From assembly GCA_030710605.1 (NCBI GenBank), contig CP092876.1:58333252-58397251 (forward strand): a stretch of 64,000 nucleotides of DNA. Reading direction: 5' to 3'. Positions 1-64,000 of this stretch are shown piece after piece. This DNA comes from Cordylochernes scorpioides. Lineage: Eukaryota > Arthropoda > Arachnida > Pseudoscorpiones > Chernetidae. The first letter of the stretch is position 1, and every line of letters starts with the position of its first letter. A program made the translations under genes and the position numbers. The notes beneath the pieces were generated by a model. The model did no database searches, was not told where the DNA came from, and saw nothing but the letters and a program-made list of their open reading frames with translations.

Positions 1-12
1 ATCGCTCTTGAC

Positions 13-1275
13 ATGAATCCTGCCAAGAAGAAAAAGAAGGCCTACAAGCCTACAACCCGCATCGTGAACGTCGCCGACCTGGAGAGGGAAGATGAGATGG
101 TGATCTCACGCAACTGCAGCATCCTGAGCTCCATTGGCCATCCTGCCCTGAAATCCCTGCATGAGGACCTGATACGCTACATCGCCTCGCGGACTGAAAT
201 GATCAAGGCCCTCGCTACCAATGTAGAGAACCTCACTGACACCCTCGAGTCCTTCGCAGAGTTGGACGAAATTGAGGAGGCCAACAAGACCAAGACTGCT
301 TGCCGCGGCACTCAAACCTGCCCTGCTCCTTCCTGCAATGAAACCAGCTCCCAGACTGACCCAATCAAGCCCGCCACTCCTGCTCCTGCTGCTCTCCCTG
401 CCAAGAAGCCTGCCTCCTCCCTGCCTGCTCCTGCTCCAACCAAAAGGAAGCAGTCTGAAGCTCCCAACCCGCCTGCAAAGAGGACAAACCTGAATGGTCC
501 TTAAAAACCTGTGCCTTCCCACGTCTCCAAGCCTGCGGCCGCCCAAGTGATCCTTCATGGAGAAAAATCGGCGGCCCACACAGTGGTCATCTCAGATGAC
601 CCACAGGCTGACCCAAGGGAGATGCTGAAAACAGTCCGCGCTGCTCACACTCTCCCCCAAGGCGTTTGGGCCTCCCTGCGCACCAAGGGGAAGCTGGTCC
701 TCCATTCCAGCAATCCTGACACCATCCCTGAGGTTACAACCTCCCTGGCCAGCAAGTTGAATGGAATGAAGGTCCGCCAGCAGAAGGAGATCCTGCCACG
801 GATCTGCCTCTTCAAAGTGGATGAGGAGACATCCAACTCCACAATTGAGGAGACCTTCCTGGAAACCGCTGCTGTTAGAAAACTTCCTGGGGACAAGGTG
901 GTGCGCGTGGCGCACCGTTCTGCACCCAGAAACGGGACCTGCACCGCCTTCATCGAGGTGGACCTCAAGACCTTTAGAGCCCTGGGCGTTCGCGGGAGGA
1001 TCGTGGTGGATGGAGTAATCCTCAACTTCGAGGAGTCCATCCGCGCCCGCGTCTGCTTCCGCTGTTGTGGCTTCGGCCACAACTCTGCCCAATGCACCAG
1101 AGCTCCTAAGTGCTTCCACTGCGGTGAAGACGGCCATGAAGGCCGAACCTGCCCATCCATTGCTGACCAGCGCACCTCCAAATGTGCCAACTGCTGCTCC
1201 CAGGGCCTTCCTGACAAGCACGAGGCGAGAGCCTCAAGCTGCCCCATCCTGAAGTCTAGGGCCCTCAAGTTCTAG
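13..1275 (+). pseudogene. LINE ORF1 (gag-like) with one in-frame stop; no ORF2 follows
   Basis: Reads as one frame of about 420 codons broken by a TAA at 502-504. The N-terminal part has a lysine-rich start (AKKKKKAYK) and an Ala/Pro/Lys-rich linker. The C-terminal part ends in three zinc-knuckle-like motifs: CFRCCGFGHNSAQC and CFHCGEDGHEGRTC fit C-x2-C-x4-H-x4-C, and a third, wider CxxC...H...C follows. This arrangement is typical of ORF1 proteins of Jockey/I/R1-type non-LTR retrotransposons, which bind their own RNA. It is much richer in GC than its flanks. After the TAG at 1273-1275 there is about 220 bp of C-rich 3' tail with AATAAAG near 1494, and no endonuclease or RT frame. It is therefore an ORF1-only (half-LINE) copy or a deleted LINE. 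The start at 13 is the first ATG visible; the element may begin outside the window. Confidence 0.75.
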
Positions 1276-1542
1276 GCTTCAAGGACCTTCTGCCTGCATT
1301 ATCATCTGCCACTTCTCCTGGATTCCTGGCCTATTCAACGCACCCGCCTCACTGCACCCTGGCGCTATTCCCCTGCTTGCCCAACGTTTCTACCACCCCT
1401 GCGAGACATCTCCTGCTTCCACATCCTAGGGTCCCTTGCCACCTGACATCGATTTTGGGCTCAAAAATCATAACTTTTGGTTAGTAGCCCGTAAATAAAG
1501 ATATTTTCTCTCTCTCTTCCCCGTTGGTCCTGTTCCCCGTTG

Positions 1543-1838
1543 GCCGACCCAAAACTTTGTAATTATGTAAATAATCTTTTCATTTTTTTATTCTTACGCC
1601 TTAAGCCAGGCGGTACTTGTACAAAATTATGTTTTTCATTTCATTTTTGAATTCATACCTCAGCTCAAATAAATAAATATCTGATCAAAACCATTTTTAT
1701 TATTATTCTTTCAAGATTTTAGCCACGACTGCACCACCATAGCTTAATTCTCAAGATAACCAAAATTACAATAATCCTCAACATGATCTAAATTCAAACA
1801 GCAGAAAAACAAATATCATTTTCTTTATATAAGATATA
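1543..1838. repeat. Dispersed repeat R, copy 1
   Basis: About 300 bp, clearly related to 25165-25416 in the same orientation. Shared stretches include GTAAATAA, TTTTTTATTCTTAC and the segment CCACGACTG..ACCATAGC. No coding frame. Its 3' side is the insertion site of the LTR element here and of a Helitron at the other copy. Confidence 0.7.
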
Positions 1839-1842
1839 TATA

Positions 1843-2630
1843 TGTCATAATTTGTATATAATTGTATGCCCCCCGACCCACTATGCATGTACAATGTATG
1901 ATTTTCAAAGATTTAATAAAGAATAAGGTAACTGGAGGAAAGAAAGTGGCAACAAGACATAGGAAGCAGGCTAAAAGCGGGCACAAGTATAAATAACTTG
2001 TACAGTCAATACTTCCTGGCAAGCCCGGACGTATCTGGTATCCGCAGAAGTTATATTAGTAGGGAGACGCCCAATATTTCCGGACAGGACCGGACGTATT
2101 TGATAGCCGCGGAAGTAAATAGAGTCGAACTAACACCCGATACTTCCTATCAGGCCGGGCATATCTTTCACCAAAGAAAGCCGCCGGTCCAATTAGGAAG
2201 GAATAACTAAATAGGTCAACCAATAGAAAAACGGGCACGTTCCATCCTTCGACCAATGGGAAGGAAGACAACTCGTGGTGTTAAATCGAAAAGCAAGAAT
2301 TGTCAGTAGTGATTTGGCTCTCATAGGAACAACACCTAGAGTTGCTCCTTCGCTCCCAACGAGGTGACATCTGCTCTGGACCTCTCTCCCTCCGCTCAGC
2401 CCATAGCTAAGTACAATCACCGCCATGTGATCAGATAATTAACAATCAAAATCGCTCCGCTCTTCTCAAGCTTTCTTTCCTCCAACCCAGTTGCCTTTTA
2501 TTTTCAAACCCCATCACGTGTCCTGATTATTCCTAACTGTATGCTTAAACTTCCACTCAAACGACTGCGCTTCAACCAAATCTCACCATTCTCATCGAAC
2601 AACAAGAAATTCCGCAACGATATTGTCACA
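1843..2630 (+). repeat. 5' LTR
   Basis: 788 bp, TG...CA ended, offset exactly 4,878 bp from the 3' LTR. The short frames read through both copies are identical, so the LTRs look virtually identical and the insertion looks recent. Confidence 0.9.
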
Positions 2631-2660
2631 GAACGGATAAGTCGACAGGATAAAGATATT

Positions 2661-3506
2661 ATGGAGCTTAATCAGGATCCCATAGGTGTAAAGTCGGACG
2701 GCCCGACGGAAACAACGGAAAGAAGGCAAGAAGTAAGAGAGACGGGCGAGACAACTGCGCCCCTAGCGGACGCCGTCACCCAGCTATCGGCGCTCCTGAC
2801 CCGAGTAAAGATTTCTGAAGGAGCTGAGGCGACAATCCCGCCTTTCGATGGCACATACAACGCGATCCAGTTTTTCCAGACGTTCGACCGAAAAATGGAA
2901 GGCGCCTCCATGGGAGAACAAGAGAAATTACTCCGCCTGCCAAACTATCTGGTGCGACAACCCCTGGAGCTCTTCAGGAAACTTCGGATGGCCGACCGGA
3001 GCTATTTCCAGGTGAGGCAAACCCTCCTAGATCTCTATCCTGAGTCAAGCGAAGCGTCCTTTGCGAAATATTTCGCCATGAAGCTTACTGGGCAAGCCAA
3101 CCTAGAGACCTACTACCGGGAGAAAACCGCCATGGGATTGCAACTAGGACTTCCACAGGAGGTGATTCTCGAGACGCTGACAGAAGGACTGCCATTCAAC
3201 GACCAGCGCCTAGTCCGCGTAGTGCCTCCCGAGAACCTAGGAGAGTGGTTCCGACTGGTACAGCGGATCCACGGGCCCAGTGTACCGACAACGCGACTCA
3301 GAGAAGATCAACCACCCACAATGTCGGGTCCGTATCACAGCACACCCCGACGCCCAGGTGCATGGAATGCACCTCTTCCGCCGTCCAACTGCAAGTTCTG
3401 CGGCGCGAGGCACTGGCACAGCGAATGCCAACATCGAGCAGTCCCGAGCCCCAAACCAACCAACTCAAGCCAAGACGTCCCAGCCGAGCAGCCCTTTCGA
3501 GACTAA
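2661..3506 (+). CDS. Gag-like protein of the LTR retrotransposon
   Basis: About 281 residues if started at the first ATG inside the internal region (2661). The same frame is open upstream to an ATG at 2541, but that lies inside the LTR, so 2661 is preferred. The N-terminal third is acidic and polar. The centre has an aromatic and basic retrotransposon-gag core (FDGTYNAIQFFQTFDRKM, about residues 67-84). Near the C terminus, CKFCGARHWHSEC is the compact zinc knuckle seen in many arthropod Ty3/gypsy Gags. It would package element RNA. The pol-remnant frame overlaps the end of this frame by about 230 bp in the +1 phase, as in elements that use frameshifting. The frame is intact. Confidence 0.75.
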   Translation: MELNQDPIGVKSDGPTETTERRQEVRETGETTAPLADAVTQLSALLTRVKISEGAEATIPPFDGTYNAIQFFQTFDRKMEGASMGEQEKLLRLPNYLVRQPLELFRKLRMADRSYFQVRQTLLDLYPESSEASFAKYFAMKLTGQANLETYYREKTAMGLQLGLPQEVILETLTEGLPFNDQRLVRVVPPENLGEWFRLVQRIHGPSVPTTRLREDQPPTMSGPYHSTPRRPGAWNAPLPPSNCKFCGARHWHSECQHRAVPSPKPTNSSQDVPAEQPFRD

Positions 3507-5445
3507 GGTAGGCACCCCCCCTATGGCGTCAAGAATTGACTTTGAACTCTTATCTAACCCTACCTACCCCTTTAACCATGTATCTAAACATGTACCAAAT
3601 GAATGCAAGCACGGGCTAGACCAAAACCTGTCCCAAAGGACTCGTACAGCACACAAAGCTCTCACACATGGAAACCCTTGCCTGCATTCATTGCCCAAAC
3701 CTCAAATATTTACATGCCACCATTCTAATCTCACACCACGCAACTTTTCATGCCCGCAACATATAAAGCCACCACGACTTCAACCTACAATTCCAATAAT
3801 GCCCAAAAAAGTGTCCGTACACCGACACAGCTCACCCACTTACCACGCAAATGTACCTCACAACATACACGCACCCATACGTCACCACGCAACAAACACG
3901 CACAACCCGCACAACAAACGCAACACGCGCGCCAAAAGACAACAACAACAAACAAGCGCATGCACAACCGTTAAGAATAATACAATCATCCCGTCTACAC
4001 AAAACATAGAAAAAATTCACGCCACCAAACAACCACACAATCGAAAAACATTGCGATCTTTCCTAAAAGCTGTGAACGCCTATAAAGAGTTCATTCCGGA
4101 CCACGCCCGCTTGCGGACGCCACTTGTCAACCTTCTAAAAAAGGATGTCGTGTGGGTCTGGAGTGACGAATGCCAGAAAGCGTTCACTAACCTGAAAGAA
4201 AGCCTTACCACACACCCCACATTATACCTTTACCAAGAAGGTCTGCCATGCCAGGTGTACTGTAACACCTCAACATTCGGCATTGCAGGCATTCTTAAAC
4301 AAGTCTACCCTGATGGGAAGACATACCCAGTTCAACATTTCAGCCGCTCTCTGCGTGGTCACGAGCGAAATTATTCAGACTTGGAACTACAATGCCTAGC
4401 CATTGTGGAAAGTGTGGATAACTTCCGCGCCTGTCTAATGGGCAGAAAGTTTACAATACTTTCTGACCATCCTGCATTGCAGTGGTTGAAAGAGATCAAA
4501 GCCCCGTCAGGCAGATTATTTCGATGGAGGTTAAGACTGTCAAGATACGAATATGAGGTCCGTAGCATAAATGGAGTACAACAATATGAAACGGGCGTTG
4601 TAACTCGTATCCCATTTTGTGGCTTTCTAGATGCGCCACTCATACAGAGCCAACAGTCTTCTCCACCGAGAAAATCTCGCGTGACTATGGATCACAATAA
4701 ACTGCGCACCGTCTCCCGAAAAGGAGTACTTAAAACTATAGTCCCAAGTTCACTTACAACCAGACTTCTTAAGTCCGTACACACACAACACCACCACCCA
4801 AACATCTCCAAGATGACGAGACTCATCTCGTCACAATATTATTGGCAGAACATGACACAAGACATCGCAAAACAGGTAAAAACCTGCCCCACCTGCCGAT
4901 TCGCTAGAAGAATCGATGAATCCGACCAACCTTCACGTAAAAATACCGACACAGGCCCCAAAACAAAACAAAATTCGTACATAAAGCACAGCGTACACAC
5001 AACACAAACAATGCCAAAATTACACCACCCACGTCAGAGAAACGATCACACATCTCAACTTAAATCAATTACCGCCGACATATCGCTAATAAAACCATTA
5101 ACGATCAAACAAGAGAACTGCGAACCTACCAATCATTTAAATTCTACAATTAATAAGATTCGAACAAATATTTCAGAGTCCCCATTTACAAAAATATGGA
5201 GGAACATGGGGCAATACCCTATCTTTCATCTGATTTTCATCCTTTGTTTGTTAGTTCTACCATACAAATGTATCCCAATTTTATTCATTAATTATTTGTT
5301 TATCTATACCATGCCCGCTCATAAAATTTTCGAACTACAAGAGGCAGTTTTTAATTTTGGACAAGCATTTATAAAACTTCTCATAATTTTAGGAAACATT
5401 TTTGCAGAAAATCTAAATAAACTCCGAAGAGATAGAAGTAACTGA
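3280..5445 (+). pseudogene. Pol remnant: RNase H plus integrase zinc-binding region, RT palm missing
   Basis: Open for 721 codons, but only the middle is recognisable. The first ~240 codons overlap gag and then run through A/C-rich, low-complexity sequence that resembles no known domain. From about 4040 the frame matches the end of RT and the RNase H region of Ty3/gypsy Pol (AFTNLKESLTTHPTLYLY, HFSRSLRGHERNYSD, LSDHPALQWLK). From about 4730 it matches an integrase H2C2 region (HTQHHHPNISKMTRLI, then CPTC). The first RNase H acid is replaced: CNTSTFG stands where the family has D-A-S. The tail carries two hydrophobic segments (about 5220-5310). No YxDD box, protease triad or integrase DDE core was seen, so it cannot replicate alone. 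The open but scrambled frame is odd for a dead copy. Confidence 0.7.
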
Positions 5446-6130
5446 AAGATGACCAACCAATGTCGGAGAAGTCACACTCCAAAAACAAGATGCAAATAGC
5501 ACACAAAATCAATTAGGCGGACAGGAAACGTAGTTCCACCACTTCCAGATCCAATTACGTGCAAATAGAGAGGAAGTCTTGCTGCCCCCACGTTCCATGT
5601 CCGGTTTCTAATTACCATCCCTCGACCAGCAGCTAAATTGAGGTCAACTGGGAACCTCTCTATGCCACCGATTTTGGATTCCAATTCAAGCCTGCGCATC
5701 GACTTTTACAATGTCAATCAAATCGACTGTCATTCGAAAATCAAACAAGGTACACGCACACACATTTCTTACACAACAGACTTCTAACATTTTCCACAAC
5801 ACACACAAAGACAAAAAATTTATAGGGCATAATTGAGCAATTAAAACATTTATAGGGCATGTAGATATACAAAAGGGTTCAAACCAATACACCTTATTTT
5901 TCATATTAATCATTTTCATTATTTTCTCTCAATTAAAATTTAAATATATAATCAATTTATCAATTTATTCAACTTATTATCACTTTTAATCATTAATTAT
6001 CATTTTTTTTACCAATTAGTTTATATTATCATAATTTCAAATCAACGAGAACTCATTGGTTTTCTTTTAAAATTGGATATTATATTTTATTTTGATTTAC
6101 AAAAACATTCTTTTTTTATTTCTTTTTTCC
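5446..6130 (+). other. Non-coding part of the LTR element
   Basis: AT-rich internal sequence between the pol remnant and the T-rich tandem block. No domain or RNA gene recognised. Confidence 0.5.
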
Positions 6131-6540
6131 ACCATGCAACAAAACATTTTTCCTTTTTCTCACCATGCAACCAAACATTCACTTTGATTTCTTCCAACTT
6201 TTTATTTTTATTTTTATTTTTTGATTTCTCAAAAGACCTAATAAAAATCCCTCGATTTCCATTCCCAATTTCGAGCAAGAATATGGTTAGGCATTTTTCC
6301 TTTTTTTTTTTCACCATGCATCAAAGCATTTTTTTTTCCAACATGCAACCAAGCATTTACTTTGATTTCTTCCAACTTTTCATTTTTATTTTTGATTTCT
6401 CAAAAGCCCTAATAGAACTCCCTCGTTATTATCTCCAATTTCGAGTAGAAATTAGTTAGGCGCATTTTCTTTTCTTTTTAATCCACTATGTACCATAGCA
6501 TTCATTTTGATTTCTTACAATTAAAAAATTTTTTGATTTC
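6131..6540 (+). repeat. T-rich tandem repeat inside the LTR element
   Basis: About 2.5 imperfect units of roughly 160-190 bp. Each unit has CACCATGCAACC-like boxes, TTTGATTTCTTCCAACTTTT, TTTGATTTCTCAAAAG and a CCTCG..AATTTCGAG segment. It lies just upstream of the 3' LTR. Confidence 0.7.
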
Positions 6541-6720
6541 TATTAATTACACTCAACCTATATCATCAACACCATTCTATTTTACTTCTTATATCACCAC
6601 CAATGCTTGTATATAACCTCTCAATACCCACAACTAAATTTCCCACAAAATTATTTTTCACTTTACAGAATTCTCTCAGGCTAACCCCTTCTTGAATTCT
6701 TCACATGTAGGGGGCGCATC

Positions 6721-7508
6721 TGTCATAATTTGTATATAATTGTATGCCCCCCGACCCACTATGCATGTACAATGTATGATTTTCAAAGATTTAATAAAGA
6801 ATAAGGTAACTGGAGGAAAGAAAGTGGCAACAAGACATAGGAAGCAGGCTAAAAGCGGGCACAAGTATAAATAACTTGTACAGTCAATACTTCCTGGCAA
6901 GCCCGGACGTATCTGGTATCCGCAGAAGTTATATTAGTAGGGAGACGCCCAATATTTCCGGACAGGACCGGACGTATTTGATAGCCGCGGAAGTAAATAG
7001 AGTCGAACTAACACCCGATACTTCCTATCAGGCCGGGCATATCTTTCACCAAAGAAAGCCGCCGGTCCAATTAGGAAGGAATAACTAAATAGGTCAACCA
7101 ATAGAAAAACGGGCACGTTCCATCCTTCGACCAATGGGAAGGAAGACAACTCGTGGTGTTAAATCGAAAAGCAAGAATTGTCAGTAGTGATTTGGCTCTC
7201 ATAGGAACAACACCTAGAGTTGCTCCTTCGCTCCCAACGAGGTGACATCTGCTCTGGACCTCTCTCCCTCCGCTCAGCCCATAGCTAAGTACAATCACCG
7301 CCATGTGATCAGATAATTAACAATCAAAATCGCTCCGCTCTTCTCAAGCTTTCTTTCCTCCAACCCAGTTGCCTTTTATTTTCAAACCCCATCACGTGTC
7401 CTGATTATTCCTAACTGTATGCTTAAACTTCCACTCAAACGACTGCGCTTCAACCAAATCTCACCATTCTCATCGAACAACAAGAAATTCCGCAACGATA
7501 TTGTCACA
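6721..7508 (+). repeat. 3' LTR
   Basis: Same 788-bp sequence as the 5' LTR, from TGTCATAA to TTGTCACA. Followed by TATA, the presumed target-site duplication. Confidence 0.9.
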
Positions 7509-7727
7509 TATATTTTTACATAGACAAATATTATTCTACTCGAGTATGAATATATGTATAGATGCCAATAGATGCCTAATTTCATTTAAGAAATGAATAA
7601 TAAACAAAATAATACCTAATAAAACTAAAAATGTAAGTAGACAATTGCGGCCTTCTAGCATATTGTTTGGCAGAATATAAAATAACTCACTAAGCCTAAG
7701 CATTCCCAGAAATGTACCAAATATTAC

Positions 7728-7807
7728 CTTAAGAATGGCGGGATCAGTTTCTCCACGTGGTTGGCCGCCTCGTGGTCTTTACCATTCTTGACTGGATTTT
7801 CTGTGAC
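7728..7807 (-). CDS. Candidate internal exon of an unrecognised gene
   Basis: 80 nt, fully open when read from phase 0 (VTENPVKNGKDHEAANHVEK, then LIPPFLR). A plausible AG acceptor (TTGAAG) precedes it and a GTAATA donor follows, ending in phase 2. Base composition is richer in GC than the flanks, as for the confirmed exons in this window. The protein family is not recognised. With 7973-8023 it could form two consecutive exons. Alternatively it is repeat-derived. Confidence 0.35.
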
Positions 7808-7972
7808 CTTCAACAAGCACACATTCTATTAGTTTGCGCATCAGACAGAATTTTACAAGTTACACGTTTTACCAGTCTCATGTTCCTAGATCTCAGGGTC
7901 ATGGTATACTTTGCCCTAATGGCGTTTCAATATGTATATATTTTCAGATATAATAGAAGGAAAAACATATAC

Positions 7973-8023
7973 ATAATTCGAGCTCCGCGTTGGGCAGCCA
8001 TAGAAGAGACTGGAAACTTTCCT
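7973..8023 (-). CDS. Candidate exon upstream of 7728-7807
   Basis: 51 nt open in phase 0, after a good acceptor (TGTAATTTCAG) and before GTATAT. It reads RKVSSLFYGCPTRSSNY and would join the next candidate exon in frame. No family recognised; support is only splice signals, open frame and composition. Confidence 0.3.
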
Positions 8024-9210
8024 CTGAAATTACAAATACAACTTGTTAAATATCCTGCGCGCACTGGGGTTAATAATAATTGACTCGAAACTAAATTAAT
8101 AACTCAGAGTCAAAGTTGAGATTCAGAACAAATTATTATATTTATTTATCTATTGAAATAGTCACAGAAAGATAAGAAAGAAAGAAAAATAAATAAAATG
8201 TGCAATAAGAATAAATTGGGAAAATATGCATAAATTTCACCTGTTAAAAAATATTATGAAAAGTTACTTATCTTATTTAGTGCTTCCTTGGAGGGTTGGG
8301 AAACTTCTTCCACTAAAATCTTGAAAGACTACATTTTTGGACTAATTTCTCAGGAGCTCTGTTTGAACTCTCCACTGCTATCGCTGCCTAGTCTATCCTT
8401 CCTTATTTTCTTATCGCCTTCCTCAAAGATTGCGCCAAAAAAAATGTTAACAGAGTAAAAAAAAAAGAAATTTCTATAATATTCCAAATTTAAAAATTAA
8501 AAAATGACAAAATTAAAAAATTATAATTAAAAGTTATTATTCAAAATATTTTAATTAACGAATATTATATGAAAATATTAAAACAAAAGTAGCTGATTAT
8601 TTATTTAAAAAAAAAAAAGAAAATTATTATAGTAAATTATATACATAACAATTAAGTAGTAAAAGAAGGTGAAGAGATGGGCTGGTTTGACAATGAAGAA
8701 TTCTCGAAGTCCGCTTCGGTCTTGTCGAGGCAGCTTCACCATTGTCCACCAGCTTTCTATTAGGCACTGTGGCTGAGCTTTGTGGAGGCAGAAGCAGACT
8801 CCACACATTGACTTCTCTTACATGATTCACGTCATTATTGCTTCAGATGAAGGCTCAGTATTCCGCATCAGAAATATATAAACCCACAAAATCCTGTAAA
8901 TGCAGAGCCACTTCCAAGTCAGCAGGAGCCCTCGTTATTTCATCTTTTGATGCTCGATCATTCCATCATAGAACAGTACGAAATATTCTTAACCCTCTCC
9001 ATCTCTTGCTGCTTATCTCAACTCTTTCTGTTCATGGAACATTCCTAGTACAACTGTGTCCCTACGTTTTTTTTTTTTTTTGTGGAAATCCCAAGTCTCC
9101 CATTCTGCATCGACCACGACGACCACGACTGTCCGCACTCTGTGAGAGCTGTGAAAGGTACTTCAAGGTGCAGAGAGGTATAGGAAAACTCTCCCCACCC
9201 GACTGTCCCT
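8024..9210. other. No gene recognised
   Basis: AT-rich to about 8640, then mixed sequence with some open stretches on both strands that match no family I know. No clear repeat. Confidence 0.4.
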
Positions 9211-9318
9211 CCCTCTCGGTTAACACAGGAGTGAGCGAGAGTCGACAGGATTGACCCTCTCGGTTACCACAGGAGTGAGCGAGAGTCGACAGGACTGACC
9301 CTCTCTGTTACCACAGGA
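9211..9318. repeat. 44-bp minisatellite, about 2.5 copies
   Basis: Units start at 9211, 9255 and 9299, each beginning CCCTCTCGGTTA or a variant and running through GTGAGCGAGAGTCGACAGGA. The first two are nearly identical; the third is cut short. Confidence 0.85.
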
Positions 9319-9919
9319 CATATATATGTTGTAATATATTCCAATATATACCTATATCCCCATGAGTTGTATGGTTATAATGAAATTGCCAAGATGACTG
9401 AAATAAAATTTCGAGTGAGTGACAGCAGGCGCCACTATAGAGGAAAAGGTCCGAAAATAAGTTGGGTTACCAGGTATGCCCCCTTCTTGCTCAAACAGAT
9501 TAGTCCGCTTTGAGACACGATGATTGACAGACCCTTCTTGACAGATCTCCCCTGATTGGCGTCGGCTTCACTTGCTCTCTCGCCATCTCTGTGGTGACAA
9601 TCCAACATGCCTCGTCCTTTTGTGTAATTCCAATCACGCCTGAACCCACTCTAAACATTGTGGCCACCACGACTGCAACCAACATGCCACACTACAGTGA
9701 TCCAACAGAACAAATAATCTACATTACTACATATATAAACTCTGCGTGACATTGAAAATGGAACACAAAGAAAGAGGGGCCAGAAAGTGATGCAGTTTGG
9801 CAAACAGAGAGAGGCAGGAACAAACAATAAGCGATCTTTATTTCAAAATGATAGTAAAATACAGAGCGAGAACGGCGTCGGCTCAGTAGCAAGTAAGAAC
9901 ACCACAAACGGCGATCAGA
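9319..9919. other. No gene recognised
   Basis: Mixed-composition sequence. Part may be the 3' flank or terminus of the Tc1 remnant that follows, but no terminal repeat could be paired. Confidence 0.35.
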
Positions 9920-10781
9920 CTACAGATGGATAGCGTCCTGAGGGATGGATCCCCATTCCCTTTCAACCATTTGCCACAATTCGTCTTCTGAACGCTGATC
10001 AGGCAAGGCATACAAATGGCCTCCAATAATGTCCCAAACGTTCTCGATTGACGAGAGGTCAGGAGAGTACAGTCGCCAGGAAAGCATGTACAGCTTGCAG
10101 AGCTTGTTGGCTAATGCGAGCAGTTTGCGGTCGGGCGTTATCCTGCTGATAAAGGGCATTGGGTACCCCCTGAATGTAGGGGGGTGTACAGGTCGCAGCA
10201 CATCATCAAAACGTATCATTGGGCCTTTCTCCACGTTGACTATCACTGGAAAAACAGTAGCGTGGCTCATCTTAGAGCACGACCCTGTGGAATTCCGTCA
10301 TCCACGTTGATTTATTCTGGCACCATTCCAAACGTTGGCGCTTATTCAGTGGGGTCATTGATAGTCTTCTTACCTGAAGACATGTATACAAGCCATTAGA
10401 AACCAATCGACGGGAAATGGTTCTGGTCAAGATGGAATGATCTAAGGTGTCTTCCACATTTTGCAGAATGAATGTAAAAGTAGCATGTGGGTTCGCCACT
10501 ACTTGTTAGAAAGATAGGCCATCCACACGTGCTGAAGTCACTCTGGCTGCACTTTCATTCCTATAAATTACCCTATTTTCTTTTTCCAACCATCTTCTCC
10601 ACAGTCGGTGCACCATGGAGGCACCCAGGTGTGTGTTAGCTGCGATTTGACGCATGGACCAACCTGCCCTTTTCAGTTTGATCATCATGCCCCTCGTAAA
10701 ACAATCTGTCAGCTGGAACTGCCTCCATTGAGGACGCCAGGCCGTCTTTTGTGTATTTTGAAACAAGAACACAAAATTCAT
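9920..10781 (-). pseudogene. Decayed Tc1-like transposase
   Basis: Three consecutive minus-strand frames together follow a Tc1 transposase. 10781-10506 is the helix-turn-helix part (AGWSMRQIAANTHLGASMVH). 10499-10272 holds the middle, ending at a stop just before the D-E of the first catalytic block. 10270-9920 holds the C-terminal block (YSPDLSSIENVWDIIGG), with the E of DDE present. The second catalytic block (QQDNARP) survives only in another frame, so there are at least two frameshifts plus a stop. The stretch between the first and second blocks is shorter than usual. A DNA transposase that cut and pasted its own TIRs; not functional here. Confidence 0.8.
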
Positions 10782-11495
10782 ACAAACGATTTTCCTTAAA
10801 GAAATAACTTCACGAATACTGTCCTTTCTGTAAATTCCTTCCTTTATATTTTACTCCACGTGCGCACGAGAGCTGCGAATTTCACTTCATTTTCATAACT
10901 CGCTGAGGCACGTCTACCCTGAAATTTGCATAATTTTCTGATCACTCTTTCTTAGTGTTCCATTTTCAATGTCGCACAGTGTAAAAAAACTTTTGAATAA
11001 CCGATTGTAAATTCCTTGCACGTGACTGGACGGGGCTTATGTTTTGCTTTGATTTTTGATGTTATAAAAATTATTTAAATATTCACACCACATATATTTT
11101 AATGCATAATATATTCCTGCTATTATCACTATTGTAAGGATATTCACTAATCATCAATATGTGGTAAATAATTGAAATCAATTTTTCATAACAGCATGAA
11201 AAAATTGGCAAAAAAATCTACGCATACTCGAATCTAGTAATGTGCAGGAAGAAAAATAAAACAAACGTCTGTAGAAAAGTAATTCGAGAAAAAGAGAGTT
11301 ATTACATATTTAAATAATATTTTTTATTTATATCCATTATTTTTTAGAATTTGTGCAATTTATTAAGGGAATGAATATTATATAATTGTGATTTCTTAAG
11401 TTTAATTGATATTGACCATTATTTTAAAAGTTTTAAATAAATCTTTCTTGCTTATTTATTTTATGTGAAACGTTATTTTACAAAATCTGACTCTT
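10782..11495. other. Upstream region of the GTPase gene; no feature recognised
   Basis: AT-rich, with no open frame of note and no recognised repeat. Presumably contains the promoter of the gene starting at 11541, but no motif stands out. Confidence 0.4.
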
Positions 11496-11540
11496 TTGAT
11501 AATATTTATTATCCCTAAAGAGGAATATTTTATTTTCAAC

Positions 11541-12293
11541 ATGAATACATCAAGAGTCTTGGGAATCGTAAAACGACACTTATGTTCAAAAGCTCAAAAT
11601 GTTATCTCGGGTAAACGTATAACAAATATTACAGAATATGGTTTCGATAAAGAAGTAAGTTTTACTCCAACAAATGAAGAAAAATTACTTGCAAGAACCA
11701 TATTTTCAAAAAATATAACAAGAGTCGATTACTTGTCACCAAACATGAAACCAGACAAAATGCCACAATCAGGTAATCCTGAAATAATTTTGGGTGGTAG
11801 AATATTTTCTGGAAAAACAGACTTAGCAAGATCATTATTTAATCAATCAACAGATTCTGTAATTAAAATTACCAAAGATGGTACATACCAACGACTAAAC
11901 ATTTTTCATTTAGAAAATGTATTGTCCATAGTAGATCTTCCCGGCTTTCTTTTTAACAAAGCCAATTTATTTACTTTTGGATGTGAACAATTTTTCAGAT
12001 CAAGAAAAAATATAAAAATGGTTCTATATTTGGTTGAAGGAAAAAATAGAATGACATTGGATGATCAACGTATCATTAGAAACCTAAGTGAATTAAATAT
12101 CCCAACAACATTGGTTATCAACACAAACAAAGTCACTACTTCAAATTATAGTTTAATTTTGGGATGTTTCAAACACTTTTTAGATAAGAATCCAGATATT
12201 AAGTGTTTTCCCCAACCTTTATATTTTAATTCATTCTTGAATGAGGGAATAGAAGACCTACAAGCCTATATAATAAAGGTAATTAATGAATAA
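11541..12293 (+). CDS. GTPBP8: Mitochondrial EngB/YihA-type GTPase, GTPBP8-like, single exon
   Basis: 250 residues from the ATG at 11541. The frame is open 45 nt further up without an ATG that would give a better N terminus. The start is basic and lacks acids (MNTSRVLGIVKRHLCSKAQN), like a mitochondrial presequence. P-loop GGRIFSGKT is at about 85-93, G3 DLPGF at 132-136, and the G4 region INTNKVT at about 193-199. The canonical aspartate of N/TKxD is missing from G4, so guanine specificity may be altered. Family members bind GTP and act in ribosome assembly; the animal protein is mitochondrial and linked to mitoribosome maturation. No intron or stop interrupts it. AATAAA overlaps the stop region. 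It sits between a dead Tc1 and family A repeats. The family call is good; the exact orthologue is inferred. Confidence 0.75.
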   Translation: MNTSRVLGIVKRHLCSKAQNVISGKRITNITEYGFDKEVSFTPTNEEKLLARTIFSKNITRVDYLSPNMKPDKMPQSGNPEIILGGRIFSGKTDLARSLFNQSTDSVIKITKDGTYQRLNIFHLENVLSIVDLPGFLFNKANLFTFGCEQFFRSRKNIKMVLYLVEGKNRMTLDDQRIIRNLSELNIPTTLVINTNKVTTSNYSLILGCFKHFLDKNPDIKCFPQPLYFNSFLNEGIEDLQAYIIKVINE

Positions 12294-12349
12294 ATTTACA
12301 TATGTGTGTTGTTAATTATTATCTCTCACAATTAATATAAACAATATTA

Positions 12350-12566
12350 AACACAAGGTAATAAGACAAAATCCAAATGAATAAATAGTGTGTGACGTTT
12401 CGGTAATAGAATTGTTCCCATCTTCAGACAAAAGTAATGCTAAAATCATTCAGTACTTTTGTCTGAAGATGGTAACAATGCTTTTACCGAAATGTCACAC
12501 ACTATTTATTTGGATTTGGTCTTATTACCTTGTGTTTATAATCTATAATCCAAATTGTGCTTTGTC
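12350..12566. mobile_element. Family A foldback repeat, copy A1
   Basis: Palindromic: the left part AACACAAGGTAATAAGAC..AATAGTGTGTGACGTTTCGG is mirrored by CCGAAATGTCACACACTATT..GTCTTATTACCTTGTGTT, ending in ATAATCCAAATTGTGC. The right arm carries the hammerhead-like block CTGAAGATGG..ACCGAAATGTC at 12466-12499. It lies just after the GTPase gene. Confidence 0.85.
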
Positions 12567-12654
12567 GAAAACAATATTCAGAAATATCTTCTGAATTTAT
12601 TTTCATTTGGCAAACTTTAAAAAAAAATCGATATTAATTTTATAAAAATTAAAG

Positions 12655-12932
12655 GCACCCTATGTAAATTTTGTGTTTGTGTTTCCCAAAGATGACCTGA
12701 GTCCACTTGTTTATGAAGACAGTCAATAAATGGCGCTTAGTTTTGGAATCTATTTTAACAAGAAAAGGTCCATTTCTTCTTCTTGAGATAAGAAAGAAGG
12801 AAGACACCCTTTCAGGGTAAAATATATTCCAAAACTAAGAGTCATTTATTGACAGTCTTCATAAACAAGCGGACTCAGATCAGTGACCATCATCTTTGGG
12901 AAACTTAGACACAAAATTTACATAAACTATAT
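12655..12932. repeat. Foldback repeat E
   Basis: Inverted arms of about 100 bp (12655-12757 and 12825-12932). Left has CAAAGATGACCTGAGTCC and AAGACAGTCAATAAATGG; right has their complements. A purine-rich spacer separates the arms. No coding content. Confidence 0.75.
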
Positions 12933-12984
12933 TTGGGGTATAGAATTGACCAAGCTAATTTACCAGCCAAGCACCTCTCTGGTA

Positions 12985-13127
12985 ACTACAAGATAATAAG
13001 ACCTTATTTAAATAAATTAATAGTGTGTGACATTTTGGTAACTGCATTGTTACCGAAACATCACACTATTAATTCATTTGGATTAGGTCTTATTTTTTTT
13101 AGCTATAATCCTAATTGTACTTTATCA
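12985..13127. mobile_element. Family A foldback repeat, copy A2 (short)
   Basis: Arms AATAGTGTGTGACATTTTGG and its mirror flank a small hairpin. The right end is GCTATAATCCTAATTGTAC. The ribozyme-like loop block is missing. Confidence 0.75.
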
Positions 13128-13149
13128 CCCTAGTAAATTGTGAATCCCT

Positions 13150-13275
13150 CGTAGAGTTCATGGAACAGCCCTGGACAATTGTCTATGGGTCGGCTTTTCA
13201 ATCTGCCAAAGCTGGCTTTGTGACAGAGTCCACTAATTTGCAAAGACAGTCTCTAGATGGCACTTTCAATGTATA
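13150..13275 (+). repeat. Degenerate family D fragment
   Basis: CATGGAACAGCCCTGG, CTGCCAAAGCTGG and TCTAGATGGC match the 3' half of the element at 20723-21092. The hammerhead core of that element is lost here. Confidence 0.55.
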
Positions 13276-13324
13276 TTTTAAACTGAGAGATTACCTTTTT
13301 TTCAAAAATTTCCATTTATATTTC

Positions 13325-13545
13325 TTCTTCTTTCTAATCTCCACTCAATCATATTTGGTTATCAAGTTGTGACCCTTGATGGTGACTGTTTGACAACCAT
13401 CATGACTGGGTGAAGTAGAATGCGTCTGTCTTTGTCAAGACTGGGGGCACTACTCAGTGGCAGGCCGACTTAGCTCCAAAAGAAATGGCCGCCTCTGACA
13501 TGAGGAACAGACGCCATGTACAGCCGCCCATTTATATATGATAGA
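13325..13545 (+). repeat. Dispersed repeat C, partial
   Basis: Shares GACTGGGTGAAGTAGAATG, CAGTGGCAGGCCGACTTAG and GACATGAGGAACAGAC with 62205-62525 (same strand) and 38860-39175 and 41935-42265 (opposite strand). No coding or tRNA-like promoter boxes found. Confidence 0.75.
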
Positions 13546-13699
13546 GTGGACGTGGGCGCCGCTTGGAGGCGCTGCATGAACTGACCAATGGGAATTGCCC
13601 ACCTCAACTGTCAGCCTTATTCCTTGTATATATTTATAGACTGCCTTTGTTTGTACTGCTGTTGTTCTTATATCCTCAATATGTATAATTAAACATATA

Positions 13700-14090
13700 C
13701 TGTTAAACCTGTCTATAGCGACACCTCTAAATAGCACCTACCTCTCTATAGCACCCGATTTTAAATATTAAAATGTAAACATTTTACATTAAAAGTGACC
13801 TCTCTATAGCACCCTATTTTGGTTTTTTTTTTTTTTGCTTATCCCTAGTACACATGGTACAGGCCATGATAATCATGGTGGGTAGTTAGCGACTGCTTTT
13901 TACTGTAAGCGCACCACATGTCTACACATGTGAAAGCAGTTCGACTTTGCACTTACAAATGTGCCGGAGCCCCATTTGGTTACTTGCACTCGCTGGTGGG
14001 GTTGGACTTTTGCAGCCTTCCACCGACCCCCCCCCCCCCCCCCCTATTTTGGTGAATCCCAAGAGTAGGTGCTAGAGATAGGTGTAACTG
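13700..14090. mobile_element. Pogo-like MITE P1, interrupted by a SINE
   Basis: Ends read about ACTGTTAAACCTGTCTATAG and the inverted GGTGTAACTGTA. It is related to 35335-35512 and 50586-50762. The element is split by a SINE at 13823-14041, flanked by an 11-bp duplication CCCTATTTTGG. Confidence 0.8.
13823..14041 (-). mobile_element. tRNA-derived SINE, internally deleted
   Basis: Reversed orientation: poly-T then GCTTATCCCTAGTACAC at the left, CCACCGACCCCC at the right. About 100 bp with the B box is missing compared with other copies. 11-bp target-site duplication at 13812-13822 and 14042-14052. Confidence 0.85.
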
Positions 14091-14146
14091 TATTTATGTA
14101 ATCACTTCTTGCTTGTTAAAGATTCTCTAGCTGTAGATAGTTTTGT

Positions 14147-14465
14147 GGGGGGTGGGTGGAAGGATGGTCTAAACCGTTGGTTTTCTACCACAACGACTCG
14201 GGTTCGATTCCTGCATTGGGCACTTTTTTCTGATTTAAAAGAAAAAAAAATGCTCCAATGGCCCCTGATTCTTGCAAAAGTCCAACCCCACCAGTGAGTG
14301 CAAGTAACCAAACGGGGCTCTGGCACATTTGTAAGTGCAAAGTCGAATTGCTTTTCACATGTGTAGACATGTGGTGCACTTGCAGTAAAAGCAATCGCCT
14401 ACTTCTACCCACCATGATTATCGTGGCCTGTACCATGTGTACTAGGGATAAGCAAAAAAAAAAGA
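14147..14465 (+). mobile_element. tRNA-derived SINE, near full length
   Basis: The head resembles a tRNA: GATGGTCTAAACCG fits a pol III A box and GGGTTCGATTCC the B box, followed by GCATTGGGCAC. The body runs through CCAACCCCACCAGTGAG and CACATGTGTAGACATGTGG to GGGATAAGC and an A tail. Other copies are at 13823, 23613, 23783, 34809 and 50785. Confidence 0.85.
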
Positions 14466-14946
14466 TAGGTTTGTTGATTTGTTAATAATTGTTGACTTGT
14501 CGTGTGACATCATCAATAAATAATATTCAGATATACAAAGACTTGATTTCTAGGCTACAACTGGTGGAGATGCTGGGTATATCTGAAGATGTGAAAGTAT
14601 TTATTGATGACGGCTTTGGCTGTATCCAAATTGTGCATTATCATATATAATCACTCATTTTTATATTCCTTTAAAACACAGACCCACAACAATATTCCTA
14701 CAAGAAAATAAGACCTATTCCAAATAAATTACGAGTGTGTGATGTTTCTGTACCAGTATTGATAATGCACAATTTGGATTATAGATTATAAACACAAGGT
14801 AATAAGACAAAAAATAAATAAATAGTAGTGTAATATTACACACTTGATAACAGTAACTATTTAAAACATGCTGTAGTAAAATTTCTCATTCAGTACTTTT
14901 GTCTGAAGATGGTAACAACGCTGTTACTGAAATGTCACACACTATA

Positions 14947-16268
14947 CGAGGTGTGTTCAAAAAGTATCGCAAATTTTGAATTTTTTCGGGTTACGTATAT
15001 TCTAATTTCGATCTTTTTGTGGCTTTATGTTGGTACTCATGTCTCTCACTTATGCCGACAAGCTCGGCCATTTTGAATGTTCACTTAATTGTTGACAGCT
15101 GCTTTGCTTGTAAGTGTTTAGGATCGTCTTCGATTTTTACCTATTAAAAAAAATGGATCAAAGAACCTGTATCAAATTTTGTGTGAAAAACGAAATTAAG
15201 TGCGCGGATGCATTCTGAATGTTGACTGTGGCATACGGAGAAGCTACCTTGGACCTAAGCAACGTTTATCGGTGGTACAAAATGTTCTCAGAAGGCCGAG
15301 AAGATGTGAATGACGAAGAGCGTGCCGGACGCCCGAGCACTTCAACAACAGACGAAAAAATTAATGAAGTGGAGAAAATGATATTGGCCAATCGTCGAAT
15401 CACCGTTAGAGAAGTTGCTGAGGACCTAAACATATCGATTGGCTCGTGCCATTCGATTTTTATCAATGATTTGGGCATGAGTCGGGACGCCGCGAAATTC
15501 GTACCAAAATTGCTCAATTGCGCTTAAAAACAGCATCGCATGAACATTGCTAATGAGATGTTGGACTCTGTCCGCGACGACCCAAATTTGCTCCAGAGGG
15601 TCATAACTGGTGACGAAGCGTGGGTTTATGGTTATGACGTGGAAACCAAAGCTCAATCATCTCAATGGAAGCTGCCGCACGAACCAAGACCGAAAAAAGC
15701 GCGCCAAGTTCGGTCGAATGTGAAAGTTTTGCTGACAGTTTTCTTCGATTGCAGGGGCGTGGTGCATCATGAGTTCTTGCCACAGGGTAGAACGGTCAAT
15801 AAGGAATATTACCTGCAAGTTATGCGCAGTTTGCGCGAAGCAATCTGCCAGAAATGCCCAGATTTGTGGAAGAACAAAATTTGGCTTTTGCACCACGATA
15901 ACACCCCTGCTCACACATCGTTGCTTGTGCGCGACTTTTTGGCCAAAAACAACACACTAATGATGCCGCAGCCACCGTATTCCCCAGATCTGGCCCCCTG
16001 TGACTTTTTCTTGTTCCCTAAACTGAAGAGGCCCATGAAAGGACGACGTTACGCTACGCTTGACAAGATAAAGACGGCATCGAAGGAGGAGCTGAAAAAG
16101 ATTTTTAAAAATGATTTTTTGAAGTGCTTCGAAGATTGGAAAAACCGTTGGCACAAGTGTATAATATCTCATGGGGATTACTTTGAAGGGGACAAAATAG
16201 GTATTAATGAATAAATAAATAATATTTGAAAAAACACAAAAGTCGCGATACATTTTGAACACACCTCG
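14947..16268 (+). mobile_element. Full-length mariner element
   Basis: 1,322 bp. The left TIR CGAGGTGTGTTCAAAAAGTA and the right TIR (inverted CGAGGTGTGTTCAAAATGTA) differ at one position over 24 bp. TA duplicates flank it at 14945-14946 and 16269-16270. It carries one transposase frame with two stops. Inserted into a family A repeat. Confidence 0.95.
15153..16214 (+). pseudogene. Mariner transposase with two nonsense codons
   Basis: A single continuous frame of about 353 codons starts MDQRTCIKFCVKNEIK at 15153. It is interrupted by TGA at 15216-15218 and TAA at 15525-15527 and has no frameshift. Both stops could be C-to-T changes of Arg or Gln codons. The N-terminal part has two helix-turn-helix segments (VREVAEDLNISIGSCHSI). 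The catalytic D,D34D set is visible: TGDEAWVYGYD, HHDNTPAH and YSPDLAPCDFFLFP. Length and motifs are those of insect mariners. It would excise and integrate at TA; in this state it gives no full-length protein. Confidence 0.92.
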
Positions 16269-16540
16269 TATATTTATTTGGATTTGGTCTTATTAGCTTG
16301 TGTTTGTAACAGTATTGTTACCTTCATCAAACAAAAGAATGTCTGATGTTGTTTTGTCTTATGATGGTAACAATGCTGTTACCGAAACGTCACACACTAT
16401 TTATTTGGATTAGGTCTTATTTTCTTGTAGCTATAATCCAAACTGTGCTTTATCAATTATATTCCAGTTTATGCAAGCAATCTTATTTATGCAATCTATA
16501 GTTAAATATTCACAAATAAGGAAAAACTTGGTCTTTGTGC

Positions 16541-16833
16541 AAAGAATTTATTTAAATTTGAAACTATTATAGACGCATATGTTTCTTTTACAAATTAAAC
16601 AATTTCTACTGGCCTTACTGCAATGGAAAAATATATGGGAGGGCCTGGCTCATCAGTGGTGAACCCTCCCAGCGGTTTCGTCAGTTTCACCACTGATGAG
16701 CCAGGTCCTCCCATATATTTTTCTATAGCAGTCAGTAGAAATGGTTTATTTTTAAAAGAAACTTATGCGTCTATAATAGTTTTGAATTTTCATTACAGAT
16801 GGAACGCTAATGCATCATAAAGAATTTATTTAA
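16541..16833. mobile_element. Family F foldback repeat with 15-bp target-site duplication
   Basis: Arms meet at GGTTTCGTCAGTTTCACC. Left contains GGGAGGGCCTGGCTCATCAG and right its complement. AAAGAATTTATTTAA stands at both sides (16541-16555 and 16819-16833). Confidence 0.8.
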
Positions 16834-16922
16834 CCTAGTTTTTGCCTTATTTGAATATTCCTATTTGTTGAACATTTATATAGGTAGAACATTTCTTTCA
16901 GTGATGTTATAGTGGATATATA

Positions 16923-17209
16923 CAGTGGAACCTCTTTAATTCAACACCCCAAGGGATCAGAGCTTTCATTTTAATTAAAGTAAGTGTTGAATTAAAGTTA
17001 GTTAGATGATTATCTTCTAACTTGCTAAAATAATTTTTTTTTTAAATAGCTTTGTAATATAGATTAATTGAAACCATTATACTCTTTTATATTTAATTTT
17101 TTATTTTCATTATTAACTTTTAGTACCAGGTGTAAAATAGCATTTAATACATACTATATTTTCAAAACATAAATAATTAAAAATAATATTTTTATCTAAT
17201 TGAATAATA
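16923..17209. repeat. Tigger T3 end fragment
   Basis: Starts CAGTGGAACCTCTTTAATTC and is repeated almost exactly from 17210. The leftover of an earlier T3 copy. Confidence 0.7.
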
Positions 17210-17558
17210 CAGTCGAACCTCTTTAATTCAACACCCCAAGGGATCAGAGCTTTCGGTTGAATTAATGGAAGTGTTGAATTAAAGTTAGTTAGATGATTAG
17301 GTAAGCATCTAACTCTCTAAAATAATATTTTTTTTTTAAATAGCCTTGTAATATAAATTAATGATATTAATTGAAACCATTGTGTGTTTTTATTTTCATG
17401 ATTAACTTTTAGTATCAGTGACAAAATGGCATTAATACATATTTTAGAAACATAAATAATTGTAACAAATAAATTTACTGGCAATGTGTTTCTTTTCAGT
17501 AATATAATCAAATATTAACTCTACAGACATTAAAATATTAAATATAATATATTAAATA

Positions 17559-18972
17559 TACTCTATAACAAAAAAATCGACGCACCAAGAAGCAGTTGTC
17601 CGATTTATATGAAAATACGTATACAAAGAGGTTTCGACCAAACATGCAAATGATTGAAATTTGGTGGCCGAATTATGAAAAGCAAGAGCTCCGGCATCTG
17701 AACTGCGCATCCAGCACGAGCATTCTAGACTCAATATTCGGTGCGGCACAAGCTGATTTTCAGAATTTCCGTTTAATATTTTAGCAGTACGCCTATTTCT
17801 ACTGTATCAATGCCTCGCCGAAAGATTCGTGCTCATTACGAACATATGTCAGAGTTTGAAACTGGTCGTGACATTGGATTGAAAGAGGCTGGTTGGTCTA
17901 ATCGCGTGACATCTGTGTCGAAGTGATGCGGCTATTAGGCGATGTTGGCAAAAGTGGGTCAACAACGGAAGTATGCAACGTCAGGACGGCAGCGGTCGAC
18001 CAAGGGCAACAACAGAACGGGAGGACAGAGCAATTGTCAGAATGGCTGTCGCAGCACCGGAATCCACGTTATCTACCATCCAACGTGTGACCGGCACACA
18101 AGTGTCAAAAATGACCATCAACAGGCGACTGAGAGAGCGGAATCTAAGAGCTCGCCGACCGTTATGATGCCTACCCCTCACACCCGTGCACCGACAAGTC
18201 CGACTACAGTGGTGTCGGGAGCGATCAACTTGGAACTGCGCTGACTGGGGACATATAGTCTTTAGTGACGAGTCCCGTTTCTTACTGTGTCCTGACGACC
18301 GTCGCAAACGTGTCTGGAGACGTCCTGGGCAGCGTGTGGATCCTGGCCTTACTGTCGAACACCACACAGGTCCACAACAGGGCGTTATGGTCTGGGGTGC
18401 CATTTCATTTGATAGCAGGACCCCATTGGTAGTCATTCCTGGCACCCTGACAGCACAACGGTATGCAGATGACATTCTACGGCCTGTTTTGTTGCCGTTC
18501 CTCTCACATCATCCTGGGCTTACTTTTCAACAAGATAATGCCCGGCCACACACGGCACGTGTTACTATGGATTATCTTCAATCTTGCCGAACTCTTCCGT
18601 GGCCAGCAAGGTCGCCTGATCTCTCGCCCATAGAGCACATCTGGGACGTGATTGGAAGGCGATTGCAACCATTCCGGAATGTTGACTATTTAGCCCGACA
18701 GTTGGAGACAATTTGGCAAGAAATCCCGCAGCACACCATCCGGAATCTTTATCAGTCCATGACACGCCGGGTGGCAGCCTGCATCCAGGCCAGTGGGGGT
18801 CCAACGACATATTGACATTCTCAATTTGTGACGATCAAACTCTGAAATAAAACAATTAATTGTTCTGAAATTTTAATAGTTTTTTTCCCCTATACAGGCT
18901 CTTTACATACACCAATTTTTGTCCTAATCTGACAACTCCTTCCTGGTGCATCGATTTTTTTGTTATACAGTG
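17559..18972 (+). mobile_element. Tc1-like element, nearly complete
   Basis: About 1,414 bp. The TIRs share TATAACAAAAAAATCG then GCACCA and AGTTGTC; the right end closes with CAGTG. TA flanks both ends. Inserted inside T3. Confidence 0.9.
17810..18815 (+). pseudogene. Tc1-like transposase with a 5' frameshift and a stop
   Basis: Begins MPRRKIRAHYEHMSEFETGR at 17810 in one frame, shifts frame near 17930, then reads on in a second frame from about 17973. That frame has one TGA at 18165-18167 and then runs open to the end (SGGPTTY). The helix-turn-helix part is at the start. The DD34E residues are all present: VFSDESRF, FQQDNARPHTA and SPDLSPIEHIWD. Length fits the usual 340 residues. The C-terminal 209 residues are intact, so the copy is not old. 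Confidence 0.9.
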
Positions 18973-19839
18973 TAATATTTTATTCTAATTGAAAAATATA
19001 GCAGTTGCAAGGAAATAAATATGGTAAATATAAAAAGAAAATTTTAAAATAATCATGAAGATCTTTTAAAAAATTCCTTTATAGATGTCTGTTTTTGCAC
19101 TGAAATCCTATTCAGGATGTATTCCAGATGGTCATTTTGAAAAAAACATGCATGCCTTTCTTCCTCTGAAATATCTTTTAATAAATAAATTTTACTGTAT
19201 TAAAGTCATCCACTGCTGCTGCAGGTGTTATTGATTTTGTGTTTAAATCTTTTATAATAACACAGAAATGGAATATTGAAATAAAATGTTATCATAATCA
19301 TTGTGGCTACATTTTATAAAGATTTATTTATTTAAAAGGAAATTATTTGTAAATTTTAAAATAACTAAAATATTTTAATGCTGAAATTTAAAAATAAAAT
19401 ATTATTGTTAATTAGCGCACGAAGCCTAAATCCCAGCGTAAAAAAAATGATAATAACTTGCGACATTGCGAAATGGCACTGCAAAGTGAAACTTAAACTA
19501 ACCAGGAACCAAAAGTGTGCGCGCGTGATCCTATCGGCGCTCGCCGATCGCCGCCGTAATACCTTTTTAGCGGAAAGTTGTAGGTAAAAAACATCCAACT
19601 GTCGAAATTCGAATTTTAAAATGGTCGAACTATCGGAAGTGTCGTATTATTGATATGTCGAATTACGGTTTGTTATTTGATAGGCCTCAGGTCTGAACAT
19701 CAGAACATGGTCGAATTATCGCCGAGTGTCGAATTAACGAGGTTATACTGTAGCAGTTGAAACATAAATAAATATGAAAAATAAAAAGAAAATTTGTAAA
19801 ATATTTTAGAAGAATCATGAAAATCTTTTAAAGAATTCT

Positions 19840-20570
19840 TTATGAATGTCTGTTTTTGCACTGAAATATCCTATTTAGGGTACATTCTAGCTGATCTATT
19901 TTCAAAAGACATGTCCTTCCTCCTCTGTAATGTTTTTTAAATAACAAAGAGTTTTTATTAAAGGTATCCACTGCTGCTACAGATGTGTTTACTTTTGTGT
20001 TTAAATCTTTTTCTGTTGGCTCTAATTCTTCATCTTCTTCCTTTCCCATTACTTCTTTCAAAATTTCTTCAATGGTCTGTTTCCCAGCAACTTGCATATC
20101 TTTATCAACTTACAATAAGTCAATGTAGTTTACATCAATGGCTTGATGTTGTTTTAATGCCTCAAAACATCTATTTTTTCTTTAACAACTTCTTCCATTG
20201 CTCCATCCGTCACAAATCCTGAGTGAGAGAAACAATTGTTTATTGTGGAAGATCTAACACCAACCCATGCAGTCTCTAGCCAGCTAATTACAAAGAGTAA
20301 ATATACTTGAGCATTTGTTTTATTCCATGCAAGTGAGAAGATACATTATAATTTGTTTCACCTATATTGGTCTTTTATGGCTTTAATGATACCCATATCA
20401 CAGGGTTGTAATGCACTTGTAGTTATGGTAGGCAAAAATCTTATTTCAATGTTTTGTAAACATTCAGGTATCTTGATTATGTGATTTTCCTTGTTCCATT
20501 TCTTCTATAATTTTTGTTTTTCCCACATAGGTAAGCTGGCCATACTGACCACGTTTCTGATCTTTTTTGG
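19840..20570 (-). pseudogene. Internally deleted Tigger-like (pogo superfamily) transposase, T3 family
   Basis: Read on the minus strand from about 20560, a start MSGSAKKDQKRGQYGQLTYV is followed within ~100 bp by the downstream part of a DDE_1 transposase (LPTITTSALQPCDMGIIKAI), then an acidic C-terminal tail (EEILKEVMGKEEDEELEP). Several stops and frame changes separate the parts. The catalytic centre between the DNA-binding start and the LP-TT-LQP-D box is missing. Similar N-terminal sequence recurs at 39560-39640. Confidence 0.7.
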
Positions 20571-20722
20571 CAGAACCTGACATACTTGCCACGCTCATTT
20601 ATTTGAACTAACACAGAAATGGATATTGAAATAAATTATTCTCATAATATTATTGTGGCTTCATTATAAAGATTTGTTTATTTAAAAGGAAAATATTTAT
20701 AAATTTTAACAAATATTTCTAT

Positions 20723-21092
20723 ATATGGAAAATTTGCCGGGAGGAAATTGATCCATTGAAGCATAGGGCGCCTCTCCTGTCAAAATAAACGTCAACACCT
20801 GACGCCATCTAGCCTTAGATTTGGCCCAGTCACTTAGCCAGCTAAACACCTCTTTGGCAGATTGTCAAGATTCCATTAGATCCCGTGTGGATCTCATGGA
20901 ATAAAGTCCGCCCTGGGCTGACGAGGGCTATTAGCCTGAAACCATGGTCTCTAGGTGGACGCTTCTCAGTTTGCCAAAGCTGGTGTTGTGGCTTTGTCAC
21001 CGACCTGAGGCCGCTAGTTTGCGGTACGGTCAATAGATGGCGTCAGGTTTTGACGTTTATTTTGTCAGGAGAGGCGCCCTATGCCTCAATGG
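20723..21092 (+). mobile_element. Family D foldback element carrying a hammerhead motif
   Basis: Terminal inverted arms of about 57 bp (20755-20811 and 21033-21089): ATTGAAGCATAGGGCGCC at the left, its near-complement at the right. AAATATTTCTAT occurs on both sides (20711-20722 and 21093-21104), and uninterrupted T3 copies have it once, so it is a 12-bp target-site duplication. About 30 extra bases sit between the left duplication and the left arm. Inserted in a T3 relic. Confidence 0.85.
20906..20960 (+). ncRNA. Hammerhead ribozyme, short stem III (predicted)
   Basis: Every invariant position is present. GTCCGCCCTGGG (20906-20917) forms one strand of stem I. CTGACGA (20918-20924) is the first core box. 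GGGC-TATTA-GCCT closes stem II. GAA then ACCATGGT forms a minimal self-complementary stem III. C at 20949 is the cleavage-site nucleotide (GGTC), and TCTAGGTGGAC (20950-20960) returns as stem I. Stem I has 6 pairs including two G-U, an internal loop and 4 more pairs, as in natural hammerheads. Structure judged by eye. Confidence 0.75.
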
Positions 21093-21126
21093 AAATATTT
21101 CTATGTTGAAAATTAAAAAGAAAATG

Positions 21127-22116
21127 CAGTATAACCTCGTTAATTCGACACTACCTTAATTCGACCATATTCTGATGTCCTGACCTACGGCCTATCAAAT
21201 AACAAACCGTAATTCGACAGTATCGATAATACGACAGTTCCGATAGTTCGACCATTTTAAAATTCGAATTTCGACAGATGTGAATGTTTTTTTTTACATT
21301 TTAAACTTTACCGCTAAAAAGGTATTACAGCGGCGGCGATTGGCGGGCGCCGATAGGATCATGCCCGCTCACTTTTGGTTTCTGTTAGTTTAAGTTTCAC
21401 TTTGCAGTGCCGTTGCGCAATGTTGCGAATGTTATTATTATTATTTTTTTTACGCGGGAATTTAGGCATCGTGCGCTAATTAATAATATTATTTTCTTTT
21501 TAATTTTCAGCATTGAAATATTTTAGTTATTTTTAAAATTTACAAATAATTTCCTTTTGAATAAATAAATCTTCATAAAATGTAGCCACAATAATTATGA
21601 TAACATTTTATTTCAATATTCCATTTCCGTGTTGTTATAAAAGATTTAAACACAAAATTAATAACATCTGCAGCAGCAGTGGATGCCTTTAATACTATAG
21701 AAGCTCTTTGTTATTTAAAAGACATTTCAGAAGAAGAAAGACATGCATGTTTTTTTTAAATAGACTATCTGGAATACATCCTGAATAGGATTTCAGTGCA
21801 AAAATGACATCTATAAAGGAATTTTTAAAAATATCTTCATGATTATTTTTAAATTTTATTTTCTATTTATTTCCTTTCAACTTCTATATTCTTCAATTAA
21901 AATAAAAAAATTACTTGTAATTATTTATGTTTCAAAAATATGTATTATTGCCATTTTGTCTTTGATACTAAAAGTTTATAATGAAAACAAAAAAATAAAT
22001 TCAAAAAGTACATACAATGGTTTCAATTAATATCAATAATTTATATTTCAAAGCAATTTTTTAATTATTTTAAATTTTTTCCTTTAATTCAACAGAAAGC
22101 TCTGTTCCCTTGGGGT
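21127..22116. mobile_element. Non-autonomous Tigger-like element T3, inverted copy
   Basis: Starts CAGTATAACCTCGTTAATTC. Ends at CTCTGTTCCCTTGGGGTGT, short of the other terminus. Internal blocks match 17210-19750 in reverse complement. No transposase frame. Confidence 0.75.
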
Positions 22117-22129
22117 GTAATATTATTAA

Positions 22130-22420
22130 TCTCAAAATGCTTGATGTCTAAATAGCCAGAGTTAAGAAATAATTACACTTGCGACATTCACAATGGCACT
22201 GCAAAGTGAAACTTAAACTGATCAGAAACCAAAAGTATGTGCAGGCGTGATCCTAAAGTTCGCTTTTCAGCGGCCGCCGATCACCATTGTAATACCTTTT
22301 TAACGGTAAAGTTGTATGTAAACAACAATCAACTTAAAATTTGAATTTTAAAATGGTCGATTTATCAGAAATGTCGAATTACCATTTGTTATTTGATAGG
22401 CAGGAGGTAGGAACAATCGT
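22130..22420. repeat. Tigger T3 fragment
   Basis: Contains ACTGCAAAGTGAAACTTAAAC and TTTGAATTTTAAAATGGTCG, as in the ends of T3 at 19380-19750 and 40955-41431. Terminus missing. Confidence 0.65.
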
Positions 22421-22450
22421 GCCACAACAATAGGTAGAATTGATGTAAAA

Positions 22451-22705
22451 ATTTATTTATAAAGGACTGCGGCGTATGATTATAAAACAACACTTAAAGT
22501 TTCACCGCATAAGTTTCTTTTCTGTGAAAAATCAATATTTATTTCAAAGAGAAATATTTACTATTTCTAACTTTTTTGGATGAAGTTAGAAATAGTAAAT
22601 ATTTCTCTTTGAAATAAATATTGATTTTTCACAGAAAAGAAACTTATGCGGTGAAACTTTAAGTGTTGTTTTATAATCATACGCCGCAGTCCTTTATAAA
22701 TAAAT
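22451..22705. repeat. Perfect 122-bp inverted repeat with 11-bp spacer
   Basis: 22451-22572 and 22584-22705 are exact reverse complements as far as I can check. The ends are ATTTATTTATAAAGG and CCTTTATAAATAAAT. Spacer 22573-22583. No related sequence elsewhere in the window. The right end runs straight into a family A arm. Confidence 0.9.
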
Positions 22706-22815
22706 AGTGTGTATAAAATATGGAATGCTTCACCATTTTGTGTCATCCTTGTGCAGGGGTCATGCTAATCTTCTATTTCACCCACTATTTATTTATTTGG
22801 CCTTATTACCTTGTG
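22706..22815. mobile_element. Family A arms around a U6 snRNA fragment
   Basis: AATAAATAGTGTGT at the left and CCCACTATTTATTTATTTGG..TTATTACCTTGTG at the right are family A arms. The usual central hairpin is replaced by the U6 fragment. Confidence 0.7.
22715..22774 (-). pseudogene. U6 snRNA 3' fragment
   Basis: On the minus strand it reads AGAAGATTAGCATGACCCCT, then TGCACAAGGATGACAC and GGTGAAGCATTCCATATTTT: the 3' 60 nt of U6 with a few changes. The 5' half of U6 is absent. Confidence 0.9.
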
Positions 22816-23167
22816 CTTAGTTCTGAAGTTTTCTATCAACAATAACAAAAGACTAGTATAAAATAATATTAAATGTTTAGTGATCTTTCTGGATGATTAT
22901 CTTACTTCATTTCTATTTAACTTACCCTGTTCACATAGCTAGAAGCATGAAATTTTTCTAGCACAATTATAATTAATGTTTAGTAACTTAGCAACATTTT
23001 TTGAAAGAATTTCAACTTGTGAGTATATTTAGTTGATTGAAGTTTCTTTTCTTTTTTAAATTGTTTGATACAAGGCTTTTAAAAAAAATCTATATAAAAT
23101 CATATGATCTGATTTTAATATATATTTATTTTTAAAATCGAAAAAGGCATAACCTGACAAGCACATG

Positions 23168-23303
23168 TGCTTTTTAGATGGCAGAACGCTATCTAGTGGA
23201 ACAGAAATCAACTGAACTTTTATTTAGCCTGTTCCCTGATAAAATTTGGTTGATTTCTGTTCCACTAGATGGCGTTCTACCATCTAAAAAGCACAGTTGA
23301 CCT
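23168..23303. repeat. Small inverted repeat
   Basis: GTGCTTTTTAGATGGCAGAA and TAGTGGAACAGAAATCAAC are mirrored at 23250-23302. Shares TTTTTAGATG.CAGA.CG and CTAGTG.AACAGAAATCAAC with 59215-59265. Confidence 0.75.
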
Positions 23304-23364
23304 GTACCACGTGTACTAAGGATAAAAAGCAATATATAAATCCAGATAATTTGTTTCGCAAATA

Positions 23365-23611
23365 CAGTAGAACCTCCACGAGAGGACACCTCTCTACAAA
23401 GGACAGCTTTCATTTTTGAAATTCCCAATTTTACTGATAAGGCACAATTTGGATTATAGATTATAAACACAAGGTAATAAGACCAAGGTCTTATTACCTT
23501 TTGTTCCCAATTTTACTATTGAACAACTACTCTCTGGTAAAAGGACACCTCTTTCTAAAAGACACTTTGGCTCTGCAATTAGGTGTCCTTTACAGGAAGG
23601 TTCTACTATAC
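23365..23611. mobile_element. Pogo-like MITE P2, interrupted by a family A fragment
   Basis: Ends CAGTAGAACCTCC and inverted GGTTCTACTAT. Internal AGGACACCTCTCTACAAAGG. A family A piece (CACAATTTGGATTATAG..AAGGTAATAAG) lies at 23444-23505. Sister copies at 30550, 33119 and 37258. Confidence 0.8.
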
Positions 23612-23612
23612 C

Positions 23613-23745
23613 TTTTTTTTGCTTATCCCTAGTACACGTGGTACAGGCCATTAAATCAGAAAAAAGTGCCCAATGCGGGATTCAATCCCGGGTCATCGCT
23701 GTCAAAAACCAACAGTTTAGACCATCTTTCCACCGACCCCCTCTA
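23613..23745 (-). mobile_element. tRNA-derived SINE, deleted
   Basis: GCTTATCCCTAGTACACG at the left joins directly to the tRNA-like head: GGGATTCAATCCCGGGTC is a B box on the minus strand and CCACCGACCCCC is the start. The body is missing. Confidence 0.8.
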
Positions 23746-23782
23746 CTCTATAAGTATTGTAGGTATTTGCGAATGATTTGCT

Positions 23783-24047
23783 ACAACCCGGGTTAGATTA
23801 CCGCATTGGGCACTTTTTTCTGATTAGAAAAAAATGTTCCAATGGCCCCCGATTCTTGCAAAAGTCCAACCCCACCAGTGAGCGCAAATAACCAAACGGG
23901 GCTCTGACACATTTGTAAGTGCAAAGTCAAACTGCTTTTCACATGTATAGACATGTGGTGCACTTACAATAAAAGCAGTCGTCTACTTCTACCCACCATG
24001 ATTATCATGGCCTGTACTACATGTACTTGGGAGATTAAAAAAAAAAG
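23783..24047 (+). mobile_element. tRNA-derived SINE, 5' truncated
   Basis: Begins near the B box (ACCCGGGTTAGATTACCGC) and runs through the body to an A-rich tail at 24037-24046. Confidence 0.8.
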
Positions 24048-24480
24048 GTATTTGCGAAACAATTGGCTTGATGATGGTCTAATGCTTGCCATTTTATCTT
24101 AAATAAAGAAACATTGCAATTATCTTGATTGATATATTGTGTTTATACTTTTTCAATTATTTAGAGAATCTTTTTAACAATGTTATTTTAAATATTTGCC
24201 TGTTTAAATATATTTAACATAAATAATTTAGAAAATTCGTTGTTGTTGTTTCTTATCCCCTTGTGTAAAGATTACACAGATTAAAGTTATATTTTTACCA
24301 AAGCTATTAATGGACATTAGTTCATAACAAATATACCTTCTTTATTATAGACATTTTTCAATTCAGTAATTGTGGATATATAAAGGTTTAACATTTTAAA
24401 GATATCTTTGTTATCCCAGAATATCCAAATTGTGTACAAACAGGGAAGGTAGAAAACAGCCATCAACGCAGAAAAATCAT

Positions 24481-24486
24481 TTTATT
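24481..24486 (-). terminator. NDUFB5: Polyadenylation signal of NDUFB5
   Basis: AATAAA on the minus strand, 33 nt after the stop codon of the last NDUFB5 exon. Confidence 0.6.
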
Positions 24487-24518
24487 CATTATCTACACAC
24501 CTAGTGGGTAGAGAGAAT

Positions 24519-24693
24519 CTACTTGTTTCTCCATTCACTGGTGTACACGTTGATATCATTGGGCGAATTGTCTTTCATGGCATCCGATTCGTATCTCAGG
24601 TGGCGTATGTCATCTGCCTCGAAAGGCTGGTAGTAGAGGCCAACGTAGTCTTGCCGTGTCTTGATGAGGTCAAACGTCTTCTCTCGGAGGATC
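24519..24693 (-). CDS. NDUFB5: NDUFB5 last exon (complex I B-subunit SGDH)
   Basis: On the minus strand an acceptor (ATGTGTGACAG) precedes 24693. The first G completes the AG left by the previous exon, giving Arg. It then reads ILREKTFDLIKTRQDYVGLY and YQPFEADDIRHLRYES to a TAG at 24519-24521. This is the C-terminal matrix or intermembrane tail of NDUFB5, an accessory subunit of the membrane arm of mitochondrial complex I. Phase fits exactly with 33586-33692. The intron between them is 8.9 kb and holds a Penelope-like element, Helitrons, a tRNA-like gene and a LINE relic. No defect seen in the exon. Confidence 0.85.
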
Positions 24694-24754
24694 CTGTCAC
24701 ACATAGTTCCATATATGTTATAGAAAAATTATTTTATTTCAAAACAATAAATGA

Positions 24755-25085
24755 TAAGCCACAATTTGGATTATAGATTATAAACACAAGGTAATTAAAG
24801 ACCAAATCCAAATAAATAAATAGTGTGTGACGTTTCAATAACAGCGTTGTTAATATCTTCAGACAAAAGTACTGAATAAGAAATTTTACGCAGCATGTTT
24901 TAAATAGTTACTGTTATCAAGTGTGTAAACAAGATAGCAGATAAGAAGATAGTTTTCACAGTAACTATTTAAAACATGCTGTGTAAAATTTCTTATCAGT
25001 ACTTTTGGCTGAAGATGGTAACAATGCCGTTACCGAAACGTCACACACTATTTATTTATTTGGTCTTATTACCTTATGTTCAAAA
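24755..25085. mobile_element. Family A foldback repeat, long copy A5
   Basis: Full palindrome with both arms (CACAATTTGGATTATAG..AGTGTGTGACG and its mirror) and a longer loop (GTTACTGTTATCAAGTGTG). Hammerhead-like block on the plus strand at 25009-25042: CTGAAGATGGTAACAATGCC, then GTTACCGAAACGTC. In an NDUFB5 intron. Confidence 0.85.
25009..25042 (+). ncRNA. Hammerhead-like motif of family A (best single copy)
   Basis: CTGAAGA, one unpaired T, GGTAAC/GTTACC stem, GAA, then ACGT and C as the cleavage position. Stem I is poor in this copy (TTGG against ACAC). In the family consensus it is TGT against ACA. The one-base bulge after CTGANGA departs from the canonical fold. Confidence 0.45.
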
Positions 25086-25164
25086 TTATAATATCATAGA
25101 TTAATCTATTCTGTTAAATCGACCGCCAGAGGTCGCACTTTCCCTATATAGGCCTATTGTTGTT

Positions 25165-25416
25165 GTTTCCCGAGGGCCGGCTCAAACCTTTTGTACATTA
25201 TGTAAATAAGTTTTTCATTTTTTTATTCTTACTCCTTAAGTCAGGCATACCTTTCTCAAATTATGTTTTCTATATTCCATAAGCTCAATTAAAGCTATTT
25301 CTAATCTTCGCTATTTTTATTATACTTTCAATGTTTAAACCACGACTGACTGCATTACCATAGCATAATCCTCAAGATAATCAAAGATCAACAGAAAAAC
25401 TTTATATTTATAATAT
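25165..25416. repeat. Dispersed repeat R, copy 2
   Basis: Related to 1543-1838. Ends at the 3' terminus of a minus-strand Helitron. Confidence 0.7.
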
Positions 25417-25417
25417 A

Positions 25418-25503
25418 CTAGCCGAATGACCCGGGTTTTACCCGATTAAATGCTTTTATTCAAATACTATTTGTTACAATTATAAATTGGCGCCGTGGAT
25501 GTC
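25418..25503 (-). mobile_element. Helitron 3' end, interrupted by the Penelope-like element
   Basis: On the minus strand it ends ACCCGGGTCATTCGGCTAG, a Helitron-type terminus with CTAG, although the usual GC hairpin is partly lost. The same element continues beyond the Penelope insertion at 29193-29220 (CGTCCCGCTCCAAACTTTG). A sister copy without the insertion is at 50195-50302. The 5' end was not found. Confidence 0.75.
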
Positions 25504-25541
25504 ACTCTTGTGAAACAGACATCATATCGCCACGCTGTAAG

Positions 25542-26717
25542 AAGGAAAAACAGGGTAACGTGGTAAGATTCTTTAATAGAACACGACGAGCTTTCAGGCA
25601 GCAACTGCCCTTCTTCAGGTCTTATACAAGTGTAGACAAAGAAGTGCCATATTTATAAGCGAAAATATTTACATATATACGCGCAAGGAATAAGGAATTT
25701 TACATACTGAAGATTGGAAAGGGGAATTTGCATATTTACAAATAAAATAAAACAAACTCTGTGTGAGAAATAGAGGCAAAAAACTGAGATAAAAATAAAA
25801 CTGAAGGCAAAACACGGAGATAAAAATTGAACCGTAAATAACAATAAAACCCAGAAACATATCAGCGAGTGAGGCCGTAAAATATTGTATATTGCGGTGG
25901 GAGATCAATCTTCCGGTTAAAACTGGGAGTACAGTTGGACACCAGTGCTTCCAGAACCAAGCGTTGGTACTTGTTTCCAATATCCCTGTATACAGAAATC
26001 GTATCGTCTAAATTAAAGGAATGGTCGAAATCTGCCATGTGTTGAAAGATGAGAGATTTTCGATCTTTGGAACGTATATTACGGTTGTGTTCGCGGATTC
26101 TAGTGGCGATGGTTCGACCAGTTTCACCAATGTAGCATTGCTCACAATCGTTGCATGATATTTTATAGATGCCGTTATTGAGGGATAGAGGGTTAAGTTT
26201 GATGGAGCTTTTTGTTATGGGGTGCCGTAAGGATGCTTCTAGGGAAGGCGAATTTTTGAAAAACGTGCGAATACCGAATTTTCGTAAAAATAACGCAATA
26301 TCAGAGTTCGTGGTCGAAAAAGGAAGGACACAGACGTTTTTATACAGCGGAGGTGTAACTTTTTTGTGGTTCGGAATGTAAAAATGGCGGTCAATAAAAT
26401 TATGAGGGTAACCGGCGGATAAAAGATGGGTGTAAACGGTACGCTTCTCGATCGTTCTAAATAAGGCAAGGGAACAATGAGTATATACCCGTTTGGAGAG
26501 AGTTTTTACCGTGGTGATTTTGTGAGAAACCGGGGCATGTGATAAAAAGTGTAAATAGGAGGGAGTGAAGTTAGGCTTGCGAAATACGGTGGTCTGAAAA
26601 GTGCCATTAGTGTTGATGACTAAAACGTCTAAAAACGGGATGCAATTAAAACAGGATGGGTTGTGAGTAAAACGGAGATCATGATGGTATGAGTTTAAAA
26701 CCGTGAGTATGGGGAGA
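25542..26717 (-). repeat. Left inverted arm of the Penelope-like element
   Basis: About 1,175 bp, minus-strand copy of 28001-29177 with only a few differences. It contains an intact C-terminal coding segment where the right arm has a stop (CGA here, TGA there at 28656-28658). Confidence 0.92.
25587..25623 (-). ncRNA. Hammerhead-like motif, left arm
   Basis: Mirror of 29101-29137: CTGAAGA, AGGGCAG/CTGCCT stem, GAAA, then GCTCGTC on the minus strand. Confidence 0.4.
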
Positions 26718-28658
26718 ATTAGAGGCTCCCGTGCTATGATCCGTTTTTTACAAAAAACCATCAGAGGTCTGCTTTGCCTGCTCTCTCCCAGAATCCCTTC
26801 CAATGATCTCGGCTCTCTTGTACAAGGCATAACCGCCCGAGTTAAACTTCAGAACTCTGAGATTGAACTCCGGCACCAGAGGAAGCTGGAATTCTGGCAC
26901 GTGAAATATGGTTTTCCCTCGCTCACCCGCTCCCCCTCTGAAGATACCATTGTTAACCTAACCGACATCGTATTTTCAGACAAGCAGATATCCCTACTAG
27001 AGAAAGGCCTTAGTTTTCGGTTGCCCAATGAACCTGATCTTTTATACACGATTAGCTGTATTGAATCTTCCCTCCAGCACCAGTCCCACACAGACAAACA
27101 TCACATCCGTTCTACCATAGCCAACAAACTTCTTGCTGCTTACAAGAGTTCTTCATCTCGCTCCAATTCCGTCAAGAGCGATCTTGCCTCCTTGAAAGCC
27201 CTCAAGAGCCATCATGATATCCTCATCACTAAATCAGATAAGGGCTCACAAGTAGTTGTGTTAAAAGTTGATGATTACAAGAAGAAAATGTCTGATATCC
27301 TTTCAGACTCCGATACCTTCCAAGAGATTTCACCTGAACGTGTTTGTGCTATTTCTGGTGCCTACAAATCATCACTCAGATTGCTCAGAAGAAACGAATG
27401 CATTACTCCCGATCAGTTCCAGCAGTTTACCTCCAATCTTTCTATGGTTCCATATATATATGGCCTACCAAAAACCCATAAGCCCCGTGTCCCCCTTAGA
27501 CCCATAGTTGCTTACCATCTGTCACCCGCCTTACCACTAGCCAAATACCTTTCTAGCCTTCTAAAACCCCTGGTCAAAACTCATAATCTTTACTCGGTAC
27601 AAGATCCATCTGAATTTTTTACAAGATTAAAGAATGTCCCCCAACCTCGTGGTCTCACCATGTCGACTTTTGACGTGACATCACTCTTTCTGCGCCTCCC
27701 GCATTCTCTGATCATAGATGGCCTAGAGCAACTTCTTTCTTCTTCCACTCTTCCTAGTAATGATCAAAAAACCATCTTGGATCTATTCACCATCTGCCTT
27801 GACATGAATGCTTTAGAATTCGAAGGCTGTTTCTTTGTACAGATGAGAGGCTCCCCTATGGGCAGCCCTCTTTCCACAATAGCAGCTGAGATTGTTATGT
27901 CTAATCTGGACCGGTGGTTAGTTTCCCATAATCATTTGGGGATCGAGATGTGGTCGAGGTACGTTGACGACATTTTTTGCCTCCATCGTGATACCGACCA
28001 TCTCCCCATACTCACGGTTTTAAACTCATACCATCATGATCTCCGTTTTACTCACAACCCATCCTGTTTTAATTGCATCCCGTTTTTAGACGTTTTAGTC
28101 ATCAACACTAATGGCACTTTTCAGACCACCGTATTTCGCAAGCCTAACTTCACTCCCTCCTATTTACACTTTTTATCACATGCCCCGGTTTCTCACAAAA
28201 TCACCACGGTAAAAACTCTCTCCAAACGGGTATATACTCATTGTTCCCTTGCCTTATTTAGAACGATCGAGAAGCGTACCGTTTACACCCATCTTTTATC
28301 CGCCGGTTACCCTCATAATTTTATTGACCGCCATTTTTACGTTCCGAACCACAAAAAAGTTACACCTCCGCTGTATAAAAACGTCTGTGTCCTTCCTTTT
28401 TCGACCACGAACTCTGATATTGCATTATTTTTACGAAAATTCGGTATTCGCACGTTTTTCAAAAATTCGCCTTCCCTAGAAGCATCCTTACGGCACCCCA
28501 TAACAAAAAGCTCCATCAAACTTAACCCTCTATCCCTCAATAACGGCATCTATAAAATATCATGCAACGATTGTGAGCAATGCTACATTGGTGAAACTGG
28601 TCGAACCATCGCCACTAGAATCCGCGAACACAACCGTAATATACGTTCCAAAGATTGA
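26709..28658 (+). CDS. Penelope-type reverse transcriptase/GIY-YIG protein, C-terminally truncated
   Basis: 649 residues from the ATG at 26709, just inside the end of the left arm. The N-terminal ~200 residues are helical and basic, then come the RT signatures: YGLPKTHKPRVPLRPI, a thumb-side QMRGSPMGSPLS near residue 380 and the catalytic YVDD near 418. The C-terminal endonuclease shows GIYKIS near 613 and CYIGETGR near 625. A TGA at 28656-28658 ends it just after the R-E-H-N box of the nuclease, some 65 codons before the end that the inverted arm still encodes. RT would prime from the endonuclease nick. The truncation may impair the nuclease; otherwise the frame is intact. Confidence 0.92.
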   Translation: MGRIRGSRAMIRFLQKTIRGLLCLLSPRIPSNDLGSLVQGITARVKLQNSEIELRHQRKLEFWHVKYGFPSLTRSPSEDTIVNLTDIVFSDKQISLLEKGLSFRLPNEPDLLYTISCIESSLQHQSHTDKHHIRSTIANKLLAAYKSSSSRSNSVKSDLASLKALKSHHDILITKSDKGSQVVVLKVDDYKKKMSDILSDSDTFQEISPERVCAISGAYKSSLRLLRRNECITPDQFQQFTSNLSMVPYIYGLPKTHKPRVPLRPIVAYHLSPALPLAKYLSSLLKPLVKTHNLYSVQDPSEFFTRLKNVPQPRGLTMSTFDVTSLFLRLPHSLIIDGLEQLLSSSTLPSNDQKTILDLFTICLDMNALEFEGCFFVQMRGSPMGSPLSTIAAEIVMSNLDRWLVSHNHLGIEMWSRYVDDIFCLHRDTDHLPILTVLNSYHHDLRFTHNPSCFNCIPFLDVLVINTNGTFQTTVFRKPNFTPSYLHFLSHAPVSHKITTVKTLSKRVYTHCSLALFRTIEKRTVYTHLLSAGYPHNFIDRHFYVPNHKKVTPPLYKNVCVLPFSTTNSDIALFLRKFGIRTFFKNSPSLEASLRHPITKSSIKLNPLSLNNGIYKISCNDCEQCYIGETGRTIATRIREHNRNIRSKD

Positions 28659-29177
28659 AAATCTCTCATCTTTCAACACATGGCAGATTTCGACCATTCC
28701 TTTAATTTAGACGATACGATTTCTGTATACAGGGATATTGGAAACAAGTACCAACGCTTGGTTCTGGAAGCACTGGTGTCCAACTGTACTCCCAGTTTTA
28801 ACCGGAAGATTGATCTCCCACCGCAATATACAATATTTTACGGCCTCACTCGCTGATATGTTTCTGGGTTTTATTGTTATTTACGGTTCAATTTTTATCT
28901 CCGTGTTTTGCCTTCAGGTTTAATTTTTATCTCCGTTTTTTGCCTCTATTTCTCACACAGAGTTTGTTTTATTTTATTTGTAAATATGCAAATTCCCCTT
29001 TCCAATCTTCAGTATGTAAAATTCCTTATTCCTTGCGCGTATATATGTAAATATTTTCGCTTATAAATATGGCACTTCTTTGTCTACACTTGTATAAGAC
29101 CTGAAGAAGGGCAGTTGCTGCCTGAAAGCTCGTCGTGTTCTATTAAAGAATCTTACCACGTTACCCTGTTTTTCCTT
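28001..29177 (+). repeat. Right arm of the Penelope-like element
   Basis: Holds the last ~220 codons of the ORF, the 3' untranslated tail and a hammerhead-like block. Inverted relative to 25542-26717. Confidence 0.92.
29101..29137 (+). ncRNA. Hammerhead-like motif, right arm
   Basis: CTGAAGA (29101-29107), stem II AGGGCAG-TTG-CTGCCT with one bulged G, GAAA, then GCTCGTC with C as cleavage nucleotide. Stem I pairs GTATAAGAC with GTGTTCTAT with two mismatches. Stem III has only the closing A-U. Penelope-like elements are known to carry minimal hammerheads, which supports the call. Confidence 0.5.
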
Positions 29178-29192
29178 TGACTCTTGTGAAAC

Positions 29193-29730
29193 GTCCCGCT
29201 CCAAACTTTGGGTCTGAGAAGCGATATTTTTATAAAGAGATGATCTGGCTTTGTGTCTTCTGCTCGAATGAATGTTTTTCTGTTAGAATTTTGTTCCTGC
29301 ATACTAAAAATGAACTGGCTTCACCCGTGGTCTCTGCTTTTTGGAATTTTTCCGGATATAATTTTGTATCTGATAATCAAATATGATACAGCAATATTGT
29401 CATCATCATTTTCTGAATAAAAAACAACTATTTTTTCCCCAGAACCTGTCAATTTATTTTTCTTGACTAAAAATCAGAAAAATATCTTTTCCAGATTTTT
29501 CTCTATGTCCTGTTAAAACACGTTTTACATGTCCATTAGGTCAGCTGATATTACCTCCCATCTTCACCGCTAGAGGCGCTGCTTGCGAGCAAAAGGGCAA
29601 ATTTGCAACGCAATTTGCAAATAACTTGTATACTTGTGCACATAGACTATAAATCTGTACATAGACAGGAAAAGTACATATATTTTAATAATATAAATGA
29701 GTTTTAAAAATTGTAAAAAAAAAAAAAAAT
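29193..29730. other. Remainder of the interrupted Helitron and unassigned sequence
   Basis: The first ~30 bp continue the Helitron split by the Penelope insertion. No gene or further repeat recognised in the rest. Confidence 0.4.
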
Positions 29731-29800
29731 GCATCGGCTGGGAATCGAACCCGGGGCGCATGCATGGCAGGCGAGCATTCTACCACTGAACCACCGATGC
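29730..29800 (-). tRNA. tRNA-Gly(GCC)-like gene, diverged
   Basis: Minus strand: acceptor GCATCGG pairs fully with CCGATGC. D arm TGGTTCAGTGGTAGAAT, anticodon loop CTGCCAT (GCC), T arm GGGTTCGATTCCC. Two mismatches in the anticodon stem (CTCGC against GCATG) and one in the T stem suggest a pseudogene or a fast-evolving copy. A long T run follows immediately as a pol III terminator. No intron. Confidence 0.75.
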
Positions 29801-29888
29801 TTATAAAAATGGCCATATTTGGGTATTTATTCCATTCACAAAAGCAAACGGTGACAGAATTGCTGATTGATGACTGATTTATAATATA

Positions 29889-30377
29889 CTTGCGGATGTA
29901 CCCGGCTTCGCCCGGTTTTACTTGAGTAAAGGTTTGTCTAACGAATCTCTCGATAAAGTGAATATTTTTTCCCGGTCCCTTGAAAAATACTCGATAAGTT
30001 GAATAAAATCAATATTAATTGGTTCCCTCGGTAATTGGAAGTTAAAGGAATAGTATCTTGCCTTGGAATTGTATCATTATTCTTGTCTCAAATAAATTGC
30101 CGTGTCATCCTGAATTTTGTCTTTCCTAATTTTCTACATTACAAAATCATCGTATCATCATGATAATATTTAGAGCAGATTGTTGAATTATAACAGATAA
30201 ATTAGAATATTTATCTTGATTATTTTTAGCTGAAAAGTTATTTCAAAAAATTTATTTGCGAGAAACCTTCCCAGTACTATACTAAATAACTTCCCAAAGT
30301 TTCATGGCGTTTCAATGAGTGGTTTGGTCAGGCATAAAGGACACACACACATACATTCATTTTTATATATATATAGA
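29889..30377 (-). mobile_element. Non-autonomous Helitron
   Basis: On the minus strand it starts TCTATATATATATAAAAATG at 30377 and ends in a small GC hairpin (CCGGGCGAAGCCGGG) followed by TACATCCGCAAG. The last four bases are CAAG where CTAG is usual. No coding frame. Confidence 0.65.
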
Positions 30378-30399
30378 TATAAAGTGATAATAAGGCACC

Positions 30400-30535
30400 A
30401 TATCTATATACAGCAAATGGAAATACTAAGACGTGAATGTTTCTTTTACATATCAAACTTCTACTGTCCTTACTGTGATGAAAATATATTGGGAGGGCTT
30501 GACTCATTAGTGGTGAACCCTCCCAGAAAAGTAAA
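30400..30535 (+). repeat. Family F fragment
   Basis: CTTCTACTGTCCTTACTG, GGGAGGGCTTGACTCATTAG and GTGAACCCTCCCAG, as in 40107-40678. Only the first part of an arm. Confidence 0.7.
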
Positions 30536-30549
30536 TAAATAAATATATA

Positions 30550-30715
30550 CAGTAGAACCTCCATGAGAGGACACCTCTCTACAATGGACAATCTTCATTT
30601 TTGCAAAATTACCATTTTTATTATTTAGTAACTCTCCGGTAAGAGGATACTTCTCCCTAAAGGACACTTTGGCTCTGCAATTAGGTGTTGTCCTTTACAG
30701 GGAGGTTCTACTGTA
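30550..30715. mobile_element. Pogo-like MITE P2
   Basis: CAGTAGAACCTCCATGAGAGG at the left, inverted GGAGGTTCTACTG at the right, flanked by TA. No coding. Confidence 0.85.
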
Positions 30716-30754
30716 TAAAGTAACATCGCCCCATATCTTTATATACAGCAAATG

Positions 30755-31125
30755 GAAACATTAAGACGCGAATGGCACATTAATAAAACTTCTACTGTTC
30801 TTACTGTGATGAAAAAATATATTGGGAGGTTCGGCTCATCAGTGGTGAACCCACCAGCGGCTTCGCCAAATATTTATATGTAATTCTACTGTCCTAAAAG
30901 TTTATGTCCATAGTTTGCTTGAATACCTTTTCTGAAATTCCACCCTTGAGAGTGTAGCATATATAAGCAGAATCGTCCAGTACAGTATTAGAGCTCTAAA
31001 AAGCGTTTTGGTAGATTAAATTGGCGAAGCCACTGGGAGGGTTCACCACTAATGAGGCGAGCCCTCTCAATATTTTTTTCATCGCAGTAAGGACAGTAGA
31101 AGTTTGATTGATATGTAAAAGAACA
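30755..31125. repeat. Two family F fragments in opposite orientation
   Basis: 30755-30870 is plus (TTGGGAGGTTCGGCTCATCAG). 30880-31125 is minus and longer, with TATATAAGCAGAATCGTCC and CAGTAAGGACAGTAGAAG. Confidence 0.7.
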
Positions 31126-31187
31126 TTCCACCTTTAAGAACCATTTTTAATGCCTTGCCAAATGCTTTATTTTTTTATTTATTTCTC

Positions 31188-31219
31188 CTGACGAAGACAA
31201 AAGATTTTGTCGAAACGTT
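31188..31219 (+). ncRNA. Hammerhead-like motif
   Basis: CTGACGA, one unpaired A, GACAAAA/TTTTGTC stem, GAA, ACGT, then T at the cleavage position. Stem I pairs TTTATTTCTC with GAGAAAATAAA, ten pairs with one bulged A. The parent repeat is not otherwise recognised; it could be a Penelope 3' relic. Confidence 0.5.
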
Positions 31220-31554
31220 GAGAAAATAAAAAAACTTTAACTGGCCGAAGTGTCTATTTTTCACAGAAATATGAATGCCGGCCAGGCAACCTCTATCTTC
31301 AGGATGAAAGATGATGATGGCAGCTTTATTTGTTGCTGATTGGAAGCAACTTTTAGTTTCACAATAAGGAGATGCCTTTTTCTTAATGTATCCACCGTAT
31401 CCCAGTACAATTTCACATTTGTACAATTTTTTCCACATTGTATATACATAGTCTAACTTCTTTAATTCAACATTTCAAGGGTCGGAGCTTTCAGTTGAAT
31501 TAAAGTCAGTTGGATCATTATCATAATATCAATGAGCTTTAAAATATCAAAGCA

Positions 31555-32930
31555 CAGAGGACTCAATCTTTTACTTTGTTCAACAAATCCAGGACAACTT
31601 CCATCATAAATCAACACAATCAACTATAGCAGCCTTCATCACAACTTTCCCAAGCCTTTGAGAGTCTGGAGGGAAAAACTATTTCTCAAACTTGACCAAC
31701 ATGGAATAGAGGGAAGCATGCTGAGTTGGATCAGCAACTTTCTATCCAAACGCACCATATGCATTATATCAAAAACTACTTGTATTTACCAAGGTATTCC
31801 TCAAGGGTCAATCCTAGGCCATATTCTCTTCAACATCTACCTAAATGATATAAACACTTTCATCAAACCACCGGCTAAAATTGCCTTTTACACAGATAGC
31901 ATAAAAATGTAGGTCTCTTATACAATTTCTCTTATGCAGTACACTCTAGATGAGGTGCACAGACTTGCAGAATTTATGAAATCTTTGCACAAGGGGCTAA
32001 GAAACAACAACTCTCTGAACAAGGCTATGAAAAATCTGCTAAAGGTAACCCAGAAGCTGAAACTACCTATTAACATCAGCAAATCTGAAATTGGCCTCTT
32101 CACCATTAACAATCAACTTCCCACTGAACCCCAAAAATATTTGTCCAAATAATTGAATAATCAAATATTCAGATTCTCCAAGAGGCCACACTTGACATTG
32201 TGCTCTCACCTTTAAAAAAAACATATTGACACAATGATACACAAAGCTAAAAATATTCAGAATTCTCAATTAGACATAAACTGGGTTGCAAATGATAATA
32301 TGTACTTGAAATATAGAGTCAAATAATATTATAATTGAATTAAATAAATATAAAAATATTTGCTGAGTTTCTTTATTCAGAAATTAGGAGGCAAGCTCTT
32401 GTGTACAACATACTTGAACTTGTAAAGCTTGTTTTGGAATATGCTGCCCTAGCCTGGATCAATGCAAGTAAAAGTAATCAATCCGAATAGACAGAATCCA
32501 AGCAAGTGCAGCTAAAATCATCAGCGGGCTTCAAAGATCCTGTCCAAATCACATTGCTGAACTTGAATCTAACCTTCTTCCCCTGCACCTAAGGAGAAAA
32601 ATCTGTTTTATCAAAATTCACATTTAAAAAGATTAATTCTCCCAAAGAAAACCTTATAGGAAATTTTATTTGAAATTGAGACCCAAATCAAAGACGCAAA
32701 CATGCCACCCTTCTCATGGCTCACAATTCTCATAGACTTCCCTATCAAACACAAAACTTTCTACCCCCCATACAGAACTTACAACAGACTCCCCTGTATA
32801 CCTCATCTCCCAGCCAATCCCCACAAACTCAGCCAGAATTACTTAAAGCTCTTGGCCTCCAAATCATTGAGGAAAATAGCTCCCTTTTTGACATCACAAT
32901 TTACACTAATATTTTAAATGTTATAAACCT
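31555..32930 (+). pseudogene. Jockey-type LINE reverse transcriptase relic
   Basis: 31658-31912 reads LKLDQHGIEGSMLSWISNFL and YQGIPQGSILGHILFNIYLN, classic LINE RT blocks. The catalytic Y-A-D-D is degenerate (FYTDS). The C-terminal half continues in other frames: LKLPINISKSEIGLF near 32058, and VLEYAALAWINASKS near 32425. Several stops and frameshifts. No ORF1 or 3' tail assigned. Confidence 0.8.
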
Positions 32931-33118
32931 AGTGTTTTAATTTGGAACTTAAATGTGTGCATGTTAAAGAGCTAGTTCATTATTTTAAAAATCTTAAAGT
33001 TGGTTAAAACCATTTTATTTTCAATGAATGGAATTGGGAATTACCTTAGGTTTGTTATAAACTAAGTGTTTGCCATATTTCTGGTTCTACTATTTATTAC
33101 TAGCAGGATTAACCTATA

Positions 33119-33293
33119 CAGTAGAACCTCCGTGTAAAGGACACCTAATTGCAGAGCCAAAGTGTCCTTTACAGAGAGGTATCCTCTTACCAGAGAATTT
33201 CTAAATAGTAAACATGGTCATTTGGGCAATGAAAACTGTCCTTTGTAGAGAGGTATCCTCTAGCTCGAGTGTCCTCTCATGGAGTTTCTACTG
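33119..33293. mobile_element. Pogo-like MITE P2
   Basis: Starts CAGTAGAACCTCCGTG and ends in the inverted GAGTTTCTACTG. Internal AGTGTCCTTTACAGAGAGG. Confidence 0.8.
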
Positions 33294-33585
33294 TATATAT
33301 ATATATATTAAAAAAATGAAATTCTCTGGTAAGAGGACACTTTGACTCTGTGCAACAAGGTATATTTTACAAAGAAAAAAAAAAGAGTTAATACAATATA
33401 AACATTCACTTAGGCAGAACCTGGGTCATTTTTCTATCAATAATTGCCAAAGGTGATCTAACAGCAGCTGAATGTGAAGATCTGTGCTTTGGGTTACACT
33501 TGTATCAAGGACGGGATATCCCCCACCAGACAAGGTTAAAATGTGACCGGGGATAGAAGGTTGTATAGCTGGTTTGGTACATTAC

Positions 33586-33692
33586 CTGTATCTGCGCATC
33601 TGAGCCTGCTTGTCTATAGAGTACATGGTGATCTCATATCGCTGCTGTTCAGTGGGTATGAAGTACTTCACCAAGAAGCGGGTAATGGGGTG
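33586..33692 (-). CDS. NDUFB5: NDUFB5 internal exon
   Basis: 107 nt on the minus strand after an acceptor (TTGTGCAG) and before GTAATG. It starts HPITRFLVKYFIPTEQQRYE and ends with RRY plus AG, completed by the next exon. It corresponds to the H-P-I-S-R-W region that follows the E-Y-Y-K of vertebrate NDUFB5. Phase 0 in, phase 2 out, matching both neighbours. Confidence 0.85.
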
Positions 33693-34267
33693 CTGCACAA
33701 CATTCTATTTGTTGATGAAGTAAATATTAACACAGGAAGTACATATAGTGCCATCTCTGAGGTCATGGAACACCATCTTCCAGACCATTCTATCATCAAA
33801 CTTCCTTGTGAAGTCTACCTCTCCAGTACGGAAGATATCTCTTGATGATATCTTGTGATTACTTCATTCAGATGTATCCATCTTTTCTAAAAGTCTCACC
33901 CTATGTATCCATCTGAAGACAAGCAAACAGAGGAACAATGGAAGTTTAGGAAAGATTAACTGACAGCCTTTTGAATGAAACAATCAAGAAAAATAAAAGT
34001 TTAGAGGAAATGGTAGCAGAATCCTGTTGTCAAATTATAAAAGAAGCAGTAGATATGAGGGGCCATTCACTATCAAGTTTCACCAAGGAAGGGAGTGGTA
34101 CATCCTCACCTCTCTATATTGTACTACCCCTGGTCTCATCAGCTGCTCATTCCCTGCAATCTATCTCAACCTCTCATGTTATCAGGAGAGTAATTATTTT
34201 CATCCTCCTATCAGACCTACTGAATAACCATGCCAGTATGTAGATAAGTCTAGTGTGGATATAGGAC

Positions 34268-34507
34268 CTTGTGGTACTCGTGCTCCTGAGGGATATACCC
34301 TTCTGGGATGTCGCTCAGCTCAGCAGGGCCAACGTAGATGTTCGCCAAGAAGATAATGGCGGTGACCGGGATCAGCCCCAGCATGAAATAGAAGTGAAGC
34401 AGGTTGGTGTGCTGCTTGAACTGGAACCTCGAGGGCTGGAGGGGGAAGATCCCGGCATGGTCTCCAGCATGGCGGACTGGGTTCACCACCACTCCTGCTC
34501 CATCCAT
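34268..34507 (-). CDS. NDUFB5: NDUFB5 exon with transmembrane segment
   Basis: Minus strand: VRHAGDHAGIFPLQPSRFQF, then FYFMLGLIPVTAIIFLANIY as the single membrane helix, then IPEGYIPQEHEYHK. The order and spacing are those of NDUFB5, whose helix anchors it in the complex I membrane arm. It ends at AAG before GTCCTA, a weak donor, in phase 0. The 5' limit is uncertain: an ATG at 34507 is in frame, but family members have about 40 more residues including a presequence, so an upstream exon is likely beyond 34.5 kb. I could not find it. Confidence 0.85.
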
Positions 34508-34808
34508 CAGACATGGGTTAACAATACCCCCTTCCTACATTCTACTATTTTGTTCATATCAAAATCAACAAAGTATATCAACATAATGCCAAATCATTTT
34601 TCTGTATATATCTTATGAAAACTTTGGCAAGTTTAGAGCTGATTTATAAATCACTACTAATTCATCGTGCAAATAATTAAAGATATATATGTAAATAATT
34701 CTAATAAAGCACAATAGTCTGATAGACTTTGTGCTTCTGTAATAATAAAAAAAAATAAATCAACAAAGTATTACAGACTTTTTAAAAGTAAATTTTGTGC
34801 ATTATACT

Positions 34809-35120
34809 GTTTTTTTTTTTGCTTATCCCTAGTACACGTGGTACAGGCCATGATAATCATGGTGGGTAGTTAGCGACTGCTTTTTACTGTAAGCACACCA
34901 CATGTCTACACATGTGAAAAGCATTTCGACTTTGCACTTACAAATGTGCCAGAGCCCTGTTTGGTTACTTGCACTCGCTGGTGGGGTTGGACTTTTGCAA
35001 GAATCGGAGGCCATGGGAGCATTTTTTTTTTAACAGAAAAAAGTGTCCAATGCGGGAATCGAACCCGGGTCTTAGTGGTCGAAAACCAAACGGGTTAACC
35101 AGCCTTCCACCGACCCCCCT
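34809..35120 (-). mobile_element. tRNA-derived SINE, complete
   Basis: Minus strand start GGGGGGTCGGTGGAAGGCTG, A-box-like TGGTTAACCCG, B box GGGTTCGATTCC, body and A tail (poly-T at 34809). Best head in the window. Confidence 0.9.
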
Positions 35121-35189
35121 GCATTATATTGTAATATGATTAAATTATTTTAAAATAATTTTAATCTCTTTTAATAGATAATTAATGAT

Positions 35190-35325
35190 AAGGCAAAAAT
35201 TTGGATTATAGATTAGAGAAACACAAGGTAATAAGATCAAATCTAAATAAATAAATAGTATGGAATGTTTTGGTAACAGAGTTGTTACCATCATCAGATA
35301 AAAGTGCTGAATTAACTTGTGTTTC
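35190..35325. mobile_element. Family A foldback repeat, copy A6
   Basis: GGATTATAGATTAGAGAAAC, AACACAAGGTAATAAGATC and a hairpin TTGGTAACAGAGTTGTTACC. The right arm is mostly missing. Confidence 0.7.
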
Positions 35326-35334
35326 TAATATATA

Positions 35335-35512
35335 CAGTTAAACCTGTCTATAGCGCCCCCTCTTGGGACTCGCCAAAATAGGGTGCTATAGAGAGGGGTT
35401 TCTATAGACAGGTCACTTTTTATTGTAAATCGCATCGTACTACGCATTTAAAATCGGGCGCTATAGAGAGGGAGGCACTATTTAGAGGGGGCGCTATAGA
35501 CAGGTTTAACTG
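35335..35512. mobile_element. Pogo-like MITE P1, complete
   Basis: 178 bp. CAGTTAAACCTGTCTATAGC at the left and its inverse at the right, TA at both sides. Strongly self-complementary. Confidence 0.9.
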
Positions 35513-35578
35513 TAATTAATAAAAGTTTTGACTGAGAAAATTGCCTTGATTTTTAAATTAGACATAAAGGTACATATA

Positions 35579-36887
35579 CTACTCTGATCAAAAAGTTTCG
35601 ACACTTTGCTCATAAAATCCTGAAAACTCAAAATATTTTCTCCCGGTTTGTGGCAAACGCAAGCGTCGCCCTTGGCTTGGAGACCTGCCAATTTTCAAAA
35701 ATCACGCGCCACAACAGCGTGAGCAGCGGCTGTTCGAAGTGAAGCCATTTTGCCCGTGCTTCGATTTCGTTAGTCACCGAAATGGAGGATAAACGAATTT
35801 GCATAAAGTTCTGTGTGAAAAACGGATTCAAGGGTGCCGAAATTTTTTGGATGTTGCAAACAGCCTACGGGGATGCCGTTATGAGCCGAAGACTAGTTTT
35901 CGAGTGGTACAAGCGCTTCAAGGAGGGTCGGGAAGAGACCGTCGACAACGAGCGTTCAGGGAGACCGTCCAGATCAACCATGCCTGAAAAAGTGGACAAG
36001 GTGTTGGAACTGGTGCGTGAAAACCGACGAATAACTGTCAGGGAGGTCGCCGAAGAAGCAGGGATATCATTCAGGTCAACTCAATCGATAATGAAGGACA
36101 TTTTGGGAGTGAGAAGACTCAACGCCGTTCTCGTTCCCAAAGATTTGACTTTTGATCAAAAGAACGCCCGGAAAGAAATGGCCAGTCTCAATCTCGAAGC
36201 GACAACCGACGACCCCGAATTACTGAAGAGGGTCATTACTGGAGATGAAACATGGATTTACGGCTTTGATTCGGAAACTACCCAACAGGCATCGGAGTGG
36301 TGCTTCAAAAATGAGCTGAGACCAAAGAAAGCGAGGAAGGCTCCCAGCAAAATCAAGGTCATGTTGACGGTGTTCTTCGACTACCAGGGCATCGTTCATC
36401 ATGAATTTCAACAAGGCGCTACAATAACTGCTGACTCCTACCTGGGAGTTTTGAGGCGTATGAGGGAAGCGATCAGGCAGAAACGACCGGAACTGTGGAG
36501 GAGCAAGTCATGGATCCTCCACCACGATAACGCGCCGGCGCACACAGCCCTCAAAATCTCGAAGTTCCTGCAGGACCACTCAACCTGTGTTCCCCCAACA
36601 GTCCCGATTTGGCCCCCTGCGAATTCTTCCTTTTTGGAAAGCTAAAAAAAAAATTAAAGGTTCGGAAATTTCAGAGCATAGAAGAGATCAAAGTGGAATT
36701 GAAGAAGGCCATGAAGGCGATCCCGAAAACAGACTACCAGAGGTGTTTTGCTGACTGGAAAAAAAGGTGGCTGAAGTGCATCGCGGCCAACGGGGACTAC
36801 TTTGAAGAGGACAATTTGAAAATTTGGTAGAATAATAGTTTTTTTTTAACTTATGAGCAAAGTGTCGAAACCTTTTGATCAGAGTAG
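35579..36887 (+). mobile_element. Full-length mariner, second family
   Basis: TIRs CTACTCTGATCAAAAAGTTT and the inverted CTACTCTGATCAAAAGGTTT continue for about 35 bp (TCGACACTTTGCTCATAA). Flanked by TA in a TATA context. One transposase frame with a single frameshift. Confidence 0.93.
35782..36830 (+). pseudogene. Mariner transposase with one frameshift
   Basis: Starts MEDKRICIKFCVKNGFKGAE. Helix-turn-helix regions include VREVAEEAGISFRSTQSIM. Catalytic blocks are TGDETWIYGFD, HHDNAPAH and NSPDLAPCEFFLF, giving D,D34D. The frame shifts by one near 36580-36600, within a run rich in C, so the third aspartate and the C-terminal ~75 residues lie in the next frame (to 36830, ending KIW). Everything else is open. 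It differs clearly from the mariner at 14947-16268. Confidence 0.93.
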
Positions 36888-36889
36888 TA

Positions 36890-37257
36890 TATAGTGATGA
36901 TTGGAAACACCTATCATCATGGACACATTCATTTCACAAGATATTGTTGTCAATTGATTTAAATCTCCTAGATATAAATTAAATAATTCAACAGTTTTCT
37001 GGAGTTTCTTTTCATTTTGTTAATGCAACCTCAGTTTTGTTTTTATGTTCTCTTGTAGAAATGCCTGAAAGCTCACATTAATAAAATGAAAAGAAACTCA
37101 CCTTCAGAAACCTGTTGCATTATTTAATTAAGATGTTGTGTTTCAACAAGTAGCTGACTGGATTGTTCATGTGATCGGAAATTATTGTCAATTCTTAAAT
37201 TAAATTTTTGTTAAAATTGTCTATTTTATTCTTTTATTAATATTTATTTTAGTTATA
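36890..37257. other. No gene recognised; small hairpin
   Basis: GAGTTTCTTTTCATTTTGTTAA (37012) is partly mirrored by AAAATGAAAAGAAACTC (37085). Otherwise nothing recognised. Confidence 0.4.
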
Positions 37258-37417
37258 CAGTAGAACCTCCCTTTAGCAGACATCTCTCCATAAAGGACAG
37301 TTTACTTTTGCAAAATTACCATTTTTACAATTTAGCAACTCTCTGGTAAGAGGACACCTCTCCCTAAAAGATACTTTGGCTCTGCAATTAGGTGTCCTTT
37401 ACAGGGAGGTTCTACTG
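37258..37417. mobile_element. Pogo-like MITE P2
   Basis: 160 bp, CAGTAGAACCTCCC at the left and inverted GGGAGGTTCTACTG at the right. Confidence 0.85.
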
Positions 37418-37735
37418 TACCAGAAACGGCACTACAGAGATGGCAGGTAGAATTGTTATATGACCATCGACCACCGTTTTTCGAGGCAACATGTTAGAAA
37501 TAACAAGCCTGTTATCGTTTGCCTCCCAATCAGAATACACCTTGACAGAAAATCATATACCATGTCGTGCTACAGCAGCAACACCTCCTACGAACCCAAG
37601 GCCCTATGACCCCATTGGACCAGCCCCAAGTGACCATGACCCACCAAGATGAATCACTCTCCATAATAAACCCTCTGAGACCTACAACCCTGCCTGTTTC
37701 ATCAATATATTGTGGCCATTTTGATATTCAGCATT
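37418..37735. other. No gene recognised
   Basis: Contains a less AT-rich stretch near 37560-37690 with no recognisable frame or repeat. Confidence 0.35.
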
Positions 37736-37739
37736 CAGC

Positions 37740-38020
37740 ATGGTATTTAAGCAAACTGTGGACATAAGCTTTTCATAAGTATTTCTACTGTCCTAGAATA
37801 CCATTTCTAAGATTCCACCCTTCAGTGGTAGCATATATAAGCAGAATGATCAAATACAGTATTAGAGCTCTGAAGAAGCGGTCTGGTAGATTAAATTGGC
37901 GAAACCGCTGGGAGGGTTCACCACTGAAGAGCCAAGCCCTCCCAATATTTTTACATCGCAGTAAGGACAGTAGAAGTTTGATTTAAGTGTGAAGGAAAGA
38001 TTTGCATATTAAGGTTTTCA
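37740..38020 (-). repeat. Family F arm
   Basis: TTTCTACTGTCCTAGAATAC, TATATAAGCAGAATGATC, GGCGAAACCGCTGGGAGGG and CAGTAAGGACAGTAGAAG. Confidence 0.75.
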
Positions 38021-38139
38021 TTTGTTATATATAGATGGCGCTTTATTGCTTTATATTAGTTTTTTAAACACTGTTTATAATGTATTTTGAACTGACATGC
38101 TTCACAACTTTACAAATTTATATGGATACTTTTATTATC

Positions 38140-38390
38140 AAAATTCGAAACTTATAGACGCGTATGATTATTTTTAAAAATAAACAATTTCTACTGTCCT
38201 TACTGCAATGGAAAAATTGATGGGAGGGCCTGGCTCATCAGTGGTGAACCCTCTCAGTGATTTCGCCAGTTTAATCTACCATACCGCTGTTATTTTGCAT
38301 TTTTCGATCTTCATTTTATAGTGATACTGATGCTAGACTCTTGGAATGGGTATTTTAGATCAACTATGTTAACACAAAGCAATAACGCGC
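38140..38390 (+). repeat. Family F arm
   Basis: CTACTGTCCTTACTGCAATG, GGGAGGGCCTGGCTCATCAG, ATTTTTCGATCTTC and GATGCTAGACTCTTGGAATG. Same sub-type as 40107-40365. Confidence 0.8.
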
Positions 38391-38439
38391 CATCTATACA
38401 TATAAAAGGAAAGGATTTAAAAGCACAAATGGTTCTTTT

Positions 38440-38510
38440 ATACATAATACTATATACTATAATACTACAATACTAATACTATAATACTACATAATACTAA
38501 TAATATATTT
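38440..38510. repeat. AATACTA-rich low-complexity tract
   Basis: Repeated ATAATACTA and AATACTATA units for about 70 bp inside a family F remnant. Confidence 0.7.
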
Positions 38511-38859
38511 TTTCATCGCAGTAAGGATAGTAGAAGTTTGTATTATGTATAAAAGAAACATTCATGCATTTAAATCCTTTTATATGGACATAAGCTTTGA
38601 GGACAGCAGAATTACATACAATTATAAGTATTTATATATATAATCACATTTAAATGTTTAGCTTGAAAATGCTGACAATGGGCCACTGAAAGCATTGAGA
38701 AGTAAAGTTGAAGAAAGTTATGTTTATTTGTTTCCTGGAGACAAAGATTTTGAATCCAAGAGGTGGTAATAGATGAGGGTAACAACACCAAATCGCTTAT
38801 GTACCGCCTTTGAAACTCCGCTGGAAAACTCTTGTTGGTCCCAAGCCCGGATGAAAAAG

Positions 38860-39175
38860 GAGGAGGGGAGCAGTAACAAGCTTTCTAAAAAAACCTGGGT
38901 TCAGCTGGCCTGGCTGATAGTACCCTGAAGGGCTCCTAATCCAGGTATACAGGATGAGCAGCGTTTGTAGTCCATGTTATGAGCGGCTGCACATGGTGTC
39001 TGTTCCTCATGTCAGAGGGGACCATTTCTTTTGGAGTTAAGTTGGCCTGCCACTGAGTAGTGCTCCCAGTCTTAATGACAAAGGCAGAAACAATCTACTT
39101 CACCCAGTCATGATGGTTGTCAAGTTTCAAGCTTTACAAGCATGATACCTTAAAACGATTGGTTGGAAATAAGAA
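38860..39175 (-). repeat. Dispersed repeat C
   Basis: About 315 bp, near-complete. AGCAGTAACAAGC, GGGCTCCTAATCCAGG, TCTGTTCCTCATGTCAGAGG and CTGCCACTGAGTAGTGCTCC. Same orientation as 41935-42265. Confidence 0.8.
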
Positions 39176-39559
39176 AGAAGAAGAACCCTTATGTTCCAGC
39201 AGCATTGAAAATGGTGGCATCAATGGTGCTACAAAACCCTGGGATACTTAGTCACAGAACCTAGCTATAACAACAATACTTGGGACCAAAGATATAGCCA
39301 TGTTGTTGAAACCACTGCAGCTAAAATTGGGACTGTAGAATTAGGATGTTATAACAAAGTTGGTGTTATAAAGGAAGGAGACTGTTATATTTGGAGTATA
39401 AATTAAGATTGTGCTGTTTTTTTTCTAAAAATTGAAGCTTTATTGTGAAAAATTGGTTAGATATTTAATGGTCAAAGTATTGTCCATTGCTAGCCAGTAA
39501 TTTTTTAGTGTATTAAAAGTCTATTTCGTCTATAATTTTTTTTTTTTCACATAAGTCAG

Positions 39560-39640
39560 CTGGCCATAGTGACCACGTTTCCGGCCTTTTTTGGCAGAAC
39601 CTGACATACTTGCCACGGAATTTCACACTTTGAGGACGGA
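39560..39640 (-). pseudogene. Tigger T3 transposase N-terminal fragment
   Basis: Minus strand: a start MSGSAKKGRKRGHYGQLTYV, nearly the same as at 20560. Followed by a poly-A stretch and no more coding sequence. Confidence 0.65.
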
Positions 39641-40106
39641 GGATTCCAGAGTTGCATGGTCTACTAGTTCTATGAAAATGAAGTTGTTCATAGAAAAAAA
39701 AAATTAAATAAATAAAAAATCATATAAAAATAGTGTTTTATTCTTGTGAATGCTGCTCAATTTTATTGAGATGGTGCAAAATACAACTTCCCCCCACATA
39801 TATGACAGTGAGAAGAGAGTAAAAGGTAAATTTTATTAGATAAGCTATTTACACATTTCTATAATATTTATATAGATAAAGTTACTGACAATAGCTTATC
39901 TGATAAACTATGAAGCAGTCTTCACAAAAAAGAGACACTTGTCATCAATTATATACTCTATATCATCTAACAAACTTGAAGAGATTTTAAATAATATTGA
40001 GTGGTAAATGTACTGGGTACAGGTTTCATATAAAAAAAGCGATAGGAAAATGATTTAAAAAGCACGTGGACAGAGAAAAATGATGCACTAGCGTGCCATC
40101 TGTTAT

Positions 40107-40678
40107 GAAAATTCGAAACTATCAGATGCGTAAGATTCTTTTTGAAATTAAACAATTTCTACTGTCCTTACTGCAATGGAAAAATTAATGGGAGGGCCTG
40201 GCTCATCAGTGGTGAACCCTCCCAACGGTTTCGCCAGTTTAATCTACTATACCGCTGTTATATTTTGCATTTTTCGATCTTCCTTTTAAAGTGATACTGA
40301 TGCTAGACTCTTGGAATGGGTAGTTTAGAAGAACTATGGACATAAGCTTTGAGGATTCAATTTGATATTTGCGGAAGAGTGATTGCTCGAAGCATATTAT
40401 ATATTTATAATTACATGTATTTCTACTGTCCTCAAAGCTTATGTCCATAGTTCATCTAAAATACCCATTCCAAGAATCTGGCTTCAGTATCGCTATAAAA
40501 GGATGATCGAAAAATGCAAAATATAACAGCGGTATGGTAGATTAAACTGGCGAAACTGCTGGTAGGGTTCACCACTGATGAGACAGGCCCTGCCATTGAT
40601 TTTTCCATTGCAGTAAGGGCAGTAGAAGTTGTTTATTTTTAAAAAGAATCTTACGCGTCTATAATAGTTTTGAAAGAA
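40107..40678. mobile_element. Family F foldback element, full
   Basis: Arms of about 250 bp (40107-40365 and 40425-40678) around a ~60-bp spacer. The left arm runs CTACTGTCCTTACTGCAATG, GGGAGGGCCTGGCTCATCAG, ATTTTGCATTTTTCGATCTT, TGATGCTAGACTCTTGGAAT. The right arm is its complement with scattered changes. Confidence 0.85.
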
Positions 40679-40954
40679 AAAAGAACAAACAAGGAAGGAA
40701 GATAGGCAGGCAATAGGGACTGCTGGAACGATGGTCTCATGTCACATCTACAGGTACATTAGGTCAGCTGACATTCCCCACTGATAGATAGACAAGAAGG
40801 TATGGGACAAGATCCCGGTGGACATGAATTCGCGTCACCATCGACGATTTTATATTTATTTGTAGAAGTTGGGGACGTGAATTTGCATCCTTTGGGCTTG
40901 ACGCACGGTAAGTAAGTCGCGAATTCACGTTCTTTAGGTACAAAATTTTTAACT

Positions 40955-41431
40955 AACACGGAAATGGAATATTGGAAAAAATATATTCTCTCATAATCAT
41001 TGTGATTTTCATTATAATTATTTGTTTATTTAAAAAGAAAATATTTATAAATTTAACAAATATTTCTATGTTGAAAACTAAAATAAAATTATTAATCTCA
41101 AAGCTCACAAGGCTTAAATTCCCAGGGGAAAAAATAATAACACTTGCAATATTCACAACAGCACTACAAAGTGAAACTTAAACTAACCAGAAACCAAAAG
41201 TGCACAGACGTGTTCCTAAAGTTTGCTTTTTGGCGACCGCCACTCGCCTCTGTAATATATTTTTAGCAGTAAAGTTGTATGCAAACAAAAATCAACTGTC
41301 AAAATTTGAATTTTAAAATGGTCAAATTATCTGAAGTGTTGAATTATCTGAAATGTTGAAATACTGTTTGTTATTTGATAGGCTGGAGGTAGGGACATCT
41401 AAACATGGTCGAATTAACAAGGTTATACTGT
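40955..41431. mobile_element. Tigger T3 end fragment
   Basis: Ends in GTCGAATTAACAAGGTTATA then CTGTA, the inverse of CAGTATAACCTCGTTAATTC with one change. Internal blocks as in 19265-19750. Confidence 0.75.
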
Positions 41432-41934
41432 ATGTGGAAACGGGAAAAAACGGAATAAAAAAACTTATTAAAATAATTTAAAAGGAAGAAGGCTTGAAGT
41501 GTGCTTTCAAGCAACAAAGTATTACAGACTTTTCAAGTAAACTTTGTATTTGAGATTAATATCAAACAACAATATTTGGATTTGGTCTTGTTACCTTTTG
41601 ATTTAGAATATCTCAGAAAAAAAAAAGTAGAATTTAAAAAATATGACACAGAGTGCATAAATATGCTAGGTTTGTTAGATTCAGATAGGTTAAAATTGGT
41701 CATTTTCAAAAACAGCTCTTTTATATTAATTTTTTATTTTAAAAATATTTATAAAATATATTATTATATTCACACACACACAAAATATTGTTGTATAATT
41801 TCTTAATGTTATTTTTTAAAAGTGGTGTTGTTTACATTTGACCAAAAATCTTTCCAAGTTGTGTCATGGCCGTTTTTCAGATTTTTTGTTTACAGTTAGA
41901 CATTCCTGAATCGACATAACCTACTTCACTTAAA

Positions 41935-42265
41935 AAGGAGGAGGGGGAGCAGTAACAAGCTCACTAAAAAACCTGGGCTCAGATGGCCCGGCTGATAGTA
42001 CCCTGTAAGGGCTCCTAATCCAGGGATACAGGATGAGCAGAGTTTGTACTCCATGTTAGGAGCGGCTGTACATGGCGTCTGTTCCTCATGTCAGAGGTGG
42101 CCATTTCTTTTGAAGCTAAGTCTGCCTGCCACTGAGTAGTGCTCCCAGTCTTAATGACAAAGGCAGACACATTCTACTTCAATCACACTATTGACAAGTC
42201 TCAAGCTCTACAGGCTTGATACCCTAATATGATTGAGGGGAGATAAAGAAAGAAGAAGAAAAGTG
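41935..42265 (-). repeat. Dispersed repeat C
   Basis: Second near-complete copy, same blocks as 38860-39175 and same orientation. Confidence 0.8.
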
Positions 42266-42269
42266 GGGT

Positions 42270-43640
42270 GAAGATGCTGTTTGTTTACATTTGACCGAAA
42301 ATCTCTCCAGGTTGTGTGTGGCAGTTTCTCAGATTTTTTGTTTACAGTTAGAGTCATTCCTGAATCGACCTAACCTACTTAACCTATAATGTAAGTGAAG
42401 GACCCAGTCCTAAATATCTCTCTTATAAGCTTCCGCATTTATAATAACATTAAATAACTTTATTGAGGTATTCTTCTTCTTCTTATCTTCACTCAATCAT
42501 ATTATGGTATCAAGCTTGTAAGCTTGAGACTTTTGATAGTGTCTGCTAGGGATGAGTAGAGCTCATCAATGGATGAGTCAATACAGTTGTGTTTTGGGGT
42601 TGCAAATTGAGAATTGCACTTAGTACACAGTGGGGAAAACCTTGCAACCATTATTCATGTATTACTCTTGTATAGCAGCAGGTTTTATATACTGGATAAA
42701 TTTAGGTTATATTGAACTTTTTAAAATTACTGTAAAACAATGGAACTGATCCTATGGTTCAATATAGACCACCTACTGATATTTAGTTATATATAAAATG
42801 CAATCTCTCTCTCTCTCAGGCAAAAAGTATAAAGTGAGACAAATGAAAAAAAAAAAAGTGTTGAAAATTTGTCACTTAAAGCCAGTGTTGGAAATTTATT
42901 GATTAGAAACCTAATGTATGATAAGTATAAATTAATTGTGTGTATAATAATAAATTTATTGATTTGATAGGTCTTATTACATTGTCTTTCTACTTTATAA
43001 CACCTTATCAATTACGTGTAATCGTAGAAAAATCCAATCATGATTACATTTTGCACAACACTGCTTAAAACAGGTAAATAAGAGCATGATAAATACAAAT
43101 GCATATATACCTCTTATTTACAAAAAAAATATATATATACTATTATTGGTTAACATTCTGATAAAACGATTGTTAGCTTGAAAAACATATAATTGGGATT
43201 TTAAAATAAAAAAAATAATAATACCATTTGTAAACTTTCCTGGTTGCGAATTTTTCTGAAGGAATCTTGCGAGGTTATTTAAAATAATACCTCTATTATT
43301 TAAAAACGGACGCAATGTGCTAACAATTGAAGGCATTTTCGAATATTTTCGAACCTAATCTCGCTTTAAATTCAGTGTAAATAACTACATATAAGAGTTG
43401 TTTATTAACTTTTAACCTTGCCTATATTCTAATGATGATAAAAGACTTTTAGGAATCTGTGAAATTAAGTTTGACAAAGTGAATATTCATTTTTACCATT
43501 ATAAAATAAAAATAATTAATTATAGTTATTTTATATATTTACCTACATTTTATTAATTGGTTTAAACTATTTTTCTAGTAATCTATATAAATAATTATTT
43601 TAATTTGGCCCCATTACTTTCAAATCCCTATTTCCGTCGT
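42270..43640. other. Upstream region of the brambleberry homologue; nothing else recognised
   Basis: AT-rich. A short CT run at 42806-42820 and scattered A/T runs. No clear promoter element or other gene. Confidence 0.4.
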
Positions 43641-43689
43641 GCTTAAACTTGTTTTTCTCCCTCTTCTTTTTGTCTATTTTTGGATCGTC

Positions 43690-43944
43690 ATGTTCTGGGG
43701 TGAAGAATCAAACTTTTCAAGATATTTCATTATATTATTATTATTTATTAATGTACACAATGGCGATGCATTTTGGGGTTGGATTATGGGCAAGTCAAGT
43801 GATCAAAATGAACAAAGTGAAGGCAGTGAAGCTGGATCAATGGTTTCAGTTCCCTTTGAATTGAAGACTTACGATGAAAAATTCCTTGAAGAAGGTGAAA
43901 AATATGGAGTTAAATTTTCAGCTTTGGATAGATGTCACCATAAG
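43690..43944 (+). CDS. bmb: Brambleberry (Kar5/GEX1 family) exon 1
   Basis: 85 codons from the ATG at 43690 to a GTAAGC donor (phase 0). The start MFWGEESNFSRYFIILLLFI provides a signal-peptide-like hydrophobic run, then a polar stretch. Then VPFELKTYDEKFLEEGEKYG and ALDRCHHK match the beginning of the conserved Cys-containing region of brambleberry. The frame is open upstream to about 43639 with more hydrophobic residues but no ATG. The family are nuclear-envelope/ER proteins needed for nuclear or karyomere fusion in early embryos. It splices over a 12.5-kb, repeat-packed intron. Confidence 0.75.
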
Positions 43945-44852
43945 GTAAGCTATAGTAAAAAACTATTATTTATAACAATTATTTATAAGATAAAAAAGCC
44001 CCCCTTTAAGAATAAGATAATTAAAAGGCTCGCCTATTATATTTCTTATACATACTTTATTATCAAAATTACTTTAAATATTTAGTCTTTGTAATGCATT
44101 TTTGTTTTTAGAAACAACTTAATTTTTTTTGCAATTTTCTGTATTGAAAAACTACCATTTAAAAATTGTTTTGGATAAATTTTACAATTAAGCATTTCAG
44201 GTCTTGAAATTAGGTTTATTTTTTGCTAACACTGAACTGAACCTACCTAAACAAAGCTAACCTAACTGAAACTATCTACCAAACCTAATAATGGCTTATA
44301 AACACTTCTAGGTTTGGATTAGCAAATCAACAACCTATTTTTTTCCCTTGTTCAATGACAGCCAAGTTGGAAGAAGTATTGACTTTTATCCCTTTCTTCC
44401 CCTTGGTGAGATACTTATTTCTGCAGTCCACAGGTAGCAGCGTGCCACCTAGTGCAACAATCCTCAAGGTTAGGTCTATATAGATTTGGATAGGTTAAAA
44501 TTCAAGTTACGCTTTTAAAGCTATATTTACTTACCGCGAATAGGTCTAACATGAAATCATACAATTGCCAGTGTGTTTCTGTGGTCTGCAAAAATCTCGC
44601 CAAAAAAAGCTTGTTCTCTGATTAGCTAATGGATGCATTTGTAAGAAAGGATACTGTTATGCAAGATTAACATACCATCTTCCAAAATTGAATAATATGT
44701 AAATGTATGAGGATGATATTCAGGTGAAAAAATGACATCAGCCCTTTCAATAAATGCATATTTATTGAGTAGGAGAGGTCTCTGAAACCTTGCACCAGTT
44801 TACTGAACCTAATCTGATCTTAACGTCACCTAACATTACTTCACTTTACATT

Positions 44853-45075
44853 AATAAAGCACAATTTGGATTATAGATTATAAACATAAGGTAATAAGAC
44901 CAAATCCAAATAAATAAATAGTGTGTGACGTTTCGGTAACAGACTTGTTACCGTCATCTGACAAAGTACTGAACCTTCAGTAATTTTGTCAGAAGACGGT
45001 AACAAGTCTGTTACCGAAATGTCGCACACAATTTATTTATTTAGATTTGGTCTTATTACCTTATGTTTGTTTACC
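44853..45075. mobile_element. Family A foldback repeat, copy A7
   Basis: CACAATTTGGATTATAG..AACATAAGGTAATAAGACC and the mirrored GGTCTTATTACCTTATGTTT. The loop has two mirrored hairpins, GGTAACAGACTTGTTACCG and CGGTAACAAGTCTGTTACCG. Confidence 0.85.
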
Positions 45076-45399
45076 TTACCTTGTGATGGCATGTAAACAC
45101 TTGATTAGGGTCAAGTTGGTGTACTTGGTCCCAGGAAAGGTGAAATCATCAGAATAAGGGGATGTGGTGACTTTACATTGATATACATTGTATTCCTGTA
45201 CAAATAATTGTTTCTGTTTACTTATAAATAGTGTAGTTTTACATGTTTATTTGAACAAGAAGCCATCTATCTGTGGAAAATGTGAATTTATCATTACTTT
45301 AGGTGCTTATTTTCTTTTTTTTTAGACCAAAAACTTCAACATTCTCAAAACATATCAATAATCTCATCAAACATCTCAATAACCCATATCAATATATAG

Positions 45400-45675
45400 G
45401 TAATAAAGCATTGAAGCACGATTGTTTCTTTTATTAATAAAACAAACTCCAACTGTCCTTACTGCGATGAAAAAATATTGGGAGGACTTGGCTCATCAGC
45501 GGTGAACCCTTCCAGCGGTTTTGCTGATTTAATCTACCAGACCGCTTCTTAGAGCTCTACTACTGTATTGGACTATTCTGCTTATATATGCTATACTGAA
45601 AGGTGGAATTTCAGAAATGGTATTTAAGTAAACTATGGACATAAGCTTTTATGACAGTAGAATTACATATAAATA
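45400..45675 (+). repeat. Family F arm
   Basis: CTGTCCTTACTGCGATG, GGGAGGACTTGGCTCATCAG, TCTACCAGACCGCTTCTTAG and TTCTGCTTATATATGC. Sub-type as 37740-38020 but opposite strand. Confidence 0.75.
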
Positions 45676-46071
45676 CTTGCATCGAGCATTGCTCATCAAT
45701 CCGTGCATTTCTTGAATTAACAGACACTTTGGCTGGAAGAATTTTGTATTTTGTTTAAATGCAATTCTTCTGCCAGAAGTGTCTGATATTTCAAGAACTA
45801 TGAATGCCGGCCTGTGGCACCCTCAATCTTCTTGTGATTTTGTTGGGAAGAAGTTAGAGGAAATGTTTAACACCATTGTCAACCACAGTTTCTTACATGG
45901 ACAGACTGTCTGTGTGGGTAAGCCCAGTCTCACCGACAACAATCAAAATGGCTGTTTCTATTCTATTTATAAAACTGAGGTTTTGTTTGGTGTATGACTC
46001 ATTTTGATGTTTTGGATCTTACTGCTTGTGTTGCCAGTTTTATTGTTTGGTAAAAAAAGCGTATCCATACT

Positions 46072-46197
46072 GATAAATCACAATTTGGATTATAGATTAC
46101 AAACACAAGGTAATAAGACCATCGGTAATAAGACATCGCTCTTACCGAAATGTCACACACTATTTATTTATTTGGTTTTATTACCTTGTGTTCATAT
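46072..46197. mobile_element. Family A foldback repeat, copy A8 (short)
   Basis: GATAAATCACAATTTGG to ATTACCTTGTGTTC. Flanks GTATCCATACTG and ATATCCTTACTG match at 10 of 12 positions, an imperfect 12-bp target-site duplication. Confidence 0.8.
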
Positions 46198-46744
46198 CCT
46201 TACTGGTTAAATGGGCATTTTAGATAGCAGAGCGACACCTAGTGGAATGAATATCAATTAAACGTTGATTTAGTTTTACTCCAGATTATTGACCTATCCA
46301 TTTTTTGCCAAATCAAGAAAACCCAACCATATATGCATTTATCTTGCTACCTGATCTTCTCCCCATTTCTTACTTATTTCCTAACTTTTCTCTCACAGGT
46401 TTGTGTGTACTCGCATAAACTTGCCTCGTTTCTACCCAATTCTTGATTTTCCAGGAATCCTCTAAGACAGGCCATTTTGGTCATTGAGGTATTGCCTACA
46501 CCACATTGATGATAGCCAACTGCCAAAAACATGTACAAGGTTGATTTTCATGACTTATCAAGACAATAGGTTGGCCAATATTATGGAATAAAATAAATCA
46601 ACTCATTGTTTTCCACTAGATGACTCTACCACCTTCAGAATAGGCCCTTTTTTTTTTCTATTTTGCTACCCAACCTTCTTTTTTTTCTTGCTGCTTTCCT
46701 TTTTTTCGCACTATTTCTTGTCTGTAAAAGTTCTCGCTTTTTAA

Positions 46745-46920
46745 ATTACTCCAGTAAAACAAACCCCTCCATATGAACCCCATTGGGACCAAATTTTTGG
46801 TTCACTATAGACATGGTTTGGCCTTTTTTTTTTACCTTTTCAAAATTTTATGATTGTGTAATTGAAGAACGGCCATACACACAGGCTATCTCTCTTAATA
46901 TATAATGGTTACTTTGTTTT
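46745..46920. repeat. Tigger-like X-type end fragment
   Basis: CAGTAAAACAAACCCCTCC, GAACCCCATTGGGACC and TTTTGGTTCACTATAG, as in 52066 and 60370. Confidence 0.7.
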
Positions 46921-46964
46921 AATTCATGATAAAGGCACAATTTAGATTAGAACTTTTTATTATG

Positions 46965-47225
46965 ATGCATTAGCGCACTATCCGTTATAAAAATTCGAAA
47001 CTATTATAAATGCGTATGATTCTTTTGAAAATTAAACAATCTCTACTGCCCTTACTGCAATGTAAAAATAAATGGGAGGGCCTGGCTCATCAGTGGTGAA
47101 CTCTCCCAGCGGTTTAGCCAATTTAATCTACCATACTGCTGTTATATTGCATATTTCTATCTTCCTTTTATAGTGATACTGATGCTAGACTCATTGAGTG
47201 AGTATTTTATTTATGTGTATTAGCG
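46965..47225 (+). repeat. Family F arm
   Basis: GCCCTTACTGCAATG, GGGAGGGCCTGGCTCATCAG, TCTACCATACTGCTGTTATA and GATGCTAGACTC. Confidence 0.75.
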
Positions 47226-47264
47226 GGGTTTTACTGTATATTTATAAGAAAGGTATCTCATGAT

Positions 47265-47700
47265 TGTGCAAATAAAAGTTGCAAATGGCATGTTGGAATA
47301 AATATCAAATAATCATTGATTTTTAAATATTCCACAGAATTGGCCAAATTTACCCTTTCTTGATTACTCAAGAAAGGCTAACCACATACACATTTCAAAC
47401 TGTTGGCCCTCATCAGTGTGGTACAAGCTGTACCTTGGCGATTAAAAAAAGCTTGTCCTTGAGACTTCCTGAAAAAAAAATAAAGAATGGGTATTTAAAG
47501 CTGGAAGGGCATGAGGATGCCAAACTATATTTTAAAAAAGTAGTGCAAAAGTGTGTTGTACTGGGATCAGGTGGATAAATTACAAGTAAGGCATCTACTG
47601 ATTGTGAAACTGAAAGTTGCTAACGGCTTGCACTATCTCTGTCAGAATAAATATCAATGATTAGTTTATATTTATTCCCAACAGATGGTGCAATCCATTT
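47265..47700 (-). mobile_element. Family G foldback repeat carrying a hammerhead motif
   Basis: Ends mirror each other around GATTGTGCAAATAAAAG..TTGGAATAAATATCAA and TATTTATTCCCAACAGATGG..TTGCACAATC. The centre has TTGGCCCTCATCAG and GGGTATTTAAAGCTGG, shared with 59205-59460. Contains the hammerhead at 47381-47422. Confidence 0.7.
47381..47422 (-). ncRNA. Compact hammerhead ribozyme motif (predicted)
   Basis: Minus strand: ACCACA, CTGATGA (exact consensus), GGGC-CAACA-GTTT as stem II with G-U pairs, GAA, then ATGTGT as a minimal stem III, A at the cleavage position, and TGTGGT. ACCACA and TGTGGT form a perfect 6-bp stem I. The sister copy at 59350 has stem II GGGC/GCCT but has lost the GAAA box. 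Confidence 0.6.
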
Positions 47701-47868
47701 AGTCTCTTTTAATTGCACAATCAGGAGATATGCCTTTCAAATAATTTATCAACTTGGTTTCAGTACAATATAATTGCACTGACTGCTGTGGCTTACATCC
47801 TGCCAGGATTCAACCCTGGAATCTTCTGACCTGTGGTTGTGTCACGCTGTACATTGCTGATCCCTATA

Positions 47869-49778
47869 CAGTAATCCCTCGTTATCACGAACTCGGATTA
47901 TACGAACTCTCGGTTTGCGCGAACCGTTTCTTTTCCCCCGTTAAATTTCAATGCTTTCCAAAGAGATTTTGCCGGTTAAGACGAAATATTCGGTTATGAC
48001 GAAATACGAATTAAATTTAGCCCCCAGCAGAACTAATCAATCGGTTAAAACGAATTCTAATATGTTTTTAAAGGCGAGTTATAAGTAAAACAATAAACTA
48101 TTAAAACAACAAAAACGCCGTTGATATCAAGTATTGGCTCTCTTTGTCTTTTGTGTAAACATTCGTCCTTTGTTTGTTATGATGACTCATTTTCTATGAA
48201 ACCATCCCCTTGGGGTCGTTCCATGTACTCAATCAGTGGAAAATTTCGACTCTATTGTGCCAGTATTGCTGTTTTTCTCGACTGATAAATGTAGGGGCCA
48301 TGGTGACCCCTGCCAGCCATCAGCCAAGGAGCGCACGCTTTCACGGAATTTCACAGAATATTATATTATTCTTATTTTTATACAAAACATATATTTAAAA
48401 ATATTAAATATAATATAAATAATAAAAATATATTCTGTGAATAATAATCTGTGTAAATCGAGCTCTCAGAATAAAAATGACTTATTTCTATTTGTTATAT
48501 CTTTTTTATATCCGACTAATTGATTGTATTATAAAATAATGCGCTTGAAATAAAAATTATTAAATTCTAAATAATCGAAGTGTGAATTTTGAGCTTCCAT
48601 AAAAAAACCTACATAAACATGTCATCTAAACCGCGAAAAAAAAGCGCCATTGATCTTGCCTTAAAAAGGAAAATTTTGGATGAAGTTGCACGTGGAGTGT
48701 TATCTAAGTCGCAAATTGCCGAAAATTTTCAAATTGCGAAATCCACATTATCAACCATTCTAAAAAACAAAGAAAAAATAGATGCGGCTGTTGCCTCAGG
48801 GTCTTCGAGCTCTTCAAAACGACTTTGAAAAGCATCCCATCAAGACGTGGAAGATGAGCTTTTAAAATGGTTTAAAAAAAGTAGACAAAATTATATTCCT
48901 GTATCCGGCGCACTTGTCAAAGAAAAGGCTAAAGAAATAAGTGTCTCATTGGGTGTGGAAAAAACAGCTGATTCGTTTTCACTTCCAGAAACAATGCTTG
49001 ATGAGCCTGAAGAATGGACCAAACTCCTTTCAGCTACAAACCCAGCTGAGACTTTGACTTTCCTGGAGTATGTTGCCCTGGATGAAGGGTTGGAAATTTG
49101 CGGTTCACCCGAATTAGAAGAAAAGAAGAAGAAGAAACAGAAGACGATGAGGTGAAAGAAGAGATAATGATGCCTACTAGAGGGGAAGTAATCACGGCCC
49201 TCGAAACACTCCAGAAGCTGTCCAAAACCTCTGCGGATATTGATGTTCATTTTGAAGATGACCTGGATAAAATAAGAAGGGAGTGTCTGAAACAGTGCCC
49301 AATCAAATACCACCAAAAAACTATAACAGACTTTCTGAAGCCTGCAGAGAAAACCCAGATATAGGATACTCTATGCATACTGCATACACATAAACATTGT
49401 ATGTACCAAGTATATTATGTAAGTTGTTTCTTTTGTTGTTCTTTTTTATTTGTGTTTTAAAATAAACTTATATTCTCATGTTATTGCCTTACATTGTGAT
49501 TATATTATCCATATTGTCTTTTAAAAAAAAACTTTATGTACATACATATACATAATTGTTGTTCCTTAAAATTATAAAGTATTTTCATTAATATTGTTTT
49601 CAAATAAATTTATTCGTTATTCCTCAGAAATGTAGTTTTCTTACTCATCAGTAGTACATAAGTACAACCCCCGGATACCACGAATTCAATTCGTCTAATA
49701 CGAATTCGGTATATATTCTTTTAAGACGAAAAGGGTATTTCGTTCTCCCATTGAGTTCGTCTTAACGAGGGATTACTG
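47869..49778 (+). mobile_element. Tigger-like (pogo) element T5, internally deleted
   Basis: 1,910 bp. CAGTAATCCCTCGTTATCAC at the left and inverted CTTAACGAGGGATTACTG at the right. TA at both sides (47867-47868 and 49779-49780). Many CGAA-rich subterminal repeats. Holds a transposase remnant. Confidence 0.9.
48589..49364 (+). pseudogene. Tigger-like transposase: DNA-binding part and tail, no catalytic core
   Basis: From ATG 48619, an N-terminal CENP-B/Psq-type helix-turn-helix (ALKRKILDEVARGVLSKSQI, FQIAKSTLSTILKNKEKI) runs to a TGA at 48826-48828. In the same frame a second CENP-B-type domain start follows (VEDELLKWFKKSRQNYIPVS) and jumps into an acidic C-terminal part (LLSATNPAETLTFLEY). 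A frameshift near 49120 carries the end into another frame (PTRGEVITALETLQKL, then KTITDFLKP). The ~300-residue DDE domain is missing. Pogo superfamily; cannot transpose, might bind its own TIRs if the stop were not there. Confidence 0.85.
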
Positions 49779-50585
49779 TATATATAAAAGTCAGTGTATG
49801 TTTGTTTGTCAGCTATACATGTGCACAATACGTAACTAATCTCTGGCTTAAATTTTAACAGTATATAGAGTTGAATCTAGAAACATTTATAGGCAAATTT
49901 TCAGGCTTCTCTCTCGAATATCCTTATAGTTATTAACAAATTTTCCTTATTTCACTCTCAACCAGCGCCTCACTGCGGTAACTTCGAGAAGTAAAGTTGA
50001 GGAAGGATGGACCACGTAGGGCGACGGTGACCTTGAGTGATGTAATGACGGCTTAGGGGCAAGATATCACTTGCTATAATTTTATGTATATATCAAATTT
50101 AAAATATATTAATATAAAAATCAAAATAATACAAATTTCAAAAATCATTGTGAAATTACATTTTATTTTTATATTTTAAAAACACACAAAGTTTGGAGCT
50201 GGACGCTTCACAAGAGTAACATCCACGGCGGCAATTTATAATTGTAATGAATAGTATTTGAATAAAACATTTAATTGGGTGTTGCCCGGGTCATTCGGCT
50301 AGTATAGTATAAAATTCCACATAAAAAAATCAATGTTTTGTTATTTTATTTTTATTTAGAAAGATGGCACTCAACAATATTTAATCAGTAGATTCTCGTC
50401 AGTCTAAAATAATGAATTTAGTCTCTCATGTGCATCAATTGGAAAACATGCACTAGGTATACAAGAAGCATTGCATGAAATCTAACAGGTCTTTTGTCAC
50501 CTTGTTATTTGTCAGATTCGGTTTTTCTCAGGTGTAGATGATAAAACCTTGGAATTTTATTTTAAAAAAAAAACATTACTATATA

Positions 50586-50762
50586 CAGTTAAACCTGTCT
50601 AAAGCACCCCCTCTAAATAGCACCTTCTTCTCTATAGCGCCCGATTTTAAATATTAAAATGTAAACATTTTACATTAAAAGTGACCTGTCTATAGCACCC
50701 CCTCTCTATAGCAGCCTATTTTTGTGATTCCCAAGAGGGGACACTATAGACAGGTTTAACTG
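50586..50762. mobile_element. Pogo-like MITE P1, complete
   Basis: 177 bp, CAGTTAAACCTGTCTAAAGC at the left and inverted TATAGACAGGTTTAACTG at the right, TA at both sides. Confidence 0.9.
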
Positions 50763-50784
50763 TATATATATATTTTAATATTAT

Positions 50785-51066
50785 TCCTAGTACATGTGGT
50801 ATACAGGCCATGAGAATCATAATAGGTAGAAGTTGGCGACTGCTTTTACTATAAGTGCACCACATGTGTACACATGTGAAAAGCAGTTCGACTTTTGCAC
50901 TTACAAGTATGTCACAGCCCCGTTTGGTTACTTGCACTTGCTAGTTTTGCAAGAATCAGGAGCTATTGGTGCTTTTTTTTATCAGAAAGAAAGTGCCCAA
51001 TGTGGGATTCAATCCTGGGTCGTAGCGGTTGAAAACCAAGGGTTTAAACCACTCTTCCACCGACCC
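50785..51066 (-). mobile_element. tRNA-derived SINE, tail-less
   Basis: CCTAGTACATGTGG at the left; minus-strand B box GGATTCAATCCTGGGTCG and head CCACCGACCCC at the right. Confidence 0.85.
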
Positions 51067-51069
51067 CAT

Positions 51070-51770
51070 TACTATATATCTATATAGATAATAGGCTAAC
51101 AGAGTTTCCAGTTGTAAAGTTTGAAGCTATCTCCTCCAAAGATACTTAACTATAAATATCCATCTATTCCCCAAAATTTTCATTATTTTTTTTCTTCACA
51201 TGACCGTTTTATTTTTATTTTCTAAATATTAATAGATTTATTTATTTTTAATTTATTCGATTTTGCAATCGTAGATTTTATGCCTTCAAATGTGTGTGTG
51301 CGTGTTGCTTATCTTATTTGTTTTTTTATCATCATCGAATTGTTTGTTTTTAAAACACGTTCTTTTTGTATTATTTGTTCTTTTTGGCTCCTTCTGATAA
51401 CAGCCTTCCCTTCATTCAGAAGAGGCATCAGTTTCCACTAAGGTTGGGTTTTGCTATGACTATAAATAAAGGCTCAAGGCCTAACCTTTGCTAGAGTGGG
51501 TCTCTTGCTACAAGAGCCTGTGTTTACACATGGACAGCTCTATGTGGCTTTCTATCAAGTGCGAATTTTGGAGAGCATACATGTAAAGTTGAACCCAGAT
51601 ATATAAAAAACTAGTATTGCAATTTTATTTTCTGATTTTTTTTTTCTTTTTCTACTTTAAAGGTATTTATCTAAATATTTCAACAATGGATATAGTTCCT
51701 CACCAGAAATAGTTTAGCAAACATGAGAATGTGGAAGAGCAAAATAACGTATTTATTTTTTTAAATTTTG
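51070..51770. other. Intronic sequence, nothing recognised
   Basis: AT-rich intron 1 of the brambleberry homologue. No repeat or exon-like segment seen. Confidence 0.4.
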
Positions 51771-52065
51771 AATATCTATATATATAAAAATCAATGTTTG
51801 TGTTTGTTTGTATGTACGGTATACAAATTCGCAGTAGTTCCCCAAATCAAACCAAAATTTCCATACATAGGTAAAAAAAATACGGGGAAGAAGATAGGCT
51901 ATTTTAAAAAATATATAAATCAATTATTAAAACTATATATTCAAATTATTCTACTTAGCTCACGAACAGCGCCCTCTATCAAAGAATAGATTAAATTATG
52001 CTGATGCAAACAAATAGATAATGCTAATAACAAACAATTATAAAAAAAAATCTTATCTAAATATA

Positions 52066-52244
52066 CAGTAAAACCCCTCTATAGTGAACCCCATTGGGAC
52101 GGGACTTTTGGTTCACTATAGCCACTGTTTGGGTATTTAATTTTTTTTTTGAGGATATAATTAAAGGTCATGCGCAAAGAAAAAAAAAGGCTACCTCTTA
52201 ATATTGGCTGCTTTTTTCCCCCTAAAAATTAACCTATTTCTATA
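52066..52244. repeat. Tigger-like X-type end, partial
   Basis: CAGTAAAACCCCTCTATAG, GAACCCCATTGGGACGGGAC. Cut off where Z1 starts. Confidence 0.75.
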
Positions 52245-52246
52245 TA

Positions 52247-53529
52247 CAGTAAAACCCCGCTAAGACGAACCATGGCTATAACGAACCTTCCCTTATAACG
52301 AACCCATCGAAAATCCGCATTCCATTCCATTAAAATTACCATCGCTATAACGAACTTTTCACTTTTCAAACTAGCGAACTATCGCTATAACGAACCCAAT
52401 TTTGGTCCCAAAATGATAAAATCTATTAAAAATACTATGCTTATAACGAACTTAGAATTGTAATTTAAAAAAAAAAATTAAAAAACAAAATTTTGAGCAT
52501 GTTTAAAGCTCGCGGATCGCGATTTCAAAACAATAAATTTAGCGGCATTGTTAGTTTGATTTTTGCACTTTATTTTTGCTGTATGTTGTATAAATTTTTA
52601 CACATTATACTTTTTATTAATTAGAATATCTTTGCATCCATTAAATTTGAAATATAAAAAATGCAAATGGCTTCCAAAATGAAGAAAACAAAGGCATTTT
52701 AAAAACAAAAGCATTATTTCATTTAAAAAAAAAAGGCCATTTTCAGAACTTTTCAAAGTGAAACAACATAGGCAAAATGTTAAGAACATATTAAAATAAG
52801 AGAATATAACTTTTCTATTATAAAAGATAAAATATAAAGTTATTAAAAATTGTTACAAAGAGGAATCAACTTCAACTTTTGCCGCGATCGCGATCGTACG
52901 TTTTAGAACTTAAAAAAAAAAAAAGTCCAAATAAACGGTCCCGTGATGAAACAAAAATTATTTTTATGCCATTAACTATGGTGATTTTAAAGTCAGCAAT
53001 GTTTTGCATGGCAGGTTAAAAAAAAAAACGAAATCTAGACCTAGAAGAATATGGGGAAACATGAAATGGAAGAAAAACACTAACTTTATTTGAATGGTGC
53101 AATGCTTGGAAGAATGCTTTGAAACAACAAGGTATTAGAGCCATTTTTTTCAAGTAAAAATTGTATTATATAATGTGATAATGATGTTTTAAAATCATTT
53201 CATATCTTTGAATATATATTTAATAAAACTTTGCCTAGGATTTGTCTTGATTTTTAACTTAGACATAGAGGTACATGTATGTTAATCATAAGAAGAACCT
53301 ATTATCTAATGATTTCTATTATTATTCAGTATTAATATAAGGAAATTAGTCAATTAAGGGAATTAAAATAAAATGGCGACTATTAAGAGGCAGCCTCTTC
53401 TTGTGTGTATGGCTGTTTTTTAATTATACGGTCTAAAATTTTTGAAAAGTAAAAAAAAATAGCCAAACCGTGGCTATAGTGAACCAAAAGTCCCGTCCCA
53501 ATGGGGTTCACTATAGAGGGGTTTTACTG
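52247..53529. mobile_element. Tigger-like element Z1 with two different ends
   Basis: 1,283 bp. Left end CAGTAAAACCCCGCTAAGAC (Y type), right end inverted CAGTAAAACCCCTCTATAG (X type), TA at both sides. Reverse complement of 60370-61663 throughout, including the CpG-rich core GCGATCGCGATCGTACG at 52885. No transposase frame. Confidence 0.85.
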
Positions 53530-54544
53530 TATTAAAGCTGTATATTAAAATAAAAACAAAATCATGTGAAAATATTGCCTTTTTGATCAGTTCCTCTGAT
53601 AATTTAATTAGTATAAATGCAACCTGCCCCCCATATGTCAAAAAAAAATCCAAGAAAAGTATACCTTATATGTAAAAATTAAATAAAAACTTTATTAATA
53701 ATATTTTAAAAGGTATAAAAATATATTTTTTATATAAATAAATATTATATTACAATATAGGATACAAAGGCTTACTTGAAGAAGTCCGTTATTTTTTTCT
53801 GCTTTAACATATTCCTCAAAAATTTGGTTTCATATCTAGCAAAGAAATCTTCATTTTTAAAATGACACTGACGATAGCGGCAATAGTTGGGATTGATTCC
53901 TCTTTGTAGCATTTTTTTTTTTATAGTCTTCTTTTTTGCCCCATATCGTAGAAATGCTACTTTTGCTCATTTTCATTTTCATCCGAAGTTCCGCTTGCGA
54001 TGTACCACTCTCAATAGCTTTTATGATGGTTAATTTCTTTTCAAGTAATATCTTGGTACGAGCGACTTTTTCTTTGGCACTTCCATTATCTTTTAAAACT
54101 GGTTTTAATAATTTAAATCATGTTTTAAGGAATTTTCCTAATGTAGAGTTAAGAAATTTAGTTTTCAATAAGGCATGAAAAATTTATAAAAGAGCGCAGT
54201 ATAAAAATAGAACGTAAATAAAAACACCCAATGTCGCTAAATTCTTTGTTTTGAATTGCGATCTGTGAGCTAGAGCTCACACAAAATTTTAATTAGTTTT
54301 GAAAATTATAATTTTGGAATTTTAGAATTAAAATTAAAAGTTCGTTATAAGCATGGTATTTTTGATAGAATTTAATATTTTGGGACCAAAATTGGGTTCG
54401 TTATAGCGATAGTTCGCTAGTTTGAAAAGTGAAAAGTTCGTTATAACGATGGTAATTTTAATGGAATGGAATTGGGATTTTCGATGGGTTCGTTATAAGG
54501 GAAGGTTTGTTATATCCATGGTTCGTCTTAGCGGGGTTTTACTG
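53530..54544. mobile_element. Tigger-like element Y, partial
   Basis: Right end is the inverse of CAGTAAAACCCCGCTAAGAC. Subterminal GTTCGTTATAACGATGG repeats. Left terminus not found. Contains the transposase start at 53920-54090 (minus). Confidence 0.75.
53920..54090 (-). pseudogene. Tigger-like transposase N-terminal helix-turn-helix, Y family
   Basis: On the minus strand a frame reads LEKKLTIIKAIESGTSQAEL, then MSKSSISTIWGKKEDY: a CENP-B N-terminal (Psq-like) DNA-binding helix pair. No downstream domain follows in the element. Confidence 0.7.
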
Positions 54545-54744
54545 TATATCACTCGGGTAGATATGCACACGGGTCAATCCCGGGGCGAAGCCCGGGTCAC
54601 CCGTCTAGTATTTATATAAATTTAACAATGCCTATAGTTTCTCACCTGAAAGGATTTTTTAAATATTATTTGTTTGTTAATAAATATTTATTTTCAATTA
54701 TTTCGATTTGGTCTTCTCTTTATTTACTTTTTTTTTTTTTCGCA

Positions 54745-54995
54745 GCTTTATACATAAATTTTGTACATTTTCAGTTGCCGCCATCACCTCTGTAATACAT
54801 TTTTAGCGGTAAAGTTGTATTTAAACAACAATCAACTGTCTAAATTTGAATTTTAAAATGGTTGAATTAACGGAAGAGTCGGATTATCGATAGTGTCGAA
54901 TTACAGTTTTATTATATGATAGGCCGTAGGTCGGAACATCCAAACATGGTCGAAATATCATGTGTCGAATTAACAAGGTTATATATATATACTGT
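54745..54995. repeat. Tigger T3 end fragment
   Basis: TTTTTAGCGGTAAAGTTGTA, TTTGAATTTTAAAATGG and GTCGAATTAACAAGGTTATA before CTGTA. Confidence 0.75.
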
Positions 54996-55549
54996 ATATA
55001 TATAAAATTATAAATGTAGTTTTGTATGAGGTCCTTTAAATTAATTCATTCCTTTTATATGTTGTCTTATCTTCAATATAGTTGTGTTGTTTGCAACTTT
55101 ATTTTATGGTTTGTTAATTTTTTTTTTTTTTTTCATTTTAAATAATTTTTTTTAGGCATTAGCACCAATGCCTATAGTTTCTCACCTGAAAGGAATTTTT
55201 TGTATTAACTTTTGTAATTAAATTTTGTATTCACTAATAAACTATTTATTATCAATTATTTTGATTATCGGTCTTCTCTTTATTTACCTATTTCCCCCAC
55301 TGCTCTAAACATTAATTTTCTACATTTTTGCACTGTGCTCTCAAATATGTTGTTAATGATAAGGTCTGTTATGGATGATTCCATTCTCATTTTGATATAT
55401 AAATATATAATATCAAACCGAATATATATACTTAGAAAGTATTTTTTACACACCCTTATATTTTAAATGATGTTTCTTGGAAATAAGATTATACCCATTG
55501 CAATATTTAAGCCACTATCTCTACTCTTAATGTCTCTGTGGGCCCTTCG

Positions 55550-55674
55550 GGTAAACCTGGGGTATTGCCCGGGTAGCTCGGCTAGTATAATATATATTAT
55601 AATTGTAATGAATAGTATTTGAATAAAACATTTAATCGGGTAAAACCCGGGTGTTGCCCGGGTCATTCGGCTAG
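55550..55674 (+). mobile_element. Two tandem Helitron 3' ends
   Basis: TTGCCCGGGTAGCTCGGCTAG ends at 55585 (shown without the first T it is 20 bases) and TTGCCCGGGTCATTCGGCTAG ends at 55674, 89 bp apart in the same direction. The second repeats ATAATTGTAATGAATAG as in 50240. Confidence 0.75.
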
Positions 55675-55740
55675 TATAGTATAAAATTCCATATAAAAAA
55701 ATCAATGTTTTGTTATTTTATTTCGAAAGATGGCACTCTG

Positions 55741-56237
55741 TCCTATATATATAAAAATGAATGTTTGTATGTTTGTTTGTCTGTCTGTCTGTTGGTATGT
55801 CCGGTATACAAATTCGCAGTAGTTCACTAATTCAAACCAAAATTTCCATACATAGGTAAAAAATAACGAGGATGACGATAGGCTATTTTAAAAAATATAT
55901 AAATAAATTATTAAAACTATATATTCAAATTATTCTACTTAGCTCACGAGCAGCGCCCTCTAGAACGGGATCTGACGGCGGGGTGCGCCCATTGGCTGCT
56001 GGCGAGCACGTGACTTCCCTGCCCCCGGGCCCCCCCCTCCGAGAAAATGTAATCGTCCGCTGCTGGCCGGTTGGCCAGTTCAAGTTCCCACACCGCGCGC
56101 GGGGGCAGAGTTGGTGACACAGCTGTGCCAAGTGCCAAAAAAGCCTCGCGGGTGACCTCCGGGAACTACGTCCATCTTCCATATGTAAAATACATTTAAT
56201 CGTGTAAACCCGGGCGTTGCCCGGGTCATTCGTCTAG
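55741..56237 (+). mobile_element. Short non-autonomous Helitron with GC-rich cargo
   Basis: 497 bp from TCCTATATATATAAAAATG to a hairpin CCCGGGCGTTGCCCGGG followed by TCATTCGTCTAG. The middle ~220 bp is sharply GC-rich (CCCCGGGCCCC, CCGCGCGCGGGGGC), unlike the rest of the window. No coding domain recognised in it. Confidence 0.8.
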
Positions 56238-56414
56238 TATTCTATATATTGTGAAGGGGAAGAGGAAATCTATAAAGTTGTTTTAGCTGATTTTGGCCCC
56301 TCCTCTTGTACATGAATATAATCAGTGTATTTAAGTATTACACAGTGCTATATAGTCATGTGTTTGAAATAGTACTTGCTCTATGTAATCTAACAGAAGG
56401 AAGGTGGTGTGCAG

Positions 56415-56543
56415 ACCATCATGGTATTGAAGGGGTCGTGCAGCGGACTGACGGAGGAGGACATAGGGAAGCTGAGTGTGCAGCTGCTGAACTGCCAGTC
56501 AGCAGTGGAGGGCCGGCCCATCCACCCCTGCCGCCCCTCCATG
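56415..56543 (+). CDS. bmb: Brambleberry exon 2
   Basis: 129 nt after the acceptor GTGTGCAG and before GTAACC, phase 0 to 0. It reads TIMVLKGSCSGLTEEDIGKL, then LLNCQSAVEGRPIHPC. The N-C-Q-S-A-x-E-G-R block and its paired cysteines are the hallmark of the brambleberry N-terminal domain. It joins the K of exon 1 without a frame change. A family A repeat begins only about 12 bp after the donor. Confidence 0.85.
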
Positions 56544-56555
56544 GTAACCTTACAC

Positions 56556-56695
56556 GGATTATTGATTATAAACACAAGGGAAAAAGCTAAACTAAAATAA
56601 ATAAATAGCATGTGTGGTTTTGGTAAAAGAGTGGTTACTGAAACGTCACACACTATTAATTTATTTGGGTATGGGTCTTATTACCTTGTGTAACA
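56556..56695. mobile_element. Family A foldback repeat, copy A9
   Basis: GATTATTGATTATAAACAC, AATAGCATGTGTGGTTTTGG and mirrored ACGTCACACACTATTAAT..TTATTACCTTGTG. Directly downstream of exon 2. Confidence 0.75.
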
Positions 56696-57186
56696 ATTTT
56701 GTTGCTTGTGACAGGTTTGACTTTATAATCTTTTATAAATCCATTAATGACTTCTTGTCTAAATTCTTTTTAACCAAAAAAAAAAAAAAGGTAAAATTTA
56801 ACCTGTCTTTCTCAAACCAACTCAGCCAGCGAATAAACAAAACAAAGATAAAATTTCCACATTGAGCAGGTGGAAGAAATAAGTCAGCAGTGTCTTATAT
56901 TAATGGGGCAACTTGCGCAGACTGCCACACTGAAAAGATTTTATTTTATAGCATGTGGACTAAAGTCGCTTCTCGAACCTACAGACTAAATCTTTGAAGC
57001 AATTATCCTTTCCTCCCACACCCAAAGGGTTAAGCAAACTATGGACATAAAATTTTAGGATGGTAGAATTGAAAGCAATAATGAAGTTGAAAACAATAAA
57101 GGCTAGTTAAACATAAATTAATGTACCATCTATAAGATTCTTCAAGAAACCTCACACACTATTAATTTATTTGGATTAGGTCTTAT

Positions 57187-57455
57187 TTTGATAAGGCACA
57201 ATTTGGATTATAGATTATAAACACAAGGTAAAAAGGCCAAATCCAAATAAATAAATAGTGTGTGACGTTTGTGTAACAGCGTTGTTATCATCTTCAGACA
57301 AAAGTATTGAATGAGAAATTTTACCACAGCATTCAATACTTTTGTCTGAAGATGGAAACAATGCTGTTACCAAAACGTTGCACACTATTTATTTATTTGG
57401 ATCTGATCTTTTTACCTTGTATTTATAATCTATAATCCAAATTGTGCCTTATTGT
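57187..57455. mobile_element. Family A foldback repeat, copy A10, full
   Basis: GATAAGGCACAATTTGG to CCAAATTGTGCCTTAT, nearly full palindrome. GTCTTATTTT flanks both sides (10 bp duplication). Block CTGAAGATGGAAACAATGC at 57340. Confidence 0.85.
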
Positions 57456-57877
57456 CTTATTTTCCTGTTTCTATAATCCAAATTGTGCCTTATCGTCTTA
57501 TTTTCTTGTTTCTATAATCCAAATTGTGCTTTATCATATCTCAAAAAGAATAAAATATTACCAAATAAATATCTATACTACACTACTTTTTAAAATAGTT
57601 CTAATTAGAATGTGTCTCACATGTTGCTCCATCTAATTTGACCTCTACTTCAGTATCTATTGTTTTAAATTATCACTTTTCTATTATCTAATCCTTTAAC
57701 ATTCTTTTCTTGGTCCTCTTATCTAGTCCCATATTGTAGTTTACAGTACTTTTCACTAAAGCAATTATATTCTATTTGATATGCTTTTTTAGGATGGTAG
57801 AGAAATGTATATCTAAATTATAGATTGAGTGCATCGAGCAATTCTCTTCCATTTCCACACTCCTATATGTCCATATA

Positions 57878-58218
57878 CAGTGAACCCTCGGTTTGCGAGC
57901 ATAATCCGTTCCAGAGCCATGCTCGTACTCCAAAACGCTCGTAGTGTGAAACTAATTTCTTATTTTTAATAATTGAAACTCGGGCAATTCTTCTTGCTAC
58001 GAACAATTGCACAGTTTCCCACATTTTACATATTTCCCGAATCTGATCTGAAGGGAGGGATCCCAGTGAATTTTCATCCATCACGATTACGGGCAACCAT
58101 CACGAGTTGCTCGTAATGCGAAATTTCACTCGTAATCCGAGGTAAAGTTTTTCAAAAAATTTTGCTCGTACTGCGAAAAGCTCGTACTCCAAGGTGCTCG
58201 TAAACCGAGGGTCCACTG
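57878..58218. mobile_element. Pogo-like MITE, 341 bp
   Basis: CAGTGAACCCTCGGTTTGCG at the left, inverse of CAGTGGACCCTCGGTTTACG at the right, TA duplicates at 57876 and 58219. GCTCGTA-rich subterminal repeats. Single copy in the window. Confidence 0.92.
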
Positions 58219-58299
58219 TAGTTCTTTCAAAATGCCAATTAACTGTATTCATTAGCAAATGCAGGATATTTTTAAATAATTCAGTCCAATACAATAGTA

Positions 58300-58375
58300 G
58301 AGCTATCTGGAGATTAAAATATTGAAACCGCTGGGAGGGTTCATCACTGATGAGCAATGCCCTCTCTTTCAATTT
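58300..58375 (-). repeat. Family F fragment
   Basis: GAAACCGCTGGGAGGGTTCA, CACTGATGAGCAATGCCC. Confidence 0.65.
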
Positions 58376-58389
58376 CTATTCATTTCAGA

Positions 58390-58530
58390 CACAAGGTAAT
58401 AAGACCTAAATAAATAAATAGTGTGTGACGTTTTGGTAAAAGTGTTGTTACCAAAACATCACAAACTATTTATTTATTTGGATTTGGCCATATCACCTTA
58501 TGTTTCTAATCTATAATCCAAATAGCACAC
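58390..58530. mobile_element. Family A foldback repeat, copy A11
   Basis: GACACAAGGTAATAAGACC, AATAGTGTGTGACGTTTTGG and the mirrored AACATCACAAACTATT. No ribozyme-like block. Confidence 0.75.
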
Positions 58531-58636
58531 CATAATTAATGGCATAGCCAAATCGTTTCATAAAATTCTCTGAGCAGTAAAATTGAGCAAAAATCACTAT
58601 GGGTATCACTACTTACAACAGCTGATCAGTGTAAAC

Positions 58637-58786
58637 ACAAGGTAATAAGACCAAATCCAAATAAATAGTGTGTGACGTTTCAGTAACAGCATTGTTACCA
58701 TCTACAGACAAAAGTACTGAATGCAGTACTGATTACCTTATTACTTTGTGTTTATAATCTATAATCCAAATTGTGCCTCATCAACT
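58637..58786. mobile_element. Family A foldback repeat, copy A12
   Basis: ACAAGGTAATAAGACC to AATCCAAATTGTGCC. CTGATCAGTGTAAAC occurs just before (58621-58635) and after (58785-58799), a 15-bp target-site duplication. Confidence 0.85.
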
Positions 58787-59204
58787 GATCAGTGTAAACT
58801 CTGCATGGCTCGAAAACTAACATAACGGAGAACAAGTGATACGACAACATGGTAATGCTGTCTGGTTAATGGCTTGGCTGGGCTACACTTGGCCTTCAAC
58901 CCGAAATGTATACATGGTTGGCTTTTCTTGATTTATCACTGATTTCGGTTCTTGATTTATCAAGAAAATGGGATGGCCAAATATGGAACAAACCTAAATC
59001 AATGTTTAGCTGATATTTTTGCCACTAGATGGCGCTTTGTGATTTAAAACATTCATGTTAGCAGTGAGGATATGCCTCTTTTATTTGAATATATAGCTCT
59101 ATAATAGAAGGTGTGTTTAGTTTATGTTTCCCAGAATTGTGCCGGGAGCCAACTTATCGATGTGTAATATATAATGTAATTCAAAACAAAATAGGCATAT
59201 CCTG

Positions 59205-59460
59205 ACCACTCACATGAGCTTTTTAGATGCCAGAGCGCCATCTAGTGAAACAGAAATCAACTAAACGTTGATTTAACCTGTTCCCTGATATTTGGCCAAC
59301 CCATTTTCTTGATAAATCAAGAAAAGCCATCCACGAGCGCAATTAAGGCTGTTGGCCCTCATCAGCATAGTGCAGACTGTACCTCTGACCAAAAATTTTG
59401 TCCCAGAGGCTTCTTGAGAAATCAAGAACTGGGTATTTAAGGCCAAACTTGTGTAAATAG
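59205..59460 (-). repeat. Family G repeat, degenerate
   Basis: TTTTTAGATGCCAGAGCG, GTTGGCCCTCATCAGC, GGGTATTTAAGGCC. Contains a hammerhead remnant (minus strand CTGATGA, GGGC-CAACA-GCCT) without GAAA. Ends about 40 bp before exon 3. Confidence 0.7.
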
Positions 59461-59498
59461 GCTGAATATGTGATGTAATGATGGATGTATGCTGCCAG

Positions 59499-59684
59499 AC
59501 CCTGAAAGAGTGCACCAGAAACATGGACCAGCACACATGGAATGCCTACCACATAGTGAGCAACCGAGCCAGGGCAGTGTGCTATGCCACCAGACAGCTG
59601 CAGTTCTCCCTAAAGACAGAGATGACAGTGAACAGACTCTCTGCCACGGCACAGAACCAACTGGAGGTGTTGAAGGAGCTTGAG
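59499..59684 (+). CDS. bmb: Brambleberry exon 3
   Basis: 186 nt after ATGCTGCCAG and before GTAAGT, phase 0 to 0. It reads TLKECTRNMDQHTWNAYHIV, then SNRARAVCYATRQLQF. The M-D-x-x-T-W-N-A-Y block and the S-N-R-A-R-x-V-C-Y motif are strongly conserved in the family. It then enters a helical region (QNQLEVLKELE) that probably starts the coiled coil. Confidence 0.88.
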
Positions 59685-59740
59685 GTAAGTAGGCCTGTGG
59701 TGGTGACCGCCTCCCCCTGAGGTGACAACTTGAGTAGGAG

Positions 59741-59960
59741 GGGCAAGGCCGACTGAGCCGGATGACAGACGAGACCCTGGACATGATGTCCACCCGGCAG
59801 AAGGAGATGTTGGACAGGCAGGAGCGGCTCAAGTTCACTACACAGACCATGCAGACCTATGTGGCCAGCAACCTACGTGACCTCGCCATGGAAAAATCCC
59901 TCATAACTATGGGCAACAAGGAGCTCTCCAACATGACCAAGGCCATCAAGACTAAATTGG
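59741..59960 (+). CDS. bmb: Brambleberry exon 4
   Basis: 220 nt. The start at 59741 (after AGTAGGAG) is the only nearby AG that keeps the frame, giving GQGRLSRMTDETLDMMSTRQ, then a long helical, heptad-like segment (KEMLDRQERLKFTTQTMQ). This leaves a very short intron of 56 nt. The end at 59960 before GTCAGA is tentative (phase 1). The family continues with more coiled coil and a membrane segment, so further exons must lie beyond; none was seen up to 64 kb. Confidence 0.7.
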
Positions 59961-60084
59961 GTCAGACATCTTCTCTTACAATAGAGCACTTCTTAAATTG
60001 CTACCTCTTGTGTTTCCTACCCATCACCCCTATTTTCAAGTGCAGGTGGAGTACAGCACCTGTTATTATGGAGACAAGGCAGGG

Positions 60085-60345
60085 AGGCCATTTTTATTCC
60101 TAAATGGTGAACCATCAAATATAAACATTTATAAAGGGCGCGCTAACCTGAATCTAAAATAGATGTCCTAGGTAACTTGCTCCATATTTGTGGTGGACTT
60201 GTTGATGTGCTGCTTATTTGTCTAAAAGCTTATTGGACCAAGTTATCTAGGGCATCTATTCATTTTACATTCAGGTTAGCCTTTTATAAATGTTTATATT
60301 TGATGGTTCTCACCATTTAAAAATAAAAATGGCCTTCCTGCTTTT
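60085..60345. repeat. Foldback repeat H
   Basis: Arms 60085-60180 and 60238-60345: AAATGGTGAACCATCAAATA, AACATTTATAAAGG, CTAACCTGAAT and their complements. About 125 bp downstream of exon 4. Confidence 0.8.
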
Positions 60346-60369
60346 TCTACATAACAATATATATATATA

Positions 60370-61663
60370 CAGTAAAACCCCTCTATAGTGAACCCCAATG
60401 GGACAGAGCTTTTGGTTCACTATAGCCACGGTTCACTATAGCCACGGTTTGGCCATTTTTTTTACTTTTCAAAATTTTTAGACCGTATAATTAAAGGACA
60501 GCCATACACACTGGAAGAGGCTTCCTCTTAATAGTGGTCACTTTGTTTTAATTCCCTTAATTGACAAATTTCCTTACATTAATACTGAATAATAATAGAA
60601 ATCATTAGATGATAGGTTCTTCTTATCATTAACATACATGTACCTCTATGTCTAATTTAAAAATCAAGACAAATTCTAGACAAAGTTTTATTAAATATAT
60701 ATTCGAAGATATAAAATGATTTTAAAACATCTCTCATTATCACATTATATAATACATTGTTTACTTGGAAAAATGGCTCTAACACCTTGTTGCTTCAAAG
60801 CATTCTTCAAGCATTGCACCATTCAAATAAAGTTGGTGTTTTTCTTCCATTTCATTTTCCCACATATTCTTCTAGGTCTAGATTTCGTTTTTTTTTTTTT
60901 AAACCTGTCATGCAAAACATTGCAGACTTTAAAATCACCATAGTTAATGGCATAAAAATAGTTTTTGTTTGATCACGGGACCATTTATTTGGATTTTTTT
61001 AGCCCTAAAACGTACGATCGCGATCGCGGCAAAAGTTGAGGTTGATTCCTCTTTGTAACAATTTTTAATAGCTTTATATTCTATCTTTTATAATAGAAAA
61101 GTTATATTCTCTTATTTTAATATGTTCTTAACATTTTGCCTGTGTTGTTTCACTTTGAAAAGTTCTGAAAATGGCCTTTTTTTTTTAAAGAAATAACGCT
61201 TTTGTTTTTAAAATGCCTTTGTTTTCTTCATTTTGGAAGCCATTTGTATTTTTATATTTCAAATTTAATGGATGAAAATATATTATATTTAATAAAAAGT
61301 ATAATGTGTTAAAAATTTATACAACATACAGCAAAAATAAAGTGCAAAATTCAAAACAAACAATGCCGCTAAATTTATTGTTTTGAAATCGCGATCCACG
61401 AGCTGAAACATATTCAAAATTTGGTTGTTTTATCTTTTTTTTAAAATTACAATTCTAAGTTCGTTATAAGCATAGTATTTTAAATAGATTTTATTATTTT
61501 GGGACCGAAAATAGGTTCGTTATAGGGGTAGTTCGTTATTCTAAAAATCGCAAAGTTCGTTATAACGATGGTATTTTCAATGGAATGGAATTGGGAATAG
61601 GCGTGGGTTCGTTATAAGGGAAGGTTCGTTATATCCAGGGTTCGTATTAGCGGGGTTTTACTG
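60370..61663. mobile_element. Tigger-like element Z2 with two different ends
   Basis: 1,294 bp, inverted copy of 52247-53529. CAGTAAAACCCCTCTATAG at the left, inverse of CAGTAAAACCCCGCTAATAC at the right. A short local duplication of TTCACTATAGCCACGG near the left end. No coding. Confidence 0.85.
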
Positions 61664-61752
61664 TATATATTTTTTGTAGAGAAAACAAATATTTGCCATG
61701 CTCTTAGATAATTGTGGAAATAATCCAAAAATTGTGCCTTATCTAAAGGTAT

Positions 61753-61966
61753 TAAAGGTCCAAGAAAATAAGACCTAATCCAAATAATTTAATAGTGTGT
61801 GACATTTCGGTAACAGCATTGTTACCATCATCAGACAAAACTTTTTACTCTTTTGTCTGAGGATGGTAACAATGCTGTTACCAAAACGTCGGACACTATT
61901 AAATTATTTGGATTAGGTCTTATTTTCTTGTATCTCTAAACTATAATCTAAATTGTGCTTTATCAT
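61753..61966. mobile_element. Family A foldback repeat, copy A13
   Basis: CCAAGAAAATAAGACCTAATC and its mirror, ribozyme-like block mutated (CTGAGGATGGTAAC, ACCAAAACGTC). GGTATTAAA at both sides (9-bp duplication). Confidence 0.8.
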
Positions 61967-61998
61967 CGGTATTAAAATTCATTTATTTTTCACCTCAT

Positions 61999-62148
61999 GA
62001 TAAAGCACAATTTGGATTATAGATTATAAACACAATGTAATAAGACCAAATCCAAATAAATAATTAGTGTGTGACATTTCGGTAACAGCGTTGTTGCCGA
62101 AATGTCACACACTAATTATTTATTTGGATTTGGTCTTATTACCTTGTG
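61999..62148. mobile_element. Family A foldback repeat, copy A14
   Basis: GATAAAGCACAATTTGG to ATTACCTTGTG. TTTTTCACCTCAT on both sides (13-bp target-site duplication, about 61986-61998 and 62149-62161). The central CTGAAGA box is deleted. Confidence 0.85.
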
Positions 62149-62204
62149 TTTTTCACCTCATATTTACAACCTCTTGTGCTCAAGGGATTATTCAATCTTA
62201 ATTG

Positions 62205-62525
62205 TCTTCTTCTTTCTTATCTCCACTCAATCATATTTGGGTATCAAGCTTGTAGAGTTGACATCCATAATGACTGGGTGAAGTAGAATGTGTCTGCCTT
62301 TGTCATTAAGACTGGGAGCACTATTCAGTGGCAGGCCGACTTAGCTCCAAAAGAAATGGCCACCTCTGACATGAGGAACAGACACCATGTGCAGCCGCTC
62401 CTAACATGGAGTACAAACACTGCTCATCTTGTATCCCTGGATCAGGAGTCCTTACAGGGTACTATCAGCCGGGCCAGCTGAGCCCAGGTTTTTTAGTGAG
62501 CTTGTTACTGCTCCCCCTCCTCCTG
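62205..62525 (+). repeat. Dispersed repeat C, full
   Basis: CTTCTTTCTTATCTCCACTC to GCTTGTTACTGCTCCCCC. Opposite strand to 38860 and 41935. Confidence 0.8.
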
Positions 62526-63104
62526 TAAATTAGTTTGGTAGTTGTTCATATAAAAGCTAGGTATGAGGTAACTACTGGATCTAGTTATCTAGAGCCACAC
62601 TAGCAGCACTACAGCTTTGCAGCTGGGGGAATGTTCAGAAAACTATTTATGTTGCAAAAGAGTACTCAGCTGTGTAAACCATATAAAGATATTATTGAAA
62701 TTATGGCCAAGAATGAAGATCTGGTTAATGAACAAACTATCCCCAACAAGCTTTCAACTCATTTCAGAAGATTTTATATAAATTAATTTTTTTTATATAT
62801 ATAAAAAGAACTTTTTTTTTTTAGGTATACGATTAATTTATAATAATTGATAACCCATTTCTTTATAATTTTAAAGTGGTAAAAATTATGGTAAAAAGTA
62901 GTAAAAAAAGGACATGCAATTATACAGTTACGTATACAGTAAAATATACAGTTACGAGCATCATTCTTCATCAGTCATCTCTGTCACCGTTTGCTTTTTT
63001 TTTGGAATGGCGCCCTCCTATTGGTCGGCTACGATCACGCCACCTTTGCCCCCCCCACTCACTTTTTCGTTTTTGTAACCATTGTGTTGGAGCGGGTCGC
63101 TCCT
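62526..63104. other. No gene recognised
   Basis: AT-rich sequence with short direct repeats of TATACAGTTACG/TATACAGTAAAA at 62920-62960. No exon of the brambleberry homologue detected. Confidence 0.4.
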
Positions 63105-63246
63105 TAAATAAATGCATATATTAGTTAATAACCAAATGGAATCCTCTCTTTCTTTTTCCCAGTAAGAGACGCCTATGGAAGCCAACAGTACATAGACAGA
63201 TAAAGCACATAGGCTATAGTTATTAACTAACATATGCATTTATATA
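63105..63246. repeat. Short inverted repeat
   Basis: AAATGCATATATTAGTTAATAA (63110) mirrored by TTATTAACTAACATATGCAT (63220). About 27-bp arms, 140 bp in all. Confidence 0.75.
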
Positions 63247-63249
63247 AGG

Positions 63250-63335
63250 CGCCAATTTATAATTGTAACAAATAGTATTTGAATCAAAACATTCAATCGG
63301 GTAAAATACGGGCGTTGCCCGGGTCATTCGGCTAG
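63250..63335 (+). mobile_element. Helitron 3' end
   Basis: AATTTATAATTGTAACAAATAG, hairpin CGGGCGTTGCCCG, then GGTCATTCGGCTAG. The 5' end was not found. Confidence 0.75.
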
Positions 63336-63350
63336 TGCAATTATAACAGA

Positions 63351-63420
63351 CTAGACGAATGGCCCGGGCAACGCCCGGGTTTTACCCGAGTGCGAATATA
63401 TTTTAAAAACGTTTTAATCT
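63351..63420 (-). mobile_element. Helitron 3' end, opposite orientation
   Basis: On the minus strand: ACCCGGGCGTTGCCCGGGCC, ATTCGTCTAG. It ends 15 bp from the plus-strand Helitron end. Confidence 0.75.
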
Positions 63421-63460
63421 TCATCTTGTCTACACCTTGTATGCATCTTGCTTCCTAGGG

Positions 63461-64000
63461 TTGCCTAGAGTGGCCGCTATAGACAGGGTGGTCTGTATAG
63501 ACAGGTGGATGTATCACACAGCTGATAATAAGGTTGCCTAGAGTGGCCGCTATAGACAGGGTGGTCTGTATAGACAGGTGGATGTATCACACAGCTGTAG
63601 AGTGGTCGCTATAGACAGGGTGGTCTGTATAGACAGGTGTATGTATCACACTGCTGATAACAGGGTTGCCTAAAGTGACCGCTATAGACAGGGTGGTCTG
63701 TATAGACAGGTGGATGTATCACACAGCTGATAATAAGGTTGCCTAGAGTGGCCGCTATAGACAGGGTGGTCTGTATAGACAGGTGGATGTATCACACAGC
63801 TGATAATAGGGTTGCCTAGAGTGGCCGCTATAGACAGGGTGGTCTGTATAGACAGGTGGATGTATCACACAGCTGATAATAGGGTTGCCTAGAGTGGCCG
63901 CTATAGACAGGGTGGTCTGTATAGACAGGTGGATGTATCACACAGCTGTAGAGTGGTCGCTATAGACAGGGTGGTCTGTATAGACAGGTGTATGTATCAC
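63461..64000. repeat. Satellite array with 351-bp higher-order period
   Basis: Units of about 73 bp (TTGCCTAGAGTGGCCGCTAT, AGACAGGGTGGTCTGTATAG, ACAGGTGGATGTATCACAC, AGCTGATAAT) start at 63461, 63534, 63598, 63666, 63739, 63812, 63885 and 63949. The units at 63534 (64 bp) and 63598 (68 bp) are distinct variants that recur at 63885 and 63949, so five units form a 351-bp repeat. The array runs off the window. The core CTATAGACAGG resembles the P1 MITE terminus. Confidence 0.9.

Follow-up and report, generated by a model that had tools for sequence, protein, structure and literature searches.

A putative hammerhead ribozyme in a foldback element of probable retrozyme type in the genome of the pseudoscorpion Cordylochernes scorpioides

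RESULTS

The foldback element and its hammerhead

The window, by which we mean the whole 64,000-nucleotide stretch of Cordylochernes scorpioides DNA under analysis, contains at 20723-21092 (+) a foldback element of 370 nt with a GC content of 0.497, recognized from its fold energy (z -18.35 for 20723-21104) and from matches elsewhere in the genome. Arms of 68 nt, 91% complementary, pair at 20744-20811 and 21034-21101; the left arm is assigned to 20752-20811 (+), where it is part of an 88-nt segment, and the right arm, the reverse complement of the left, to 21034-21092 (+). The element is bracketed by a 12-bp direct repeat, AAATATTTCTAT, at 20711-20722 on the left and 21093-21104 on the right, which constitutes a target-site duplication. 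The earlier note on this DNA, made from the letters alone, had described inverted arms and a 12-bp target-site duplication, and both were recovered; genome copies uphold the foldback host, and exact repeats also flank some sister copies. The arms of the window copy are uneven, with about 29 nt extending beyond the pairing on the left side only, and both full arms are present in some other copies of the same family (family 1). By our reading of the sequences, neighboring units would have the 88-nt arm segment in common, and in other copies this segment flanks the ribozyme unit in one orientation or the other.

The type I hammerhead ribozyme predicted within this element, a member of family 1, occupies 20906-20960 (+), and its parts were read from the sequence on the same strand: the 5' strand of stem I (20906-20917), the core CUGACGA (C3 to A9, CTGACGA in DNA; 20918-20924), stem II and its loop, GGGC-UAUUA-GCCU (20925-20937; GGGC-CAUUA-GCCC in the family-1 majority), GAA (20938-20940), stem III, ACCATGGT, running from A15.1 to U16.1 (20941-20948), C17 (20949), and the 3' strand of stem I (20950-20960). 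Cleavage is predicted directly 3' of C17, between 20949 and 20950. Type I hammerheads are described in PMC3088659 by C3 U4 G5 A6 N7 G8 A9, G12 A13 A14, an A15.1-U16.1 pair, and H17; these letters are present in the window copy and in 27 of 30 family-1 copies, and no mispair adjoins the core in stems I, II, and III if the G.U pairs of the window copy are counted as pairs. All invariant positions had been claimed for 20906-20960 at the outset, and every core letter was indeed found in the sequence, as was a stem II of four pairs with a TATTA loop (GGGC-TATTA-GCCT). Stem I differs from the earlier drawing of 10 pairs around an internal loop: 11 pairs can be formed, G.U in three cases, if C20913 is left as a single bulged base. 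Wobble pairs occupy two of the three core-adjacent positions (20917/20950 and 20925/20937), and since the majority sequence of 30 family-1 copies is Watson-Crick at all three, the window copy is a slightly worn one. Stem III is an 8-nt palindrome, ACCAUGGU, which could form either two pairs and a palindromic tetraloop, CAUG, or an 8-bp duplex between two RNAs; the proposal of a minimal, self-complementary stem III of the dimer type was upheld by the copies from the source genome.

In 100 dinucleotide shuffles of the window, a loose hammerhead descriptor matched 0.02 loci per shuffle. Searched with the true core, the real window contains two matches (20918 [+] and 47416 [-]), of which one is strong, and the reversed window none; decoy cores made of the same letters gave any match in the real window in 8 of 300 cases and one as strong as the 20906-20960 candidate in 0 of 300. 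On the basis of shuffles, decoy cores, the reversed window, and the random flanks described below, a chance origin was rejected.

The minimum-energy fold of the lone window 55-mer (-20.4 kcal/mol) is not a hammerhead, the hammerhead fold standing at -14.4 kcal/mol, and that of a single majority 55-mer is not a hammerhead either. When two family-1 majority 55-mers are cofolded, the minimum-energy prediction is a double hammerhead (-51.6 kcal/mol versus 2 x -22.2 for the single RNAs); in a linked dimer of the window copy, the hammerhead shape (-44.9) is less favorable than the minimum (-53.7).

Family 1 in the source genome

The search for sister copies that the earlier note had proposed was carried out in the 2.62-Gb assembly of 24 contigs from which the window derives, and it found them: family 1 yielded 3,443 first-look candidates, of which all 40 that were scored matched the host element, and the core is kept in 27 of the 30 copies read. 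Those 30 loci (L001 to L030), like the 30 loci of a second family described below (L031 to L060), were chosen as the best matches to window copies and are biased samples for that reason. The core is imperfect in three copies, through a change of U16.1 in L006 and L009 and of A13 in L012; within CUGACGA, no change is seen at the six specified positions in any of the 30 copies, and N7 is T in one. Mean column identity over the 55-nt hammerhead is 96% (30 copies). In a conservation profile of 28 of the 30 copies, with L025 and L029 left out, mean identity over the 11 core positions is 0.990; of 20,000 sets of positions drawn at random from the rest of the element, 132 reach this value, and the hammerhead as a whole is not the most conserved 55-nt stretch (0.961 versus a maximum of 0.974 elsewhere in the element).

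Exact direct repeats of 12 to 15 bp flank 8 of the 30 family-1 copies, compared with 1.3% of 870 mismatched flank pairs, although in two of those eight (L008 and L028) the repeat is TA-rich simple sequence. Overall, target-site duplications in family 1 are variable, at 11 to 15 bp, and are present in part of the copies.

A second core lies within 500 nt of the main core in divergent orientation at 7 of the 30 loci, with a spacing of approximately 300 to 316 nt in L003, L004, L006, L009, L014, and L018 and of 112 nt in L029. Convergent second cores occur within the same distance at two loci (L004 and L025) and same-strand cores at three (L003 at 319 nt, L018 at 413 nt, and L002 at 450 nt); some of these second cores are worn. 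Inverted family-1 pairs are, as judged by sequence, mostly divergent.

Within the window, a diverged family-1 relative at 12930-13290 (+) is split by another repeat at approximately 12988-13126. It is without the core CTGANGA..GAA and carries the palindrome ACAATTGT followed by C at 13175-13182; that the nearest window relative of the element has no core counts against the explanation that we favor below. A further family-1-related inverted fragment spans 12650-12927.

Genome-wide occurrence of the core

A pattern covering the core and silent on stems I and III, CTGAYGAGGGCNNNNNGCCYGAAA, has 33,887 exact matches in the genome, versus 0 for the reversed pattern. The first 30 matches (L061 to L090) lie on a single contig, do not constitute a random draw, and are family members rather than independent inventions. 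Among them, 29 of 30 have a stem III that is self-complementary, with G.U pairs counted, and an allowed H17 after it, against 14% of random flanks; a stem I of at least four contiguous pairs is present in 25 of 30, against 1.9%, and both stems are present in 24 of 30, against 0.3%. The stem III strings in these matches are ACGCGT (14 copies), ACCATGGT (12), ACGTGT (2), and ACATGT (1). Two core matches, L085 and L067, carry other outer stem I or subfamily letters and hint at more than two hammerhead subfamilies.

Duplications of at least 12 bp were seen in 0 of 12 testable family-1 copies of the core-pattern sample, which has automatically set boundaries and many truncated or nested copies. Many copies in this sample start inside the element and the right ends cluster, which fits 5' truncation on the ribozyme strand. 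Among 100 matches listed, divergent neighbors within 700 nt form six pairs, of which four belong to family 1 and two to family 2, and convergent pairs are absent; same-family neighbors on the same strand among those 100 belong to family 2 only, with none of family 1. An exact-pattern scan of viral contigs returned nothing.

A second family with the same stem II scheme

Family 2 yielded 4,819 first-look candidates, and 40 of 40 scored candidates match. Its majority sequence reads AGCTTGCACCACG-CTGATGA-GGGCCAACAGCCC-GAA-ACGCGT-A-CGTGGTTAGCT, with a stem I of six pairs, an internal loop, and four further pairs; in the better copies the stem II scheme is that of family 1, and the letters of stems I and III differ. 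Family-2 units occur head to tail, in an array of five on one contig (C1) with a spacing of exactly 338 nt and in pairs at 344 to 346 nt (two loci).

A family-2 element at 47301-47559 (-) in the window contains a hammerhead at 47383-47420, and decayed hammerheads are present in two relatives, at 59332-59369 within 59255-59447 (-) and at 46502-46535 within 46426-46599 (+). Two fragments were also identified, one with the 5' half of the hammerhead broken (58880-59017 [+]; E 1.1e-4) and one consisting of the 3' half only (46250-46340 [-]; E 0.021, below the inclusion threshold). The string CCACTAGATGGCGC occurs with up to two mismatches at six window sites, 59022, 59248 (-), 23262, 23199 (-), 46613, and 46245 (-), four of which adjoin family-2 pieces, and TAGATGGCG is present in copies of both families. 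CCACTAGATGGCGC resembles the CTCF binding site.

Covariance models and covariation

The Rfam match suggested in the earlier note as a check did not materialize, there being no hammerhead match at the window copy either at the gathering threshold or in a loose search up to E 10. Nothing was reported at the element in 20 of the 30 family-1 loci (E up to 10), and in 20 of the 30 family-2 loci (E up to 1) there was one match at the ribozyme, a sub-threshold Hammerhead_HH9 hit of 21.5 bits (cut-off, 52); none of the copies submitted reached a curated hammerhead cut-off. We attach little weight to this negative result because a Penelope-like motif from the window, given to Rfam as a yardstick, was likewise not reported as a hammerhead. 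Separate sub-threshold Hammerhead_HH9 matches of approximately 24 bits (cut-off, 52) lie in the flanks of the family-1 match at L004:2072-2137 (-) and L007:2513-2578 (-), where they overlap further hammerhead cores found by our core pattern.

A covariance model of our own, R1, was built from 59 genome copies of both families; its alignment (A2) holds 59 of 60 rows, the family-2 locus L059 being omitted because of a 3-nt insert and the lack of a core match. R1 finds four copies in the window, with E values from 1.1e-10 to 0.026. The copy at 20906-20960 scores 47.7 bits (E 2.5e-10) and that at 47383 scores 48.9 bits, both being themselves among the model rows (the window copies at 20914 and 47383, as L001 and L031), whereas the copies at 59332 (26.7 bits; E 1.1e-4) and 46502 (17.8 bits; E 0.026) are not. 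A weak fifth match at 50389-50406 (E 0.048) is without stem II.

The compensatory changes among sister copies that the earlier note had named as a test were seen between the families and not within family 1, where double changes are no more frequent than in shuffles. In family 1 alone, 95.4% of cells pair and there is almost no variation, with one double change, from G-C to A-U in stem II of L023, a number reached by 126 of 500 shuffles. In family 2 alone, where the alignment (A3) holds 22 of 30 rows after omission of those with length changes, 89.3% of cells pair and covariation does not exceed that of shuffles. When both families are taken together, 91.3% of cells pair and the covariation score exceeds 500 of 500 shuffles; double changes affect three of the four stem-I pairs, the only ones compared in that stem, and two of four stem-II pairs, and a total of five such pairs was reached by 106 of 500 shuffles. 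The shuffle control overstates the between-family signal because two groups of related rows drive it, and we read that covariation as probably reflecting a few independent events rather than 45 cells. The stronger and simpler argument is that two families with differing letters in stems I and III are predicted to form the same structure.

DISCUSSION

By sequence, the segment at 20906-20960 belongs to a known kind of ribozyme, the type I hammerhead. We consider it probable, at roughly 0.8, that its host at 20723-21092 represents a non-autonomous retroelement, non-coding and present in many copies, and that this element is a foldback variant of the metazoan retrozyme. Several of the features by which we recognize a retrozyme are found here: a type I hammerhead, a non-coding unit of approximately 150 to 450 bp with a GC content below 50% (370 nt, 0.497), and target-site duplications of more than 4 bp (8 of 30 loci, with 0 of 12 showing 12 bp or more in the core-pattern sample). 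The non-LTR retrozymes of metazoans are portrayed in PMC7229834 in the same terms, as small non-coding units, below 50% in GC content, that carry a type I hammerhead, are flanked by target-site duplications longer than 4 bp, give a highly self-paired RNA, and are present in very many copies, 126,247 hammerhead motifs being reported there for the axolotl (Cervera and de la Pena 2020). The stem III of each family corresponds to a form given for retrozymes in that source, AC-CAUG-GU of family 1 to two pairs with a tetraloop and A-CGCG-U of family 2 to one pair with a palindromic tetraloop, and the head-to-tail arrays of family 2 match the arrangement of animal retrozymes given there. Family 1 departs from the metazoan retrozymes in that it is present mostly as single copies or inverted pairs at the loci seen, not head to tail, and in that it has inverted arms of approximately 60 to 90 nt.

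Comparable hammerheads have been described in other animals. Those of Aedes aegypti (Perreault 2011, PMC3088659) are, by description, interspersed repeats with a palindromic stem III and loop III, as here, for which dimer action was proposed; the dimer stem given there is 10 bp, compared with 8 in family 1 and 6 in family 2. Newt and axolotl hammerheads share the weak helix III, with dimeric cleavage reported, and sit in tandem repeats of 330 to 350 nt, unlike family 1 (PMC6155905 and PMC7229834). We infer that the family-1 hammerhead may also act as a dimer.

The sense RNA of the element is most likely the ribozyme-carrying strand. Such an RNA would fold into a rod tipped by the hammerhead; two ribozymes would pair via ACCAUGGU and cleave after C20949. 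After ligation, the RNA would be reverse transcribed at an AT-rich target by an enzyme supplied in trans, for which a Penelope-like element, a kind of element also present in the window, is the likely helper. The growing cDNA could then snap back or switch template at the 5' end of the RNA, giving rise to divergent pairs; turn-back at this end would account for part of the cases, with convergent and same-strand pairs needing another event.

Of the alternatives, the one that survives best, although we regard it as improbable, is that the element is a MITE with terminal inverted repeats whose arms and copy number are due to a transposase, the hammerhead being a passenger. Long inverted arms, AT-rich targets, the copies with both full arms, and Tc1/mariner-type transposase remnants recognized by eye in the window would all suit such an element, but the symmetric terminal inverted repeats and fixed-length duplication expected of a MITE are not what we find: the window arms are uneven by the 29 nt or so on the left, duplications vary from 11 to 15 bp, copies in the core-pattern sample often start inside the element while their right ends cluster, and head-to-tail arrays are formed by family 2, which shares the stem II and the core.

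More doubtful still is an origin from a Penelope-like element, of which 20723-21092 would be a solo terminal repeat carrying the minimal hammerhead. The window does hold a Penelope-like element and other CTGANGA..GAAA repeats, and the hammerheads of such elements are presented in PMC7761336 and PMC11167929 as type I and retroelement linked, as here. However, they are minimal, without helix III or loop contacts according to PMC7761336, whereas our element is non-coding and has an 8-nt palindromic stem III; the Penelope-like motif of the window (CTGAAGAAGGGCAG..CTGCCTGAAAG) differs, and in a BLAST search of the element against the window there was no match to the Penelope-like stretch at 25542-29177. 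A position in the terminal repeat of a Penelope-like element combined with the lack of helix III, the mark of this hammerhead type, is not found at 20906-20960. The earlier note had compared the short stem III to both Penelope-like elements and retrozymes, and the Penelope likeness is loose. What the minimal hammerheads do in Penelope-like elements is itself described as a mystery in PMC7761336.

Least credible of all is a chance hammerhead-like string within an ordinary foldback element, since the absence of an Rfam hammerhead match at E up to 10, the two wobble pairs beside the core, and the preference of a single RNA for another fold are outweighed by a second family with different stems and by the repeated occurrence of core and stems, both among the 30 copies read and among the first 30 genome matches (of 33,887).

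The retrozyme reading, in its foldback form with inverted units more frequent than tandem ones at the loci seen, makes the element a new variant: neither this family nor a foldback retrozyme is described in the literature searched by title or start of abstract, in line with the statement in the earlier note that no description of the family was known. A bolder proposal, which we advance tentatively and think rather unlikely, is that foldback retrozymes constitute a distinct form of replication, in which the ribozyme would act mainly between two molecules, the rod shape of the RNA would cause the cDNA to turn back at the RNA 5' end, spread would be by inverted instead of tandem units, and neighbors would share and flip the 88-nt arms; the convergent and same-strand pairs lower its odds. 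If true, the genome would contain a tandem and a palindromic retrozyme family built around one ribozyme module, a natural experiment on how ribozyme geometry sets genomic form. A single genome in which one hammerhead core recurs exactly at least 33,887 times, in two families or more that have a common stem II and differ in the letters of stems I and III and, at the loci seen, in arrangement, offers a ready comparison of dimer-type ribozymes and bears on the spread of small protein-less ribozyme elements through animal genomes. To judge from the Rfam results, hammerheads whose stem III is palindromic may be undercounted in covariance-model surveys.

A number of other features of the window and its relatives were recorded. 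The Penelope-like element at 25542-29177 is an inverted pair with 927-nt arms 99% alike; a reverse transcriptase with a KTHK motif and a GIY-YIG end was recognized by eye at 25862-28658, and the ends carry CTGAAGAAGGGCAG..CTGCCTGAAAG at 29101 (+) and 25618 (-). A separate inverted-repeat family contains the hammerhead-like CTGAAGATGGTAAC..GTTACCGAAACGTC, with an extra base before stem II, at 12427 (-), 12463, 14903, 24862 (-), 25009, 61834 (-), and other sites. A gag/pol-like stretch recognized by eye sits between two direct repeats of 300 nt that are 100% identical, and the whole (1840-7017) is probably a recent LTR retrotransposon. A perfect inverted repeat at 22451-22705 has 123-nt arms that are 100% complementary and 9 nt apart. 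A U6-like match above the Rfam cut-off at 22714-22780 (-), covering 67 nt against a 105-position model, may be a retrocopy, and a tRNA match at 29730-29800 (-) is also above the cut-off. Sub-threshold matches to twister type P1 (32.6 to 47.9 bits; cut-off, 67.2) were obtained at 38809-38871 in the window and at L023:2528-2582, L027:3048-3102, L013:3188-3242, L007:322-373, and L041:1704-1753; repeats of the source genome may accordingly harbor a second class of ribozyme.
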